Source: an uncultured Roseovarius sp. (GTDB lineage: Bacteria; Pseudomonadota; Alphaproteobacteria; Rhodobacterales; Rhodobacteraceae). Taken from it: a stretch of DNA of 64,000 nucleotides. The DNA is taken from contig OX638333.1 of the NCBI GenBank assembly GCA_951812895.1, positions 3,824,001 to 3,888,000 on the forward strand, given 5' to 3'. The notes beneath the pieces were generated by a model. The model saw nothing but the letters and a program-made list of their open reading frames with translations, made no database searches and was not told where the DNA came from. The position numbers were made by a program, and so were the translations under genes. Numbering within the stretch: the stretch's first letter is position 1; each line of letters starts with the position of its first letter. Positions 1 to 64,000 of this stretch are shown in pieces.

Positions 1-1046
1 TCTCGTCCCGTGCCAACAGCCTCGGCCACGTTGGCAAATCCATCCTGCTCCAGCAACCGGTCCAGCCCGCGCGCAATTTCACCGGCCAACGAAAGCCCGC
101 CGTAGATCAGCGCTGTATAAAGCTGCACCGCACTGGCTCCGGCCCTGATCTTGGCATAGGCCTGCTCGGCTGATCCGATCCCGCCCACACCGACCAAAGG
201 AATATCACCGCCTGACAGCTGCGAAAGCTGGGCCAGAACATGGGTCGATTTCTCAAACAGCGGTGCGCCTGACAATCCCCCGGCCTGATCCCGCGCCGCG
301 CTGACCAGACCATCGCGATCCAGCGTGGTGTTGGTTGCAATAATTGCATCCACCGTCGCCTCGCGTGCGACACCGACAACCTCACCCAGCTCTGCCTCGG
401 TCAAATCAGGCGCGATCTTCAGAAATACCGGAAGCGGTTGCTCCAACCAGTCACGCGCTTTCATTACACCCTTCAGCAAGCCGGCCAGCGCCTCAGCCCC
501 CTGCAAATCGCGCAGCTTTTCAGTATTGGGACTTGAGACATTAACCGTTGCAAAATCCAAATGCCGGCCACAATGGGAAAGCACCCGGGCAAAATCTTCG
601 GCCCGGTCCTCACTGTCCTTGTTTGCCCCGAGGTTCAGGCCGATCACGGCGTTCTGCGGCCGACCAGCCAGCCGTCCGGCTGCGGCTTCCATTCCTTCAT
701 TGTTGAACCCAAACCGATTGATCACCGCCCGGTCTTTACGCAGCCGAAACAACCGAGGCCGAGGATTTCCTGGCTGCGCCTTAGGCGTGACGGCGCCCAC
801 CTCGACAAACCCAAACCCAGCCTTGACCAAGGGCCCAAGCGCTTGAGCGTTCTTGTCAAATCCTGCGGCCAGCCCGACGGGGTTGGGCAATTCCAGACCA
901 GCCACTTGGGTTTTCAGACGCTGTGACGTTACGACACCTGGCAAAGGCGCCAGCCCCAGCCGTAGCGCAGTTAGGGCCAGCCCATGTGCCCGCTCAGGAT
1001 CACACCGATGCAACAGGGCAAGGCCAAGTCGCTCAACCGGCGTCAT
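1..1046 (-). CDS. pyrD: Dihydroorotate dehydrogenase (quinone), class 2, 3' end cut by window edge
   Basis: Oxidises dihydroorotate to orotate at the inner face of the membrane with quinone as acceptor, the fourth step of UMP synthesis. About 348 residues are visible. They show the N-terminal helical part followed by a flavin TIM barrel with the glycine-rich [12 protein letters not shown] segment, the NVSSPNT catalytic-serine stretch, IATNTT, and the phosphate-binding GVGGIGS motif. The ATG at 1044-1046 overlaps the stop of the upstream DUF952 gene (ATGA), so the two are probably translationally coupled. Class 2 enzymes are usually about 335-355 residues, so only a few C-terminal residues should lie outside the window. 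Confidence 0.95.
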
Positions 1047-1381
1047 TCAACACCCGCCGGAAACTGATGCACGCCGTCGAACAAGGGCAAAGGCTGCGCC
1101 CACCTAACCTCTGAAAGGTTGAGCGCGCGATAAAGATGCGGGAACAAGGCCCCTCCCCGCGATGGCTCCCACTTCAAAGCCTGGCCCAGATCATCTGCCT
1201 CAACCGCTGCCAGCATCAGATCATCCGCCCCGGCAAAATGTTTATCCGCCGTCTCGGGTGCCTGTTCAATTGTAGAGAAATGGATGAACCCGTCGGCCAG
1301 ATCAATGGGAGCACCGGATGTCTTGCCCTCGGCGCGCAGCGCGGCCCATTCAGACTGGCGAAATATCTTGTAAATCAGCAT
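1043..1381 (-). CDS. DUF952 family protein
   Basis: A 112-residue protein with the DUF952 signature: an N-terminal IYKI strand, a GFIHFST motif near residue 32 and a central FPHLY segment. The family has no firmly established biochemical role, and I do not assign one. The stop codon overlaps the pyrD start by four bases, so it is the first visible gene of a two-gene minus-strand unit. It is divergent from the 5'-nucleotidase gene, with about 108 bases between the starts that must hold both promoters. The length is normal for the family. Confidence 0.85.
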
Positions 1382-1489
1382 GCCCGGGTCATGCCCCGCC
1401 GATTTCCCAAGGTCAAGCTTGAAGGTTTTGACATGGGCCCTGTCAACGCGTCAGGATAGGGTCATCTCAAAAAACCGGAGCCTGCTGCT

Positions 1490-3064
1490 ATGCCCGCCCC
1501 TAAATCCCTCCTGACTGCCGCCCTGACCGCGCTTTGCCTGTCCACCACGCAGGGATTAGCGGACTATACGCTTACCATCCTGCACACGAATGATTTTCAC
1601 GCCCGGTTTGAGCCTATCAACAAATACGATTCCTCCTGCGGGCACGAAGATAACGACGCAGGCAAGTGCTTTGGTGGTTCTGCCAGGCTGTTAACCGCGA
1701 TCAGAGCTGCCCGTGCGCGTGTTGAAAACCCGGTCCTGTTCGATGGCGGGGATCAGTTTCAGGGCACTTTGTTTTATACTCAGTACAAGGGCAAGCTAAC
1801 CGCCGAAATGATGAATGCCCTGGGTTACGACGCGATGACCGTTGGCAATCATGAATTCGATGACGGGCCAGAGGTGTTGCGCGGTTTCATGGACGCCGTC
1901 GCGTTTCCGGTGCTGATGTCCAATGCCGATGTCTCAGGAGAGCCACACCTGGCCGGGAAGCTGCGCAAATCCACGGTGATCGAACGCGCAGGTGAGCGCA
2001 TCGGACTAATCGGCCTGACACCGCAGAACACCGACGAGCTGGCCAGCCCCGGGCCCAACATCATCTTTACCGATCCCGTGCATGCCGTTCAGGCCGAGGT
2101 CGACCGCCTGACCGCCGACGGCGTCACCAAGATTATTGTGTTAAGCCACTCCGGCTATCGCACCGATCTGCACGTGGCCCGCGAAACGACCGGGGTGGAT
2201 GTCATCGTTGGCGGTCATTCCAACACCTACCTGCATTCGGAAGACGAGGATGCCGCCGGGCCCTACCCGACCATGGTGGGAAACACCGCCGTGGTTCAGG
2301 CCTATGCCTATGGCAAGTTTTTGGGAGAGCTGAAGGTGATGTTTGACGACACCGGCACCATCACCACTGCCACCGGCGCGCCGGTTTTGATGGATGCAGG
2401 CGTGGCCGAAGATGCCGATGTCAAATCCCGTATTGCCGAGGCTGCGATTCCACTTGATGCGATCCGCAATCGCGTCGTGGCAGAAACATCCGCCGCGGTT
2501 GATGGCGACAAAACAACCTGCCGCGCCGCAGAATGCCAGATGGGCACCCTCGTGGCCGAGGCCATGCTGGCCCGCGTACGGGGTCAGGGCGTTGAAATCG
2601 CAATACAAAATGGCGGCGGCCTACGAGCCAGTATTGACGCCGGCCCGGTCACAATGGGCGAAGTTCTGACCGTTTTGCCGTTTCAGAACACGCTTTCTAC
2701 TTTCAGAATCACTGGCGCCACTCTGTTGGAAGCTCTTGAAAATGGGGTGAGCCAGTTCGAGGATGGCGCAGGCCGGTTCACTCAGGTGGCCGGGATGCAG
2801 TACAGATTTGACCCAAATGCCCCGTCGGGCGCCCGTATTCGCGATGTGACAGTAGACGGCAAACCGCTTGATCCCGAGCGGCTTTATTCCGCAGTGTCCA
2901 ATAATTACCTCCGCAATGGTGGTGATGGATACACCATGCTGCGGGATGCGCAGGATGCGTATGATTTTGGACCTGATGTGGCCGAAGTTCTGGCGGACTA
3001 CCTTGCGTCGCAGCAACTTTATACCCCTTTCACTGATGGGCGTATTCAGCGTGTGAGCGACTAA
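1490..3064 (+). CDS. Periplasmic 5'-nucleotidase / UshA-type metallophosphatase
   Basis: A 524-residue secreted nucleotidase of the UshA/CD73 architecture. Residues 1-24 form a signal peptide with a cleavage-like site after GLA. The N-terminal metallophosphatase domain has the di-metal ligands HTNDFHAR (32-39), GGDQFQG (86-92), GNHEFD (119-124), an SHSG histidine and GGHSNT. The C-terminal 5_nucleotid_C domain carries NGGGLRA and a PFQNTL substrate-binding stretch. Such enzymes release phosphate and nucleosides from extracellular nucleotides. GGAG lies nine bases before the ATG. The gene stands alone on the plus strand, and its exact substrate is not predictable from sequence. Confidence 0.93.
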   Translation: MPAPKSLLTAALTALCLSTTQGLADYTLTILHTNDFHARFEPINKYDSSCGHEDNDAGKCFGGSARLLTAIRAARARVENPVLFDGGDQFQGTLFYTQYKGKLTAEMMNALGYDAMTVGNHEFDDGPEVLRGFMDAVAFPVLMSNADVSGEPHLAGKLRKSTVIERAGERIGLIGLTPQNTDELASPGPNIIFTDPVHAVQAEVDRLTADGVTKIIVLSHSGYRTDLHVARETTGVDVIVGGHSNTYLHSEDEDAAGPYPTMVGNTAVVQAYAYGKFLGELKVMFDDTGTITTATGAPVLMDAGVAEDADVKSRIAEAAIPLDAIRNRVVAETSAAVDGDKTTCRAAECQMGTLVAEAMLARVRGQGVEIAIQNGGGLRASIDAGPVTMGEVLTVLPFQNTLSTFRITGATLLEALENGVSQFEDGAGRFTQVAGMQYRFDPNAPSGARIRDVTVDGKPLDPERLYSAVSNNYLRNGGDGYTMLRDAQDAYDFGPDVAEVLADYLASQQLYTPFTDGRIQRVSD

Positions 3065-3075
3065 CTCCCTGGAGC

Positions 3076-3116
3076 TCTGCCCCAGACCCCGAGGTATTTA
3101 AAGCAAGAAAGAAGCA
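3076..3116 (+). repeat. Possible Rhodobacteraceae intergenic repeat, degraded copy
   Basis: Just after the nucleotidase stop the sequence reads GCCCCAGACCCCGAGGTATT followed by a purine-rich AAGCAAGAAAGAAG tail. Its general form resembles a GC-rich block plus AAG-rich tail that I remember following many genes in Roseobacter-group genomes. A related-looking block lies at 48905-48985. Two degenerate copies in one window are weak support. Confidence 0.3.
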
Positions 3117-3189
3117 CCTGACTCTACTCGCTGATGGCCAAACTGGATTTTCCGCGTTATAGCGGCGCAAATTATCCAAGGATGCAGCC

Positions 3190-3810
3190 ATGGCCGAGAC
3201 AGAACAGCCCCAGATCTATCTCATCACCCCGCCAGAGATTGAGCTGTCGAGCTTTTCCGACACGCTCGCCCGGGTGCTGGATGCCCATGAAGTGGCTTGT
3301 GTTCGGCTTGCCCTGTCCACCCACGACGAAACTGAGCTATGTCGTGCTGCTGATGCCTGCCGTGACGTCACCCATGCACGCGACATCGCGCTGGTGATTG
3401 AGACGCATTTTGTGCTGGCTGACCGGCTTGGTCTAGATGGTGTACACTTAAATGATGGCGCCCGCTCTGTCCGGGCCGCGCGCAAGGCACTTGGAACTGA
3501 TGCGATCGTCGGAGCATACTGTGGCCCCTCCCGGCATGAAGGTATGAATGCCGGGGAAAGTGGCGCCGACTATGTCAGCTTTGGACCAGTTGGCGTGACC
3601 TCACTTGCCGGAGGAGAGCAGGCAGAACGTGAGATTTTTGAATGGTGGTCTCAGATGATCGAAGTGCCGGTTGTCGCCGAAGGCGCACTGGACACCGGGT
3701 TGATGAAAAATTTGTCCTCAGTAACGGATTTTTTTGGAATGGGCGACGAAATCTGGCGATCAGATGATCCGATAAACACGCTTAAAGAATTCGTCGCGGC
3801 GATGACTTGA
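3190..3810 (+). CDS. Thiamine phosphate synthase-like (ThiE/TenI fold) protein
   Basis: A 206-residue TIM-barrel protein related to thiamine phosphate synthase, which joins HMP-pyrophosphate and the thiazole phosphate. Recognisable pieces are YLITPP at the N-terminus, GLDGVHL near residue 80, a VGAYCG strand and the YVSFGPV phosphate-side strand. It is divergent: the usual GPVF-x-T-x-TK pyrophosphate loop is replaced by FGPVGVTSLAGG, and the final GG-I phosphate motif reads VAEGAL. It may therefore be a paralogue without full ThiE activity. AAGGA lies seven bases before the ATG. No TPP riboswitch is visible upstream, and no other thi gene is in the window. Confidence 0.7.
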   Translation: MAETEQPQIYLITPPEIELSSFSDTLARVLDAHEVACVRLALSTHDETELCRAADACRDVTHARDIALVIETHFVLADRLGLDGVHLNDGARSVRAARKALGTDAIVGAYCGPSRHEGMNAGESGADYVSFGPVGVTSLAGGEQAEREIFEWWSQMIEVPVVAEGALDTGLMKNLSSVTDFFGMGDEIWRSDDPINTLKEFVAAMT

Positions 3811-3986
3811 TTTCGCGCGGATCAGCGGCAATTTTTTCGTTCGTCAGGCGCCGCTCGGCCACGATCTGAGTTTTGTAAAAAAGTATGTATAGTTCTTATA
3901 CTTTGTTACAATTTTCATGATGTGAAATTTGTTTGTTTAGCAGCTTGCAAATTGAAAAGAACGGCGGCCGGTAAATCTCCAATAAT

Positions 3987-5138
3987 TCATTGAAGTCCGC
4001 GCAGAACAGCTTTGGCCGCACGTAGCCCCGGATTCTCGCCACCCCGTCCCAACCGTTCCATCGTAAGCTTCATCGCGGCAATCTGTTCATCCGGGTTATC
4101 CATAAGATTCAAAAGCTTAGGATGGATAATTTCCGGACGACATTCCTTGCCAAGGCATTCCGGTATGACGCGAGTTTCGGTTACAAGATTCACCAAGGTA
4201 AGCGTATCAATCTTGATCATTCTGGAAATAATAGCGCGCGTGATCGGGTTCGCATCATAGGCAATCAACATCGGCGTTCCCGCTGCCGCCAGTTCAAGAG
4301 AAACCGTTCCAGACACAGCAAGCGCCCAATTCGCAGCGGCAAAAGCCGTTTGTTTTTCAATGGTATAATCAGCTATATTAATGTCTTTTGGTGACATCAC
4401 CAGTGGGTTCCCTGGCCAATCCGACACAAGTTCCCGCACCTGCGCGTCCCGCGAGGCCGTCGTGGGTAGGATCAAGCGCAACTCAGGTTTTTGCTCGTAT
4501 ACACGTTTTATTGCTTCTGCAAAGATCGGACCATGTCGCGCCACCTCGCCCTTGCGGGAGCCTGGAAGGACCATCAACAGCGGTGCGTTGCCTAACCCGC
4601 GCTTTGCTCTAAACTGTTGAATTTCTTCTTCTTTTACTTGCCGTTCGTCCACGACGGGATGTCCGACAAAATCACAATCCATCCCGGCCTTCTGCATATA
4701 GGGCGGCTCAAACGGTAAAAGCGCCAGAACCTGATCGATGACCTTGGCCATTTTTTCTGCGCGTCCCGCGCGCCAGGCCCAGACCGAAGGTGCCACGTAA
4801 TGCACTGTTCTTATGGGGCTTTTTTTCTTTACCAATTTGGCAACACGTAAACAAAAATCCGGGCTGTCAATGGTGATCAGAACATCCGGCTTTGCGTCCA
4901 ACACGGCCTCTGCCGTTTGATGCAACCGGCGCCTAAGTTCCGGATATTTCGGCAGAACTTCGGCAATTCCCATAACGCTCAGTTCTTCCATGGGGAAAAG
5001 GGACTGCATGCCTTCAGCCTGCATCAACGGGCCGCCAACACCCTGAAATTCAATGCTTTCCAGTGACTTTAATCCGGCCATCAAAGATGCGCCAAGCCGG
5101 TCCCCTGACGCTTCTCCGGCAACCAAGAAGACGCGCAT
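3987..5138 (-). CDS. lpxB: Lipid-A-disaccharide synthase
   Basis: A GT19-family glycosyltransferase that condenses lipid X with UDP-2,3-diacylglucosamine to form the lipid A disaccharide on the inner membrane. The protein is 383 residues, normal for LpxB. It has the N-terminal GEASGD motif, HYVAPSVWAW in the middle, and the C-terminal donor-site sequence VLPGSRKGE. The chosen ATG at 5138 has AAAGGA six bases upstream and overlaps the lpxI stop (TGATG). A GTG one codon earlier is possible but poorly placed. It is the last gene of the envelope operon; the downstream 170 bases are AT-rich with no clear hairpin. Confidence 0.97.
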   Translation of the reverse strand: MRVFLVAGEASGDRLGASLMAGLKSLESIEFQGVGGPLMQAEGMQSLFPMEELSVMGIAEVLPKYPELRRRLHQTAEAVLDAKPDVLITIDSPDFCLRVAKLVKKKSPIRTVHYVAPSVWAWRAGRAEKMAKVIDQVLALLPFEPPYMQKAGMDCDFVGHPVVDERQVKEEEIQQFRAKRGLGNAPLLMVLPGSRKGEVARHGPIFAEAIKRVYEQKPELRLILPTTASRDAQVRELVSDWPGNPLVMSPKDINIADYTIEKQTAFAAANWALAVSGTVSLELAAAGTPMLIAYDANPITRAIISRMIKIDTLTLVNLVTETRVIPECLGKECRPEIIHPKLLNLMDNPDEQIAAMKLTMERLGRGGENPGLRAAKAVLRGLQ

Positions 5139-5944
5139 CACAGATCCTTTGCGATCAGGAAAAGCCCAAGGTCCCGCACCGCTTGCAATGTTTTTTCGCG
5201 TTCCAAAATCATCACCCTGCCCGCTTCTACAACGAGACCCGCCAATCCTGCATCGGAAACGGAGCGAATGGTTTGTGGCCCGATAGCAGGCATATCTATG
5301 CGAAGGTCTTGGTCTTTTTTCGCTGATTTGACGAAAACACCTTTGTAATTTCTACGGTATTTCTCTGGTGTCGCAGCTACGAAATTCAATAGTGCGTCCG
5401 TCCCCTGAACCGTTTCGATCCCCAGGCACTGCCCCAACGCGACAACACATCCCTGGCCAACGTCCAACGGGGAAAGGCCCGACAAAATTTCGCCCGCCCG
5501 CTGGATATCTGTCAGCTCTTGCAAACTGGGTTCCGGGCCGATTTTCAGTCCGTTGTCAGCAACGAGTTCAGGTGCCAATTCAGATGCGCCGACGATTATA
5601 AAGCCTTGTTCTTCAAATATTTTTATAACAGTTCGCAGTAAAGCATCGTCGCCAAGGCCAATTGCCTGAAACAACTCCGGTGCGATAGCCTGCATGGTTT
5701 GGTCAAATTTCTCTGGGTCTAATTGCGGTCGTACGAGTGAGCCGGCAAAGACCACCTGTTTCCGACCGTCAGCCTTCATTGCCTCGAATAGTGAACCGAT
5801 CTTTTCTAGGCGATGCTCTTTCGAGCGTGGCCTAAGCCTGCTTGGGACGCCTTCCAGCGTATAGACACCCGCATCTGGGCAGGCTGCGGCGAGCTCGACC
5901 GGCAACGCACCGTCACACGCGATGATGGCAACATCTTTCGGCAT
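5138..5944 (-). CDS. lpxI: UDP-2,3-diacylglucosamine pyrophosphatase LpxI (DUF1009)
   Basis: Hydrolyses UDP-2,3-diacylglucosamine to lipid X and UMP, feeding LpxB directly downstream. It is the alphaproteobacterial, non-homologous replacement for LpxH. The 268-residue protein starts with the IIACDGALP nucleotide-fold motif and has the C-terminal VSDAGLAGLVVEAGR segment, in which the Asp of the DAGL motif corresponds to the family's catalytic aspartate. It lies between lpxA and lpxB in the order typical of Rhodobacterales, with a one-base overlap into lpxB and four bases after lpxA. Confidence 0.96.
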   Translation of the reverse strand: MPKDVAIIACDGALPVELAAACPDAGVYTLEGVPSRLRPRSKEHRLEKIGSLFEAMKADGRKQVVFAGSLVRPQLDPEKFDQTMQAIAPELFQAIGLGDDALLRTVIKIFEEQGFIIVGASELAPELVADNGLKIGPEPSLQELTDIQRAGEILSGLSPLDVGQGCVVALGQCLGIETVQGTDALLNFVAATPEKYRRNYKGVFVKSAKKDQDLRIDMPAIGPQTIRSVSDAGLAGLVVEAGRVMILEREKTLQAVRDLGLFLIAKDL

Positions 5945-5948
5945 ATGT

Positions 5949-6752
5949 TTAATCCGTGCCGGGTGTCAGAAATGAGCGGTCACTGTTTGCGGTTACAAAA
6001 TCTACAATTTGTTGGACATATTCACTATCGGTTTCCTCTCCAAGCCGCTTAGCGCGGTCCTGAAAGGCCCCTTCCCCCTGTGCAAGCATCTGGAAGGCTG
6101 TCCGCAGTGCAGTAATGTCAGAGCGTGCGACACCCTTGCGTTTAAGGCCGATGAGGTTCAGCCCATCCAACTCGCCCCGTGATGCCTGAACGAGGCCGTA
6201 GGGGATAACATCATTGGTCACCATTGTGACCGCACCAATAATAGCACCTTTACCAATGCGAACAAATTGATGAATGCCGCTCAGACCGCCGATGATCACA
6301 TCATCGTCGATTAAACAATGGCCCGCAACCGCTGCATTATTAACGACAATTACCCGATCGCCGATCTGTACATCATGGGCGATATGACATCCCGCCATGA
6401 ACAGCGCATCATCGCCAACCCGGGTGATGCCGCCGCCACCGCCAGTGCCCGTATTTATCGTTACATTCTCACGAATTCTGCTTCTGTCGCCAATGACGAG
6501 TTTTGTCTTTTCGCCCTTGAACTTTAAGTCCTGCGGAATCTCTCCAATGCAGGCAAAGGGAAAGATTGTGCAATCTTCGCCGATACTTGTGTCCCCCGTG
6601 ACGACAACATGTGATTTCAGTACACCCCTGTCACCGATTTCAACGTCAGGACCAATATGACAAAACGGACCAATCTGGCATCCCTGCCCAATCTTGGCCC
6701 CCTCTTCCACAATTGCAGCAGGGTGAATTTGCGTTTCGGGCAACGCTGACAT
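5949..6752 (-). CDS. lpxA: Acyl-ACP--UDP-N-acetylglucosamine O-acyltransferase
   Basis: Transfers a 3-hydroxyacyl chain from ACP to UDP-GlcNAc, the first step of lipid A synthesis. The protein has left-handed beta-helix hexapeptide repeats through roughly residues 10-190 (for example IGDRGVLKSHVVV and IGEDCTIFPF), with the catalytic His in the GCHIAHDVQIG turn and a helical C-terminal domain. I chose the ATG at 6752 because AAGGAG stands eight bases before it; in-frame ATGs one to two codons upstream leave too little spacing. This gives 267 residues, the usual size. The gene follows fabZ closely and shares its ACP-linked substrate pool. Confidence 0.97.
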   Translation of the reverse strand: MSALPETQIHPAAIVEEGAKIGQGCQIGPFCHIGPDVEIGDRGVLKSHVVVTGDTSIGEDCTIFPFACIGEIPQDLKFKGEKTKLVIGDRSRIRENVTINTGTGGGGGITRVGDDALFMAGCHIAHDVQIGDRVIVVNNAAVAGHCLIDDDVIIGGLSGIHQFVRIGKGAIIGAVTMVTNDVIPYGLVQASRGELDGLNLIGLKRKGVARSDITALRTAFQMLAQGEGAFQDRAKRLGEETDSEYVQQIVDFVTANSDRSFLTPGTD

Positions 6753-6757
6753 ACGCA

Positions 6758-7222
6758 TCACTCCTTGGGAAGGTCCATCATCGCGGTGAACTCAGCCTCT
6801 GACGCCAACTCGCCTTCCACCTCAGCCACACCCTGAAACTTCCAGACTTTGCCACCCGGTTTGCCACGCAGCGTGGTTAAGCGCATTTCAAGAACATCGC
6901 CGGGGACCACCATCCGCCGGAATTTGCAATTGTCGATTGACATGAAATAGACCAGCATATTGCGGTCAGCCATGTCCAGCGCAGTGCCCACCATTACAGC
7001 CGCGGTCTGAGCCATCGCTTCGACAATGGTTACACCGGGCATGATTGGTTTTCCAGGAAAATGGCCCTGAAAATGGGGTTCGTTCATCGTGACATTTTTT
7101 ATGCCCAACGCAGTTTGATACCCATCAATGTTGATCACCTTGTCAACCAGCAGGAATGGATAACGGTGCGGAATGAGCCGCTGTATCAGGTGGATATCCG
7201 CGCATTTTAGCGACTCTGTCAT
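6758..7222 (-). CDS. fabZ: 3-hydroxyacyl-[acyl-carrier-protein] dehydratase FabZ
   Basis: Dehydrates 3-hydroxyacyl-ACP in fatty acid elongation and so competes with LpxA for the same substrate. The 154-residue hot-dog fold protein has the [11 protein letters not shown] segment, the catalytic His in HFQGHFPG and the catalytic Glu in [17 protein letters not shown] lies six bases before the ATG. The gene sits between skp and lpxA in the conserved envelope operon. The C-terminus is slightly longer than in the E. coli enzyme but normal for alphaproteobacteria. Confidence 0.97.
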
Positions 7223-7291
7223 GGTGCGTCCCTTTGCCTAAGCTTTGGTGCGTTTCCTAACAAGTAGAGGAATTGTCAGCAAGTACAGGTT

Positions 7292-7885
7292 CTACTCGTC
7301 TGAAGTTTCATTGGGAACGTCATCTTTGCCTGCCGGGCTTTCAACAAGGCCGTCTCCGAACTCGCGGTCGATACGTGATATTGCAATATCAGTGATATCG
7401 ATAACATCTACCCGCAGCAGAATACTGCGATTGTTCAAGACGACAACCCCGCCAGCTTCGCGCATGAGTGAAACCAGAACAGGTTCGACCGTTTTCATAA
7501 AAAAAACCGGAGCACGTTCACGCTCGCGTTCCAGGTCCAATATCTGACGCTCGCTGTCGCGTCGAATTTCTTGGACTTTGGCGTCGAACGCATCTGCCAT
7601 TTGACGAAATTCTTCGGGCGAGGTTTCCGTACGAAGGTCTGTCAGTTGTTTCTCTTCAAGTTCGAGAACAGCTTGAATTTCCTGGTTTCTTGAAACCAGT
7701 TGCTCGCGCTTCGCCTGGATCTCTTCAGAGAGGCGTTGACCCATTTGCGTTTCCGCAAAGAGGCGTTCTGCATCAAGTGAAAGAATTTCACTCTGCACCA
7801 CGCCAACATTTTGAGCAGTCGCATTTGCCACGTTTAAAAAAGTGGCGCTCATCACCACTAAAATTAGACGAAGCATTTTCAGCAT
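7292..7885 (-). CDS. OmpH/Skp family periplasmic chaperone
   Basis: A 197-residue protein with an N-terminal signal peptide (hydrophobic core RLILVVMSATFL, cleavage near residue 24) followed by VGVVQSE, the typical first strand of Skp/OmpH. A long charged coiled coil rich in Glu, Gln and Arg spans about residues 45-120 and forms the tentacles that hold unfolded outer-membrane proteins. The start is only two bases after the bamA stop, which fits coupled expression with the beta-barrel assembly machinery. The C-terminal tail is acidic and likely disordered. Confidence 0.9.
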   Translation of the reverse strand: MLKMLRLILVVMSATFLNVANATAQNVGVVQSEILSLDAERLFAETQMGQRLSEEIQAKREQLVSRNQEIQAVLELEEKQLTDLRTETSPEEFRQMADAFDAKVQEIRRDSERQILDLERERERAPVFFMKTVEPVLVSLMREAGGVVVLNNRSILLRVDVIDITDIAISRIDREFGDGLVESPAGKDDVPNETSDE

Positions 7886-7887
7886 GT

Positions 7888-10218
7888 CTAGAAGTCCGTT
7901 CTGACCGTAAAGTCAAAATTCCGCGTCACGTCTCCCGGTTCTTTTTTGAGGGCGCGAGAGAAATTCAAACGTAGCGGGCCAAATGGCGATTCCCAGAAAA
8001 CCGAAAACCCAACGACATGGCGCGGTTTGAAGCCCGAAGAAGACACTGGTGTCGCAGCCGTTGTCACTGCAGATACATCCCAAATTGAGCCAACATCGTA
8101 AAACACGCCACCGCTTATCCCATACTCGGCGGGCAGCCCCAGTGGAAATTCTGCCTCAAATTTGGCAGCGGCAAAAAAGTTGCCACCCAGATGTTCACCA
8201 GACTGAAGCGGTCCAAGACCGTTGGTATCGAAACCACGAATGACTTGGTGCGTGAATCGATCGACCGCCCGGCTGGTTTGACCATTTTGGAAATCGATCG
8301 CTCCGCCTTCTAGAGTGGCCCGAAGCGTCACTTCTTCGTTAAGAACCTTGGTTTGACCAACAAGCCGGGCATCGGCCTTTATGAAATCCTGATCCCCTCC
8401 GAGTCCTGCATATTCCAGTCCCACATCCACCAAAAATCCAGCATTCGGATTCAAACCAGAGCGGCGGCTATCATATACGTAACGAAGCCCAATCCCACTC
8501 GAATACAAACCACCAACAGCTGCTTCGGCAGCCAAAGTTGGCGCCGCACCAGTGTAGTTCGTCATATCGTTATAACCGCCAGCGTAGAAAACAGAAAGGC
8601 GGCTGTTTTCGGCGACTGGAAATGTCAGAGAAGGACGAATTGTACCCGTAATTGTGTCGTAAAAACTATTGCTACCGTCTGTTTCAACCAACGCAAATGT
8701 AAGTCCAAATTCTACATCTCGGCCCAAAAATGCAGGTTCTGCAAAATTTATGCTGTAGTTGGCTGTATCTGCCGACAAGGCAAAGTTAGCGCTAAGTCTT
8801 TGCCCTCGCCCCAGAAAGTTCCGCTCGCTAAATCCAATTGAAATACCAAGCCCGGTATCAGATGAAAAACTACCCCCAAACGACAGAGATCCTGTTGTGG
8901 TTTCCTCGACGTCCACGTCGACCACAACTTGATCTGGCCTCGAGCCTTCACGCGCGTTTACGTCAGCAACCTGGAAGAACCTGAGCGCACGAATTCTCTC
9001 AGCTGCTTCGCGAATTTGACGTGGATTGAAAGGATCTCCCTCCACCACATCAAACTGTCGACGGATCACGCGATCTAGGGTTGTGGTGTTTCCCTCGATG
9101 TCAATTCGTTCCACGAATACACGCGGACCCCTTACAAGCATGAATTCTACATTCAACGTAAGATCGCGGTCGTTACGGGTAATACGTGGTTCAACTCTTA
9201 GAAAGTCAACGCCTTGCCTGATGGCAAGACGTTCCATGCGCGCGATTGAGTTCTCGATCAGAGTCGGAGAATAAACCACACCTGGTCTAATCTTCAGTAC
9301 ATCATGATACGTGTCTGCGTCAGCTTCAGTTATTTCGCTAACCGTTGTGATTTCGCCAAATCTAAACTGCTGACCTTCCTGGATGTTGAAGGTAACGAAA
9401 TATGCATCCCGCTCGCGTGCAAGTTCCGCATTTGCTCCGGTCACTCGAAAATCAACGTAACCTCTAGAATAATAGAAATCGGTAAGAACCTGTTTATCGA
9501 ACTCTAACCGGTCCTCTGCAAATGTGTCCCGAGCAATAATCGCACGCAGTAGCCCGGCTTGTTTACTGTCTATTACGCGCCGAAGACGTCGGTCTGAATA
9601 AACACGATTCCCGACGAAGCTGATCCGTTGAACTTCGATGCCTTTGCCTTCGAAAATTTCAAATACCAGATCAACACGGTTGTCACTACGGCGAATGACT
9701 TTAGGAGTTACCCGCGCGGAAACGCGGCCGTTTTGGGAATAGGCTTCGGTAATTGTCGAAGCATCTCGTTCTGCTTTGCTTGGGCTGAATACCTGTCTGG
9801 GGCGGCTCTCAACAAAACCCTCTAGGTCTTCATCTTTTAGGCGCTTGTTGCCTTCAAATACTATTCGGTTGATTGTTGGGAATTCGACGACACTGATGAC
9901 TAGCCGACTACCTTGAGGTTCGATCGAAACTTTTTCGAACAAGCCACTTTTTTGAATTCTTTGGTAAGCGTCGTTCAGCTGTCCAGCTGAAACCGTTTGA
10001 CCGCGTGCAATGCCAGCATATGTCAGAATAGTTGCTGCCTCTACACGCTGGTTCCCCTCAATCGTTACCGAAGAAAAACGGTAGGTCTGCGCACTTGCCT
10101 CTTTAGGCAACGCCAACATGGCCAGACAAACAAAAAGAAAAAGAACACTTCGAACTATCACTCTCAAAGGTGAAAGCCCTGCAGAACCTTTGCTCCGCGC
10201 GTCAATGAAATCGAGCAT
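7888..10218 (-). CDS. bamA: Outer membrane protein assembly factor BamA
   Basis: The central component of the BAM complex, which inserts beta-barrel proteins into the outer membrane. The protein of about 776 residues has a signal peptide ending near ASAQ, five POTRA domains over roughly residues 45-430 (first repeat IEGNQRVEAATIL), then a 16-stranded barrel with the VRGF-like IRGFDTNGLGP loop motif and a C-terminal strand ending in Phe. I prefer the ATG at 10218; a TTG two codons earlier also reads through. A TTGACA hexamer at 10275-10280 is a possible -35 element for a local promoter, although the -10 match is poor. Confidence 0.97.
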   Translation of the reverse strand: MLDFIDARSKGSAGLSPLRVIVRSVLFLFVCLAMLALPKEASAQTYRFSSVTIEGNQRVEAATILTYAGIARGQTVSAGQLNDAYQRIQKSGLFEKVSIEPQGSRLVISVVEFPTINRIVFEGNKRLKDEDLEGFVESRPRQVFSPSKAERDASTITEAYSQNGRVSARVTPKVIRRSDNRVDLVFEIFEGKGIEVQRISFVGNRVYSDRRLRRVIDSKQAGLLRAIIARDTFAEDRLEFDKQVLTDFYYSRGYVDFRVTGANAELARERDAYFVTFNIQEGQQFRFGEITTVSEITEADADTYHDVLKIRPGVVYSPTLIENSIARMERLAIRQGVDFLRVEPRITRNDRDLTLNVEFMLVRGPRVFVERIDIEGNTTTLDRVIRRQFDVVEGDPFNPRQIREAAERIRALRFFQVADVNAREGSRPDQVVVDVDVEETTTGSLSFGGSFSSDTGLGISIGFSERNFLGRGQRLSANFALSADTANYSINFAEPAFLGRDVEFGLTFALVETDGSNSFYDTITGTIRPSLTFPVAENSRLSVFYAGGYNDMTNYTGAAPTLAAEAAVGGLYSSGIGLRYVYDSRRSGLNPNAGFLVDVGLEYAGLGGDQDFIKADARLVGQTKVLNEEVTLRATLEGGAIDFQNGQTSRAVDRFTHQVIRGFDTNGLGPLQSGEHLGGNFFAAAKFEAEFPLGLPAEYGISGGVFYDVGSIWDVSAVTTAATPVSSSGFKPRHVVGFSVFWESPFGPLRLNFSRALKKEPGDVTRNFDFTVRTDF

Positions 10219-10312
10219 CAGCAATCCCAGTCAGACATCCCAGTAGGACTGTCACTAACCATTATGGAAGTGCTTGTCAAAACGCCAATCGTTATAAATC
10301 TTGGGTGGCGGT

Positions 10313-10335
10313 GAGCCGCGCAGTTGCAGCGGCTC
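10313..10335. other. Inverted repeat downstream of the small ORF
   Basis: GAGCCGC (10313-10319) and GCGGCTC (10329-10335) can form a seven-base-pair hairpin with a nine-base loop. Five T residues follow on the plus strand, but no plus-strand gene ends here. On the minus strand, where the neighbouring genes are read, no T run follows. It may slow or partly terminate transcription between the 41-residue ORF and bamA; its role is unproven. Confidence 0.35.
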
Positions 10336-10342
10336 TTTTTAC

Positions 10343-10468
10343 TTAAAGTGAACCAACAAATGCGCCTGCGTAAAGCGCGACAAGAATCGTTGCCAGATAC
10401 AAAATCCGGTCCCAATTCAGGTTCACGAGAAGAGAAAACCCGCGATATCCGCTTACAATGTGTTGCAT
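10343..10468 (-). CDS. Small membrane protein, 41 residues, between rseP and bamA
   Basis: An ORF of 41 codons plus stop that reads MQHIVSGYRGFSLLVNLNWD at its N-terminus, followed by a hydrophobic segment of about 19 residues (ILYLATILVALYAGAFVGS). It therefore looks like a single-span membrane protein with a basic N-terminus. AAGG stands seven bases before the ATG. It lies on the coding strand of the envelope operon, 93 bases after rseP and 124 bases before bamA, and fills an otherwise unexplained 340-base gap. I recall similar short proteins in Rhodobacterales but cannot verify this here. No function is assigned; a role in membrane proteolysis or barrel assembly is only suggested by position. 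Confidence 0.7.
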   Translation of the reverse strand: MQHIVSGYRGFSLLVNLNWDRILYLATILVALYAGAFVGSL

Positions 10469-10561
10469 CTTACTGCCTTGTGATTTTTACACGACCAATC
10501 TGCCATCGCATTGTGACCAAAAGCGGTATCCAATTAAGGCAAGATTGTGGCAATATTCCCT

Positions 10562-11914
10562 CTATGGGCAAAAAAGATCATTCCCAAGGGCGAACACCAT
10601 CAGGCTAAGCACAAGAACCAGGCCAACGGTCATGGTGATACGCAGGAATTTTTCACTAGGTGGACGCCCTGTGACGGCCTCGATTCCGTAGAACACGAGG
10701 TGACCGCCATCCAAAACAGGTATTGGAAACAGGTTCAGCAGGCCAACAGCCGCAGATAAGACGGCGATAAACCAGATAAAGCTGTCGATTCCCTGGCTGG
10801 CCATAGCGCCCGAAACCTGGGCAATGCCAATCGGTCCTGACATATTGCAGCTGCTGATCGCTCCGGTGATCATGTGGTAGAGGCCTGAAATTGAACTCGA
10901 AACCACGCCCCATGTCTGCACGGTGCCATCGACCACGGCAGCCCCTGGCCCCAACCGTTCGCGCGCAGGTTCAAATGCAAGGCCACCTGCAATACCGATT
11001 CGCCAATGAGTTTGGAATCCACCTTCTGGCAAAGGTTCGTCACGGCGACGCGGTGCGAGGACGAATTCCAAAATCTGACCTTCGCGCCAGATATCCAGCT
11101 TTAGAGGGCGACCATCAGATGTCTCTACAACCTCTTTAAGTTGGTCAAAGGCAACGATCGGGTTTCCGTCTATTGCGATGATGACATCGCCCTGCTTCAT
11201 GTCGATGTCATATGCGGCTGATTTTGGTGCGAGCTGCAGGACCAACGGCGGCATCGGAAATGGACCCTTGGCTGACGTCTCAACGCCGTTGCGCAAAACT
11301 ACATAGTCCAGCAAAGCCTCTCTGGGCAGTGTGTCCATGAAGTCAGAAAAAGCGTCCCTGTCTTCTTCATCACGTTTCGGAACAATGTTCCCTGAAATGC
11401 GTAGCAATTCATCACCCGGTTCGAGCGTTACTCCTTCCACCGGGAGGGGTTTGAGTTCCCCGACAGCGAGAGGTTCAATCGCCTTTCCCTGCGCCATCAT
11501 GATTGCTGCAAAAACAAAGATAGAAAGGACAAAGTTGAATACAGGGCCGGCAGCAACCGTTGCGGTGCGCGCCCATAATGGTGCCCCCTGCATCGTTTGC
11601 CGGTGCATTTCCGGGGGCATTTTTGCGACGGAATCCATAACGATACCGCTCGCGGCATTGGCGTCGCCCATAAATTTCACATATCCGCCAAAGGGAAGTG
11701 CGGCGAGCTGCCAAAGCGTTCCATGGCGGTCCATGCGTGAAAACAAAACAGGCCCAAACCCAAGCGAGAACACATCCGCCTTTATTCCGCACCAGCGTCC
11801 GACAATATAATGGCCGTATTCGTGTATTGCGACAATCACCGACAAAGCCACAACAAAGGCAATTATGGTTGAGAAGACGCTTCCGAATTGCGGTATCAGC
11901 GTGTAAATATCCAC
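10562..11914 (-). CDS. rseP: RIP metalloprotease RseP (site-2 protease)
   Basis: An inner-membrane zinc protease that cleaves transmembrane substrates such as anti-sigma factors and remnant signal peptides. The 450-residue protein has the catalytic HEYGH in its first transmembrane segment (about residue 31), a PDZ region with the LEPGDELLRISG and MKQGDVIIAIDGNP strands, and the C-terminal NLFPIPVLDGG motif, whose Asp completes the zinc site. It starts with GTG, preceded by AGGA seven bases upstream. It follows dxr with an 18-base gap in the conserved order cdsA-dxr-rseP-bamA. Confidence 0.96.
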   Translation of the reverse strand: MDIYTLIPQFGSVFSTIIAFVVALSVIVAIHEYGHYIVGRWCGIKADVFSLGFGPVLFSRMDRHGTLWQLAALPFGGYVKFMGDANAASGIVMDSVAKMPPEMHRQTMQGAPLWARTATVAAGPVFNFVLSIFVFAAIMMAQGKAIEPLAVGELKPLPVEGVTLEPGDELLRISGNIVPKRDEEDRDAFSDFMDTLPREALLDYVVLRNGVETSAKGPFPMPPLVLQLAPKSAAYDIDMKQGDVIIAIDGNPIVAFDQLKEVVETSDGRPLKLDIWREGQILEFVLAPRRRDEPLPEGGFQTHWRIGIAGGLAFEPARERLGPGAAVVDGTVQTWGVVSSSISGLYHMITGAISSCNMSGPIGIAQVSGAMASQGIDSFIWFIAVLSAAVGLLNLFPIPVLDGGHLVFYGIEAVTGRPPSEKFLRITMTVGLVLVLSLMVFALGNDLFCP

Positions 11915-11932
11915 CCGGTTTTCCTATCCAAT

Positions 11933-13096
11933 TTACTTGCCCACCAGTGCGTCAACGCGTTGTCGTGCTAAATGATCAGCTTCGCGCACGGTATCAAGGG
12001 TAATTTCGGTATCAATAAGACCTTCATTTGACGAGAGCTGTTCGAGAACCGTTTCAACGATTACGTTCATGTCGCAAAATCCGATCCGCTGTGCAATGAA
12101 ATGATCAAGTGCCCTTTCTTTGGCCGCGTTGAACACGGCGCCTGTCAAACCTCGCATTTCCATTACTTCGCGTGCCAGCCGTAATGCCGGATAGCGCGTA
12201 AGGTCAGGTTGAGCAAATGTGAGTGACCCAATCGATGTCAAATCCAAGGATTCGACAGGTAAATCCAAACGTTGTGGCCAATTCAGTGCATACCCGATCG
12301 CGTGCCGCATATCCGGCGGTCCAACATGGGCCATCATGCCGCCATCGCGGAAGCCAACCAAAGCGTGAACAAGTGATTCCGGGTGAACGATCACTTCAAT
12401 TTGTTCCGGAAGAAAGTCAAAATACTCTCTTGTTTCAATAATTTCCAATGCTTTGTTAAACATAGATGCGCTGTCGATAGTTATGCGCTGACCCATACTC
12501 CAATTCGGATGCTTTGCCGCCTGCTCAGGCGTGGCAGATGCGAGGCTTTCGATTGGCCAGTCCCTAAAGGCGCCGCCACTGGCCGTGATGATGACCCGCG
12601 AGACCGACGCTATATCTTCCCCTTGCAGCGCTTGAAAAATAGCAGAGTGTTCGCTATCGACGGGCAGGATTTTAGCGTCATTTCGGCGCGCGGTTTCAAG
12701 CACCAATGGTCCGGCTGTTACGAGCGTTTCCTTGTTCGCCAAGGCCAGTGTTGCGCCCTGCTTCAACGCAACCAATCCGGGCTCAAGCCCCGCAACCCCT
12801 ACAATGGCTGACATGATCCAATCCGCAGGTTGTGCTGCCGCTTCATTTAATGCGGCTGTACCGGCAGATGCTTTGACACCGCTACCAGACAATGCTTCGC
12901 GCAATTCCTGCAACAAATCATCATAAGCGGTCACAGCGATCTCTGCGCCAAGTTCAATCGCGTCTTTGGCCAGCTGTTCGATATTGCGACCACCGGTGAG
13001 AGCAACAACATCAATTTGTGACTTTTGTCGGCGGATCAGGTCTATAGTATTTTGGCCAATTGATCCGGTTGCACCCAAGATCGTTACACGTCTCAT
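11933..13096 (-). CDS. dxr: 1-deoxy-D-xylulose-5-phosphate reductoisomerase
   Basis: Converts DXP to MEP with NADPH, the committed step of the non-mevalonate isoprenoid pathway, so it supplies the precursor for UppS in the same operon. The N-terminal NADPH motif GATGSIGQNT, the metal-ligand region VDSEHSAIFQ and ITASGGAF, and the substrate loop MGQRITIDSASM are all present. I chose the ATG at 13096, which overlaps the cdsA stop (ATGA) and follows GGGG by five bases. This gives 387 residues; an upstream in-frame start would add ten unconserved residues. Confidence 0.97.
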   Translation of the reverse strand: MRRVTILGATGSIGQNTIDLIRRQKSQIDVVALTGGRNIEQLAKDAIELGAEIAVTAYDDLLQELREALSGSGVKASAGTAALNEAAAQPADWIMSAIVGVAGLEPGLVALKQGATLALANKETLVTAGPLVLETARRNDAKILPVDSEHSAIFQALQGEDIASVSRVIITASGGAFRDWPIESLASATPEQAAKHPNWSMGQRITIDSASMFNKALEIIETREYFDFLPEQIEVIVHPESLVHALVGFRDGGMMAHVGPPDMRHAIGYALNWPQRLDLPVESLDLTSIGSLTFAQPDLTRYPALRLAREVMEMRGLTGAVFNAAKERALDHFIAQRIGFCDMNVIVETVLEQLSSNEGLIDTEITLDTVREADHLARQRVDALVGK

Positions 13097-13872
13097 GACA
13101 TCCCCGGCACTAAATGGAATGCCCAAAGGATCATTGCGACAGCCCCTGCCCCCAACATCGCATCAAAACGGTCGAACACACCGCCATGACCAGGTATCAG
13201 ATTAGAGCTGTCTTTAACCCCCATGCGTCGTTTGATGGCGCTTTGCCCGATGTCACCCATTTGCCCTGCAAAGCCCACGATGACAGAAACTGCCACAAGG
13301 CCAAATCCCCAACCAAATGATAGAGAGAATATTGCGCCGATTGCAGCTGCGCCGATCCAACCAGCGATTGTTCCGGACCAGGTTTTCTTAGGGCTAATAC
13401 TGGGCCAAAACTTTGGGCCTCCAATTTTGCGCCCAGCGAAATAACCGGCAATATCTGACGTAACCACAATCAGGACGAGCCAAAACATCCAAGCCATTCC
13501 GTTTTGGTCGCGCAATACACCAAGTGCGATGCCTGAAAGAACAATCCAATAATACACCGCCAAAAACAGGGGGCGATCTTTGCTAACCTGACCAACAGCG
13601 ACCAATCCGGAGGCGACCACAAATGGCAAAAGGTAAAACCAAGGCAAGAAATAGACCAGCAGCATGACCGCCCCGGTCAGAGCCGCGATCAGAAGCGAAT
13701 TTTTAGCCTCAAACATCTTGCCGGTTTCCCAAGACATCACAGCGCTTAGCAAACAAACGACGGCAAAAAAAAGAAAACCACCGACCCAAATCAGAGCCAA
13801 GCCAACACCAGCCATCAAAGCCCCTGACAGAACGCGCGGCAGCAGATCGGACCATTGGGCCGACGCTGTCAT
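13093..13872 (-). CDS. cdsA: Phosphatidate cytidylyltransferase
   Basis: Makes CDP-diacylglycerol from phosphatidate and CTP, the branch point of phospholipid synthesis, in the inner membrane. The 259-residue protein is mostly transmembrane helices and ends with the family signature, here S-x-x-KR-x-x-G-x-KD (IGQSAIKRRMGVKDSSNLIPGHGG region, about residues 205-230) with the metal-binding aspartates. The start overlaps the uppS stop (ATGA) and its own stop overlaps the dxr start, so three consecutive genes are coupled. Confidence 0.96.
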   Translation of the reverse strand: MTASAQWSDLLPRVLSGALMAGVGLALIWVGGFLFFAVVCLLSAVMSWETGKMFEAKNSLLIAALTGAVMLLVYFLPWFYLLPFVVASGLVAVGQVSKDRPLFLAVYYWIVLSGIALGVLRDQNGMAWMFWLVLIVVTSDIAGYFAGRKIGGPKFWPSISPKKTWSGTIAGWIGAAAIGAIFSLSFGWGFGLVAVSVIVGFAGQMGDIGQSAIKRRMGVKDSSNLIPGHGGVFDRFDAMLGAGAVAMILWAFHLVPGMS

Positions 13873-14609
13873 GCTGGAGCGGCCCCGAAACGACGATCAC
13901 GCACACCATAACCTGCGAGCAGTTTTGCGAATACTTCCGGGGAAAAATCAGGCCAAAGCGTATCAATAAACTCGTACTCAGCATAGGCGGACTGCCAAAG
14001 CAGAAAGTTGGAAATTCTGGCCTCACCGCTTGTTCTAATTACAAGATCAGGATCAGGTAAGACATAAGTATCTAAATACTTTACAAATGTTTCTTCATCC
14101 ACATCATCTGGATCGACTTTGCCCAATGCAACGTCTTTCGCCAAGCGCTTGGTCGCACGTGCGACCTCATCACGGCCGCCGTAGTTCAATGCCACAGTGA
14201 GGTTCACACCTGTGCAGTGCTTGGTAAGTTCTTCGGCGTTGTCCATCAAATCCTGCAGCGCCGGAGCCAGTCGAAGCCTGTCGCCGATAAATCGCACCCG
14301 CAAATTCTCATCGACAAACGCCTGCATTTCTTTGGTGATGTAGCGTTTAAACAAGGACATTAGCCCCGCCACTTCTGTCTGCGTACGCTTCCAGTTTTCC
14401 GTGGAGAAGGCGAATATCGTCAGATATTCAACGCCCAGATCCGGGCAAGCAGTTACAATTTCACGCAACCGGCGAGCGCCCGCATGGTGGCCAAATAACC
14501 GCGGCCGACCACGGGCCTTGGCCCACCGGCCATTTCCATCCATGATGATCGCAACATGTCGCGGCCCGCCCGGCGTGAATGATTGTTCCATATTGCGCGA
14601 TTTTAACAT
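13869..14609 (-). CDS. uppS: Undecaprenyl diphosphate synthase (cis-prenyltransferase)
   Basis: Extends farnesyl diphosphate with isopentenyl units to the C55 lipid carrier used for peptidoglycan and O-antigen. The 246-residue protein has the HVAIIMDGNGRWA signature with the catalytic Asp, GHHAGARRLREI, and the C-terminal DLVIRTSGEARISNFLLWQ motif. The ATG lies one base after the frr stop and is preceded by AGGT in the frr coding end. A second ATG six codons in lacks any ribosome-binding site. Confidence 0.96.
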   Translation of the reverse strand: MLKSRNMEQSFTPGGPRHVAIIMDGNGRWAKARGRPRLFGHHAGARRLREIVTACPDLGVEYLTIFAFSTENWKRTQTEVAGLMSLFKRYITKEMQAFVDENLRVRFIGDRLRLAPALQDLMDNAEELTKHCTGVNLTVALNYGGRDEVARATKRLAKDVALGKVDPDDVDEETFVKYLDTYVLPDPDLVIRTSGEARISNFLLWQSAYAEYEFIDTLWPDFSPEVFAKLLAGYGVRDRRFGAAPA

Positions 14610-14610
14610 C

Positions 14611-15174
14611 TCAGACCTGCATGATCTCCGCTTGCTTGGTCTCTAATGCTTCATCAACATTTGCGATGAAAATATCTGTCATTTCCTGAACTTCGGTTTC
14701 CCAGAATTTCTGATCATCTTCAGACATGCCATCCGCTTTGGCCTTCTTGATCTGATCCATGCCATCACGTCTGACATTACGAACCGCAACACGGGCATTT
14801 TCCGCGTATTGAGACGCAACTTTTGTTAATTCTTTGCGCCGCTCTTCGTTGAGCTCCGGAATTGGAAGCATAATAATTGTGCCATTCAGCTGGGGGTTGA
14901 TCCCTAAACCGCTTTCGCGAATGGCTTTTTCCACCGCGTTAACGAGTGATTTGTCCCAGACATTTATGGTCACCATGCGCGGCTCAGGCACATTGACCGT
15001 CCCGACCTGATTGATCGGTGTTTTCTGGCCATAAGCCTCCACCATGACGGGCTCCAGCATCGTGGCCGAAGCGCGCCCGGTCCGAAGCGATGCAAATTCA
15101 GTCCGAAGAGAGGCTATGGCCCCATCCATCCGGCGTTCCAGATCTTTGGTATCCAGTTCGAAATCATCCGCCAT
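14611..15174 (-). CDS. frr: Ribosome recycling factor
   Basis: Releases ribosomes from mRNA after termination together with EF-G. The 187-residue protein has the RRF signature: an N-terminal D-x-x-RRMDGAI segment, [13 protein letters not shown], the [14 protein letters not shown] strand, and a long helical C-terminus with [19 protein letters not shown] lies six bases before the ATG. It sits between pyrH and uppS, the common bacterial order, with 45 bases to pyrH. Confidence 0.98.
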
Positions 15175-15219
15175 TTATTTTCCTTTTCTCAGGCTTTTGA
15201 TCTTATCACCTGTTTAGCC

Positions 15220-15951
15220 TCAACCATGTACGGTTGTATAGGTACCGCTGCCATCGAGAATGCTGCGGAAACCTCCAGGTTCATCCAGGCTAAAGACGAT
15301 GATTGGCAGGTTGTTGTCGCGCGCAAGGGCAATTGCGCTGGCATCCATTACCTTGAGATGTTTGGCAAGCACCTCGTCATAGCTCACGGTATCAAAACGT
15401 TTGGCGTCATCATGTTCAACAGGATCCTTGTCATACACGCCATCCACTTTGGTGCCCTTGAAAATTGCCTGACAGGCCATTTCGTTTGCGCGAAGCGTGG
15501 CCGCGGTGTCTGTTGTGAAATAGGGGTTTCCTGTGCCAGCTGCAAAAATACAAATCCGCTTTTTCTCAAGGTGACGAACAGCCCGGCGTCGAATGTAGGG
15601 TTCAGCCACCTCATCCATACGGATCGCAGTGATAACGCGGCAATACACATCCAGTTTTTCAAGTGAGCTTTGCATTGCAAGCGCATTCATCACGGTGGCC
15701 AGCATGCCCATGTAATCAGCCGTGGTTCTCTCCATTCCCTGAGCAGAGCCTTGCAGGCCGCGGAAAATGTTCCCGCCTCCGATCACCATGCAAATTTCAA
15801 CACCAAGATCGTGAACTTCTTTCACTTCTCTGGCAATGCGCTCAACAGTTGGTGGATGTAGTCCAAATCCTTGTTCCCCCATCAGCGCTTCGCCAGAAAT
15901 CTTGAGCAGAACGCGGTTAAATTTACCTATCGGGGAATCGGTGTCTGGCAT
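15220..15951 (-). CDS. pyrH: UMP kinase
   Basis: Phosphorylates UMP to UDP in the cytoplasm and is GTP-activated and UTP-inhibited in other bacteria. The protein has [13 protein letters not shown] at the N-terminus, [10 protein letters not shown], and the [12 protein letters not shown] nucleotide-binding loop. The open frame runs back to 16116, but I place the start at 15951 because GGAG stands eight bases before that ATG and the resulting 243 residues match the family length. The longer reading would add 55 unconserved residues and run into the divergent miaA gene. Confidence 0.96.
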
Positions 15952-16099
15952 GAAAAACGCTCCGTTTGATACCGCCTTGAGAACTGTGCGCAAAATGTCG
16001 GAAAAGCCCGGCACATTCAATCTCTGAAACCGGCAATACGCAGAATTTGCACAAAACATCCTCGCATATTCAGAGAAACTGTTTAATTCATGGGATCCG

Positions 16100-16996
16100 A
16101 TGATGTCTTTTGCCAAAATACCGCTGGATCAACCAGTTTTGATTGCCGGGCCCACTGCCTCGGGAAAATCTGCCTTGGCGCTGGAGCTGGCCCAAGCGCA
16201 GAATCGAGACATCATTAACGCTGATGCCCTGCAGGTGTATTCAAATTGGCGGGTCCTAACAGCCAGGCCAACGATAGAAGATGAGTTACAGGTTCAACAC
16301 CACCTTTATGGCCACGTGGCACATGACGTGGCATATTCGGTTGGTCATTGGATACGTGAAGTAAGCGAATTGATCACCAAAATGCCCGCCCCCATCATCG
16401 TTGGGGGTACTGGATTGTATTTCACCTCGCTCACGACCGGGCTGTCAAACATCCCCGCAGTGCCACCCAATGTTCGGGAACTTTCGGAACAAAAACTTGC
16501 GGTGGAAGGTCTGGAGATACTTTTTGACCAGCTCGATCAGAAAACAAAAGACCGAATTGATCCGAACAATCCGGCCCGTGTCCAGCGCGCGTGGGAAGTT
16601 CTAAACACGACTGGCCGGGGAATCGCGGATTGGCAGGATGAGACACCTGCACCCTTGTTCCCGCTACACAAATGCAGGCCCATTGTGATTGATGCTCCAA
16701 AGGAGTGGCTGACGCCACGTATCGAACAGCGCTTCGATCTGATGCTGCAAGATGGTGCTCTTGAAGAGGCAGAGCAAAACTTGGACCTGTGGGACTCAAA
16801 TATTCCGTCATCAAGAGCCATCGGCGCACCAGAGTTGATATCCTATCTAAAAGGTGAATGTACGCTTGCTGATGTTCGTGAGACAGTGATCATCGCTACG
16901 CGCCAATATGCAAAGCGTCAGCGCAGTTGGTTCCGATCACGGATGTCAGATTGGGAATGGCTAGCCTCGCATGAATTATCAAAAAGCGATATTTAG
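16100..16996 (+). CDS. miaA: tRNA dimethylallyltransferase
   Basis: Adds a dimethylallyl group to N6 of A37 in tRNAs reading UNN codons. The 298-residue protein has the P-loop [13 protein letters not shown], the DALQVYSNW substrate motif, VGGTGLYF, and the C-terminal [13 protein letters not shown] signature. Two adjacent ATG codons (16100 and 16103) can both serve as the start. It is divergent from pyrH with a 148-base intergenic region. The isoprenoid donor comes from the pathway served by dxr across the divergent junction. Confidence 0.96.
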
Positions 16997-17084
16997 ACGT
17001 GTGAACTAGGACAATTGGTGCTAATTATTTCAATTATTCAACAATTTCGAGGCGTGTCCATTTTTGAGAAAACAGGTTAAAATT

Positions 17085-17840
17085 ATGAGTCTAGCTGAAT
17101 GGCTGGGCCCTGAAAAGTGGCGCTCAGAACTGCCACACAGTAGTTCCAGCCATGTTTTTTTGTGGATTACGCGTGGCCAGGGGCGTTGCGTGATTGAGGG
17201 AATACGCCACGGATTGGGGGTGCATAATGCTGTTTGCATCCCGGCAAAGACACTCTTTGCTCTTGATATAGGGCGCCAATGTTTTGGCACGGTTTGTTTG
17301 ATCCCAACGGGCAGTCCGATTTTGATGCCGGACCAGCAAATGATCCTGCGCATCAGAGATGTCCGTGTACAAGGCGAGTTGACAGCGATTCTTGAGGCCA
17401 TGCAGCAGGAGAGCGGCAAAAAGCACGCCTTTGTGGATGAATCCCTACAAGCATATGCAAGCCTTTTGACCATATGGTTGCGCCGAGCTATGATTGACGG
17501 TCCAGAGGAATCCGTTGCGTATTCAGCCGCACAGAGGTTGGTGATTGCATTTGCCGCGTTGATAGAGCGTGATTTTGCCAGCGGAAAGACAATGTCGGAA
17601 TACGCGCGATTGCTTGGGGTCACCCCAACACACCTAACCAGAATTTGCCGCAGTTGCTCTGGTTTAACGGCATCCGAACTTTTAACACAAAGGATCGTAC
17701 ATGCCTCACGTGAGTTTCTGGCAAAAACAAATCATCCAGCGAACCAAATTGCCGCGATGTTGGGTTTCAAAAGCGCTGCCTATTTTTCACGATTTGTTTT
17801 GCGTCACACAGGCCATTCGCCTTCAGCTCTACGAGCATAG
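17085..17840 (+). CDS. AraC family transcriptional regulator
   Basis: A 251-residue regulator. The C-terminal third carries two helix-turn-helix units typical of AraC/XylS proteins (MSEYARLLGVTPTHLTRICR and the second unit around NQIAAMLGFKSAAYFSRFV). The N-terminal part looks like a small cupin-type sensing domain. I prefer the ATG at 17085, which follows AGG; a TTG at 17064 in the same frame is an alternative. The gene is single, faces the lytic transglycosylase gene convergently, and has no obvious target beside it, so its ligand cannot be guessed. Confidence 0.88.
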   Translation: MSLAEWLGPEKWRSELPHSSSSHVFLWITRGQGRCVIEGIRHGLGVHNAVCIPAKTLFALDIGRQCFGTVCLIPTGSPILMPDQQMILRIRDVRVQGELTAILEAMQQESGKKHAFVDESLQAYASLLTIWLRRAMIDGPEESVAYSAAQRLVIAFAALIERDFASGKTMSEYARLLGVTPTHLTRICRSCSGLTASELLTQRIVHASREFLAKTNHPANQIAAMLGFKSAAYFSRFVLRHTGHSPSALRA

Positions 17841-17887
17841 ACGCCAAGACCGACGATTCATCCTACAAAACCGATGTGTGAATGTTC

Positions 17888-18481
17888 TCAACTACCCCAG
17901 ATTACGCGCACGTAATTGGTGGTTTCTTTGTAGGGTGGCACACCGCCGAATTTTTTAACGGCTTCGGGCCCGGCATTATATGCAGCAAGCGCCAGGCGCC
18001 ACGATTGAAATGTGCGGTATTGTTCAGCCAGGTAGCGCGCGCCGCCGTCCAGATTTTCATAGGGGTCATGCGGGTCCACCCGCAATGACGCGGCTGTCGC
18101 CGGCATCAACTGAGCAAGGCCAATCGCCCCGGCATGGGAAAGCGCGTTGGCGTTCCATCCTGATTCTTGTTGAACCAAACGCAGAAACAAATCCTCTGGC
18201 ACGCCATACCGCCGAGCGGCATCCTTCGCCATGTTCAGGTAACGGCCCTTGTACCGCCCCTTGTAGGTTTTGGTCGAAAGGTCGCCCCACTTGGTCGGCG
18301 TATGTATTTTCTCTGGCTGCAAACGCACCGAAGCTTTGTATTGTTGTTTGGCCCTGGTATCGAGAACTTTGGTTTGGGACTTGAACAGCTTACCCTTGCT
18401 TTTCGATGCAAAAATATCGGCTGATGCACCTGCAGGAACCGCAAGCGCCAAACAAATCACCGCTGACGCGAGATGTTTCAT
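17888..18481 (-). CDS. Lytic murein transglycosylase, SLT domain
   Basis: A secreted peptidoglycan lyase of about 197 residues. A signal peptide (residues 1-21, cleavage after GASA) is followed by a basic linker and an SLT/GEWL domain over about residues 95-197. It has the catalytic Glu in [18 protein letters not shown] and the [10 protein letters not shown] motif. The ATG at 18481 gives the clean signal peptide; the frame is open 15 codons further upstream. It is divergent from ssb, and both promoters must lie in the 190 bases between them. Confidence 0.9.
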
Positions 18482-18639
18482 ACTCGTAACCGCCCCCAAT
18501 AACAGCGTTCGGCGCAATATACGCATTTTTAAACGTTTTTCCAGTTTTGTATAAACTCTGAGCGGAATTCAGCAGGATTGCGAAGAAATCCATAAAACTT
18601 TACCTTTCATTCACGCGTTTGGGGTGATGTAACACCTCG

Positions 18640-18654
18640 GAACAGCTTTCGAAA
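18640..18654 (+). promoter_or_regulatory. Candidate SOS (LexA) box at ssb
   Basis: GAAC-N7-GAAA, one base short of the alphaproteobacterial LexA consensus (GAAC-N7-GAAC, the complement of GTTC-N7-GTTC), lies 19 bases before the ssb start. The position suits repression of ssb. The single mismatch and the short motif mean chance occurrence is possible. Confidence 0.45.
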
Positions 18655-18673
18655 ACGAATCTAGGGGGGAGTA

Positions 18674-19147
18674 ATGGCCGGTTCAGTAAACAAGGTAATT
18701 CTCATCGGAAATTTAGGCCGCGATCCGGAGGTTCGTACCTTCCAGAACGGCGGCAAGGTTTGCAATCTGCGCATTGCAACATCTGAAAACTGGAAAGACC
18801 GGAACACCGGAGAGCGCAGAGAGCGGACAGAGTGGCATTCTGTTGCCATTTTTTCAGAGCCTCTGGCCCGTGTAGCAGAGCAATATCTGCGCAAAGGGTC
18901 CAAGGTTTATATCGAGGGCCAGCTTGAAACGCGCAAGTGGCAGGACCAAAGCGGGCAAGACCGGTATTCGACAGAAGTTGTTCTGCGGCCTTTCCGCTCT
19001 GAACTCACTATGCTGGATGGTCGCGGAGATTCCAGCGGCGGAGGCTATAGTGGCGGAAGCCAGGGTGGTTACGACAACGGCCCCGCACAAAGCGAACCCA
19101 TGGGCGCACCAGCCGGTGGGGATTACGATGACGAGATTCCGTTCTAG
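18674..19147 (+). CDS. ssb: Single-stranded DNA-binding protein
   Basis: Binds and protects single-stranded DNA in replication, recombination and repair. The 157-residue protein has an OB fold over residues 1-110 ([28 protein letters not shown]), then a flexible glycine-rich linker and the acidic tail DDEIPF that recruits partner proteins. A strong AGGGGGGAG stands just before the ATG. A hairpin terminator follows. Confidence 0.97.
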
Positions 19148-19174
19148 TTTCGGCTGAAACAACAAAAGCATTCG

Positions 19175-19201
19175 GGCCGCTCTGATTAAGGGCGGCCTTT
19201 T
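19175..19201 (+). terminator. Intrinsic terminator of ssb
   Basis: GGCCGC (19175-19180) pairs with GCGGCC (19192-19197) and is followed directly by TTTT. It lies 28 bases after the ssb stop. Confidence 0.75.
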
Positions 19202-19354
19202 ACATTCCCCGAGGCAGGCGCGGTGAGCCCCAACATCGGCTGGATTTACCAGTTTGTGGTTTCACGGCCTCGAAACAATCCTTGCTCGCTTTGTCTCTGG
19301 TCATTCCTTGTTCCGCCAGTTAAGCCGCCGGCGAATGGATAAAGGACAATTCTA

Positions 19355-21175
19355 ATGGATCTGCGCAACATCGCGATCATCGCTCACGTTGACCACGGGA
19401 AGACCACTCTCGTCGACGAACTGCTGAAGCAATCGGGCGCTTTCCGCGCCAATCAGGCTGTTGAAGAACGGGCGATGGACAGCAATGATCTGGAGCGTGA
19501 GCGTGGGATTACCATTTTAGCCAAGGCGACCTCGGTCGAGTGGAAAGGATCGCGTATCAACATCGTCGATACGCCCGGTCACGCCGATTTCGGCGGCGAA
19601 GTGGAACGCATTTTGTCCATGGTCGATGGCGTTGTCCTATTGGTTGATGCCGCTGAAGGCCCAATGCCGCAGACAAAGTTTGTCACCTCCAAAGCGCTTG
19701 CACTGGGTTTGCGCCCGATCGTGGTTTTGAACAAGGCCGACAAACCCGATGCCGAGCCTGATCGCGCTCTTGACGAATGTTTTGACCTTTTTGCCAACCT
19801 TGATGCCAGCGAAGATCAGCTTGATTTCCCGCATATGTACGCCAGCGGACGTTCAGGTTGGGCGGATCATGACCTTGACGGGCCGCGCAAAGATCTATCC
19901 GCGCTATTTGATCTGATCCTCAATCACGTCCCTGCCCCGCGTCAGATTGCACATCAGGATGGTGATTTCAGCATGCTTGCCACGACCCTTGGAAGCGATC
20001 CATTCGTGGGCCGAATCCTGACAGGCCGAGTTGAAACCGGGAGTCTCAAAGTTGGCGCCACGGTGCAGGCGCTTAGCCGGGTCGGACAAAAAATCGAACA
20101 ATTCCGGATCACCAAGATACAAGCCTTTCGCGGCCTGTCGACAACGGACATCGACGAAGCCGTTGCTGGTGACATTGTTAGTATAGCCGGGATGTCCAAG
20201 GCGACGGTGGCTGATACAGTCTGCGCACTGGCCGTTGATACGCCGCTGGAAGCACAGCCTATTGACCCACCAACCATCACCGTAACCTTCGGCATCAATG
20301 ACAGCCCGCTGGCAGGACGTGACGGTAAAAAGGTTCAAAGCCGCGTCATCCGTGACCGTTTGATGAAAGAAGCCGAATCCAATGTGGCGATCCGCGTTAC
20401 CGACACACCAGGCGGCGAAGCCTTCGAAGTAGCAGGGCGCGGGGAATTGCAGATGGGTGTTCTGATCGAGAACATGCGGCGCGAAGGGTTTGAGTTGTCG
20501 ATCTCGCGTCCACAGGTTCTGTTTCGCGAAGGCGAAAACGGTGAACGGTTAGAACCGCTAGAAGAAGTCACCATTGATGTCGATGACAACTATTTCGGCG
20601 CCGTGATTGAAAAGCTCACCGGCGCGCGCAAAGGCGACCTGACAGAGATGAAGCCGGCCGGTAACGGCCGCACACGTATCATCGCACTGGTCCCATCACG
20701 TGGATTGATCGGGTATCAGGGTGAATTTCTGACCGACACCCGCGGAACCGGCATTATTAACCGTGTGTTTAACAGCTGGACAGCACATAAGGGGCCGATC
20801 CCGGGTCGCAGGGCGGGTGTTCTCATCTCTATGGAAGACGGTGAATCCGTCGCTTATGCCTTATGGAACCTGGAAGAGCGCGGGCGCATGTTCATTGGCC
20901 CTCAGGCAAAGATATACAAGGGTATGGTCATCGGGCAACACAGCCGGGAGAATGACCTTGAGGTGAATCCTTTAAAAGGTAAGAAGCTGACCAACGTTCG
21001 TGCGTCAGGAACCGATGAAGCGGTTCGCCTCACCCCGCATATTCAGTTTTCACTGGAAGAAGCCATTGCTTATATTGACGACGACGAGCTGGTCGAAGTT
21101 ACGCCAAAAGTGATCCGTCTGCGGAAACGGTACCTAGACACCCATGAACGCAAACGGATGGCACGGTCAGCCTAG
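19355..21175 (+). CDS. typA: Translational GTPase TypA/BipA
   Basis: A ribosome-binding GTPase of the EF-G family involved in ribosome assembly and stress adaptation. The 606-residue protein shows G1 [10 protein letters not shown]2 ERGITI, G3 DTPGHADF and G4 NKADKP, then a beta-barrel domain, EF-G-like domains and the BipA-specific C-terminal domain ([17 protein letters not shown]). AAGGA stands eight bases before the ATG. It is monocistronic and faces the DUF1330 genes convergently, with only 13 bases between stop codons and no hairpin there. Confidence 0.97.
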
Positions 21176-21188
21176 TTCCGGAGCGGAC

Positions 21189-21476
21189 TTATTCGGTGGT
21201 TTCCACAATCAGTAATTCGCGTTCAGAGGCGTTGCGCGCATGCGACAACGCCTCTTGATATTCAGGTGAATGATAACATTCTTCCGCAGCTTCTACTGAC
21301 GGGAACTTGGCCACAACATTTCGGGGTCTTTCATTCCCCTCAAGCTGAACAAACCGCCCTGCCCGCGCGATAAAGTAACCGCCATGCTTTTCAATTGCGG
21401 GCCCGGCCAGTGCCGCGTAACGTCCATAGGCTTCTGCGTCTGTTACAGTAACATGTGCAATCCATAGTGCCGGCAT
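21189..21476 (-). CDS. DUF1330 domain protein, copy 2 of a tandem pair
   Basis: A 95-residue protein with the DUF1330 ferredoxin-like fold pattern: an IAHVTVTDAEAY strand, a central ARAGRFVQLEGN stretch and a C-terminal ERELLIVE strand. It is clearly paralogous to the gene immediately upstream (same length, shared Y-x-x-Y, GG-x-F and LEGN positions). No catalytic activity is established for the family. AGGGA precedes its ATG. It is probably cotranscribed with its paralogue. Confidence 0.85.
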   Translation of the reverse strand: MPALWIAHVTVTDAEAYGRYAALAGPAIEKHGGYFIARAGRFVQLEGNERPRNVVAKFPSVEAAEECYHSPEYQEALSHARNASERELLIVETTE

Positions 21477-21485
21477 AATATTCCC

Positions 21486-21773
21486 TCAGCCCAATCCATC
21501 CACGATGACAATATCACGCTCGCTACTGGACAAAGCAATCGGCAAAATCCGCTGATACGCTTGCGAATTGTACCAGTTAAGTGCGGAGTCGTGATCCGGA
21601 AACTCGATTATAATATGCCGGTCCGGGCTATTGCCCTCGAGCATGGTTTGCCTGCCACCTTTGACAAGAAATCTGCCGCCCGCCTTTTCCGCCAGCGCAA
21701 TCGTCTGGCTGGCATAGGTTTTATAGTCCTCAGGATCGGTTACATTGATCCGGGCTATAACATAGGCGCTCAT
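21486..21773 (-). CDS. DUF1330 domain protein, copy 1 of a tandem pair
   Basis: A 95-residue DUF1330 protein (VIARINVTDPEDY, GGRFLVKGGRQTMLEGN, a P-x-x-x-S-A-x-x-W/C-Y motif). It lies nine bases upstream of a second gene of the same family and is followed by it in the same direction, which suggests a local duplication. Paired copies could form heterodimers, since this fold usually dimerises; that is inference. alaS lies just upstream on the same strand, with 11 bases between them. Confidence 0.85.
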   Translation of the reverse strand: MSAYVIARINVTDPEDYKTYASQTIALAEKAGGRFLVKGGRQTMLEGNSPDRHIIIEFPDHDSALNWYNSQAYQRILPIALSSSERDIVIVDGLG

Positions 21774-21784
21774 TTCTCATCTCC

Positions 21785-24448
21785 TTAACCACTCAGCAGG
21801 TTACTGGCCGCTTTAATTGCGGATTGAGCGTTCTCAACGCTCTTCCCGCCCCCCTGAGCCATGTCGGGCCGGCCTCCGCCGCCCTTGCCACCCAGTTCTG
21901 CAACCGCTGCTTTGACCAGATCAACAGCCGAAACCCGATCCGTCAAGTCCTCTGTTACCCCGGCAGCCACTGCAGCTTTGCCACCTGCATCCGCAATCAG
22001 CAAAACCGCACCAGAGCCAAGCCGTGATTTATGTTCGTCAATAAGAGGTGGAAGATCTTTGCCAGAAACGCCGGTCACCACCTGTGCCAGAAACTTAACA
22101 CCTCCAACGTCAATGGCTTCTGCGCCGCCTGTCGAACCGCCACCGCCCGAAAGCGCCAGTTCCCGGCGCAATTGGGCGATTTCTGCATTCAGTGCCTTGC
22201 GTTCGCTCAGCAATGAACGAACCCTATCAACAACATCTTCAGGACGCGCCCTGAGTTCGCTCGAAATTTCATTCAGGCGCTGGTCCTGCATGGACAAATA
22301 CTTGAGCGCGCCTTCACCGGTCAGAGCCTCAATACGCCTTACATCGGCACTGGATGCGCCTTCGCTGGTTATGGAGAACAGACCAATATCACCGGTTTGC
22401 TGAACATGCGTCCCGCCGCAAAGTTCAATCGAATAGGTTCGCCCATCCAAACCCTTGCCGGATCCATCAACATGGCCCATCGAAACCACGCGGACTTCAT
22501 CGCCATACTTTTCTCCGAACAACGCTTGGGCACCGAGCGCCCGTGCATCGTCAGGCGTCATAATCCTTGTCTCTACCGATGCATTTTGCCTGATATAGGC
22601 ATTCACTTCGTTTTCAACTGCACGCAATTCTTCCTGTGACATGGCTTTTGAATGGCTGAAGTCAAACCGCAGGCGATCCGCTGCATTAAGCGATCCTCGT
22701 TGAGCGACATGATCGCCGAGCGCGTTGCGCAATGCTTCGTGTAACAGGTGCGTAGCTGAGTGGTTGGCACGGATCGCGGAGCGCCTTGAATTATTCACTT
22801 CCAGCTGTGCAGCCTCGCCCTTATCCAGTTTTCCCTCTTTTACCACACCTTCATGGATGTACGCGCCGGCAACCTTTCTGGTTCCGGCGATATCGACAAA
22901 CCCAAACTCGGTCCGAAGGGTGCCCGTATCCCCAACCTGGCCACCGGCCTCTGCGTAAAATGGCGTCTGGTTCAGGACAATCTGAACCTCTGCACCTTGC
23001 ATCGCTGTCTCAACTTGCTTGCCGTCACAGACAATTGCCGCGATCTGCCCTTCGGCAATCTCTGTGTCATACCCAAGAAAATCTGTTGGGCCATGTTCTT
23101 CGGTTATGTCGAACCAGATTGATGCGTCTTCAGCCTCTCCCGAGCCGCTCCATGCAGCGCGGGCTTTGGCCTTTTGTTTCTCCATCGCCGCGTCAAAACC
23201 TGCAACCTCGACCTCTCTGGACTTCTCTCGCAATGCATCCTGGGTCAAATCCAGCGGGAAACCGTAAGTGTCATATAGTTTAAAGGCTGTTTCACCCGGC
23301 AATGCAGTACCTTCAGGCAAGGCATTCAACTCATCATCCAGAAGTCGCAAACCACGTTCGAGCGTCTGCTTAAAACGTGTTTCTTCAATTCGAAGTGTTT
23401 CTTCGATAAGTGTCTGGGCCTGTCCGAGCTCAGGGAATGCCTGTCCCATCTGGGTAACCAGAGCTGGAACCAACTGATGCATAATCGGATCTTTAGACCC
23501 AAGAAGATGCGCGTGCCGCATGGCGCGGCGCATGATCCTGCGTAAAACATACCCCCGGCCTTCGTTCGATGGCATCACGCCATCCGCAATAAGGAAGGAC
23601 GTAGAGCGTAAATGGTCAGCGATAACTCTGTGATGAATATTGCCTGGTCCGTCAGGATCCTGGCTCGTTGCATGTGCACTGGCTTCGATCAGACTACGCA
23701 TCAGATCGGTGTCGTAGTTGTCGTGTTTGCCCTGCAACAAGGCACCGATGCGTTCCAGGCCCATGCCAGTGTCAATCGACTGCATCTCTAGATCACGCTG
23801 AGTGCCGTCTTCGAACCGCTCATTCTGCATGAAAACGAGGTTCCAGATTTCGATGAACCTATCACCATCTTCTTCGGGGCTACCTGGAGGGCCTCCCCAG
23901 ATTTCTGGCCCGTGGTCGTAGAATATTTCAGTACATGGGCCACATGGTCCCGTAGGGCCCATTGACCAGAAATTGTCATCAGTTGCGATACGGATAATCC
24001 GGTCATCCGGCAGGCCCGCGTATTTTTTCCAGATATCCGCAGCCTCTTCGTCGGTATGATAAACCGTGACGAGAAGCTTTGATTTATCCAGCTCAAAGTC
24101 TTTGGTCAGTAAATCCCATGCATAGGGTATTGCTTGCTCTTTGAAGTAATCCCCAAAGCTGAAATTTCCGAGCATTTCAAAGAATGTATGATGCCGCGCG
24201 GTATAACCGACATTGTCCAAATCATTGTGCTTACCGCCCGCGCGCACGCATTTTTGAGAGGTTGATGCACGTTTGTAATCGCGATTTTCCAACCCTGTGA
24301 ACAGATTCTTGAACTGCACCATACCTGAATTGGTGAACATAAGCGTTGGGTCATTGCGCGGCACCAGTGGCGAGCTTTGAACGATTTGATGATCGTTGCG
24401 ATCGAAAAAGTTCAGAAAAGTGGATCGGATTTCATTCAACGTCGGCAT
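21785..24448 (-). CDS. alaS: Alanine--tRNA ligase
   Basis: A class II aminoacyl-tRNA synthetase that charges tRNA-Ala. The 887-residue protein has the catalytic core (motif 1 near [39 protein letters not shown]), the editing domain with [12 protein letters not shown] and CGGTHV zinc-site motifs, and the C-terminal oligomerisation domain with a glycine-rich [16 protein letters not shown] segment. The length is normal. The gene follows recA on the same strand, but a terminator separates them. Confidence 0.98.
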
Positions 24449-24520
24449 CGGCTATCTTCCAAAGGCTCATAATTATTGGCACTCTGATGACTTAGCCGCG
24501 CTGCAGCGTGATGTCTATAA

Positions 24521-24551
24521 CAAGAAAACCCGAGCCTGACGGCCCGGGTTT
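24521..24551 (-). terminator. Intrinsic terminator of recA
   Basis: An 11-base stem with one mismatch and a four-base loop: AAACCCGAGCC (24526-24536) against GGCCCGGGTTT (24541-24551). On the minus strand it is followed by TCTTG. It lies 26 bases past the recA stop. Confidence 0.8.
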
Positions 24552-24576
24552 CATTGGTAGAATTATCTGCGGTTAA

Positions 24577-25656
24577 TCAGGCTTCGAGAATATCGCTTTC
24601 TTCCTCCATTACGCCTTCTGGCATTTCAAAGTCGAGCCCATGTGCAGCGCGAATCTTGTCTTCAATCTCCAGCGCGATACGCGTGTTTTCTTTGAGGAAA
24701 GACTTGGCATTCTCACGGCCCTGGCCAATCCGCTCATCACCGTAGCTGAACCAGCTCCCCGATTTTTCGACCACGCCTGCTTTTACACCCAGATCAAGAA
24801 GCTCACCGGTTTTTGAGATGCCTTCGCCATACATGATGTCGAATTCAACCTGCTTGAACGGTGGCGCGACCTTGTTTTTAACCACTTTAACGCGGGTGGC
24901 ATTGCCTACTACTTCGTCACGATCTTTGATCGCCCCGATCCGGCGAATATCAAGACGAACAGAGCTATAGAATTTTAACGCGTTGCCGCCGGTCGTGGTT
25001 TCCGGACTACCAAACATGACTCCGATTTTCATGCGGATTTGATTGATGAAAATGACAGTACATTTGCTCCGGCTGATCGAGCCTGTCAGCTTCCGCATTG
25101 CCTGGCTCATTAGGCGGGCGTGAACACCAACGCTGCTGTCGCCCATATCGCCTTCCAGCTCTGATTTAGGGGTCAATGCAGCAACAGAATCGACCACAAT
25201 CATGCTCACCGCTCCGGAACGCACAAGCGTATCCACGATCTCAAGAGATTGTTCGCCGGTATCAGGTTGCGAAATCAGAAGTTCGTCCAGATCCACGCCC
25301 AGTTTTTTGGCATAAATTGGATCAAGCGCATGTTCCGCATCTACAAAAGCGCAAACACCGCCCTTTTTCTGCTCTTCCGCAACACTATGGAGGGTTAGTG
25401 TAGTTTTGCCGGAGCTTTCAGGTCCGTAAATTTCAACAATCCGTCCTTTCGGCAATCCGCCTATTCCCAAAGCAATGTCCAGACCCAGTGATCCGGTTGA
25501 TGTGGATGCGATGTCTTGGGCGGGATTATCGGCGCCAAGCTTCATGATAGAGCCTTTGCCAAACTGACGTTCAATCTGTGCAAGCGCGCTATCAAGTGCC
25601 TTTTGCTTATCCGCGGTTTTCTTGTTGTCCATTGTCAATAAATCTGCCGTTGCCAT
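24577..25656 (-). CDS. recA: Recombinase RecA
   Basis: The DNA strand-exchange protein and co-protease for LexA. The protein has the N-terminal [15 protein letters not shown] helix, Walker [10 protein letters not shown], Walker B region [12 protein letters not shown], the [14 protein letters not shown] motif and an acidic C-terminus (EEESDILEA). I use the ATG at 25656, which gives 359 residues and the normal N-terminus; an upstream in-frame start would add eight residues. Two LexA-type boxes and a sigma-70-like promoter lie upstream. Confidence 0.98.
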
Positions 25657-25708
25657 GTCATTTACTTCCTTATTCCACACCCTTTACCGGGCGGCAATCA
25701 CTGCCTTC

Positions 25709-25723
25709 GTTCACCTCTTGTTC
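25709..25723 (-). promoter_or_regulatory. SOS (LexA) box of recA
   Basis: A perfect alphaproteobacterial SOS box, GTTC-N7-GTTC, 53 bases before the recA start and just downstream of the predicted -10 element. Binding of LexA here would block recA transcription. A second, 7-of-8 match (GAAC-N7-GAAA on the plus strand) lies at 25747-25761 over the -35 element. Confidence 0.8.
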
Positions 25724-25728
25724 TACAT

Positions 25729-25757
25729 CTTATGGATACAAAAAGAGAACATTTCAA
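25729..25757 (-). promoter_or_regulatory. Sigma-70-like promoter of recA
   Basis: On the minus strand TTGAAA (25757-25752) is separated by 17 bases from CATAAG (25734-25729). The -35 matches five of six and the -10 four of six consensus positions. It is flanked by two LexA-type boxes, which supports the assignment. Confidence 0.55.
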
Positions 25758-25851
25758 GAAAATTGTTAACTTCTCTACTTTTTCCCGAAAGAGTTAAAGA
25801 GTAGTTTAAACACACAAGAATTCTGAAATGTTCATTGGGGTGAGTTTGTAA

Positions 25852-26502
25852 ATGCTCGTGTTTTCAAAGGCTAAGCTTGTATTTCTGTCCGTGCCAAAAA
25901 CAGGAACCACAGCTTACACCGCCGCTCTTGCGCCATTGGCCTCGATGGTCGTTAACGATCCGCCCGAGCTGAAGCATTCTCCGGTTTTTCGCTACAACCG
26001 GTTTTTCCGCCCGATGCTGGAAAAATTCGTTGGCGACGGTTTTGATGTTATGGCAGTTATGCGAGAGCCGATCGACTGGTTGGGCAGCTGGTATCGCTAT
26101 CGGCGCAGAGAGGCCAATACCGGCGCTCAAAATTCCACTCACCATGTAAACTTTGACGAATTTGTTCAGGCTTATCTGTTAGGACAGCGACCGGCATTTG
26201 CACAGGTTGGCTCTCAAGCGAAGTTTCTGGAACCTCAACGCAATGGCACGGCCATTACCCATCTGTTTCGTTATGAAGATCCTGAAAACCTGAATTCCTT
26301 TTTGGACACCCGGCTTTCAACCCAAATTGTTACCAAAAAAATGAATGTCTCTCTCCCAATGCGCTTAGAGCTTACAGAAAAAACCGAGACGCGGTTGCGA
26401 CGCAAAATGTTAGTTGATTTTGATCTGTATGAAAGCATTGGGAAAAACGGCCAGCACACGCCACTAAGGCCAGCTCCCGCGCCAAATAAAAAAATAAAAT
26501 AA
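25852..26502 (+). CDS. Sulfotransferase-like P-loop protein
   Basis: A 216-residue protein whose N-terminus has the 5'-phosphosulfate-binding pattern of sulfotransferases (VPKTGTTAYTAAL, residues 15-27). A later VMREPIDWLGSWYRYR stretch resembles the second, 3'-phosphate-binding motif (R-x-P-x-x-x-x-S). This suggests transfer of sulfate from PAPS to an unknown acceptor, though overall similarity cannot be judged here. The C-terminus is basic and proline-rich. It is divergent from recA and convergent with cckA. Such genes are sometimes labelled gamma-glutamyl kinase in databases; the sequence does not support that name. Confidence 0.65.
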   Translation: MLVFSKAKLVFLSVPKTGTTAYTAALAPLASMVVNDPPELKHSPVFRYNRFFRPMLEKFVGDGFDVMAVMREPIDWLGSWYRYRRREANTGAQNSTHHVNFDEFVQAYLLGQRPAFAQVGSQAKFLEPQRNGTAITHLFRYEDPENLNSFLDTRLSTQIVTKKMNVSLPMRLELTEKTETRLRRKMLVDFDLYESIGKNGQHTPLRPAPAPNKKIK

Positions 26503-26509
26503 AGATAAA

Positions 26510-26533
26510 TTATCTGACATTACAAACAGATAA
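26510..26533. terminator. Weak bidirectional hairpin between convergent genes
   Basis: TTATCTG and CAGATAA form a perfect seven-base inverted repeat around a ten-base loop in the 35-base gap between two converging genes. It is AT-rich without a clean T run, so termination strength is doubtful. Confidence 0.4.
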
Positions 26534-26537
26534 CGGG

Positions 26538-28832
26538 TTATGTTAATTGTTTCAGCACTGTATCGGTAAGCTCTGTCAGTGAAAATGGTTTGGGCAGGAA
26601 TACCGAATTCGGAATCTTTGCCCGCGCATCGACAAATGTTTCTTCGGCGTAGCCTGAGACAAATACGACTTTGGTATCAGGTCGGTTTTCCAATGCCTTT
26701 AGTACCCAGGTCGGGCCGTCCATTCCGGGCATGACTACATCGGTTACAAAAACATCAACTTCGACATTGCTGTCATTCAGGAGTTCAAGCGCATGCTCTG
26801 CGCATTCTGCTTCCAATACCGCAAATCCGCGCATCTGAAGCGCACGACTCGCAAAGGCGCGTACCGGTGCTTCATCCTCAACTAATAGAACAACACCTTC
26901 TGCCGGTGCATCGGATGTTTCCATCGCCAGTTTTTTCGATGGTTCTTTGATTTCGCTGTCATGGGCTGGCAGCAAAAGTTGAAATTCTGTGCCTTCTCCT
27001 GGCGTACTGTCAGCAAAAATGAAGCCGCCGGTTTGTTTGACGATTCCATAAGCCGTCGACAGGCCCAGGCCCGTCCCCTCGCCCGGCCGTTTTGTGGTGT
27101 AAAACGGTTCGAAAATTTTCTGCAATTTGTCCTGAGGAATGCCCACACCCGCATCCGAAACTTTGACCGACACATAACGACCAGGAGCAACAACCGCACG
27201 GCTGCGAAGCAGGGGTTTCGTCAGAACGCAATTGCCAGTGCTGATTTTTACTTCACCACCCTCACGCATTGCATCACGCGCATTAACAACAAGGTTCATT
27301 AATACCTGTTCCAGTTGGCGTTTATCTGCTCGAACGGCCCATAATTGGGGATCATGACCAAGGGTCAATTTGATTTTTTCGCCAACCAGCCGATTCAACA
27401 AATGAGTAAGATCCGCCAACATGTCACGCAGATCCATGACCTCTGGGCACAGTGTCTGCTTACGGGAAAATGCAAGCAACTGATTGACTAACGTCGCTGC
27501 GCGGTTTGAATTTTGGTGAATTTGAATAAGATCAGAATAATCCGGATCCTCCTGATCATGGCGCAGCAGCAACAAATCGCAGTGTCCTGAGATTGCCGTC
27601 AAAAGATTATTAAAATCATGCGCGACACCACCTGCAAGCTGTCCGATTGCCTGCATTTTTTGGCTTTGCACGAATTGCGCCTCTAATGATTTTAGCTTTG
27701 TTGCATCATTCAAGACCGCGATCAAAGCCGTCTCACCAGCATCAGGGACAGGGTTAAGCGTAACCTGCACAAATACTTCTTTGTCGCTCCGCCGAACCCG
27801 CAGAAATTCAGAATGAACCGTGCCTCGTTTCGCGGCCGCATCATCCAACCAATCGGAAATGGGCCGGCCAGGCCCCTCCATCAGGTCTGCCAACCGGCGC
27901 CCCGCGCAACTATCCAGTCCAAGCAAAGCCCTTGCAGGGCGATTAGAAAGCCGAATTTCCCCACTTCGCGATAGTTTTAGCAGTGGCACCGGTAGTTCAT
28001 CGAAAATAGCCCATCCATCCGCAGTTATCTGAAGGTCCAGATTTGGCAACAAAAGTATCTCTTGCCGATCAACGGATGCCTCTATTTCCACGGCAAGACA
28101 GGAGACGATACCCGAATTCGTACATATTTCGTTCAACTGGCCCGGTCTGAGGGGTAATCTTTCGCAAATGCGGTCTAAAGTTAGTACCCGCTCACCAATC
28201 AACTCTCGCGCTGCATTGTTTATGTACAAAATTGTTTCATCTTGCCCAAGAGTTAACATTGGAACGGGTAGCGCGTCAGAACTGGCAGGCGGGTTTTCTA
28301 CGGTTTTTTCCAGGCGCCATAAAAACCTGTCATTGCTGGCACTGTGAGTATGGATCCGCAAATGCCCCTGGCGCGTCACGATATCTTCAACCGCTGTACC
28401 GTGAAGTGCTGCCTGTGACTTCAGCCGGCAAAGGACAGGCGTCGGATTTGCGAGTGTATTATGCAGCGCCCCTGTGAGCGTTTTCTTTCCGCCTGTATCA
28501 AACGCCCTTATGGCGGCAGGGTTTGCATATTCAACAGCACCATCTGAATCTGTCAAAAATACAGGGCTTGGTTCAGAAAAAAGCAATTTTTCAACAAGTT
28601 TTCTTGAGCGCGCTGAAAAATACGCTTCAATTTGTGCGATACTCCATGCACAGGTAGTGATCACCAGCATGACCAATGCCACTGCTAAAAATGTCACTTT
28701 GATTGTGAGATTTCCACTCAGAACCGCGGCCGCAACAAACAACAATACTGACCCAAGCAATGCATTTACGCGTGGCCGAAGCCGCAATGCATTATCTCGG
28801 ATCTGGAGCATTCCAAAGCCAAATTTTGCCAA
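26538..28832 (-). CDS. cckA: Hybrid sensor histidine kinase CckA
   Basis: The kinase at the top of the CckA-ChpT-CtrA phosphorelay, which controls cell cycle, motility and gene-transfer functions in alphaproteobacteria. The 764-residue protein has two transmembrane segments (about 23-66), PAS-like sensor domains (about 80-375), a HisKA domain with the phospho-acceptor H405 in GVAHDFNNLL, an ATPase domain with NARDAM, DAGVGIP and GTGLGL boxes, and a receiver domain whose Asp in VTDVVMPGMDG (about 698) accepts the phosphate. The reading starts at TTG 28832 with AGGA nine bases upstream; an ATG at 28811 is the alternative. A CtrA-type box lies 53 bases upstream. Confidence 0.93.
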   Translation of the reverse strand: MAKFGFGMLQIRDNALRLRPRVNALLGSVLLFVAAAVLSGNLTIKVTFLAVALVMLVITTCAWSIAQIEAYFSARSRKLVEKLLFSEPSPVFLTDSDGAVEYANPAAIRAFDTGGKKTLTGALHNTLANPTPVLCRLKSQAALHGTAVEDIVTRQGHLRIHTHSASNDRFLWRLEKTVENPPASSDALPVPMLTLGQDETILYINNAARELIGERVLTLDRICERLPLRPGQLNEICTNSGIVSCLAVEIEASVDRQEILLLPNLDLQITADGWAIFDELPVPLLKLSRSGEIRLSNRPARALLGLDSCAGRRLADLMEGPGRPISDWLDDAAAKRGTVHSEFLRVRRSDKEVFVQVTLNPVPDAGETALIAVLNDATKLKSLEAQFVQSQKMQAIGQLAGGVAHDFNNLLTAISGHCDLLLLRHDQEDPDYSDLIQIHQNSNRAATLVNQLLAFSRKQTLCPEVMDLRDMLADLTHLLNRLVGEKIKLTLGHDPQLWAVRADKRQLEQVLMNLVVNARDAMREGGEVKISTGNCVLTKPLLRSRAVVAPGRYVSVKVSDAGVGIPQDKLQKIFEPFYTTKRPGEGTGLGLSTAYGIVKQTGGFIFADSTPGEGTEFQLLLPAHDSEIKEPSKKLAMETSDAPAEGVVLLVEDEAPVRAFASRALQMRGFAVLEAECAEHALELLNDSNVEVDVFVTDVVMPGMDGPTWVLKALENRPDTKVVFVSGYAEETFVDARAKIPNSVFLPKPFSLTELTDTVLKQLT

Positions 28833-28884
28833 AAACTTTTGTCCTGGTAACGTTCGAATTCAAAGCTTTTCTGAATGAAAAGAC

Positions 28885-28899
28885 TTAAATTTGACTTAA
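28885..28899. promoter_or_regulatory. Candidate CtrA-binding site upstream of cckA
   Basis: TTAA-ATTTGAC-TTAA is an exact match to the CtrA full-site consensus TTAA-N7-TTAA. It lies in the 105-base gap between the rRNA methyltransferase gene and cckA, 53 bases before the cckA start. It suggests that CtrA feeds back on its own kinase. Confidence 0.65.
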
Positions 28900-28937
28900 G
28901 GGTAATATTACGAACCCGTCAAGGTTGTGACAGTAAT

Positions 28938-30104
28938 TCAAATGCGCCTTAATAGAGATAGATAAAACCCATCCCCTTCACGCCCTATTGGCCAACGCTG
29001 CGAATGTTCTAAAGACCAATTATCCGACACTTCTAACAATGCCGATATTTGCATCTCATTTTCTTCATTTAAGACCGAACATGTCGAATAGGCCAAAATA
29101 CCGTCTTTTCTGATCAATGCTCCTGCCTGTGACAAAATTTCTGTTTGTATGGCCACCAGTTCTCGCAGTCTTTGCGGGGTTAGTTTCCATTTAGCATCCG
29201 GCGTACGCCGCCAGGTTCCACTGCCGGAACATGGTACATCACACAACACCAGATCATAAGGTGCATGCTTTGCTACGTCTTCAGAATTGATCAGTGTGAC
29301 GTCGCAGCCCGCACGCTCCGTCCTTGTATGTATGTCTTTCATTCGACCCATATCGGCATCATGAGCGAACCAATTCGCCTGCGCCCGCGCAGCCAAAGCC
29401 AGAACTTTCCCCCCGCCACCAGCACAGTAATCCAGCACCTTGCCATTCTTCGGGATCGGAAGTTTTTCCATGGCTGCCTGACTGCTGCCATCTTGTAACT
29501 CAAAAAGGCCATTCTTGAACGCCGCTGAAAGAGTGAGACGTCGCGCGCCTTCGGTGACACCCAAGGCTGTCGGGCATATTTCCAGAGCTTCTGATGTGGT
29601 GTTTTCCAACGCCAGCATTTTGATGACGTCGGGCCGAGAAGCTTTTTTTGAATTCACCCGTAAAACGATGGGCGCGCGCTCTGTCAAAGTGAGTGCGGCA
29701 CCTTCAGCATCCTCCCCCAGAGATTCCGAAAAGCGTTCAACAAGCCATCCGGGCAAGTCAAACCGTTCTTCCAAGGTTTCAGCCCCTCGGCCGCCATTTT
29801 TTTCTTCTGTAGTTAGCGGCGACGGTGAATAGCCTTCACCCGTAAACAACTCTTCTGGAGACATATCATTTGCGCGCAATGCGCCGATCATCAAACCCCG
29901 TCCGCTAACGCTTCCACCCAGGCAGGCATACGAATTTCTGCAGCGCAGGGCTTGATACACATGGTCGCGAACCGAAGCGCGATCTTTTGATCCCGCATAA
30001 CGAGATCCCCGCGCCCAATTTAGCAAAGCCGCTTCCGCAGGCGTCCCTAACAGAACCGAGTCCAAAATACCGATCGCGGCTTCAATGCGTGCAGCTGGTG
30101 TCAT
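28938..30104 (-). CDS. RsmB/NOP family RNA cytosine-C5 methyltransferase
   Basis: An S-adenosylmethionine-dependent enzyme that makes 5-methylcytosine in rRNA or tRNA. The 388-residue protein has an SAM-binding VLDYCAGGGGKVLAL loop, the LCDVPCSGSGTWRRTPDAKW motif with one catalytic Cys, and the LAYSTCSVLNEENE motif with the second. The N-terminal 130 residues are helical and only loosely like the NusB domain of RsmB, so I do not choose the exact target base. It follows guaB on the same strand after 45 bases. Confidence 0.88.
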   Translation of the reverse strand: MTPAARIEAAIGILDSVLLGTPAEAALLNWARGSRYAGSKDRASVRDHVYQALRCRNSYACLGGSVSGRGLMIGALRANDMSPEELFTGEGYSPSPLTTEEKNGGRGAETLEERFDLPGWLVERFSESLGEDAEGAALTLTERAPIVLRVNSKKASRPDVIKMLALENTTSEALEICPTALGVTEGARRLTLSAAFKNGLFELQDGSSQAAMEKLPIPKNGKVLDYCAGGGGKVLALAARAQANWFAHDADMGRMKDIHTRTERAGCDVTLINSEDVAKHAPYDLVLCDVPCSGSGTWRRTPDAKWKLTPQRLRELVAIQTEILSQAGALIRKDGILAYSTCSVLNEENEMQISALLEVSDNWSLEHSQRWPIGREGDGFYLSLLRRI

Positions 30105-30149
30105 TCTGCCACAGCATCTTTGACAGGCAACATGCTGTTATTAAACGGC

Positions 30150-31634
<1,485 letters not shown>

Positions 31635-31704
31635 CTATTGCATGGATCACGGCGGGGTAAAAGGCCAATTCGTGAGGCTCTTTGCCAAACGCAAAAGAAT
31701 ACAT

Positions 31705-31950
31705 TCACATGCTGTTGTTCTTCTTTGAGTTCTCCGGGACTGGATCATACCCGCACTGCCCCCAAGGATTGCACCGCAGAATCCTATGTAAAGCAAGCCA
31801 GCCGCCTTTGATCGCGCCGTGTTTTTCCAGCGCTTCAAGTGCATAGGCGCTGCAGGTTGGCTGATACCGGCAGTTAAACCCCACCAAGGGCGAAAATATC
31901 AGGCGGTATCCACGCACAGGCAGTGACAGGACGTAAGCCATTGGTGTCAT
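31705..31950 (-). CDS. yidD: Membrane protein insertion efficiency factor YidD
   Basis: A small inner-face membrane-associated protein that helps YidC and Sec insert proteins. The 81-residue sequence has the family pattern [20 protein letters not shown], then [15 protein letters not shown], and ends with [14 protein letters not shown], including the conserved cysteines. Its ATG overlaps the rnpA stop by four bases. In most bacteria yidC follows; here guaB follows instead. Confidence 0.95.
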
Positions 31951-32345
31951 TTCGAACCATGAAGTTTTGCGAGCGCCTGGACAAAGTCATTTGTTAGGTC
32001 CTCGAAATTTCTCTCTGCGGTTGCTCCTGCCCGACCGATCAAGGCGTAGTCCCAGCCGGGTTGGCCGTGCACTGGCAAAACCAGCCGGGCGACCGCCCTA
32101 AGCCTCCGCTTGGCCCGGTTGCGCGCGACTGCGTTGCCAACTTTTTTAGAACAGGTAAAACCAACGCGAATTGCTTCGCTATCATCATGCCTGTCCCGAC
32201 CCTGGACCAACATTGATGATGCAGATTGTCGACGCGCGCGATTCAGCGCCAGAAAGTCAGGCCGCTTTCGCAAACCTTCCAGACAAACGGACACCGCCGG
32301 GGGCGTACTCCCCGTTTGTGTCACAGGGGCCTCCGGCGGTGTCAT
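31947..32345 (-). CDS. rnpA: Ribonuclease P protein component
   Basis: The protein subunit of RNase P, which matures the 5' end of tRNAs. It has the F-x-x-LNR-x-RR start of the fold, [21 protein letters not shown] with the RNR signature, and a [11 protein letters not shown] strand. The protein is 132 residues, about 15 longer than usual at the N-terminus because of a proline- and threonine-rich leader; a shorter start is possible. It overlaps yidD and lies 25 bases after rpmH. Confidence 0.95.
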
Positions 32346-32370
32346 GTTGAAAAAACCTTACGGATTAGGT

Positions 32371-32505
32371 TTATGCGCTCAGTTCTTTGCGACCGCGTGC
32401 CCGACGGGCATTCAAAATCTTACGGCCAGCTTTAGTGGCCATACGGGCGCGGAACCCATGGCGGCGTTTGCGAACCAGGTTCGAAGGTTGGTAGGTGCGT
32501 TTCAT
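32371..32505 (-). CDS. rpmH: Ribosomal protein bL34
   Basis: A 44-residue basic protein of the large ribosomal subunit. It begins [20 protein letters not shown] and ends in a [16 protein letters not shown]-type tail, the bL34 signature. The frame is open further upstream, but the ATG at 32505 gives the exact conserved N-terminus. It is the first gene of rpmH-rnpA-yidD and has a well-matched promoter upstream. Confidence 0.98.
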
Positions 32506-32574
32506 CGCTCCGTTCTCCGGTTTTCGGGCGTCCTGCGGGAATCGCGGTTGCCTCAATGTCTATTCGAAGCCCGG

Positions 32575-32603
32575 TCTATAGTAGCCTCTGATTTACAAGT
32601 CAA
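32575..32603 (-). promoter_or_regulatory. Sigma-70-like promoter of rpmH
   Basis: On the minus strand TTGACT (32603-32598) and TATAGA (32580-32575) are separated by exactly 17 bases. This is the best promoter match I found in the window, placed about 70 bases before the rpmH start. Confidence 0.7.
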
Positions 32604-32785
32604 ACCCGTGCGCACGCTTTGTTGTAAAATTCACGGTATTTGATGGCTCTAGAGTTACAAATCCGTATTATTTCATCCAATTGGCGGCGGTTTACATCAC
32701 ACAACATCACCCCCTCGTGAGTCGCATGGTCATTCAAGGCGAAAGATCGCATCTAGGGAGCAGTTGAATCAGACCGGATCGTAAA

Positions 32786-33508
32786 ATGCACAACGTTGAC
32801 AATGACGCAACACCTGCGCTGGCACGCCATGCGCCGCTGGCCATTATTCTGATAGTTGCACTTGTTGGCTATTTCGCGCTGCGCGACTACCTTAGCTTTG
32901 ACACTTTGCGCGAAAATCGAGAGGCTTTGCTTGCTTTCCGCGACGCCAATTTTGCAGGATTGGTCGCAGGGTTTATCGCAATCTACTATCTGATCGTTGC
33001 CTTTTCCCTGCCCGGCGCCGCAGTGGCATCTGTCACAGGCGGGTTTCTATTTGGTTTAGGTTTCGGAACGGCATTCAACGTCGCCGCGGCCTCTATGGGG
33101 GCATGTACCATTTTCCTCGCGGCAAGATGGGGGTTAGGTCAAACGCTTGCAGCAAAACTGGAAACCTCGGACGGCAAACTAAAAAAACTTAAAGATGGAC
33201 TGACGGAACACGAAATTTCCGTCCTGTTCCTGATGCGCCTCGTCCCGGTGGTTCCGTTCTTTGTTGCCAACCTGCTGCCTGCGCTGGTTGGTGTCAGGTT
33301 CTTCAATTTTGTCTACACAACCATATTGGGGATTATTCCGGGCGCGATCGTCTTCACCTGGATTGGTGTTGGCCTTGGCGAAGTTTTCGACCGCGGCGAA
33401 AATCCGGATCTCTCCTTGTTGTGGGAGCCACAGGTGATTGTCCCAATACTTGGCCTATGCGTTTTGGCTGCCCTGCCAATCGTGGTAAAAACAATCCGCC
33501 GCAAATGA
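32786..33508 (+). CDS. TVP38/TMEM64 family membrane protein
   Basis: A 240-residue polytopic inner-membrane protein of the DedA/VTT superfamily. The central VTT domain has the GAAVASVTGGFLFGLGFGT segment and the FLMRLVPVVPFFVANLLPAL re-entrant motif, with about six transmembrane segments. Relatives in this superfamily are implicated in lipid scrambling or small-molecule flux; the substrate here is unknown. Its stop overlaps a possible start of the next gene (ATGA), so the two are likely coexpressed, as TVP38 and mercuric-reductase-like genes often are. Confidence 0.85.
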   Translation: MHNVDNDATPALARHAPLAIILIVALVGYFALRDYLSFDTLRENREALLAFRDANFAGLVAGFIAIYYLIVAFSLPGAAVASVTGGFLFGLGFGTAFNVAAASMGACTIFLAARWGLGQTLAAKLETSDGKLKKLKDGLTEHEISVLFLMRLVPVVPFFVANLLPALVGVRFFNFVYTTILGIIPGAIVFTWIGVGLGEVFDRGENPDLSLLWEPQVIVPILGLCVLAALPIVVKTIRRK

Positions 33509-33519
33509 GGCCACAAATT

Positions 33520-34941
33520 ATGAACAAGCTGAAATGCGATCTGCTGGTAATCGGGGCCGGCTCGGGCGGTTTGTCGGTTGCGGCTGGCGCTGTACAGATG
33601 GGCGCCAGTGTGGACCTTCTTGAAGGGCATAAGATGGGCGGCGACTGTCTTAACTACGGCTGCGTTCCCTCAAAAGCTCTTCTTGCAGCGGGAAAGGCCG
33701 CCCAACAGCAACAGCATACCGCTGCATTTGGCATCACAGAGTTTAATACGCCAGAAATTAATTATGCCGCCGTGAAGGATCATGTTGCAGCCGTCATCAC
33801 CCAGATAGAACCTGTCGACAGCCAGGAGCGGTTCGAAGGGTTAGGCGTCAATGTAATCCGCGAATTTGGCAAATTCACCTCACACAAACAAGTTCAGGCG
33901 GGTGACCATCTGATCACCGCGCGTCGTATCGTCGTCGCAACAGGATCAACACCGTTCGTACCACCTCTGCCCGGGCTCGATACAATTCCGTATGAGACAA
34001 ACGAAACGATTTTCGAACTCCGCGAAAAACCAGATCACCTTTTGATCATCGGTGGCGGACCCATCGGCCTTGAAATGGCACAGGCCCACCGGCGCCTTGG
34101 ATGCGATGTGACAGTAATAGAAGGCATGAAAGCACTGGGGAACGATGACCCGGAACTGTCTGAAATTGTTCTGGATAAATTGCGCGACGAAGGGATTACT
34201 ATTCTTGAGAACGCCATGGCTGCTGAAGTACGTGGGAAAAGCGGCTCAATCGAAGTGGTTTGTGAGAATGGGCATGTTTACAAGGGCTCTCACCTGTTGA
34301 TGGCGGTCGGTCGCAAGGCAAATATTGATCAGCTAAATCTCGAAGCCGCAGATATCAAATCCAACAGGCAGGGCATTGAAGTTGATGCACAGCTTAAGAC
34401 AACAAACCGTCGGGTATACGCCATCGGCGATGTGGCGGGTGGGCTGCAATTTACCCACGTTGCCGGATATCACGCCGGTATCATCATCCGCTCAGCACTA
34501 TTCGGCCTGCCTGCGAAACAGAGGACACAGCATATTCCATGGGCAACTTATACCGATCCCGAGCTTTCGCACGTAGGTTTGACAGAGGCCCAGGCGCGCA
34601 ATGAGTACGGCGACAAACTCGAAGTGATACGGTCCCACTACAATCACAACGATCGTGCCATTACGGAACGAAAAACCAGTGGATTGATCAAGGTGATGGT
34701 CGTAAAAGGCAAACCTGTTGGCGTATCTATCGTCGGAGCTCAAGCCGGAGAGCTTATAGCCTTGTGGTCACATGTCATCGCCAATGGCCAGAAAATGAAA
34801 CATGTGGCGGCAATGGTTGCCCCTTATCCGACAATAGCAGAGTTGAACAAACGCGCAGCCGGTGCATATTTCTCGCCAAGGCTTTTTGAAAACCCTAAGA
34901 TCAAAACAATCGTGAGACTGGTACAACGCTGGCTTCCCTGA
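33520..34941 (+). CDS. FAD-dependent pyridine nucleotide-disulfide oxidoreductase
   Basis: A 473-residue class I disulfide oxidoreductase related to mercuric reductase and dihydrolipoamide dehydrogenase. It has the FAD motif VIGAGSGGLSVA, the redox-active pair in GGDCLNYGCVPSKAL, the NAD(P) motif IGGGPIGLEMA, AIGDVAGG, and a dimerisation domain. The canonical His-x-x-x-x-Glu-Gln-x-x end of lipoamide dehydrogenase is not seen, so another disulfide or quinone substrate is likely. GAGG stands nine bases before the ATG at 33520; an ATG at 33505 overlapping the TVP38 stop is an alternative. Confidence 0.88.
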   Translation: MNKLKCDLLVIGAGSGGLSVAAGAVQMGASVDLLEGHKMGGDCLNYGCVPSKALLAAGKAAQQQQHTAAFGITEFNTPEINYAAVKDHVAAVITQIEPVDSQERFEGLGVNVIREFGKFTSHKQVQAGDHLITARRIVVATGSTPFVPPLPGLDTIPYETNETIFELREKPDHLLIIGGGPIGLEMAQAHRRLGCDVTVIEGMKALGNDDPELSEIVLDKLRDEGITILENAMAAEVRGKSGSIEVVCENGHVYKGSHLLMAVGRKANIDQLNLEAADIKSNRQGIEVDAQLKTTNRRVYAIGDVAGGLQFTHVAGYHAGIIIRSALFGLPAKQRTQHIPWATYTDPELSHVGLTEAQARNEYGDKLEVIRSHYNHNDRAITERKTSGLIKVMVVKGKPVGVSIVGAQAGELIALWSHVIANGQKMKHVAAMVAPYPTIAELNKRAAGAYFSPRLFENPKIKTIVRLVQRWLP

Positions 34942-34953
34942 ACAAGGTAATTG

Positions 34954-36396
34954 ATGAAATTTCTGAATTCCCTTTCTGGCCGGTTTCTTGTTTTGACAGC
35001 CGTTTTTGTGATGTTGGCCGAGGTATTGATATTCGTGCCGTCAATGGCGCGATTCAGAGAAGATTATCTGATGGCCCGGCTGGACCGGGCACAAATCGCT
35101 TCGCTCGCCCTTTTGGCAAATGACGAAATCAGCGCTGAGCTTGAAGAGGAATTGCTGCAGAATGCGGGGGTCTTCAACGTCGTTCTGCGCCGCGATGAAG
35201 CCCGGCAGTTAATGCTGTCTTCACCTATCCCAGAAGCTGATATTCAAACCTTTGATATTCGCGACGCACCTCCGTTTGAATTGATCAGGGATGCAATGGC
35301 ACGATTACTTGATCCCAATTTCGGGGTCATTCGTGTCATTGGCGAACCCTCAAAAATGGGTGGCCTGCAGATCGAAGTTACGATGCAGACTGACGGTTTG
35401 CGGGCTGCGATGATAGACTATGGGTTGCGCATTCTTGTGCTGTCTGCAGTCATTTCAATCTTCACAGCGGTTCTATTGTTTCTTGCCGTGCGCGGGTTCC
35501 TGGTCAAACCCATCAAGCGCGTGATTGGTCATATGCTCGCCTATGCTGAAGCTCCGGAAGATGCCCGCAAAGTGATTCAACCATCCGCAGGGGTAACGGA
35601 GTTGCGCGAGGCTGAAGAAAGCCTGCAATCGCTTCAGACTCAGCTGACCGGTGCCCTGAAACAGCGCGAACGCCTTGCTCAACTCGGCGGCGCAGTCGCC
35701 AAGGTCAGTCATGATCTGCGGAACATCCTGACATCCGCGCAACTGTTCACTGACCGGATTGAGATGAGCGACGATCCAAAGGTCAAAAAAATGGCTCCCA
35801 AACTGGTCAACTCGATCACCAGGGCGGTCCATCTGTGTGAATCCACGCTTGCTTTTGGTAAAGCCGAAGAACCGGCGCCGACCCTGACCCGTGTAAATCT
35901 CACCAGCATCGTCAGCGACGTGATCGAAAGCGAACGCCTGGCAATTGGTGACGCTGATGTCAGCTTTTCCGAAGACATACCAAATGAGTTCGAGGTGCGG
36001 GCCGATTCTGAACAACTTTACCGCGTCATCTCAAACCTGACACGCAACGCACGGCAGGCCATCGTGAACAGCGGACGACCCGGCGAAATAAACATCGCAG
36101 CACACGAAACCGATGAATCCTGGATCATGTCGGTCACTGGCACCGGACCTGGCTTGCCACCAAAGGCACGCGAACATCTCTTCAAGCCCTTTCAGGGCGG
36201 TGTGACCAAAGGCGGCACTGGCTTGGGCCTTTCTATTGCCGAAGAACTCGTTCGTGGCCATGGCGGGCGGTTGGTACTGGAGCGGACAGATGAAACAGGG
36301 ACGGTGTTCTGTTTGGCCTTGCCCAAAGAAGGATCCGAAAATGCGCGTTTCGCGACACGCCTGCGGAAAGAAACTTCGTCGGATCCGGCAAAGTAA
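34954..36396 (+). CDS. Sensor histidine kinase with altered G1 box
   Basis: A 480-residue membrane kinase: transmembrane helices at about 12-30 and 158-180 enclose a periplasmic sensor domain of about 125 residues. A HAMP-like linker follows, then HisKA with H253 in KVSHDLRN, and an ATPase domain with an N-box (NLTRNARQAI), a G2 box (GGTGLGLSIAEE) and an F-box. The G1 box reads VTGTGPGLP, so G396 replaces the Asp that normally contacts adenine. AGG stands six bases before the ATG. No response regulator is adjacent. It follows the oxidoreductase by 12 bases, so three genes from 32786 may form one operon. Confidence 0.88.
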   Translation: MKFLNSLSGRFLVLTAVFVMLAEVLIFVPSMARFREDYLMARLDRAQIASLALLANDEISAELEEELLQNAGVFNVVLRRDEARQLMLSSPIPEADIQTFDIRDAPPFELIRDAMARLLDPNFGVIRVIGEPSKMGGLQIEVTMQTDGLRAAMIDYGLRILVLSAVISIFTAVLLFLAVRGFLVKPIKRVIGHMLAYAEAPEDARKVIQPSAGVTELREAEESLQSLQTQLTGALKQRERLAQLGGAVAKVSHDLRNILTSAQLFTDRIEMSDDPKVKKMAPKLVNSITRAVHLCESTLAFGKAEEPAPTLTRVNLTSIVSDVIESERLAIGDADVSFSEDIPNEFEVRADSEQLYRVISNLTRNARQAIVNSGRPGEINIAAHETDESWIMSVTGTGPGLPPKAREHLFKPFQGGVTKGGTGLGLSIAEELVRGHGGRLVLERTDETGTVFCLALPKEGSENARFATRLRKETSSDPAK

Positions 36397-36532
36397 GTCG
36401 CGAATACTTCACCCACTTCAACTTTGAACACCTGCGCAAATCCGTGCCTCGCGATCCACAGGGATTTGCCCGTTTATTTTCGAGATACCCTCTTGCATCG
36501 CAACACAACTGGGTCTAGATGCTCAACCTCAC

Positions 36533-36609
36533 GGACCGATAGCTCAGCTGGATAGAGTACCTGACTACGAATCAGGGGGTCGGGGGTTCGAATCCTCCTC
36601 GGTCCGCCA
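36533..36609 (+). tRNA. tRNA-Arg (anticodon ACG)
   Basis: A 77-base cloverleaf with acceptor stem GGACCGA/TCGGTCC, D arm with GCTCAGCTGGATAGAG, anticodon loop CTACGAA flanked by the CTGA/TCAG stem (anticodon ACG), T arm GGGGG-TTCGAAT-CCTCC, discriminator G and encoded CCA. The A at position 34 is normally deaminated to inosine so that it reads CGU, CGC and CGA. It stands alone between the histidine kinase gene and the AbrB-family gene. Confidence 0.97.
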
Positions 36610-36817
36610 CCATCTTAAAATTCCAAATACACTCTGCCCTTTCGCGGGACGTGTCGCTGATTTACTCATCACAGCATTGCGCAATCACAGTCAAAACTCT
36701 GATCTGGTTTCTCATCGTCGCTGGACACCTCGGTTCACCAATCAATCACCAAACATCTGCCTTTCCTTATCCCTACGATGTCTTGCGACCTTGCTTTCTA
36801 AATGGTTCAAGGGGCTT

Positions 36818-37870
36818 ATGCCCAAGGCGCTTCTCACAACCGCATTGATTTTGCTCGGCTCCGTTGCGGGTTTCATGGCACAAAAGCTTGGCCTGTCTCT
36901 GCCGTGGCTGCTCGGACCTCTGATCAGCGCTGGAACAATTGCCATCGCCCTGCCCCAAAAATTGCCTGATGGGTACACTTTCCCCAATCAACTGCGGCTC
37001 GTCTTCATAGCTGTGATCGGCATGATGATTGGTGCGCAAGTGACCCCCGCGCTGTTTCACAATGCTCCACGATTTGCGCTAAGCTTTGCAGCACTCGTGC
37101 TCTTTGTCGGCCTGTGTCACAGCTGGAATTATGCCATTTTCCGCCGTCTGGGCGGCTATGACCGGCCCACTGCATTTTTCGCAGCGTCACCCGGCGGACT
37201 TTTTGAATCCCTTAGCATGGGGGAAGAGGCCGGCGGCGATCCTGCTCGATTAACGCTTCAACAGTTCCTGCGGATCATCATGGTCGTCACGATACTGCCC
37301 ATTGGTCTGTCTATCTGGTTGGGTCGACCGCTTGGCAGTGCCGCAGGAATGACACTTGCCGCATCTGAAGTTTCCTGGCTCGACCTGCCGGTTGTCGTAA
37401 TGGCTGGACTGGGCGGCGCCCTTCTGGGCCGCTTGCTATGCTTGCCTGCAAAGCAACTCACCGGCCCTATGGCTATTGCTGCCATTTTGTCACTCACCGG
37501 TGTTTGGCAGCTCGATATCCCGCAATGGCTGGTCAATATAGCCCAAATAGTTGTCGGTACCGCCCTTGGGATGCGGTTTGCCGGGCTTTCGCGCGGCTTA
37601 ATCTTGCGAGGCGCAGGGCTAGCGCTGATCTCTGTCGGGGGAATGCTCCTGCTGGCAGGCGCGTTTGCAGCTTTATTGTTACCTTTCACCGGAGAAAGTT
37701 TTGACGTGCTGTTAATTAGCTTTGCTCCCGGAGGTGTCACTGAAATGGCCCTTGTTGCCCTAAGCCTTCAGGCGAATCCAGCTTTTGTTACCCTGCACCA
37801 CATCTTTCGTATCCTGCTAACTGTCTTAGGTTTGGTTCTGTTTTCAAAACGTATGCAATCAAAATTTTGA
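36818..37870 (+). CDS. AbrB family membrane protein (putative transporter)
   Basis: A 350-residue protein with about ten hydrophobic segments arranged as two similar halves, the AbrB/'ammonia monooxygenase-like' duplication domain. Each half has an LPWLLGPLISA or LTGPMAIAAILSL-type motif, and the middle has AASPGGLFESLSMGEEAGGD. Members are thought to be regulators or transporters, and the substrate is unknown. I chose the ATG at 36818 with AAGGGG just upstream; the open frame runs 47 codons further back without conserved sequence. Confidence 0.8.
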   Translation: MPKALLTTALILLGSVAGFMAQKLGLSLPWLLGPLISAGTIAIALPQKLPDGYTFPNQLRLVFIAVIGMMIGAQVTPALFHNAPRFALSFAALVLFVGLCHSWNYAIFRRLGGYDRPTAFFAASPGGLFESLSMGEEAGGDPARLTLQQFLRIIMVVTILPIGLSIWLGRPLGSAAGMTLAASEVSWLDLPVVVMAGLGGALLGRLLCLPAKQLTGPMAIAAILSLTGVWQLDIPQWLVNIAQIVVGTALGMRFAGLSRGLILRGAGLALISVGGMLLLAGAFAALLLPFTGESFDVLLISFAPGGVTEMALVALSLQANPAFVTLHHIFRILLTVLGLVLFSKRMQSKF

Positions 37871-37895
37871 CAGAACTCCACAATCGGTTTATTTG
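37867..37895 (+). promoter_or_regulatory. Promoter candidate of the short-chain dehydrogenase gene
   Basis: TTGACA, a perfect -35 that overlaps the upstream stop codon, is followed after 17 bases by TATTTG at 37890-37895 as a weak -10. The -10 overlaps a perfect palindrome, as expected for a repressed promoter. Confidence 0.45.
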
Positions 37896-37907
37896 AACAC
37901 TTGTTCA
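37894..37907. promoter_or_regulatory. Palindromic operator candidate
   Basis: TGAACA-CT-TGTTCA is a perfect 14-base palindrome that overlaps the predicted -10 element and lies 22 bases before the dehydrogenase start. The form fits a TetR-type operator. No TetR gene is in the window. Confidence 0.5.
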
Positions 37908-37928
37908 TTTTGGTGCGAGAGATACCCA

Positions 37929-38684
37929 ATGCAAATGAAAGACACCGCGGCAATAATCACCGGAGGTGCATCTGGCCTGGGCGAAGCCACTGCTAGACAT
38001 TTCCGTGCCTGCGGCGCACAAGTCACTTTGTTTGATCTCGACGCAAAGCGCGGGGAAAAGATCGCATCAGAAATCGGTGCGAGTTTTGCGCATACTGATG
38101 TGACAGACGAAGATTCTGTCACTCAATCGTTGATGCATGCTAAATCGTCCATGGGGCGGATCACCACAGCAATTAACTGTGCGGGAATTGTCATCGGGAA
38201 AAAAACACTGGGCCGCGATGGACCTCATAGTCTTGACGCGTTCCGGAGTACAATAGACATCAATCTTTCCGGCACATTCAATGTGGCCCGGCTCGCAGCG
38301 GCAGAAATTTCACGCAATAAACCGGCACCTGATGGTACACGTGGCGTTATCATCAACACGGCGTCTATCGCTGCTTTCGAAGGACAAAAGGGTCAGACTG
38401 CCTATGCAGCCTCAAAAAGCGGAATTGCCGGATTGTCACTGCCCATGGCCCGGGACCTTTCACGCGACGGCATTCGGGTGATGGCCATCGCTCCGGGTAT
38501 CTTTCTGACCCCGATGCTACAGGGACTGCCCCAAGATGTTCAGGACGAATTGGCAAAAGACGTCACCTTTCCAAAACGATTGGGCGACCCGGTTGAATTT
38601 GCCCGGCTCGCCCAGTTTATTGTCGAATGCGATTATCTCAATGGTACGGTTATTCGCCTTGATGGTGCCCTAAGAATGCAGTGA
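37929..38684 (+). CDS. SDR family NAD(P)-dependent oxidoreductase
   Basis: A 251-residue classical short-chain dehydrogenase: [11 protein letters not shown] cofactor loop, DVTDEDSV acidic residue region, NCAG at the cofactor strand, the catalytic Ser in [10 protein letters not shown], and Tyr-x-x-x-Lys in AYAASKSG. The overall pattern ([41 protein letters not shown]) resembles 3-hydroxyacyl-CoA dehydrogenase type II enzymes, so a fatty or branched acyl-CoA substrate is plausible. The ATG at 37929 gives the standard N-terminus. It converges on the permease gene. Confidence 0.88.
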
Positions 38685-38688
38685 TGCA

Positions 38689-39702
38689 TCATACCATCCA
38701 CTCAAAAACATATGCCGCAACCAATGATCCACTGATCGCTAGCCCAAGGTAAAGCAGGAAAGGCGCTAGTCTGAGCACTGGAAAAATGGCCATTGCACCC
38801 CAGATGCTGACTACACCCCCCGAAACCAGAAAGCCCATTGCCGCGCCGGGTGACATTCCATGTGCGATCAAACCTCGGGTCAAAGGCAATGCAGCATATC
38901 CATCCAAATAGGCGGGCGCCCCAACGGTGACCGCCAATGGGATAGCATACCAATTATCCGCCCCCACCCAATCGCTCAGCGCTTCTGGTTGAAGCAGCGC
39001 GTTAAGCCAGAACTCAGCCGCAAAAGCCGGGATAAGGCAGATCAGCATAAGCCGCGTCGTCGCCCAGACCTGGCGTCTAAAAATCACTCGACGGGCTGGA
39101 TCCAACCAGAATCTCAAATTCATATCTTCGTCTGCGCCACAGCGTTTCACGACAATCCGACCCACAAAGCTACTTTCCCTGAGCGGAGCCTTGATCCATA
39201 GAGCTTTTGCCAGCAGCGCAGTTACAACACCGCCCAACAGGCCCAACCCAATCGCAGACAGCGTCTTACCCACAGCAAAACTGATGCCCAATGTAGCCGC
39301 CGTTGTGGCCAACATCGCCGGATCGGTGATCGGCGAGGACAACCAGAATGCCATGACAGGCGCAAGCGGAACCCCGGCGGCCAGCAGCCCCGCCATCATT
39401 GGCAACACCGTTACGCCACAGACCGGAGTAATAGCACCAATTAAAGACGCACCAATAATCGCAGGCACCTGCCGCCCCTCAAAAACCTGCGCAGCATACC
39501 CGTCTGCGCCACTTGCAATCATCGCTGCGGCCAGAACAACCCCCGGCACCACCATCGGTGCAACAAAGGCCAGACTTCGCAACACAAAGACAATTGTTGT
39601 ACCAACTTCGGCTGGCCAAAACCACAGTACTGATATCGCCGCCAATGTTGCGCCAACGCGCCAGGTTGGCACTCTCAGTCGCTCTCTTACATATCCAATC
39701 AT
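38689..39702 (-). CDS. Permease of the UPF0718/DUF318 type
   Basis: A 337-residue inner-membrane protein with about eight to ten transmembrane segments in two halves. Conserved features of the permease family are ITPVCGVTVLPMMAGLLAAG in the first half with SSPITDPAM, and GAPAYLDGYAALPLTRGLI with VSGGVVSIWGA in the second. Some relatives export organoarsenicals, others are uncharacterised; no metal-binding cysteines beyond TPVCG are obvious. GGAGG stands seven bases before the ATG. It is divergent from a LysR gene, which is its likely regulator. Confidence 0.8.
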   Translation of the reverse strand: MIGYVRERLRVPTWRVGATLAAISVLWFWPAEVGTTIVFVLRSLAFVAPMVVPGVVLAAAMIASGADGYAAQVFEGRQVPAIIGASLIGAITPVCGVTVLPMMAGLLAAGVPLAPVMAFWLSSPITDPAMLATTAATLGISFAVGKTLSAIGLGLLGGVVTALLAKALWIKAPLRESSFVGRIVVKRCGADEDMNLRFWLDPARRVIFRRQVWATTRLMLICLIPAFAAEFWLNALLQPEALSDWVGADNWYAIPLAVTVGAPAYLDGYAALPLTRGLIAHGMSPGAAMGFLVSGGVVSIWGAMAIFPVLRLAPFLLYLGLAISGSLVAAYVFEWMV

Positions 39703-39795
39703 CACAGGCCCTCCAGTTGATGCCTATTGTAAATCTGGTATGGGGCGAGGTAGAATAAAAACGAATATTATTAATTTTAGGTATGAGTTTTTTGG

Positions 39796-40653
39796 ATGAC
39801 ATATCTCGACAGTGATCTATTGCGCGGATTTCTTGCGGTTGCCGAAACCGGGTCCATGACCGACGGGGCAGCCCGTATTTTCCGCACACAATCTGCGGTG
39901 AGCCTACAAATCAAACGGCTTGAAACCTTGCTGGATCAACCGGTGTTCGAGCGTCACGGCCGCGGCGTAAACCTTACGGCAACAGGTGAAACCCTTCTCC
40001 CCATTGCCCGCGAGATAACAGCGCGTTTGGACAACACCCTGGCAAATTTATCCGCAAAAGACATTTCAGGGCGTTTATGCTTTGGTATCCCAGATGACCA
40101 TGGCCGTGATCACCTTGCGCAGATCATAGGCGAGTTCACCCGTGCGCACCCGGGTATTGAATTAGATGTCACATGTGATCTCAGTACCGGTTTCCCGGAG
40201 GCGTTGCGCGCCGGAAAACTTGATCTGGCCGTGTATGAAGTTGCCCAACCAAAACCAACCGATGAGGTGCTTATGCGCGATCAGACGTTTTGGATGTGTT
40301 CAAAGTTCCACGACCTCACCAATTGCGATCCTATGCCCGTTGCGTTGTTTGACCGGGATTGCTGGTGGCGCGACGCAGCTCTGGAGGCACTAACCAAAAT
40401 CGGCAAACCATACCGCGTGATCTACTCCAGCCAAAGTGTGGGCGGAGTTATCGCCGCAATAGAGGCCGGAAGCGCCGTGGGTTTATTAGGGCACTCCTCT
40501 TTAACCCCAAAACTGCGCACGTTGGGGCCCAAGGATGGATTTCTGGAGATGCCTGTCTCGCACCTCGTGCTTGGCATAGCAAAGCAAGACGTCACCGCGG
40601 CCTGCTCGGGCCTCGCAGATGCGATCCGTCGCGCCTTTTCAACTTCTAACTGA
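39796..40653 (+). CDS. LysR family transcriptional regulator
   Basis: A 285-residue LysR protein: N-terminal winged helix (LRGFLAVAETGSMTDGAARI, SAVSLQIKRLE) and a periplasmic-binding-protein-like effector domain. It starts 94 bases from the divergent permease gene, the classical arrangement for a LysR regulator and its target. The intergenic region is AT-rich with possible T-N11-A sites. The effector is unknown. Confidence 0.9.
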   Translation: MTYLDSDLLRGFLAVAETGSMTDGAARIFRTQSAVSLQIKRLETLLDQPVFERHGRGVNLTATGETLLPIAREITARLDNTLANLSAKDISGRLCFGIPDDHGRDHLAQIIGEFTRAHPGIELDVTCDLSTGFPEALRAGKLDLAVYEVAQPKPTDEVLMRDQTFWMCSKFHDLTNCDPMPVALFDRDCWWRDAALEALTKIGKPYRVIYSSQSVGGVIAAIEAGSAVGLLGHSSLTPKLRTLGPKDGFLEMPVSHLVLGIAKQDVTAACSGLADAIRRAFSTSN

Positions 40654-40782
40654 GTGCCTCACAAATCAAACAGGTGAAACGGACAGTTTTCACCCATTGG
40701 GCAACATCATTGCTCAGTATCATGGCCAATGCTTTCTGCCATTATTGCGACGTCGACTTATCGCTTCGCTAACAAGGAAAAA

Positions 40783-41178
40783 CTAGGCGTCAGCCTTCGG
40801 ATCCACTTGTTCAGCCAGCGCCTCGGCCCGTGCCGCGATCTCAGCCAGAGCGTCCGTTACCGCAGCTGGCACAACAGGAACCTCGATTTTCTTGGCTTCT
40901 GGCACTGGTGCATTGCGCAGCTGGTTCAACTCGGCTTCTTTCTCGGCCATCTTGTCCTCTGCCTCGCGCAGCTTGTCCTGCATACCTGCGGTCTTGTCCG
41001 CAAGCATCAATCCGGCCATCAACAGCATGCGTGTCTCAGGAATGCGCCCGATCTGAGCGGCCAGAACTCCGGCTTCTTCATCCAACATTTTTGCAGCGGC
41101 CTGAAGGTAATGTTCTTCCCCTTCCTGACACGCAACCTCAAATACACGATCACCAATATGAATCTCGACTTCCGGCAT
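40783..41178 (-). CDS. zapA: Cell division protein ZapA
   Basis: A 131-residue Z-ring-associated protein. The N-terminal globular part (VEIHIGDRVFEVACQEGEE, LQAAAKMLDEEA) and the long coiled coil (about 60-105) match ZapA, which cross-links FtsZ filaments. The start overlaps the stop of the upstream coiled-coil gene by one base (TAATG). The Ala- and Pro-rich C-terminal tail is longer than in E. coli. Confidence 0.88.
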   Translation of the reverse strand: MPEVEIHIGDRVFEVACQEGEEHYLQAAAKMLDEEAGVLAAQIGRIPETRMLLMAGLMLADKTAGMQDKLREAEDKMAEKEAELNQLRNAPVPEAKKIEVPVVPAAVTDALAEIAARAEALAEQVDPKADA

Positions 41179-41672
41179 TACGCATCCCCCGCAGATTGGG
41201 CATTGGCTGCACCGTCTATGGCGGCAGACAATTCATTCATAATCGCATCCTGTTCTGCCTGATCAACCGCTCGAGCCGCCCGCAGCCCTTCCAGCTCGGC
41301 CATCATCGACTTATTAATCAAATGCGGCTCGCCCACGCCGGCCTCGTTGGCCTCTCGCAGTGCATTGTTGTTTTCGCGCAGTTGCGCATTAGCCTTGCGC
41401 AGAGACTGAACGCTTCTATCCAGTTTGCTCATCGCTTCGGCGCTCTCAGTCCGCGCTTTGTCGAGCTCGGCCTGCAGCCCCTCGATTTTTCCGCGATTGG
41501 CTTTGAGTCTCTCCTGCAACTGTTCATTGGCGAGTTTTTCATCGTCCAGCGCCTGCCTCAGGCCATCAAGCTCTTCAGAGTCAACAGCGCTGTCACCGCT
41601 TTGTTCCAATCCTTGACCGATCCGGTCAAGTGCAGCTGCAATGCGCTGCTGAAGCTCGTCTATCTCGCTCAT
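41178..41672 (-). CDS. Coiled-coil protein upstream of zapA (ZauP candidate)
   Basis: A 164-residue protein predicted to be nearly all coiled coil, rich in Glu, Leu, Gln and Ala heptads from about residue 5 to 150 (MSEIDELQQRIAAALDRIGQ start, then LDGLRQALDDEKLANEQLQ). It is translationally coupled to zapA. In Caulobacter the coiled-coil protein ZauP is encoded beside zapA and works with ZapA at the Z-ring, so this gene is a good ZauP candidate on position and structure. I prefer the ATG at 41672; the frame stays open 22 codons further. Confidence 0.7.
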   Translation of the reverse strand: MSEIDELQQRIAAALDRIGQGLEQSGDSAVDSEELDGLRQALDDEKLANEQLQERLKANRGKIEGLQAELDKARTESAEAMSKLDRSVQSLRKANAQLRENNNALREANEAGVGEPHLINKSMMAELEGLRAARAVDQAEQDAIMNELSAAIDGAANAQSAGDA

Positions 41673-41862
41673 CTCCTCGTCCCCTTTTTTGCCTTCCGGG
41701 CCCCTTTGGCGAATCGGGCGGCCCACTTTTGCTGACAAGTCTACAAAATGACTGCGGAAAATGCTCCCCCCCTGACATCAGTATGGCCAACCGTGCTTGA
41801 TCTTTGTGATCGGGCTGCTATGCAGCGCTCAGACAGATGCCAATTTCAAAGGATACCACCCC

Positions 41863-43881
41863 GTGGATATCGCCGCCCTGCGTTCTGCCAATCCCGATCA
41901 CTGGACCAAAGCCGCTGCCATCCGCGCGCTTACACTTGATGCAGTCCACGCTGCCAATTCTGGCCATTCCGGCATGCCCATGGGCATGGCAGATGTCGCC
42001 ACGGTCCTTTTTGAAAAACATCTGAAATTTGATGCCTCAGCCCCACAATGGCACGACCGGGACAGATTTATCCTGTCAGCCGGTCACGGCTCTATGTTGC
42101 TTTACTCTCTGCTCCATCTCACAGGCTATGCCGGTATGGAGATCGATGAGATCCGCAATTTCCGCCAATGGGGCGCCCTGACCGCCGGACATCCGGAAAA
42201 CTTTCTGCATCCCGCGATCGAAACAACAACCGGACCTTTGGGTCAGGGCATTGCAAACGCGGTCGGCTTTGCCATGGCTGAAGAAGTGCTGCGGGCCCGG
42301 TTCAGCCGCAAACTGGTAGACCACTATACCTACGTCATCGCCGGTGACGGCTGCCTGATGGAAGGCGTCAGCCAGGAAGCCATCAGCTTTGCCGGGCGGC
42401 AACGCCTGAGCAAACTCATCGTGCTCTGGGACAACAACAACATCACGATTGACGGCAAGGTTGAGCTTGCTGACAGCACCGATCAGATCAAACGCTTCCG
42501 CGCGTCTGACTGGCATGTGATTGAAATCGACGGCCATAACCCGCGGGAAATTGACGAAGCAATCTCAGCTGCCCGTAATACCAACAGACCATCAATGATT
42601 GCGTGCAAGACGCATATCGCCCTCGGCCACGCGGCCCAGGACACATCCAAAGGCCACGGCGCGCTAACAGACCCCGATCAATTGGCTGCTGCGAAAGAGC
42701 TCTATGGCTGGACCGGTGGCCCGTTCGAAGTGCCCGCAGGTGTCAAATCCGCCTGGGAAGAAATTGGCCGTCGCGGCGCAGACGCCCGCGCCGATTGGGA
42801 AACACGTCTGTCGGAATGCCCCAACCGCCGGCATTCCGAATTCACCCGCGTCATGGCCGGCGATGTGCCCAAATCGCTCGCATCTCGTGTGCGGTCTCTG
42901 AAAAAGCAGATCAGCCTCGACGCGCCAAAGGTTGCCACACGGAAGTCCAGCGAAATGGTTCTCAACGTGATCAATCCGATTATGAAGGAAACCGTTGGCG
43001 GATCGGCGGACCTGTCGGGCTCAAACAACACCCGCTCTGCTGATATGTCGGTTTTTGATGTGGACAATCGCAACGGCCGCTATGTTCATTACGGCATCCG
43101 TGAACATGGAATGGCTTCTGCAATGAACGGCATGTCCCTGCATGGTGGCGTGCGCCCCTACGGCGGCACGTTTATGTGCTTCACTGATTATGCCCGCCCG
43201 GCCATGCGCCTGGCGGCCCTGATGAAAATGCCAACCGTATTTGTCATGACCCATGACAGTATCGGACTTGGCGAAGACGGCCCCACCCACCAGCCAGTGG
43301 AACATCTGGCCATCAGCCGCGCAACGCCCAACACTATGGTCTTCCGCCCGTGCGATACGGTTGAAACAGCAGAAGCCTGGGAACTGGCCTTCAGCTCTAA
43401 GACCACGCCATCAGTGCTGTCTCTGACACGTCAGGGCCTTCCAACCTTGCGGACAGAGCACAAAAGTAAAAACCTTTCCGCTCAAGGCGCCTATGTCCTG
43501 GCCGATGCGGATGGAAGGCGTCAGGCGATCCTTCTCGCCACCGGTTCCGAAGTGGAAATCGCGATGAAAGCACGCGAAATGCTACAGGCCGAAGGCATTG
43601 GTACGCGCGTCGTGTCCATGCCCTGCTGGGAACTTTTCGAACAACAGGAAGAAAGCTACCGCCGACGGGTCCTACCGGCAGGCGCTGTGCGTGTGGGCAT
43701 CGAGGCTGGCGTACGTCAGGGCTGGGATCGCTGGCTTTGCGGCGAACGCGGACGCGAAATCAAGGCCGATTTCGTTGGTATGAACAACTTTGGTGCATCC
43801 GCACCTGCCGAGACGCTTTATGAAAAGTTCGGTATCACCGCAGAGGCAACTGTTGCCAAGGTTCGGGCACTTTTGGGGTAA
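41863..43881 (+). CDS. tkt: Transketolase
   Basis: A thiamine-diphosphate enzyme of the pentose phosphate pathway that moves two-carbon ketol units between sugar phosphates. The protein has [28 protein letters not shown], the ThDP motif [13 protein letters not shown]...NN, and the pyrimidine-domain GVRPYGGTF and [19 protein letters not shown] place the start at GTG 41863 ([14 protein letters not shown]), with AGGA nine bases upstream, giving 672 residues; the open frame extends 22 codons further without conserved sequence. A terminator follows. Confidence 0.96.
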
Positions 43882-43920
43882 GAAAATCGGTGTTTGGCAC
43901 TGTCAATAACCTCGTTTAAG

Positions 43921-43955
43921 TCGATCCGGAAAACCAACTCTTTCCGGATCGATTT
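43921..43955 (+). terminator. Intrinsic terminator of tkt
   Basis: A perfect 12-base stem (TCGATCCGGAAA with TTTCCGGATCGA) around an eight-base loop is followed by TTT. It lies 40 bases after the tkt stop and ends at the stop of the convergent DUF808 fragment. Confidence 0.75.
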
Positions 43956-44257
43956 CATGCCAGAGGATTAAACCGCTTTAACCGCTGCCACATTGGTCCA
44001 ATCAACCGCGCCCCCACAGGCATCAACACCAATCCAAGAACCAAACCAAACACGCCATCAATGGCGGCAGTTACAATCCATTCCACGGCATCTTGCGCCT
44101 GATCCAACCCGTGCGCGACGTACACTGCCACGTGGTGCACCACGTCATAAGGCGCGTGCCAACCTATCTCTGCCGCACTGTGAAGGATAATTGATCCACC
44201 GACCCACAACATCGCTGCCGTGCCAACAATCATCAACAGCTTCAAAAACTTGGGCAT
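43955..44257 (-). pseudogene. DUF808 gene, C-terminal third after an in-frame stop
   Basis: A 100-codon open stretch that begins MPKFLKLLMIVGTAAMLWVG, which is the normal continuation of a DUF808/YedI membrane protein. It is in the same reading frame as the upstream segment and is separated only by one TGA and four codons. It has two to three hydrophobic segments. It could be translated separately from its own ATG, but no ribosome-binding site is evident. Confidence 0.75.
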
Positions 44258-44269
44258 CGCATCAACAAT

Positions 44270-44923
44270 TCAACGGCCCAGTTTTCGCGTAACACCAAGC
44301 CGCCCGTTTCGCGACAGCCAACAGCCCATATCATCCGCCTTTACGATCAAAGCAACAGTGCCGTAAACTGCCACTGTAATCCCGACCGCCACCACCGCCA
44401 GAATAGAGGCTTCCATCCAGAACCCACTCTCAGGTATTGCCGCCAGTGCGATGGTCATAATCTCTGCAGACAGGATAAAGTCAGTCTTTATCGCCCCCGC
44501 AACCTTGACCTCTTCAAGATGCGCCGGATCGCCAATCTCTTCTTCTGCATCCTCTGCCCCATGCGATCCGGGCCAAAGCCAGTGGGCCACTTTCTCAGCG
44601 CCCTCAAAGCACAGATAAGCCCCGCCCAACATCAACAGTGGTGCAACCAACCAAGGTGCGAAGGCAGATAGCACCAATCCGGCAGGCAGTAAAAACACCA
44701 GTTTATTAAAGATAGAGCCGCGTGCAATCCTCCAGATAATCGGCAATTCCCGGCTAGCATCAAAACCCTGCACATATTTCGGCGTGACTGCAGCATCATC
44801 AATAACAGCTCCCGCAGCCTTAGCCCCGGCTTTGGCTGCATTTGCCGCCACATCATCAATAGACGCCGCCGCAACCTTTGCAAGCCCGGCTACGTCGTCC
44901 AGCAATGCGAGCAATCCACTCAT
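44270..44923 (-). pseudogene. DUF808/YedI family membrane protein, N-terminal two thirds, ends at premature TGA
   Basis: A 217-residue segment with the DUF808 signature: SGLLALLDDVAGLAK at the N-terminus, DDAAVTPKYVQGF, IPIIWRIA-like and GSIFNKLVFLLPAGL motifs, FEGAEK and IKTDFILSAEIM. It ends ...RKLGR-TGA at 44270-44272, after which the same frame continues through four codons into the expected C-terminal part. Together they make 322 codons with one stop, matching the usual family length of about 300-320. A single GGA-to-TGA change would explain it. A sequencing error, recent inactivation, or readthrough are the options. Confidence 0.8.
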
Positions 44924-44952
44924 GCAATTTACTCCCGACTATCCTCGCGGAC

Positions 44953-46878
44953 TTACTCCCCGCCTTTGCGGATCGCGTCAAGCTGCTCGCGCAGCTTTGC
45001 CTCCCACTCTCCGCGCATCTCGCGGATTTTTGACACATATGCCTCGTTTTCATGCACCGGCACATTGACCTGATGAATGCCCGCGACCGCCAGCATGTTT
45101 TCCTGATCATGCGCATCAAATGCATCAATCATCCGCTGCGCGATTTCTCTGGAAACCCCGGTTGCCTCAAGGGCAGATCGGCTCATCCGCAATGTGCTGT
45201 CATAGGTTTCGCGAATGATGTCCCGGCAGCCATAGGCCCAAAGATCAAATACATGATCACGGTCCATGGCCCGCGCGATCACATGCAGCTTCGGATAATT
45301 TTGCAGGGCATGTTTCACGATCTCATCAATCTTGTGCCGGTCATCTATCGCCACGATCAGCATTTTTGCATCGGCAATCCCGGCTGCGTGAAGCAGGTCA
45401 GGCCTGCTCGCATCTCCAAAGTAGTGCCGCGTGCCAAACCGTTCCAAAATGGCCAGGCGGCGGGAATCGTAATCCACCACAGTGGTGTGCATGCCCCCGG
45501 CCTCCAACACCCTGTTGATCAGCCCGCCAACCCGCCCTGCCCCGGCAATCAGAACTTCGGCGCCTTCGGGCATATCGTCCGCTTCGCGCTCCTGCTCTTC
45601 GGAATAGCTGGGCGCAATCACCTTGTCATAAAGGATGAACAGTGCGGGTGTCAGTAGCATCGACAATGCCACGACCAATAACAAAGGTTCTGCCAGCGAT
45701 GCCGGCAGGACAGAATTTGCCACGGTGAAGGACAACAGAACAAAGCCAAATTCACCTGCCTGAGCAAGTCCAAGCGCAAACAACCACTTATCCGCCCCGC
45801 GTAAACGAAAAATCACAGCCAGAATCAACAGAACCAGAACCTTGATCGCTATCAATCCAATCGTCAGCCCCAGGATGCTGCCCACATTGGCAAAGAGCAG
45901 TGAAAAATTGATCGACGCTCCAACCGTCATGAAAAAGAGCCCCAACAATAGCCCCTTGAACGGATCAATGTCGCTTTCCAGCTCATGCCGGTAGGTGGAG
46001 TTGGCCAGTACTACACCTGCCAAAAATGTTCCAAGTGCAGGTGAAAGCCCGACAAGTGACATCAACAAGGCGATGCCCACCACGATTCCCAATGCGGCCG
46101 CGGTAAACAGCTCGCGCAATCCTGCGCTTGCAATAAACCGAAATATGGGATCGTTCAGATAGCTGCCCCCAAAAACAACAGCGCCAATCGCAGCCAGATT
46201 AACCAACGCCGTTTGCCAACCATTCAGACCCGCAACTAAGCTCAGGCCGCTACCGTGATCTCCACCCTCATGATCTCCTTCACCGTGATTAGGCAAGCCA
46301 TGAGCAGTCCCTGTTGCGTGCTCAACAACAGCAGTGCCATGCTCTGCCGCCAAATTAGCAAGCTCTGGCACGGCCAGCAGCGGGATCAGTGCCAGCATGG
46401 GGATAACCGCAATGTCCTGAGTCAGCAGAACGGCAAAGGACGATTGTCCCCCATCGGATCGCATCAGCCCCTTTTCATTCAATGTCTGCAAAACGATGGC
46501 TGTTGAAGACAGCGCAAAGACCAGACCGATTGTCAGAGAAATTTGCCAGGTCTGACCCAGCACAATCGCTGCACCTGTGACCAGCGCCGTGGTCAGCCCG
46601 ATCTGACCGCCGCCCAACCCCAACAACCGCGTACGCATCGACCACAGCGCCTTTGGTTCAAGCTCTAAGCCAACCAGAAACAGCATCATGACAACGCCGA
46701 ATTCAGCAAAATGCTGAATAGAAATGACGTCAACCCCGATCAGGGCCAGCAACGGACTGATCACAATCCCCGCAATCAGATACCCCAGAACCGACCCAAG
46801 CCCGAGCCGCGAGGCGATGGGAACCGAAATTACGCCTGCAAGCAGAAAAATAAACGCCAGTAACAGAAAATCGGTCAT
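44953..46878 (-). CDS. Monovalent cation:proton antiporter-2 (KefB/C-type) with TrkA-N domain
   Basis: A 641-residue transporter. The first 390 or so residues form a CPA2 Na+/H+-exchanger domain with about 12 transmembrane segments (FLVGLELEPKALW, LSPALGTFLAGVVLANS, FFMTVGASINF). A histidine-rich cytoplasmic-like insert (HGLPNHGEGDHEGGDHGSG) lies near residue 195. The C-terminal TrkA-N domain has the Rossmann motif VLIAGAGRVGGLINRVL and FGDASRPDLLHAAG. Such proteins exchange K+ or Na+ for protons under nucleotide or glutathione control. It has GGAG six bases before the ATG. Confidence 0.9.
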   Translation of the reverse strand: MTDFLLLAFIFLLAGVISVPIASRLGLGSVLGYLIAGIVISPLLALIGVDVISIQHFAEFGVVMMLFLVGLELEPKALWSMRTRLLGLGGGQIGLTTALVTGAAIVLGQTWQISLTIGLVFALSSTAIVLQTLNEKGLMRSDGGQSSFAVLLTQDIAVIPMLALIPLLAVPELANLAAEHGTAVVEHATGTAHGLPNHGEGDHEGGDHGSGLSLVAGLNGWQTALVNLAAIGAVVFGGSYLNDPIFRFIASAGLRELFTAAALGIVVGIALLMSLVGLSPALGTFLAGVVLANSTYRHELESDIDPFKGLLLGLFFMTVGASINFSLLFANVGSILGLTIGLIAIKVLVLLILAVIFRLRGADKWLFALGLAQAGEFGFVLLSFTVANSVLPASLAEPLLLVVALSMLLTPALFILYDKVIAPSYSEEQEREADDMPEGAEVLIAGAGRVGGLINRVLEAGGMHTTVVDYDSRRLAILERFGTRHYFGDASRPDLLHAAGIADAKMLIVAIDDRHKIDEIVKHALQNYPKLHVIARAMDRDHVFDLWAYGCRDIIRETYDSTLRMSRSALEATGVSREIAQRMIDAFDAHDQENMLAVAGIHQVNVPVHENEAYVSKIREMRGEWEAKLREQLDAIRKGGE

Positions 46879-47088
46879 CCAAGTCTCCTCACCGGTTTGC
46901 TCCGGCCTTAGATTTCAGTCTCGGTGTTACGGCTCTTACAGGCAAGCGTACTATGCCGAGCATTTCGGATTCTTTAGCAACTTCTCTGAATGGTCAAAAC
47001 CGTTAACGCTATCGCGGCATTTCTCCCTTTCCGACCCGCGACAGGGCCGTTATATCGACCCCAAACCCTCGCTCTCAGGAGACATGTC

Positions 47089-48090
47089 ATGACCATCACC
47101 GTTGGTATTAACGGCTTTGGCCGTATCGGCCGCTGCACGCTTGCTCATATCGCGCAATCCACCCGCAATGACATCAAAGTCGTCAAGGTAAATGCCACCG
47201 GCCCGTTGGAAACCGCAGCGCATCTGATCAAATATGACAGTGTTCATGGCCGTTTTGCCAACGAGATTACCCTTGGTAATGGGACCATGGACCTGGGCCG
47301 TGGTCCGATGCAGATGTTTTCGACCTATGACATGGATGAACTCGACTGGTCCGGCGTCGATGTCGTTCTGGAATGCACAGGCAAGTTCAACGATGGCGAA
47401 AAGGCCAAGAAGCACCTGGAACAAGGTGCTGGCAAAGTTCTGCTTTCGGCCCCGGGTAAGAACGTAGACCGCACCGTGGTCTACGGCGTCAATGACAGCG
47501 AGTTGCAGGCCAGTGAACGGATGATTTCAAACGGTTCCTGCACCACCAACTGTCTGGCGCCGGTTGCCAAGGTCCTGCACGAAGGCATCGGCATCGAGTC
47601 GGGCATTATGACCACCATTCATGCCTATACCGGTGACCAGCCCACACTGGACCGCCGCCACAAAGACCTCTACCGCGCCCGGGCGGCAGCAATGTCGATG
47701 ATCCCGACCTCTACTGGTGCGGCCAAAGCCCTTGGTGAAGTTCTTCCCGATCTGAAAGGCAAACTTGATGGATCGGCAATCCGTGTGCCCACACCCAACG
47801 TCTCGGCCGTAGATCTGACCTTTATTGCCAAAAAAGACGTGACCGAAGCGGATGTAAACGAAGTCGTTGCCGCAGCCGCCGCTGGCCCGATGAAAGGCGT
47901 TCTTGGCTATGATCCGGAGCCCAAGGTCTCGATCGACTTTAACCATACCGAGGAAAGCTCAATCTTTGCTCCCGAACAAACCAAAGTCACCGGCGGGCGT
48001 CTGGTTCGTGTTCTGGCCTGGTATGACAATGAATGGGGTTTTTCCTGCCGTATGGCGGATGTCGCTGTTGCGATGGGTAACCTCTCCTAA
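47089..48090 (+). CDS. gap: Glyceraldehyde-3-phosphate dehydrogenase, type I
   Basis: Oxidises and phosphorylates glyceraldehyde-3-phosphate with NAD in central carbon metabolism. The 333-residue protein has the Rossmann start VGINGFGRIGRC, the catalytic C151 in SNGSCTTNCLAP, and ARAAAMSMIPTSTGAAKA for phosphate binding. GGAG lies eight bases before the ATG at 47089; the open frame upstream is not coding. It shares the sugar-phosphate pathway with tkt 5 kb away. A strong terminator lies 20 bases after its stop. Confidence 0.97.
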   Translation: MTITVGINGFGRIGRCTLAHIAQSTRNDIKVVKVNATGPLETAAHLIKYDSVHGRFANEITLGNGTMDLGRGPMQMFSTYDMDELDWSGVDVVLECTGKFNDGEKAKKHLEQGAGKVLLSAPGKNVDRTVVYGVNDSELQASERMISNGSCTTNCLAPVAKVLHEGIGIESGIMTTIHAYTGDQPTLDRRHKDLYRARAAAMSMIPTSTGAAKALGEVLPDLKGKLDGSAIRVPTPNVSAVDLTFIAKKDVTEADVNEVVAAAAAGPMKGVLGYDPEPKVSIDFNHTEESSIFAPEQTKVTGGRLVRVLAWYDNEWGFSCRMADVAVAMGNLS

Positions 48091-48111
48091 ACACACGCTT
48101 CTCTTGCGTGG

Positions 48112-48149
48112 CTTGGTCCCGTCGGGCATACCGGCGGGACCAAGTGTTT
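48112..48149 (+). terminator. Intrinsic terminator or attenuator after gap
   Basis: A 14-base stem with one G-T pair (CTTGGTCCCGTCGG with CCGGCGGGACCAAG), a five-base loop, and TGTTTTT afterwards. A small membrane-protein gene begins 18 bases further on in the same direction, so the hairpin may limit how much it is expressed. Confidence 0.85.
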
Positions 48150-48166
48150 TTACAGGGCCGGTCCGG

Positions 48167-48310
48167 ATGACCAACAAGATCGCCATCTTTCTCCTTGTTC
48201 TCATCGCGATCGGACTGGCGATAGATTTTTTCTATTTTGATTGGTTCAACCTTGTGTTTCTGGTCCGGAAACTCACCGACCTGATCGAATGGATGGCGTT
48301 CTGGCGTTGA
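48167..48310 (+). CDS. Small membrane protein downstream of gap, 47 residues
   Basis: A 47-residue ORF starting MTNKIAIFLLVLIAIGLAID, with one transmembrane helix and a C-terminal amphipathic segment ending LIEWMAFWR. I believe similar short proteins follow gap in other Rhodobacteraceae, which would make it a real gene, but I cannot check. AGGG stands about nine bases before the ATG. It lies directly after the gap terminator, so it is either a minor readthrough product or has its own promoter. Function unknown. Confidence 0.65.
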   Translation: MTNKIAIFLLVLIAIGLAIDFFYFDWFNLVFLVRKLTDLIEWMAFWR

Positions 48311-48340
48311 CCGTTTCGACGTTGCCTGTTCCGGCAGATT

Positions 48341-48832
48341 TCAGCTAAACCGCTCACGTAACGCATTATTCACAGCCGGTGTCACGAATTTACGCACATC
48401 ACCGCCAAGCCGGGCAATCTCTTTCACCAGTTTACTGGCAATTGCCTGATGCCCGGCATCGGCCATCAAAAACACCGTTTCAATGTTGTCATCCAACGCA
48501 CGGTTCATACCAACCATCTGAAATTCATACTCAAAATCCGCCACGGCCCGCAGGCCACGTACGATAATCTGTGCGCCCACATCACGCGCGCAATCGATCA
48601 GCAGGTTTTCAAACGGATGCACTACGATTTCCGTACCGGTCAACGCGCTCAACTTGGCGCTCTCTGCCTCAATCATCGAGACCCGCTCTTCCAGATTGAA
48701 CAACGGCCCTTTGTCACGATTGATCGCAACGCCGATAACCAACCGATCCACCAACGCAGATGCGCGGCGAATAATATCAATATGTCCAAGTGTAATCGGA
48801 TCAAACGTTCCGGGATAAAGTCCTGTGCGCAT
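48341..48832 (-). CDS. coaD: Pantetheine-phosphate adenylyltransferase
   Basis: Makes dephospho-CoA from 4'-phosphopantetheine and ATP, the penultimate step of coenzyme A synthesis. The protein has LYPGTFDPITLGHIDII with the T/H-x-x-H nucleotidyltransferase motif, RGLRAVADFEYEFQM, and ASKLVKEIARLGGDV. I chose the ATG at 48832 because GGAG is six bases before it; an in-frame start four codons upstream has no such site. This gives 163 residues. Confidence 0.96.
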   Translation of the reverse strand: MRTGLYPGTFDPITLGHIDIIRRASALVDRLVIGVAINRDKGPLFNLEERVSMIEAESAKLSALTGTEIVVHPFENLLIDCARDVGAQIIVRGLRAVADFEYEFQMVGMNRALDDNIETVFLMADAGHQAIASKLVKEIARLGGDVRKFVTPAVNNALRERFS

Positions 48833-48904
48833 CTTGGGCTCCATCAGTTACCGCGCGCACGCAACTACAACATGCGTCGGAATGCAAGTGGCAGAATGAC
48901 TTGT

Positions 48905-48985
48905 AACCTATCAGGGGCGCTGCCCCTCTTGGGCTTCAGCAAATCTTTCTTTTTGCACTATGTATCCCCGCCGGAGGCTCCCGCA
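48905..48985. repeat. GC-rich intergenic block, possible Rhodobacteraceae repeat
   Basis: On the minus strand the block begins CTCCGGCGGGGATACATAG, continues with a purine-rich AAAAAGAAAG run and ends with GGGGCAGCGCCCC, a short perfect palindrome. This layout resembles the degraded copy at 3076-3116. It fills most of the space between a CBS-domain gene and coaD. Confidence 0.35.
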
Positions 48986-49011
48986 CTTTGGCTCAGCATC
49001 TGCGTCCGGAA

Positions 49012-49446
49012 TCAGTGTCCCATTATCATGCCCTGCAGCGCGTCTTTTTCCATCGCCAGCTCCTGCAGCCGCGCTTTGACCACGTCTCCAATGGTGACAA
49101 TTCCAACCAGTTTGCCATCCTCGACCACCGGCATATGCCGGAACCGTCCGTCGGTCATTCGCGTCAGCACCGCATCCGATGTATCCTGCCGGGAACAGCA
49201 GACCGGGTTGCGGGTCATCATTTCTTCGACACTTTCGGTCATGCAACCGGTGCCGCGCACGGCCAGTGACCGTACAATGTCACGTTCTGACAGGATGCCA
49301 TCCGGGCTTTCGCCGTCATCCGAAACCACCAGGCCCCCAATCCGTCGTTCCGCCAGAATCTGCGCTGCCTCCGAGACTTTCGTGCTTGTCTTGATCGTCA
49401 GCACCCCGTTGTCACCCTTGGATTTGAGGATTTGTTGAACAAGCAT
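49012..49446 (-). CDS. CBS domain-containing protein
   Basis: A 144-residue protein made of two CBS domains (about 8-65 and 75-135). The first has TSTKVSEAAQILAERRIGGLVV and the second MTRNPVCCSRQDTSD, with GIVTIGDVVKA at the end. Stand-alone CBS pairs bind adenine nucleotides and act as energy sensors on partner enzymes; the partner is not evident here. GGAG stands eight bases before the ATG. Confidence 0.9.
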   Translation of the reverse strand: MLVQQILKSKGDNGVLTIKTSTKVSEAAQILAERRIGGLVVSDDGESPDGILSERDIVRSLAVRGTGCMTESVEEMMTRNPVCCSRQDTSDAVLTRMTDGRFRHMPVVEDGKLVGIVTIGDVVKARLQELAMEKDALQGMIMGH

Positions 49447-49506
49447 GGCCAAAGTCTCCGCAATAATGTGTCAATAAATCAAGGGTCTGTTAAATCCCGT
49501 AAGCTG

Positions 49507-50403
49507 TCAAGTCTGGGCCTCCAGTCTTGCCACCTCTTGTCCCAGTTCTTCACTCAGCACTCTTGCAAACCGATTCAGCCTTTCAAGACGCCGGTCATCT
49601 TCGTGCCGGACCATGTAAAAGCTGCGCGTCAGGCTCACTTGATCCGTCAAAATCTTACGCAATCCCTGAAACGCCGGTATCGCAAAGTCATGAACTATGC
49701 CAACCCCACAACCAAGCCGGACCCAGTTGATTTGCACTGAAACCGAATTCGAGGCGAGGTTCACCCGGGCCAGTCCAGCCTCACCCAGATAGTCCAGTTC
49801 CTTGACGAAAATCATGTCCTGAATATACCCGATCATGGTGTGATCTTTCAGGTCGCTCAGGCTGTTGATCGGTGGATGGCTGTCTAAATAGGCTTCGCTT
49901 GCCGCTAGGTGTAACCGGTAATCTGCAATCTTCTTCACGGTCAGCCGCCCGGCCGTAGGCGGGCTCACGGCCACGACCATATCCGCTTCTCTCCGGCTCA
50001 GGTTGAACACGCGCGGCAGCGCCACGATCTGTATTTCAAGATCCGGATTCTGCTGACCAATCTTGGCGCAAACCTGCGGCAACAGGAAATTAGCAGACCC
50101 ATCCGGCGCACCAATACGGATTTGACCGCTTAGCCCCCCAGATTGGCCCATCATCTCTTCTGCGGCGTCTTCCATCGCCTGCTCGGCTCGAACCGCATGC
50201 GCCATCAACCTTTGACCCGCGTCGGTCAGGGCATAACCACTTGGGGATTTTGCAAACAACGGCGCGTTCATATCTGTCTCTAACCGCGCCACGCGCCTGC
50301 CAACTGTGGCCGGGTCCAGCTTGATCCTGCGGCCGGCGGCTGACAAGCTTTCGCTTCGCGCCACCGCCAAAAACACCCTCAGATCATCCCATTGTGCTGC
50401 CAC
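49507..50403 (-). CDS. LysR family regulator divergent from mmsA
   Basis: A 298-residue LysR protein: a winged helix with WDDLRVFLAVARSESLSAAG and LDPATVGRRVARLE, and an effector domain. It most likely begins at GTG 50403, with AAGGG seven bases upstream; the frame is open for another 50 codons, which would overlap the mmsA promoter and lack conservation. The starts of this gene and mmsA are about 100 bases apart on opposite strands, so it probably controls mmsA. Confidence 0.88.
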   Translation of the reverse strand: MAAQWDDLRVFLAVARSESLSAAGRRIKLDPATVGRRVARLETDMNAPLFAKSPSGYALTDAGQRLMAHAVRAEQAMEDAAEEMMGQSGGLSGQIRIGAPDGSANFLLPQVCAKIGQQNPDLEIQIVALPRVFNLSRREADMVVAVSPPTAGRLTVKKIADYRLHLAASEAYLDSHPPINSLSDLKDHTMIGYIQDMIFVKELDYLGEAGLARVNLASNSVSVQINWVRLGCGVGIVHDFAIPAFQGLRKILTDQVSLTRSFYMVRHEDDRRLERLNRFARVLSEELGQEVARLEAQT

Positions 50404-50504
50404 CAACCCGCCCTTTGCAAAAATGCATAGCCTTTTTGGGATATTGCCTCTTTTCCATCCATTTTTGCAACGATAACTTGCGCACAAATTTCCTGGAGGA
50501 TCCC

Positions 50505-52004
50505 ATGAACGAACTGACCCACTTCCTGAACGGTGCCATGACAAACGGCACATCCGGCCGTTTTTCTGATGTCTTCAACCCCGCAACAGGTGAAGTTCAG
50601 TCTAAATGCCCTATGGCATCGGCTGCGGAAACCACCGCTGCCATCGAAGATGCCGCTGCCGCCCAACCTGCTTGGGGCGCCCGGAATCCGCAGCGCCGCG
50701 CCCGGGTAATGATGGCCATGGTTGGCCTGATGAACCGCGACATGGACAAGCTGGCCGAGGCGCTGAGCCGCGAACATGGCAAAACCATCCCCGATGCCAA
50801 AGGCGACCTTCAGCGTGGGCTTGAAGTGATCGAATACTGCATCGGCGCGCCGCAAATGCTCAAAGGCGACTATACCGATGATGCTGGCCCAGGGATCGAT
50901 ATGTACTCCATGCGCCAGCCTCTGGGCGTCGTAGCCTCGATCATGCCATTCAACTTCCCCGCCATGATGCCGCTCTGGCATGTTGGTCCTGCTCTGGCCT
51001 GCGGCAATGCCGTGGTGCTCAAACCGTCCGAGCGTGACCCCTCAGTGCCTCTTATGCTGGCAGAATTGTTTATTGAGGCCGGCCTGCCCAAAGGCGTGTT
51101 CCAGGTTGTGAATGGCGACAAAGAAGCCGTGGATACCCTGCTCGACAGTGAAATCATTCAGGGCGTCAGCTTCGTCGGTTCCACCCCGATTGCGCAATAC
51201 ATCTACTCCCGTGCCACAGCCAACGGCAAACGGGCCCAGTGTTTCGGTGGAGCGAAAAACCACATGATCGTCATGCCTGACGCCGACATGGATCAGGCAG
51301 CAGATGCTCTTGTCGGCGCCGGATTTGGCGCGGCTGGCGAACGCTGCATGGCTGTCTCGGTTGCCGTGCCGGTCGGCGAAGAAACAGCCGATCGCTTGAT
51401 TGAAAAGCTTGTACCCCGTGTCGAAAAACTGCGCGTCGCTCCCTACACTGATGGCGATGATGTCGATTACGGCCCTGTTGTCACCCGCGAAGCCAAAGAG
51501 CGTATTTTGGGCCTGATCCAGTCTGGCGTTGATCAGGGCGCTGATCTGGTGGTCGACAATCGCAACTTCTCGCTGCAAGGGTATGAGGACGGCTTTTTTG
51601 TAGGTCCACACCTCTTTGACCGCGTGACACCCGATATGGACATCTACAAAACCGAGATTTTCGGCCCTGTCCTCAGCTGCGTGCGCGCAGGGTCTTACGA
51701 AGAGGCGATCGGCCTTGCTATGGATCACGAATACGGCAACGGCACCGCGATCTATACTCGCGACGGCGACACCGCCCGAGATTTTGCCCACCGGATCAAT
51801 ATCGGCATGGTTGGCATCAATGTGCCAATCCCGGTTCCGCTGGCCTATCACACATTTGGTGGCTGGAAGAAATCCATGTTTGGTGACCTGAACCAGCATG
51901 GACCGGACAGTTTCAAATTTTACACGCGGACCAAAACCGTCACCTCGCGCTGGCCCTCGGGCATCAAGGAAGGTGGAGAGTTCAACTTCAAAGCGATGGA
52001 CTAA
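50505..52004 (+). CDS. mmsA: Methylmalonate-semialdehyde dehydrogenase (CoA-acylating)
   Basis: Converts methylmalonate or malonate semialdehyde with CoA and NAD to propionyl-CoA or acetyl-CoA, in valine, inositol and beta-alanine breakdown. The 499-residue aldehyde dehydrogenase has ASIMPFNFPAMMPLWHVGPA, KPSERDPSVPLML, FVGSTPIAQYIY and the catalytic Cys in GAAGERCMA. The absence of the usual active-site Glu before this stretch (ALDHs have LELGGK; here CFGGAKNH) is typical of MmsA, which deacylates with CoA instead of water. GGAGG stands five bases before the ATG. Confidence 0.95.
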   Translation: MNELTHFLNGAMTNGTSGRFSDVFNPATGEVQSKCPMASAAETTAAIEDAAAAQPAWGARNPQRRARVMMAMVGLMNRDMDKLAEALSREHGKTIPDAKGDLQRGLEVIEYCIGAPQMLKGDYTDDAGPGIDMYSMRQPLGVVASIMPFNFPAMMPLWHVGPALACGNAVVLKPSERDPSVPLMLAELFIEAGLPKGVFQVVNGDKEAVDTLLDSEIIQGVSFVGSTPIAQYIYSRATANGKRAQCFGGAKNHMIVMPDADMDQAADALVGAGFGAAGERCMAVSVAVPVGEETADRLIEKLVPRVEKLRVAPYTDGDDVDYGPVVTREAKERILGLIQSGVDQGADLVVDNRNFSLQGYEDGFFVGPHLFDRVTPDMDIYKTEIFGPVLSCVRAGSYEEAIGLAMDHEYGNGTAIYTRDGDTARDFAHRINIGMVGINVPIPVPLAYHTFGGWKKSMFGDLNQHGPDSFKFYTRTKTVTSRWPSGIKEGGEFNFKAMD

Positions 52005-52027
52005 TCCACCTCTGCGTAATGAAACAG

Positions 52028-52061
52028 AAAGCTCCGGGTACCGCCCGGAGCTTTCGCTTTT
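52028..52061 (+). terminator. Intrinsic terminator of mmsA
   Basis: AAAGCTCCGGG (52028-52038) and CCCGGAGCTTT (52044-52054) form a perfect 11-base stem with a five-base loop, followed by CGCTTTTTC. It is 23 bases after the mmsA stop. Confidence 0.88.
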
Positions 52062-52139
52062 TCAGGCACCCGCTTGATCAATTGATCTCCTCCTACGGTC
52101 GCGCAATACTGACCACCTAGCTTTAGCGGAGATAACCAG

Positions 52140-52466
52140 ATGCAATTTTCTCGCCGTTCCATACTTGCAGCCCTGACGGCCACTCCATTTGCCTTTGTTG
52201 CAACCAAATCACGGGCGGAAACTCATGATGTCGCCATTCAGGGGTTTTCCTTCGCCCCTCACGTACTGGAGATCTCCGCAGGTGACACGGTGGTATTTCA
52301 AAATTTCGACAATGCACCTCATACGGCAACGTCCTTGGATGGCGCGTTTGACACCGGCACGTTGGGTACTGCCGAGCGTACAGAGGTGATTGTAGAGACA
52401 GCCGGCAGTTTCGAATATAGATGCCAGTTTCACCCCTCGATGAAGGGCATCATCGTGGCGAATTGA
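52140..52466 (+). CDS. Periplasmic cupredoxin (amicyanin/plastocyanin-like)
   Basis: A 108-residue secreted blue-copper protein. Residues 1-26 contain SRRSILAAL, a twin-arginine-like signal ending near SRA. The mature part has the cupredoxin fold with the type 1 copper ligands His (NAPHTA), Cys and His (YRCQFHPSM) and Met. Such proteins carry electrons in the periplasm. Amicyanin serves methylamine dehydrogenase, but no such enzyme is adjacent, and the nearby amine dehydrogenase cluster uses flavin/Fe-S chemistry in the cytoplasm. GGAG stands eight bases before the ATG. Confidence 0.88.
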   Translation: MQFSRRSILAALTATPFAFVATKSRAETHDVAIQGFSFAPHVLEISAGDTVVFQNFDNAPHTATSLDGAFDTGTLGTAERTEVIVETAGSFEYRCQFHPSMKGIIVAN

Positions 52467-52522
52467 ACTGTGGCTTATGTCCTAGCTCAACAGGGGCAAG
52501 GCCGAGCCGGTTGGTTGGCTAT

Positions 52523-52804
52523 CTACCTGGGGAGGCACAGTTTCTTAGCAATTTCAATACGCCACCGTGGAACACGCTCTATCGGTGTCATCGCCATTTT
52601 CTTTTGAAACAAAACGGCGAAACTCGTGCGCGACATCCCGGCTGCATTTGCCAGCGTTTCCACAGGCCAGTTTTGATCAACCGCTTTGTGGAACGCATCC
52701 AATGCCCGCCTCAGGTTCGGATCTGAAAACTCGCCCAATTCCCATTCAAGGGCCTTATCGCTTTCGATGAAACTTCGGATTACTTGTGCAAGATTGACTT
52801 GGTT
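52523..52804 (-). pseudogene. Remnant of an AraC family regulator
   Basis: An 89- to 94-codon open stretch that resembles the region joining the cupin and DNA-binding parts of an AraC-type protein: EFSDPNLRRALDAFHKAVDQ, then WPVETLANAAGMSRTSFAVL, then PRWRIEIAKKL. It ends abruptly at a TAG inside the linker between the two helix-turn-helix units. A TAA precedes it with no upstream domain. A normal member would be about 300 residues. It is a decayed gene between the cupredoxin gene and the transporter operon. Confidence 0.65.
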
Positions 52805-52844
52805 TTACTTGCCAAATGCCATCAGCTCCCAGCCCCAAACCTGC

Positions 52845-52880
52845 AAAAAAAAGACCCGCCAGCATTTCGCCGGCGGGTCT
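52845..52880 (-). terminator. Intrinsic terminator of the polyamine-type transporter operon
   Basis: On the minus strand AGACCCGCC (52880-52872) pairs with GGCGGGTCT (52860-52852), followed by a run of eight T. It lies just past the binding-protein stop at 52891. Confidence 0.9.
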
Positions 52881-52890
52881 GGTTGGGTTC

Positions 52891-53928
52891 TTACTTTTTG
52901 AGGTTGGTCCAGATGGTGTCGTATACGGCCTGGGTTTCCTCATTGCAGACCTCGATAAAGACACCCGCTCCAGCGTCAGCAGGCGGGTTCGCCTCTGGCA
53001 GGGTGGCCAGTGCCGGATCAAGATGCTCTGACACACCGCTTACACCCGCACCGTAGCGAGCGTAGTTGGAAACCGCAGCGATGTTCTCAGGCTCCAGCAG
53101 GAAATCCATGAACTTTAGCGCGTTGGCACGGTTGGGTGCATCTTTGAGCAGCACAACATTGTCCATCCAGACCACATAACCCTGCTGTGGAAAGGCGTAC
53201 TCGACATTTGCACCTTCTTCACGCGCCTTGGCACCAAAGCCGTCATAGATCTGGCCAACCGCGGCATCACCCGAAACCAGTACTTCCTTGGCTGTATCAG
53301 AGTTGAACGAGGCCCAGTTCCCTTTGGCCTCCTGAAGCATTGCGTTCAGTGCCTTGAGTTGTTCGCGGTCGTTTGAACATTGCGGCATCCCCATATGCAG
53401 CGAGGCCATTGCCAGAACTTCGCCCTGGCTGTCGAGCATGTTGATCTTGCCCGCCAGTTCAGAGGGCGGGTTGAATAGAATGTCAGTGGTATTGATATCA
53501 CCGCTATAGACATCGCGGTTCACTGAAAAGCTGGTTGAGCCCCACTGATAAGGGATCGAATGCTTACGACCGGGATCAAAGCTCGGGTCTGCCCATTCCG
53601 GTGCAATGTTGCCGCTGTTGGCAAGCTCTCCGTCGGCGATGGTGTCAAGCATCCCTTCGCCCGCCATGATCGAAACCATGTAATCGCCAGGGACAGCAAC
53701 GTCATATGTGCCGATGGCCCCTGCTTTGAGCGAAGCCAGAAGCGACTCGTTCGAATCGTAGGTGTCCATGACAACCTCAACCCCGTGCTCAGCGGAGAAT
53801 TTATCCAAAAGCTCCTGAGGGATGTATTCGAACCAGTGATAGATCACCAGTTTTCCCTCGGCACTGGCCGCATTGGCGGCCAGTGCAAGGGCCATCGCGG
53901 TGGCAGTCGTTTTCAGTAGTGTTTTCAT
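52891..53928 (-). CDS. PotF-type substrate-binding protein of a polyamine ABC transporter
   Basis: A 345-residue periplasmic solute-binding protein with a signal peptide (residues 1-23, cleavage after ASA). It has the PotD/PotF-family start VIYHWFEYIPQELLDKF, YDSNESLLASLKAG, YDVAVPGDYMVSIM, PYQWGSTSF and AVGQIYDG. The family binds putrescine, spermidine or related amines. GGAG lies six bases before the ATG at 53928. It is the last gene of the operon, and its strong terminator follows. The open frame extends far upstream into the permease gene but is not coding there. Confidence 0.92.
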   Translation of the reverse strand: MKTLLKTTATAMALALAANAASAEGKLVIYHWFEYIPQELLDKFSAEHGVEVVMDTYDSNESLLASLKAGAIGTYDVAVPGDYMVSIMAGEGMLDTIADGELANSGNIAPEWADPSFDPGRKHSIPYQWGSTSFSVNRDVYSGDINTTDILFNPPSELAGKINMLDSQGEVLAMASLHMGMPQCSNDREQLKALNAMLQEAKGNWASFNSDTAKEVLVSGDAAVGQIYDGFGAKAREEGANVEYAFPQQGYVVWMDNVVLLKDAPNRANALKFMDFLLEPENIAAVSNYARYGAGVSGVSEHLDPALATLPEANPPADAGAGVFIEVCNEETQAVYDTIWTNLKK

Positions 53929-53944
53929 GTTGGTCTCCCTAGTT

Positions 53945-54757
53945 TTATTTTGTGTTGTCGGATTTGCTGACGAAGTACGAGATCGTGACCATGATGATCG
54001 ACACCGCCAACAGCATTGTCGAAATAGCCATGATATTGGGTTTAATACCCTGTTTGACCGAACCAAAGATCGCTGTTGGCAGGGTTTCGACACCCGCACC
54101 TTTGACGAAGTTAGTGATGATGAAATCGTCAAGCGAGATGATGAAGGCCAGGATGTAGCCAGAGATAATGCCCGGCAGCATCAGGGGCATCAGGATCTTG
54201 GTAAAGGCCTGCCGCTTGGTGGCATAAAGGTCCATTGCGGCCTGCTCATAGGTATCCTCGATACCCTGCATCCGGGCCGAGATCGGCATATAGGCAAAGG
54301 GGATGCAAAAGGCGATGTGGGCAACAAGTATGGTCAGATAACCTCGTGTAAAGCCGATCGAGTTGAAAAAGATCAGTGTTGCCACCGCGGTTACGATCTC
54401 GGGCACCATCAACGGCAGGCTGATCAGGCCAAAGGAAACAGTGCGCAGTTTGAAGCGCCCACCGCGAACCATCGCCGTCGCAGCCAAAGTGGCAATCGTG
54501 GTTGAGACGGTTGCAGCGATGATCGCGATGGTGAAACTGTTCCAGGCGGCAATTTTGAATTTCTCGGATTCAGGCCCGGTGAAGACATCCGCATACCAGC
54601 GAAAGCTTACCCCCTCCCAATTGGTGATCGAGTTGCTGTCATTCAGCGAATAGATCGTCACCACCGCCAAAGGTGCATAGAGGATCACCAGGCATAGTAT
54701 CGTCATTGGCAAGAAGCCGGGGAACGCTTTGATATCGTATTTACCGCGTGCCATCAT
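53945..54757 (-). CDS. ABC transporter permease, PotI type
   Basis: A 270-residue inner-membrane permease with about six transmembrane helices ([20 protein letters not shown] first). It has the EAA-type loop [20 protein letters not shown], which docks on the ATPase, and the [16 protein letters not shown] stretch typical of PotC/PotI. It starts at adjacent ATG codons that overlap the stop of the partner permease. It pairs with the PotH-type permease to form the channel. Confidence 0.92.
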
Positions 54758-55683
54758 CCTGCTCCTTTCTCTGCTTTGGCCTGTTGGCGTGCAAAGATCA
54801 TCAGGATGACCAGCACCATGCTCAGCAGGATCATCGAGGCTGCTGCCCCAAAGGGCCAGTTACCCGCATTGCCTTTGAACTGCTCTTCAATAAGCGATCC
54901 GATCATGAAATTCTTCGCTCCACCCAGCAAGTCAGGCGCCAGAAACGAACCCAATGATGGGACAAAGACCAGAATACAGCCGGCAATTACCCCGGGTTTT
55001 ACTGCTGGCAGTAGTATCCGGCGCAGAGTTGTCATCTTACTGGCATAGAGGTCGGCAGCGGCCTCGGACAGGTTGAAATTATAGCGCTCGACAGAGGCGT
55101 AGATTGGCAAAACCATGAAAGGTAAGTAGGAATAGAAGAGCCCCAGTTGCACAGCGAAATTTGTGTTCACGATATGAATGGGGCTGTCGATCAAGCCGGT
55201 AGAGATCAGGAAATCGTTCAACGGCCCCTGATCGCGCAGCATAAATTTCATGCTGACGGTGCGGATCAGCAGATTGACCCAATAGGGAATGGTGATCAGA
55301 AAGACCCAGACCGGGCGCACACTTTCAGGCCGCGTGGCGATGAAATAGGCAGTTGGGAATCCGATCACCAGACTGAGAAGTGTTGCAGCCCCGGCCTGCC
55401 AGATCGAACGCCAGAAGATGTTTATATACGTCCATTCGACGGTACAGGGTTCATCTCCGAACAGCCCGCGACTGCAGAAGAATTGATCATAGGCGGCAAA
55501 GGAAAGTTCCCAGATCACACCGCCGCGGAATTCCTTCGTCAGGAAGGAGTAGACCAGCATCATCAATACTGGCGTCAGGATAAAGATACCAAGCACTGCC
55601 CAGGCCGGAAGTAATAGCCATGTACGTGCATCGGCGTAGGTATCGGATTTGGCGCTGCCGCCGCTTGCTGCCCCCGCCGCCAT
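54754..55683 (-). CDS. ABC transporter permease, PotH type
   Basis: A 309-residue permease with about six transmembrane helices, an N-terminal [20 protein letters not shown] segment, the motif YWVNLLIRT characteristic of PotB/PotH, and the EAA loop [20 protein letters not shown]. The start ATG overlaps the stop of the ATPase gene (TGATG). An insert with [14 protein letters not shown] after the first helix is a periplasmic loop. Confidence 0.92.
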
Positions 55684-56774
55684 CAGTCAACCAGGAGGCG
55701 CGCAGCCTCCGCCTCCATGTTGACATATGCCGCAGCACCTGGTTCAAAAATTCGTTTGTTGCCGCGATCGGAATTGGAGGTTCGTACTATCATTTTTGGG
55801 CCGTCTGCCAGATCGATGATCGTCTGAATATCAGTACCGACAAAAATGTTGTCGCGGATCGTGCCTTTTAGGCTTTCGGATTCAGTGGGTTCGTCTGACA
55901 AGAACAAGCGTTCTGGGCGCACAGACATGTGTACGTTCGCACCGACACCGATCCCTTCAACTTCGCTGCAGGTCAGTTCGTGCCCGCCGCCCAGATGGCA
56001 TATGGCGCGACCATTGGTGATCTGATCAACGGAAACTTCCAGAAGGTTAGTTTCGCCGATAAAGTCTGCCACAAACATGTTGTGGGGACGCTCGTAAATA
56101 TCCTTGGCCTCGCCCAATTGCTGCATTTCACCAGCAGACATCACCGCGATTCGGTCAGACATTGTCAGGGCTTCCTCCTGATCGTGGGTGACGAAGATGA
56201 AGGTAATGCCGGTCTCGCGCTGCAACTCTTTCAACTCAAAACGCATCGCCTGCCGCAGCTTCAGATCCAGCGCCGATAAGGGTTCATCCAACAGCAGCAC
56301 TTTGGGTTGTGGCGCCAGCGCACGCGCCAGCGCCACACGTTGTTGCTGACCACCAGAGAGCTGTGATGGTTTCCGGTCAGCAAACTGTGAAAGCTGAACA
56401 AGCTCCAGCATTTCGCCCGCACGTTTGCGCGCGTCAGACTTGGACTTGCCCCGCATTTCGAGGCCAAAACCAACATTCTCGGTGATGCTCATGTGCGGGA
56501 AAAGGGCATAGTTCTGGAAAACCGTGTTCACCGGGCGTTTGTTGGGTGGCAGGTTTTCGATTTCATCGCCAAAGAGGAATATGGCTCCCTCGGTGACGTC
56601 CTCAAATCCGGCAATCATCCGCAGAAGCGTAGTCTTACCGCAGCCAGATGGACCCAGCAACGTAAAGAATTCATTGTCGTAGATTGACAGCGAAATCCTC
56701 TGCAAAGCCGTGAAGTCGCCATAGCGCTTAACCGCATCGCGCACGTCGATGGCTATTATCTCTTTGTCCGACAT
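55683..56774 (-). CDS. ABC transporter ATPase, PotG type
   Basis: A 363-residue ATPase that powers the transporter. It has Walker A GPSGCGKTT, the signature LSGGQQQRVALARAL, Walker B VLLLDEPLSALD, the switch His in FVTHDQ, and a C-terminal TOBE domain. I chose the ATG at 56774 because GGAGG lies just before it; the frame starts four codons earlier. It is the first gene of the transporter operon (G-H-I-F order). An inverted repeat at 56857-56873 upstream is a regulator-site candidate. Confidence 0.93.
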   Translation of the reverse strand: MSDKEIIAIDVRDAVKRYGDFTALQRISLSIYDNEFFTLLGPSGCGKTTLLRMIAGFEDVTEGAIFLFGDEIENLPPNKRPVNTVFQNYALFPHMSITENVGFGLEMRGKSKSDARKRAGEMLELVQLSQFADRKPSQLSGGQQQRVALARALAPQPKVLLLDEPLSALDLKLRQAMRFELKELQRETGITFIFVTHDQEEALTMSDRIAVMSAGEMQQLGEAKDIYERPHNMFVADFIGETNLLEVSVDQITNGRAICHLGGGHELTCSEVEGIGVGANVHMSVRPERLFLSDEPTESESLKGTIRDNIFVGTDIQTIIDLADGPKMIVRTSNSDRGNKRIFEPGAAAYVNMEAEAARLLVD

Positions 56775-56856
56775 ATCCCCTCCCATCAGAGAATTTCCCT
56801 TGATTGACGATAAGGCCTGAGCGCAGTGTCACTAAGAATTGAGTCCCTTAGCGAAC

Positions 56857-56873
56857 ATTAGGCTCAAACTAAT
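56857..56873. promoter_or_regulatory. Operator candidate upstream of the transporter operon
   Basis: ATTAG-N7-CTAAT, a perfect five-base inverted repeat containing a T-N11-A core as in LysR sites, lies 83 bases before the ATPase start. A related TTAGG...TTAA sequence occurs at 59076-59090 before the amine dehydrogenase gene. The cluster's LysR protein is the natural candidate binder. Confidence 0.4.
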
Positions 56874-56922
56874 CAATTATGCACCGCACGAAGCAACAGG
56901 TGAACTCATCCAATCTTTCACT

Positions 56923-58992
56923 TTAGTCTGTCGCCAATTCGGTGATCTCACGGCGGAACGGCAAATCGTCGCCAATATCCGCACCATCCAGCTCGCGGGC
57001 ATAGCGGTGTCCGGCATAGGTTGACCATGCAATTGGTCCCGGCGCTTCGGCGTCTCCAAAAATCTTAACCGATTTGATGCCTGCATCGACCCAGTCGGCC
57101 TCGCGGGCAATCAAGTCATTATAGATTGCATCATTGCCCGACCGGGACGCAACCATAACCACAGCCTCAGCCGCAAATTTCTGCGTGCGCCCCGTGTAAA
57201 TACAATCGCTTACCACATGATCTGACCCGATTTCAGTCACTCCGCGATTAAGCACAATCTCAACACCCAGCTCAGCCAGTCTAGCGTGAATTGTTCCTTG
57301 TTCCAGAGTATTGTTCGTCCAGTCAGAGACAAAGGCAGACGGCGTGATTAACGTAACCTTGGCACCATTTTTAACCAGCAGCTCGGCCAATACACCACCC
57401 ATGTAATAATGATCATCATCGTAGACCACGACATTGCCTTCCGGCACTGTGCCATCCATCAGGTCGTCCGGTGTATATACCTTTGCGGTTTCTGAGATCG
57501 GCATTGGAACAACGTGCTGACGAGATACGCCATCGCTCCGCCAGCTTGCCCCGGTGGCAATCGCCACGTTCTCAAACCCGAATTCCAGAATGCTGTCGGC
57601 ATCCAATTCACTGTCGAAATAAATGTCGACATTCGGGCGCTGCTGTAGCTGGTATTCACGATAATCCACAACACGTCCCCACGCACTGAGCCCGGGCAAT
57701 TGCCGTTCGCGGGTCACACGACCACCAATCTCTGTTTTGGCCTCAGCAATGGCAACATCATATCCACGTCGCGACAGTGCCCATGCGGCTTCCAGTCCGG
57801 CAGGTCCGGACCCTACGATCAGCACATTGTCACTGTCGCCTTTTGCATTCATCTTTTCCGGATGCCAGCCCTTGCGCCATTCTTCCATGAAGGTCGGGTT
57901 CTGGGTGCAACGGCTGATTGACATGGTCATGTCGCCGGTGATGCAGATATTGCAGCCAATGCATTCGCGGATGTCTTCGATCCGGCCTTCCTCGACTTTC
58001 TTGGGCAAGAACGGATCAGCGATAGATGGCCGTGCACAGCCGATGAAATCCAGCACACCCGATTTGATCTGCTTGACCATGACATCGGGGCTGGTGAACC
58101 GGCCCACACCCACGATCGGCTTGTCGGTCAATTCGTGAATGCCCTTGACCAGATCATGCTGCGCGGCCTCTTCCTTGAAACGACTCGGTCCTGAGCAATC
58201 TTCCCATGTCCCCTGCGCCAGATCCCAAAGATCGGGCAGGTCTTTGTTCATTTCGACAAAGTCGCGCACCTCGGCATTGGAAAACCCCAACTCGCCAATC
58301 GTCTCATCAAGGCTGACTCGTAAAGTCAGTGCCATAGTATCGCCCACAGCATCGCGCATGTCGGCAATCACCTCACGCGCAAATCGCGAGCGGTTCTCAA
58401 GGCTACCACCATATTCGTCGCTGCGTTGGTTAGTGGCACGGCTCAGAAAATGCTGGAAGATGCCGAAACCATGCGCACCATAAAGGCAGATCAGGTCAAA
58501 GCCTGCATCCTTTGATCGTTTCGCGGCATTTACAAACCAACGTCGCAGATCCTTGATATCGGATTTTGAGAGGGCTCGGGCCTGAATGGGATCATTTGTA
58601 AACGTCCTAATTGGCAAAGCAGACGGCGCAAGCGGCACCTCTTTGGTGTAAAGATTAGGGCCGTTGATGCCAGAATAGGCCAGTTGAATTCCCGCCAGCG
58701 CGCCGTGCTCTTTCATCTTCTCCGACATTTTGCGCAGTTGTGGGATGTCCTTGTCTTCCCAAAGGCGCAATTCAATGAACGGGGTGATTTCCGATGTATG
58801 GTGCATTTCGCACTGCTCGGTAAAGATCACGCCCCAACCGCCTTCGGCCTTGATCCCGCGCATAGCCGCCGCAGCAGACGGGTCGCGATAGCCACCACCA
58901 TTGCAATGCGGCACCTGATAAAAGCGGTTTTTGGCCCGAACCGGACCGACTTGCATCGGCTCAAATAATATATCGTAGCGTGGATCGCGCAA
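56923..58992 (-). CDS. 6-S-cysteinyl-FMN / 4Fe-4S amine dehydrogenase, histamine-dehydrogenase-like
   Basis: A 689-residue flavoprotein of the trimethylamine dehydrogenase (TMADH) family. Residues 1-370 are an Old Yellow Enzyme-like barrel with C30 in NRFYQVPHC, the Cys that carries covalent FMN in TMADH, and the Y171-G-A-H174 motif. C344, C347, C350 and C362 are in position to bind a 4Fe-4S cluster. Residues 385-689 hold ADP- and NAD-like domains (VLIVGSGPAGLEAAW). Of the TMADH substrate-cage residues, Y60 is Gln60 and W355 is Asp354 here, while W263 is kept. I recall this Gln/Trp/Asp set from histamine dehydrogenase, also about 690 residues. It should oxidise a primary amine to aldehyde and ammonia. 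Translation starts at TTG, seven bases after GGGAG. Confidence 0.9.
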   Translation of the reverse strand: MRDPRYDILFEPMQVGPVRAKNRFYQVPHCNGGGYRDPSAAAAMRGIKAEGGWGVIFTEQCEMHHTSEITPFIELRLWEDKDIPQLRKMSEKMKEHGALAGIQLAYSGINGPNLYTKEVPLAPSALPIRTFTNDPIQARALSKSDIKDLRRWFVNAAKRSKDAGFDLICLYGAHGFGIFQHFLSRATNQRSDEYGGSLENRSRFAREVIADMRDAVGDTMALTLRVSLDETIGELGFSNAEVRDFVEMNKDLPDLWDLAQGTWEDCSGPSRFKEEAAQHDLVKGIHELTDKPIVGVGRFTSPDVMVKQIKSGVLDFIGCARPSIADPFLPKKVEEGRIEDIRECIGCNICITGDMTMSISRCTQNPTFMEEWRKGWHPEKMNAKGDSDNVLIVGSGPAGLEAAWALSRRGYDVAIAEAKTEIGGRVTRERQLPGLSAWGRVVDYREYQLQQRPNVDIYFDSELDADSILEFGFENVAIATGASWRSDGVSRQHVVPMPISETAKVYTPDDLMDGTVPEGNVVVYDDDHYYMGGVLAELLVKNGAKVTLITPSAFVSDWTNNTLEQGTIHARLAELGVEIVLNRGVTEIGSDHVVSDCIYTGRTQKFAAEAVVMVASRSGNDAIYNDLIAREADWVDAGIKSVKIFGDAEAPGPIAWSTYAGHRYARELDGADIGDDLPFRREITELATD

Positions 58993-59075
58993 TTTCCGGC
59001 TCCCTTTCCGAATTAGCTTTCCAACAAGGTCTCAGATTAAACAGTTTGGATAAAGTCGACACTGCGGAAGCTTGG

Positions 59076-59090
59076 GTTAGGTTTTACTTA
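59076..59090. promoter_or_regulatory. Second operator-like sequence, upstream of the amine dehydrogenase
   Basis: TTAGGTTTTACTTAA contains a T-N11-A core and shares its TTAGG start and TAA end with the inverted repeat upstream of the transporter operon. It lies 84 bases before the dehydrogenase start. The match is weak on its own. Confidence 0.3.
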
Positions 59091-59109
59091 AGCAAATCCA
59101 GCTGTTAAC

Positions 59110-60057
59110 TTAGCGGTGTGCTATGGCTGGCGCCATGTTCATGCCAGGGATGCTCTCATTGGTAAGTTTAACACGGCACAGATCGATAAACGCCTGAACT
59201 GTCAGAACATTTTGTGCGCCTTGTGATGTCACCAATCCCATCCGTAAATGCCGCACTTTATCTGTGATCGGCACATATTTCAGCCTTCGCCCATCAGGGG
59301 CCGTATCGTTACTGAAGCGGATATTAAGGAGAGAATAGCCAAAATCATTTGCCACCAGACTGCGCAGAACCGCCATATCACGCGATCGTTCAGCGATGTT
59401 AGGCTTGGTTCCATTTTGCGCGAATAGGGACAGAAAGTATTCAGAGCTCAACGGCAGGTCCAACAAAACCAATTCAAATTCCTGCAACTCTTCCAGAGAA
59501 ACAGACGTACGATTTGCCAATGGATGGCTTTCACCAAAAATCGCATAGGGTGGCAATTCGGCAAGTGGCAGAAATGTCAGATCGGTCGGAATATCAAGAT
59601 CGTACGTCAGCGCCACATCAATATCCGCACGACGTAGCATTTCGATCAGGGCGGTCTGGTCACGCTCTACCTGGCTGACCGTGACATCAGGGTAGCGGCT
59701 TTCAAACTCACGCCGCAGGCCAGGTACAATAATCTGCGCAAAAGTCAGCAAACACCCAACGGCCAAGGGCCCCTGAACAAAGCCAGAGATATTGTCGGCA
59801 AGCCTGTTCAGAGCCTCTGTTTCACTCAACACCGTTTTGGCCTGCGTCATAAATTGCCGGCCGGCCTGTGTAAGTGACAGCCCGTGGGCATGTTTTCTGA
59901 CAAACAATTGCAACCCGAATTCGTTTTCAAGCTGCGAGATAGCAGCCGAAATCGATGGTGAAGAAACATTCACCATCTCCGAGGCAAGCGCGATCGAACC
60001 TGCCTCGCCGACTGCAACAAAATATTCCAGCTGACGCAATGTGAACCGCAAAGGCAT
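59110..60057 (-). CDS. LysR family regulator of the amine catabolic cluster
   Basis: A 315-residue LysR protein: the winged helix has LRQLEYFVAVGEAGSIALAS and SSPSISAAISQLENEFG, then an effector domain over about 90-300. It sits between the aldehyde dehydrogenase and the amine dehydrogenase on the same strand, so it likely controls the cluster and may be cotranscribed with it. AAGGA stands nine bases before the ATG at 60057. The frame is open 36 codons further upstream, inside the preceding gene. Confidence 0.9.
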   Translation of the reverse strand: MPLRFTLRQLEYFVAVGEAGSIALASEMVNVSSPSISAAISQLENEFGLQLFVRKHAHGLSLTQAGRQFMTQAKTVLSETEALNRLADNISGFVQGPLAVGCLLTFAQIIVPGLRREFESRYPDVTVSQVERDQTALIEMLRRADIDVALTYDLDIPTDLTFLPLAELPPYAIFGESHPLANRTSVSLEELQEFELVLLDLPLSSEYFLSLFAQNGTKPNIAERSRDMAVLRSLVANDFGYSLLNIRFSNDTAPDGRRLKYVPITDKVRHLRMGLVTSQGAQNVLTVQAFIDLCRVKLTNESIPGMNMAPAIAHR

Positions 60058-60088
60058 AGGTGAACTATCCTTTGCGGTCCTGCAGAAT

Positions 60089-61585
60089 TCAAGCCTGATA
60101 CTTGATCCAGGTCGTTTTGAGGGCAGTATATTTATCCAGGCTATGCAGCGACAGATCGCGGCCAAAGCCGGATTGCTTTATCCCGCCAAACGGTGTTTCG
60201 GCGGAAAGCGCATCAACGGTGTTGACCGATACGGTGCCTGCTTGCAACGCGTCGGAAACACGATGTGCCCGGCTTAGATTGTCAGTCCACACTGACGCTG
60301 CCAACCCATAGACGCTGTCGTTGGCCATACGCACAGCGTCTTCCTCATTGTCGAATGGAATAATCGACAGGACAGGGCCAAAAATTTCATCGCGCGCAAG
60401 GGGATCGTCATGATCAACGTCAGTGAAAATTGTCGGTTGTACGAAACATCCCCTGCCGTTGACCTGCACCCGCTCACCACCGGTTGCCAGATTGGCTGTT
60501 TTCTTGCCGGCCTCTACGTGGCGCATGATGCCTTGGGTTTGGTTCTCGTCCACGATCGCACCCATTTTCGAAGCCGGATCCAGAGGATCGCCCGGCTGCA
60601 TACCCTGTGCCCGCGCGACCATGCGGTCAACGAACTCATCCTTGATAGAACGTTCGATATATAGTCTGGAGTTGGCCGAGCAAACCTCGCCTTGGTTGAA
60701 GAAAATTCCAAACGCCGCCATATCCGCCGCCGCATCCAGATTTTCACAATCGGCAAAGATTAGGTTGGGGCTTTTGCCGCCGGTTTCCGGCCAGACAGAT
60801 TTGAGGTTCGACTGGCCCGAATACTGCATAAATATCTTACCCACTGCGGTCGATCCGGTAAATGCAAGCGTATCCACATCCATATGCAGACCCAATGCTT
60901 TCCCCGCCGTCACACCAAAGCCCGGCACCACGTTCAGCACGCCATCAGGCAGTCCCGCCTCGGCGGCCAGTTCAGCCAGACGCAGGGCGGAGAGTGGTGA
61001 TTGCTCCGCCGGTTTGAGGACAACAGAGTTACCCGCCGCCAATGCTGCGGCCGATTTCCAAGTGGCCATATCCAGCGGGAAGTTCCATGGTGTCACCGCA
61101 CCGACCACGCCCAATGGCACGCGTTTCACCAGCGCCAAATCACCGGGGCCTGTCGGCGCCACTTCGTCATAGATCTTGTCGATGGCTTCTGCATACCACT
61201 GAAAAAAATGCGCCGAACCGGGCGCATCAACTGTCACCGCATCGGTGATGAGCTTACCCATGTCCAGACTGTCCAGCAGGGCCATTTCTTCTAGGTTTTC
61301 ACGAATCAAGTCGGCCAGCTTCAAAAGCACTGCCTTGCGATCTCCCGGTGCCGCTCGGGACCAGCTTCCTGTATCAAACGACTTGCGTGCGGCAAGGACT
61401 GCCCGGTCCACATCCTCGACGTCACAAGCTGCGACTTGTGCCAGTACATCACCTGTGGCCGGGTTGATGCAGTCAAATGTCTCGCCCGAAGCCGCATCGA
61501 CGAACTTGCCATCGATAAAGGCCTGATTGCGCAGGCTCAGGGCATCAGCCCGTGATTTCCAGTCGTCGTGTGAATAGTCGAGCAT
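60089..61585 (-). CDS. PuuC-like aldehyde dehydrogenase
   Basis: A 498-residue NAD(P)-dependent aldehyde dehydrogenase: TPWNFPLDMATWK, KPAEQSPLSALRL, FTGSTAVGKIFM, the general-base Glu in PETGGKSPN, and the nucleophile in NQGEVCSANSRL. By memory it resembles E. coli PuuC along its whole length, including WYAEAIDKIYDEVA, GLPDGVLNVVPGFG and the FGRDLSLHSLDKYT end; PuuC oxidises aminoaldehydes from putrescine. It would oxidise the aldehyde made by the amine dehydrogenase. GGGAG stands six bases before the ATG. It follows the DUF1028 gene after 16 bases. Confidence 0.93.
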   Translation of the reverse strand: MLDYSHDDWKSRADALSLRNQAFIDGKFVDAASGETFDCINPATGDVLAQVAACDVEDVDRAVLAARKSFDTGSWSRAAPGDRKAVLLKLADLIRENLEEMALLDSLDMGKLITDAVTVDAPGSAHFFQWYAEAIDKIYDEVAPTGPGDLALVKRVPLGVVGAVTPWNFPLDMATWKSAAALAAGNSVVLKPAEQSPLSALRLAELAAEAGLPDGVLNVVPGFGVTAGKALGLHMDVDTLAFTGSTAVGKIFMQYSGQSNLKSVWPETGGKSPNLIFADCENLDAAADMAAFGIFFNQGEVCSANSRLYIERSIKDEFVDRMVARAQGMQPGDPLDPASKMGAIVDENQTQGIMRHVEAGKKTANLATGGERVQVNGRGCFVQPTIFTDVDHDDPLARDEIFGPVLSIIPFDNEEDAVRMANDSVYGLAASVWTDNLSRAHRVSDALQAGTVSVNTVDALSAETPFGGIKQSGFGRDLSLHSLDKYTALKTTWIKYQA

Positions 61586-61601
61586 TTGTATCTCCCTGAA
61601 T

Positions 61602-62276
61602 TTATTGGTCGCCGGGCACGCCATAAGAGGGCGCCTCTCGCGGGTCGAGCGCCCGTTGGATGTAGGCCTCCAGCTGCGGTTTGTAGACATCCCAGGCGGT
61701 TGCGATGGCCTCGATCGGGCAATCCTCGGTCCAGTCACAGCGCAGATCGGCAACCGGCCAGCTGACCTTGTCCACGACTTTCATGCCCGCAGAATGTATC
61801 GGCCCGGCTTCACCTCCGGCGGCCAGTCCGGCACGCATCGCCGCGATCAGGCGGTCCCCAATATGGCCTTCGGCCTCAAGGAACCCATCCACGATTGCTT
61901 GTGGTACCTTGTCATTGGCCAGAAGGTTGCCACCCGAGGCCACGTTTTGTGCCTGCGCCTGCGTCCAGATACCTAAAGAGTTGGGCCCGGAGTGGATCGC
62001 CGTTCCGCCCGCCTTGTCAACTGCCAATACCTGTCGGTATTCGATGAATTTGCCGCGCAGTGACACTTCTTCAACGGCCTCTTTGGCTGTCAGACCACTT
62101 TGCATCAGATCAAGCGCCATTGGCCCCAGCGACGGATCAGTTACATTCTGAGATGCAACCGCGCCAACGCCCGCGCGCGCAAAGGAGCAGCGTGCCGCAA
62201 CTGCAGGTGAGGATGAAGAGATTGCCAACCCGAACGTGCCGGTTTCTTCACAGCGCGCAACAAGAGAAAATGTCAT
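61602..62276 (-). CDS. DUF1028 family protein (Ntn-hydrolase fold)
   Basis: A 224-residue protein with the DUF1028 start MTFSLVARCEETGTFGLAIS and the AGVGAVASQNVTDPSLG block, then SGGNLLAN and PIHSAGMKVV. The family has an N-terminal-nucleophile hydrolase fold; Thr2 after Met removal is the likely nucleophile. A peptidase or amidase role is inferred, and the natural substrate is unknown. It lies five bases after the Rid gene and 16 before the aldehyde dehydrogenase. In this context hydrolysis of an amide or glutamyl conjugate of the pathway amine is possible. Confidence 0.88.
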   Translation of the reverse strand: MTFSLVARCEETGTFGLAISSSSPAVAARCSFARAGVGAVASQNVTDPSLGPMALDLMQSGLTAKEAVEEVSLRGKFIEYRQVLAVDKAGGTAIHSGPNSLGIWTQAQAQNVASGGNLLANDKVPQAIVDGFLEAEGHIGDRLIAAMRAGLAAGGEAGPIHSAGMKVVDKVSWPVADLRCDWTEDCPIEAIATAWDVYKPQLEAYIQRALDPREAPSYGVPGDQ

Positions 62277-62281
62277 CGCTG

Positions 62282-62698
62282 TCAGCCCGGAATAACGGCA
62301 GTGCCGTCAATTTCCACCAGCCAATCGGGGCGAGCCAAGGCTTGAACCACCAATCCGGTCGAGACCGGATGCACGCCTTTGATATATTCGCCCATGGTGC
62401 GATAGACAGCTTCGCGATGGCGCACGTCGGTGATGTACACCACAACCTTGACCAGATGCTCAATCGAGCCGCCGGACTCTTCGATCAGCTGCTTGATATT
62501 CTGCATGACCTTGTGGGTTTGTTCTACCGGATCATGGCTGTTTATGTTGACTGCGTCATCCAGGTTTTGAGGACACTGACCGCGCAGGTAAACGGTCTTG
62601 CCGCCCTCGGTCACCACTGCCTGGCACAGATCATTATCCAGATTTTGTTCAGGGTAGGTGTCAGATGTATTGAATTTTCGAATGCGGGTATGGGTCAT
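62282..62698 (-). CDS. Rid (YjgF/UK114) family protein lacking the catalytic Arg
   Basis: A 138-residue Rid-fold protein with VVTEGGKTVYLRGQCPQN, the KVMQNIKQLIEESGG helix, and a VEIDGTAVIPG C-terminal strand. RidA enzymes hydrolyse reactive enamines and imines using an Arg in an ARSCVEV-type motif. At the matching place this protein reads PVSTGLVVQ, with Ser113 near where the Arg should be. It is therefore more like the Rid groups without that residue and may not be an imine deaminase. AAGGA stands seven bases before the ATG. Confidence 0.88.
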   Translation of the reverse strand: MTHTRIRKFNTSDTYPEQNLDNDLCQAVVTEGGKTVYLRGQCPQNLDDAVNINSHDPVEQTHKVMQNIKQLIEESGGSIEHLVKVVVYITDVRHREAVYRTMGEYIKGVHPVSTGLVVQALARPDWLVEIDGTAVIPG

Positions 62699-62758
62699 GT
62701 AGCGTTCCTTGGCACTTTAAATCGTGAATATCTTGTGAGTTGTATCTTGCGGGTGCAG

Positions 62759-64000
62759 TTACTCTGCGGCAGGGATCGCCCGTTCATCAGGTCCTCGATA
62801 GCTCAGGTAATTTCGCTGGATCGCAATCTGGTCTGCTACGTGTTTTGCGTCATGCCAGATGCCCCAAACAAAGGTCGAGCCTCTGCGCGACTGCCAGGGC
62901 AGCCCCAGGAAATAGACATCCGGTTCAGACGAAACGCCACGCTGATGGACAGGCTTGCCAGCATCATCGAACGCATCCACATTCAGCCAACTGAAGTCCT
63001 GACGGAAACCAGTTGCCCAGATGATCGCGGTGATGCCGGCTTTGGCCAGATCAAGTTCACTGATCGGGTTAATCAGGCAATCCGGATCCGGTGGAAATTG
63101 CCGGGCCTCAGGTTCTTCCGGCAGTTCAATTCCGGTCCGCGCAACATAATCATCCGCAGCATCCAGCATTGCCAGATATTGCTGGTCACCAGTTCCGATA
63201 TTTTGCTGGAGGTCACCTGCAAAGCGAAAGACGCCGTTTTCGTAGGTTTCAGTCATGCCGACCAAGTTTATTCCGTCGCCTGCCATACGGCGGAAATCGA
63301 CCGTATTGCCACCATGCGCGCCGCTGACGCAAATGGTAAAACGTTCGCTTCCCGGTGCCATCGAAGGCGCTTCCCAAAGGCCAAGAACTCCCAGCCACCA
63401 AACATTGTCGCGGCCTCTGTATCGGCGCGGCGGGCGCTCGTGAGGTCCAACCGAGAGAAAGACGTTCTTCCCCTCACGCCGTAGTTCCTCGGCAATCTGC
63501 ACTCCGGACGATCCGGCGCCTACAACCATCACGTTACCCTCAGGAAGTTGCCCGGGATTGTGGTAATGGAAAGAGTGCAGTTGAAAGATTTTCTCATCCT
63601 TCGGAACCAGAGGAGGAATCACGGGAATCTGGAACGCCCCTGTTGCGGTGACAATGCGGTTTGCCTCAATCCTGCCCTTGGATGTGTCGACAATGAACCC
63701 GCCGTCCTTCTTCCTTTCAGCCTTAAGAACCTCGACGCCGGTGCGTATCGGCGCGTCAATCATGTTCGCGTAATCGGCCAGGTATTTCGCCATGCGTTCT
63801 TTTGGCACAAAGGAATCCGGGTGCGAGTCCTCGAACTCCATATTAGGAAACCGATCATGCCACGCCGGACCATTCGCTACCATTGAATCCCACCGACCAG
63901 AACGCCAGGATTCAGCGACGCGGTTCTTTTCAAGTACAATATGCGGAACCTTGTTATTGCGAAGGTGCTCACTCATCGCAATCCCAGCCTGACCGCCGCC
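62759..64000 (-). CDS. Flavin-containing monooxygenase-like protein, 5' end cut by window edge
   Basis: The frame stays open to the window edge, so the true start and first few residues are missing. The visible 413 residues include GGGQAGIAMSEHLRN (FAD-binding loop), VVGAGSSGVQIAEEL for NADPH, an IWATGFRQDFSWL motif and a central FHYHNPGQLP. This matches class B flavoprotein monooxygenases (FMO/CzcO-like). It is the first gene seen of the catabolic block, 60 bases before the Rid gene. Imidazoleacetate monooxygenation would be a fitting role if the substrate is histamine, but sequence alone cannot show it. Confidence 0.85.
   Translation of the reverse strand, partial: GGGQAGIAMSEHLRNNKVPHIVLEKNRVAESWRSGRWDSMVANGPAWHDRFPNMEFEDSHPDSFVPKERMAKYLADYANMIDAPIRTGVEVLKAERKKDGGFIVDTSKGRIEANRIVTATGAFQIPVIPPLVPKDEKIFQLHSFHYHNPGQLPEGNVMVVGAGSSGVQIAEELRREGKNVFLSVGPHERPPRRYRGRDNVWWLGVLGLWEAPSMAPGSERFTICVSGAHGGNTVDFRRMAGDGINLVGMTETYENGVFRFAGDLQQNIGTGDQQYLAMLDAADDYVARTGIELPEEPEARQFPPDPDCLINPISELDLAKAGITAIIWATGFRQDFSWLNVDAFDDAGKPVHQRGVSSEPDVYFLGLPWQSRRGSTFVWGIWHDAKHVADQIAIQRNYLSYRGPDERAIPAAE

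Follow-up and report, generated by a model that had tools for sequence, protein, structure and literature searches.

Which amine does the gene cluster at the end of this stretch of DNA handle, and what becomes of it after its first oxidation? In the window, by which we mean the whole 64,000 nucleotides analysed, ten genes follow one another on the minus strand, from an FMO-like flavoprotein monooxygenase to a PotD-type binding protein, and end at a strong terminator (Table 1; ORF calls, domain search and window sequence). The run of FMO, Rid, DUF1028, aldehyde dehydrogenase, LysR, dehydrogenase and transporter genes on a single strand is thus where a sequence-only reading had placed it, and the small gaps (5-136 bp, or overlaps of 1-4 bp, from ORF coordinates and sequence) and single strong terminator were described correctly as well. 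The FMO gene itself was rightly noted but is not wholly within the window, as its start lies 33 bp past the window edge (extended region L002:12759-14033, minus strand). The operon probably begins with this gene, because the next gene upstream, encoding a LuxR/TPR protein, is 283 bp away, and the close spacing suggests that the genes are co-transcribed. The terminator has 13 pairs (9 G-C) and a T run, and its stem is the longest among 16 pattern hits in the region; the number of hits is itself not unusual, because shuffles of the region average 11.4. An Rfam search of the extended region L002 gave no match, and a tRNA scan of region L003 found none.

Table 1. Genes and terminator of the operon, from the FMO gene to the terminator, in window coordinates.
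Feature	Coordinates	Strand	Basis or remark
FMO-like flavoprotein monooxygenase, hinF-type, 424 aa	62759..64000, start 64033	-	60-70% identity to related FMOs
Rid-family protein, hinL-type, 138 aa	62282..62698	-	PF01042; second in conserved FMO-Rid-DUF1028-M20 order
DUF1028 protein, hinH-type, 224 aa	61602..62276	-	PF06267; probable Ntn-hydrolase-like fold (model); Thr2 conserved
PuuC-like aldehyde dehydrogenase, putative hinD-type role, 498 aa	60089..61585	-	PF00171; PuuC model
LysR regulator, HinK-like, 315 aa	59110..60057	-	best PDB sequence match 6M5F
Histamine dehydrogenase orthologue, 689 aa, TTG start at 58992	56923..58992	-	1284 bits to 6DE6
PotA-type ABC ATPase	55683..56786	-	TIGR01187 potA subfamily above cut-off
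PotB-type permease	54754..55683	-	domain and NCBIfam searches
PotC-type permease	53945..54757	-	domain and NCBIfam searches
PotD-type periplasmic binding protein, changed pocket	52891..53928	-	NCBIfam score; pocket comparison
Intrinsic terminator, 13-pair stem and T run	52852..52880 (L002:2852-2880)	-	pattern search

The dehydrogenase points to histamine. It scored 1284 bits to the histamine dehydrogenase (HDH) of Rhizobium sp. 4-9 (6DE6), compared with 835 bits to the N. simplex histamine dehydrogenase and 530 bits to TMADH, and 544 of the 686 residues aligned with 6DE6 are identical (79%). Five cysteines (C30, C344, C347, C350 and C362) are common to the dehydrogenase, 6DE6 and TMADH in the alignment; we take Cys30 to be the covalent FMN site and Cys344/347/350/362 to be the iron-sulphur ligands. 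All 19 active-site or tunnel positions named in the accessible text of PMC10180351, A173, G175 and L567 among them, are the same as in 6DE6, while the three nearest paralogues in the same genome differ at Q60, F72 and N110. The accessible text of that paper treats the Rhizobium protein as an isolated enzyme, and the paper nowhere uses the word operon.

The genes at the other end of the operon resemble those that open the imidazole ring in Pseudomonas. The published hinFLHG genes encode a FAD-monooxygenase, an enamine deaminase, an amidase and an amidase of EC 3.5.1.8, and hinF, hinL and hinH take imidazole-4-acetate towards aspartate (PMC6467879, which names the Hin records AWA45227-AWA45230, and PMC8231116). 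Here the adjacent FMO, Rid and DUF1028 genes (61602-64033) correspond to hinF, hinL and hinH by order and type. DUF1028 matches were present in three of 14 control genomes, none of them named Pseudomonas, and the hin names used here rest on gene order and type. Of 80 FMO loci taken from named genomes, 67, including two of P. putida, show the order FMO-Rid-DUF1028-M20, and one of the 80 (L099) had a partial dehydrogenase match. The FMO is 60-70% identical to the FMOs of hinFLHG-type and of dehydrogenase-linked loci. Homologues at ∼57% identity occur in stretches that contain neither Rid nor DUF1028, and unlinked FMOs may for this reason not all be HinF. The MSMEG_0569 flavoproteins belong to the same family by sequence, with 38-39% identity in the cases encountered; the single neighbourhood examined is a nitrilase cluster, presumably of the Nit1C type. 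A hinG (M20) gene is not in the operon; its best homologue in the same genome (68%) is unlinked, at G000:C1:2817478-2818620, and an M20 gene occurs in 17 of 38 dehydrogenase regions, our own included in the set. An earlier suggestion that the FMO hydroxylates imidazoleacetate agrees with the published role of HinF. Imidazolone-type hydrolases had been proposed as a search target; the cassette instead uses Rid, DUF1028 and M20 types.

DUF1028 is listed in Pfam as a family of unknown function, and a literature search on the word DUF1028 returned no papers. The structure model (pLDDT 92) closely matched 2IMH, itself a DUF1028 protein, and only weakly the Anbu, HslV and proteasome folds (E 1.7e-5 or weaker, TM-scores below 0.6). 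Residue T2 is invariant in 38 of 38 aligned sequences, and the modelled fold is probably Ntn-hydrolase-like.

The aldehyde dehydrogenase scored 628 bits on the PuuC model, below its cut-off of 850, and would fit hinD by type; it is found at 60% identity or above in only 9 of the 38 dehydrogenase regions. The LysR protein has 6M5F (HinK) as its best PDB sequence match (E 2.4e-51) and as the top match in a fold search, with 32-34% identity to this nearest solved structure. For aspartase, the best match in the genome reached only 41%.

We surveyed linkage in 198 genomes of the family, 38 with and 160 without the dehydrogenase. The FMO was present in 37 of the 38 but in 30 of the 160 (Fisher p 1.6e-20, with genomes treated as independent). 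It lay within 12 kb of the dehydrogenase in 29 genomes and only elsewhere in 8, and one genome had no FMO at E 1e-100. Leisingera methylohalidivorans is one relative with the cluster. On a plasmid of Rhizobium gallicum, ∼17 kb hold homologues of ETF, aspartase, FMO, LysR, aldehyde dehydrogenase, HDH, Rid, DUF1028, M20 and Pot genes. The gene set, which had been proposed as something to seek in other genomes, hence recurs across genera, which argues that the arrangement is more than chance; with the co-occurrence of FMO and dehydrogenase, we rejected a chance grouping.

Our preferred reading, to which we give a probability of about 0.83, is that the operon serves the uptake and degradation of histamine, from PotABCD-type import through hin-type ring opening. 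The ABC importer probably brings histamine in, and the covalent-FMN, iron-sulphur HDH would convert it to imidazole-4-acetaldehyde and ammonia, its electrons probably passing to ETF. The PuuC-like aldehyde dehydrogenase would then yield imidazole-4-acetate, whose ring the HinF-type FMO would oxygenate. Ring opening and deimination may be the work of Rid (HinL) and the putative DUF1028 amidase (HinH), in either order, and the unlinked M20 deformylase (HinG) would free aspartate. The HinK-like LysR protein probably senses imidazole-4-acetate.

The cargo of the importer is the least secure part of this explanation. The sequence-only reading had called the transporter PotGHIF, a label that we rejected, as all four proteins score nearer PotABCD in NCBIfam (PotA 410 vs PotG 309 bits, PotB 239 vs PotH 190, PotC 209 vs PotI 190, PotD 190 vs PotF 122), a four-component ABC importer in E. 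coli as here. None of the four reaches a PotABCD equivalog cut-off, and only the PotA subfamily model TIGR01187 was passed. With a PotD residue numbering that we partly assume, the binding protein keeps W34, E36, Y37, Y85, E171, W255, D257 and Y293 of E. coli PotD, and has Ser for D168, Tyr for W229, Gly for S83 and Asp for T84. The spermidine-binding acids E36, E171 and D257 are thus among the residues kept (ligand residues from PMC4096761).

A Pot-type importer is therefore present, as had been suggested, but histamine as its cargo is weakened by PA0222 of P. aeruginosa. This binding protein, beside hinDAC, was likewise predicted to be of the polyamine type, a likeness by description only, and in experiments binds GABA, not histamine; PotD of the same species (PA3610) also does not bind histamine (PMC6829864). 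The known histamine carrier is the APC-type PA0220/HinA (PMC2542419, PMC8231116). Histamine might hence be degraded as proposed but enter otherwise, with the importer carrying, for example, GABA or putrescine, and the four departures from the PotD pocket and a second Pot type that accompanies the dehydrogenase in other clusters are consistent with this. The three retained acids, in contrast, fit a di-cationic ligand better than GABA, and Pot genes (PotD at 50% identity or above) are found in 22 of the 38 dehydrogenase regions. We consider a different cargo unlikely and think, on balance, that the importer carries histamine.

The importer is of a polyamine type, and the operon could also serve another diamine, such as agmatine, 1,3-diaminopropane or putrescine, with the dehydrogenase and Pot genes as its core and FMO, Rid and DUF1028 doing something else. 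According to the accessible text of PMC10180351, the Rhizobium HDH also oxidises agmatine and 1,3-diaminopropane, at 10% and 13%, respectively, of its rate with histamine. In addition, FMO, Rid and DUF1028 are all absent from 8 of the 38 dehydrogenase regions, 7 of which have Pot genes (L140, L146, L151, L152, L154, L155 and L160; L153 has neither). However, the linked genes match hinFLH, a ring-opening set needless for an aliphatic diamine, the LysR protein is nearest HinK, and the dehydrogenase pocket is that of a histamine-preferring enzyme. We rejected an aliphatic diamine as first choice and regard it as improbable; the order and type of the hin-like genes and the Rhizobium HDH pocket favour histamine over putrescine or agmatine and lend support to the substrate originally suggested.

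An operon for some other imidazole amine, such as N-methylhistamine, whose ring would be opened in like manner, would agree with a transporter pocket unlike that of PotD, and histamine as the substrate is deduced from sequence; such an operon is nevertheless very improbable, given a dehydrogenase pocket identical, at the positions named in the accessible source, to the pocket of an enzyme that is known to prefer histamine. A methylamine enzyme in a cluster for one-carbon amines (TMA or DMA) is almost certainly wrong despite the family resemblance to TMADH, as position 60 is Gln here and Tyr in TMADH, a Tyr60 paralogue in the same genome would be the better methylamine candidate, the pocket shared with the Rhizobium HDH makes activity only on TMA or DMA unlikely, and we know of no role of hin genes in methylamine use.

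Compared with the hin pathway of P. putida U and P. aeruginosa (hinACD, hinFLHG, hinK), the histamine operon proposed here has FMO, Rid, DUF1028, aldehyde dehydrogenase and LysR in common by type, with the FMO-Rid-DUF1028 order shared and imidazole-4-acetate the likely central intermediate in both. It differs in that neither a hinC aminotransferase nor a hinA APC carrier is among its genes: a flavin dehydrogenase stands in place of HinC and an ABC importer in place of HinA, which is new relative to the literature searched. Its genes also form one closely spaced run, unlike those of the hin pathway, with hinG unlinked. The view that no cluster with this combination has been described agrees with our literature searches, except that the ring-opening half was already known.

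More tentatively, hinFLHG may be a portable imidazoleacetate ring-opening cassette with differing entry modules. In Rhodobacterales and rhizobia the module would be HDH together with an ABC importer dedicated to histamine; in Acetobacter, Pantoea, Paraburkholderia and some Pseudomonas it would combine a GMC oxidoreductase and an aldehyde dehydrogenase, sometimes joined by a cytosine-permease-like carrier. The latter module would perhaps serve imidazole-ethanol, a yeast alcohol, and DUF1028 would be an N-terminal-nucleophile amidase that replaces the HutI-type ring-opening step; we hold this whole scheme to be possible rather than likely.

Overall, the locus in this Rhodobacterales-type genome very probably encodes the oxidation of histamine and the opening of its ring, combining histamine dehydrogenase, known chiefly from laboratory work, with the ring-opening gene types of Pseudomonas. 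It suggests a likely physiological pathway for an enzyme of food-testing kits and a reaction for DUF1028; the importer, if it does carry histamine, would be the first of the ABC type described for this amine in the literature searched. The locus also indicates that marine and plant-associated Alphaproteobacteria may obtain nitrogen from histamine.

The window's source genome is a single contig of 4.54 Mb, and the operon lies on its minus strand in the order FMO, Rid, DUF1028, ALDH, LysR, FMN dehydrogenase, PotA, PotB, PotC and PotD. A LuxR/TPR gene stands upstream of the FMO gene across a gap of 283 bp, and a strong terminator follows PotD. The sequence-only reading had placed the FMO within 52845..64000; the gene is present there, but its start falls outside the window.

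The best solved relative of the dehydrogenase is the histamine dehydrogenase 6DE6 (1284 bits), an enzyme from Rhizobium sp. (PMC10180351), followed by the N. simplex histamine dehydrogenase 3K30 (835 bits), 6L6J (683 bits) and TMADH (530 bits). It shares 544 of 686 aligned residues with 6DE6 (79% identity, rising to 87% within the first 412) and agrees with it at all 19 positions to which the accessible text of PMC10180351 assigns a role in FMN contact, the active site or the substrate tunnel. The three closest paralogues in the same genome are 49-53% identical and have changes at Q60, F72 and N110, and one paralogue has Tyr60, as in TMADH. Three TMADH-family genes are found in tandem elsewhere on the contig, one of them with Tyr60. 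We also checked 16 of these positions in 37 regions from the family and 7 from plasmids: all but one keep at least 13, the exception (L160) being a dehydrogenase fragment that does not reach most of the positions; the changes affected T262, D265 and, once, M355. The nearest named relatives of the dehydrogenase come from Pseudohalocynthiibacter, Leisingera and Paracoccus, which suggests that the genome belongs to the Rhodobacterales. The dehydrogenases of five regions (L151-L155) are 65-66% identical, with D265 changed and the other 15 checked positions kept; hin genes are absent nearby, and four of the five have Pot genes.

As far as the accessible text of PMC8231116 and PMC6467879 describes it, the hinFLHG gene set encodes an FAD-monooxygenase (HinF, EC 1.14.13.5), an enamine deaminase (HinL) and two amidases (HinH and HinG, the latter EC 3.5.1.8), while HinD is an aldehyde dehydrogenase, HinI an aspartase and HinK a LysR protein. 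Equated by gene order and type rather than against the published Hin sequences, the FMO, Rid and DUF1028 genes of the window are hinF, hinL and hinH. A search of named genomes, based on an alignment of FMOs, confirmed at least 579 relatives, and we examined the best 80 loci, a sample skewed to Gamma- and Betaproteobacteria because the first member of the alignment is from Pantoea. FMO, Rid, DUF1028 and M20 hydrolase genes occur in this order, on one strand and within 6.5 kb, in 67 of these loci, including two from P. putida (L105, L114). Ten of the remaining 13 have the four genes rearranged or spread more widely, the M20 gene was not found within the stretch examined in two, and the last has only the FMO. 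In no locus of the 80 does a dehydrogenase match extend over half the length at 45% identity or more; an Ideonella locus (L099) gave a 54% match over 312 columns that runs off the end of the stretch, and matches of 25-26% occur in two loci. A GMC oxidoreductase and an ALDH accompany hin-type genes in seven of the 80 loci and in Acetobacter (L039, L044, L067, L068, L087, L102, L103, L113), with a cytosine-permease-like gene in three of the seven and in Acetobacter, possibly as an entry module for imidazole-ethanol. The operon has no hinG; the homologue in the same genome, a 68% identical M20 peptidase, lies amid unrelated genes, and the best aspartase match there is 41%.

The closest structure to the model of the DUF1028 protein (pLDDT 92) is 2IMH, another member of the DUF1028 family; Anbu, HslV and proteasome subunits come next, at low TM-scores. 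These matches suggest the fold of an N-terminal-nucleophile hydrolase. All 38 aligned sequences (the window's and 37 of 78 found) have Met1-Thr2, making Thr2 a candidate nucleophile, which would fit the designation 'amidase'. The same genome has a second DUF1028/Rid pair, accompanied by two Rieske oxygenases, an HpaB-type monooxygenase, a short-chain dehydrogenase, a LysR, an ABC importer and a 49% identical dehydrogenase paralogue, possibly another N-heterocycle pathway. A PDB sequence search with the LysR of the operon puts 6M5F first (E 2.4e-51), 3FZV second and then CysB at 3e-24; 6M5F, titled HinK of P. aeruginosa, is also the top match of the LysR structure model (mean pLDDT 87). The reported effector of HinK is imidazole-4-acetate (PMC8231116, in the text accessible).

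Coordinates of features in the window and elsewhere (L numbers, DNA stretches; G000:C1, the contig of the window's own genome)
Feature	Source	Position
FMO gene start	window	64033
Terminator	window	52852-52880
Tandem TMADH-family genes	own genome (L042)	G000:C1:3194663-3201007
hinG homologue	own genome	G000:C1:2817478-2818620
Second DUF1028/Rid group	own genome	G000:C1 ~368.7-385.4 kb (L040:3758-20000, L041:3362-5434)
ETF subunit and aspartase genes	Pseudohalocynthiibacter	L034:4519-7707
ETF subunit and aspartase genes	Rhizobium gallicum	L161:4064-about 7350
HpaB-type monooxygenase gene		L034:16318-17832
HpaB-type monooxygenase gene		L036:6688-8220
HpaB-type monooxygenase gene	L130	
Dodecin gene	Leisingera methylohalidivorans	L035:14082-14288

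We then analyzed 198 genomes of the family, one per genus label. A window-type dehydrogenase (at least 64% identity) is present in 38, two of them partial. An FMO at E 1e-100 or better occurs in 37 of these 38 genomes (the exception is G036) versus 30 of the 160 genomes that lack such a dehydrogenase (p 1.6e-20 by Fisher's test, which treats the genomes as unrelated). The FMO lies within 12 kb of the dehydrogenase in 29 of the 38, and elsewhere or on another contig in eight. Across the 38 dehydrogenase regions, which include the window's own and some cut short at contig ends, Rid is present in 30, FMO in 29, DUF1028 in 28, LysR (at least 50%) in 23, PotD (at least 50%) in 22, M20 in 17 and ALDH (at least 60%) in 9. 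FMO, Rid and DUF1028 are all absent from eight regions (L140, L146, L151-L155, L160), seven of which have Pot genes. Annotated plasmids of Pseudohalocynthiibacter, Leisingera, Parasedimentitalea and Paracoccus seriniphilus carry the same set, and tblastn found homologues of ETF, aspartase, FMO, LysR, ALDH, the dehydrogenase, Rid, DUF1028, M20 and Pot together on a Rhizobium gallicum plasmid, the Pot genes being of a more distant type; the FMO was not found in the Shinella stretch examined. In Pseudohalocynthiibacter and R. gallicum, divergent ETF subunit and aspartase genes adjoin the histamine cluster, a hint that ETF accepts the electrons and that the pathway ends in aspartate. Some relatives have an HpaB-type flavin monooxygenase gene in or beside the cluster, and L. 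methylohalidivorans has a dodecin gene between those for the dehydrogenase and M20.

The eight FMOs unlinked to the dehydrogenase are 55-65% identical, so some of them may not be HinF, and the argument rests on the 29 linked cases. FMO homologues of about 57% identity adjoin an ABC importer (annotated for polyamine in Pantoea), with no Rid or DUF1028 in the stretch examined; this pairing was seen on plasmids of Pantoea dispersa and Klebsiella pneumoniae (L164, L166). Homologues of 38-39% are annotated MSMEG_0569, and the single neighbourhood examined is a nitrilase cluster.

The transporter, first taken for PotGHIF, scored as PotABCD-like instead. Its binding protein differs from PotD by D168S, W229Y, S83G and T84D. 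It retains E36, E171 and D257, the reported spermidine ligands of PotD (PMC4096761, accessible text). Among 22 binding proteins of at least 65% identity, the window's included (matches below 250 residues, below 30% identity or with stops were left out), W34, E36, Y37, Ser168, E171, W255, D257 and Y293 do not vary. A second Pot type accompanies the dehydrogenase in Shinella and in two other stretches (L125, L129). We infer that histamine is the ligand. PA0222, a predicted polyamine-binding protein encoded with hinK, hinD, hinA and hinC in the PA0218-PA0222 group, is a warning against this assignment, as it binds GABA and not histamine; according to the accessible text of the same paper, P. aeruginosa PotD does not bind histamine, and PA2592 showed no more than a thermal shift with it (PMC6829864). 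The carrier described for histamine is PA0220, an APC protein (PMC2542419, accessible text).

The literature searched, covered through the best matches where many papers were listed and with subscription papers mostly outside reach, contained no report of an ABC histamine importer or of hin genes combined with a histamine dehydrogenase, in line with the initial view that no such cluster had been described, though such a report may exist. The hin pathway and histamine dehydrogenase are each known separately, and it is their combination that is new.
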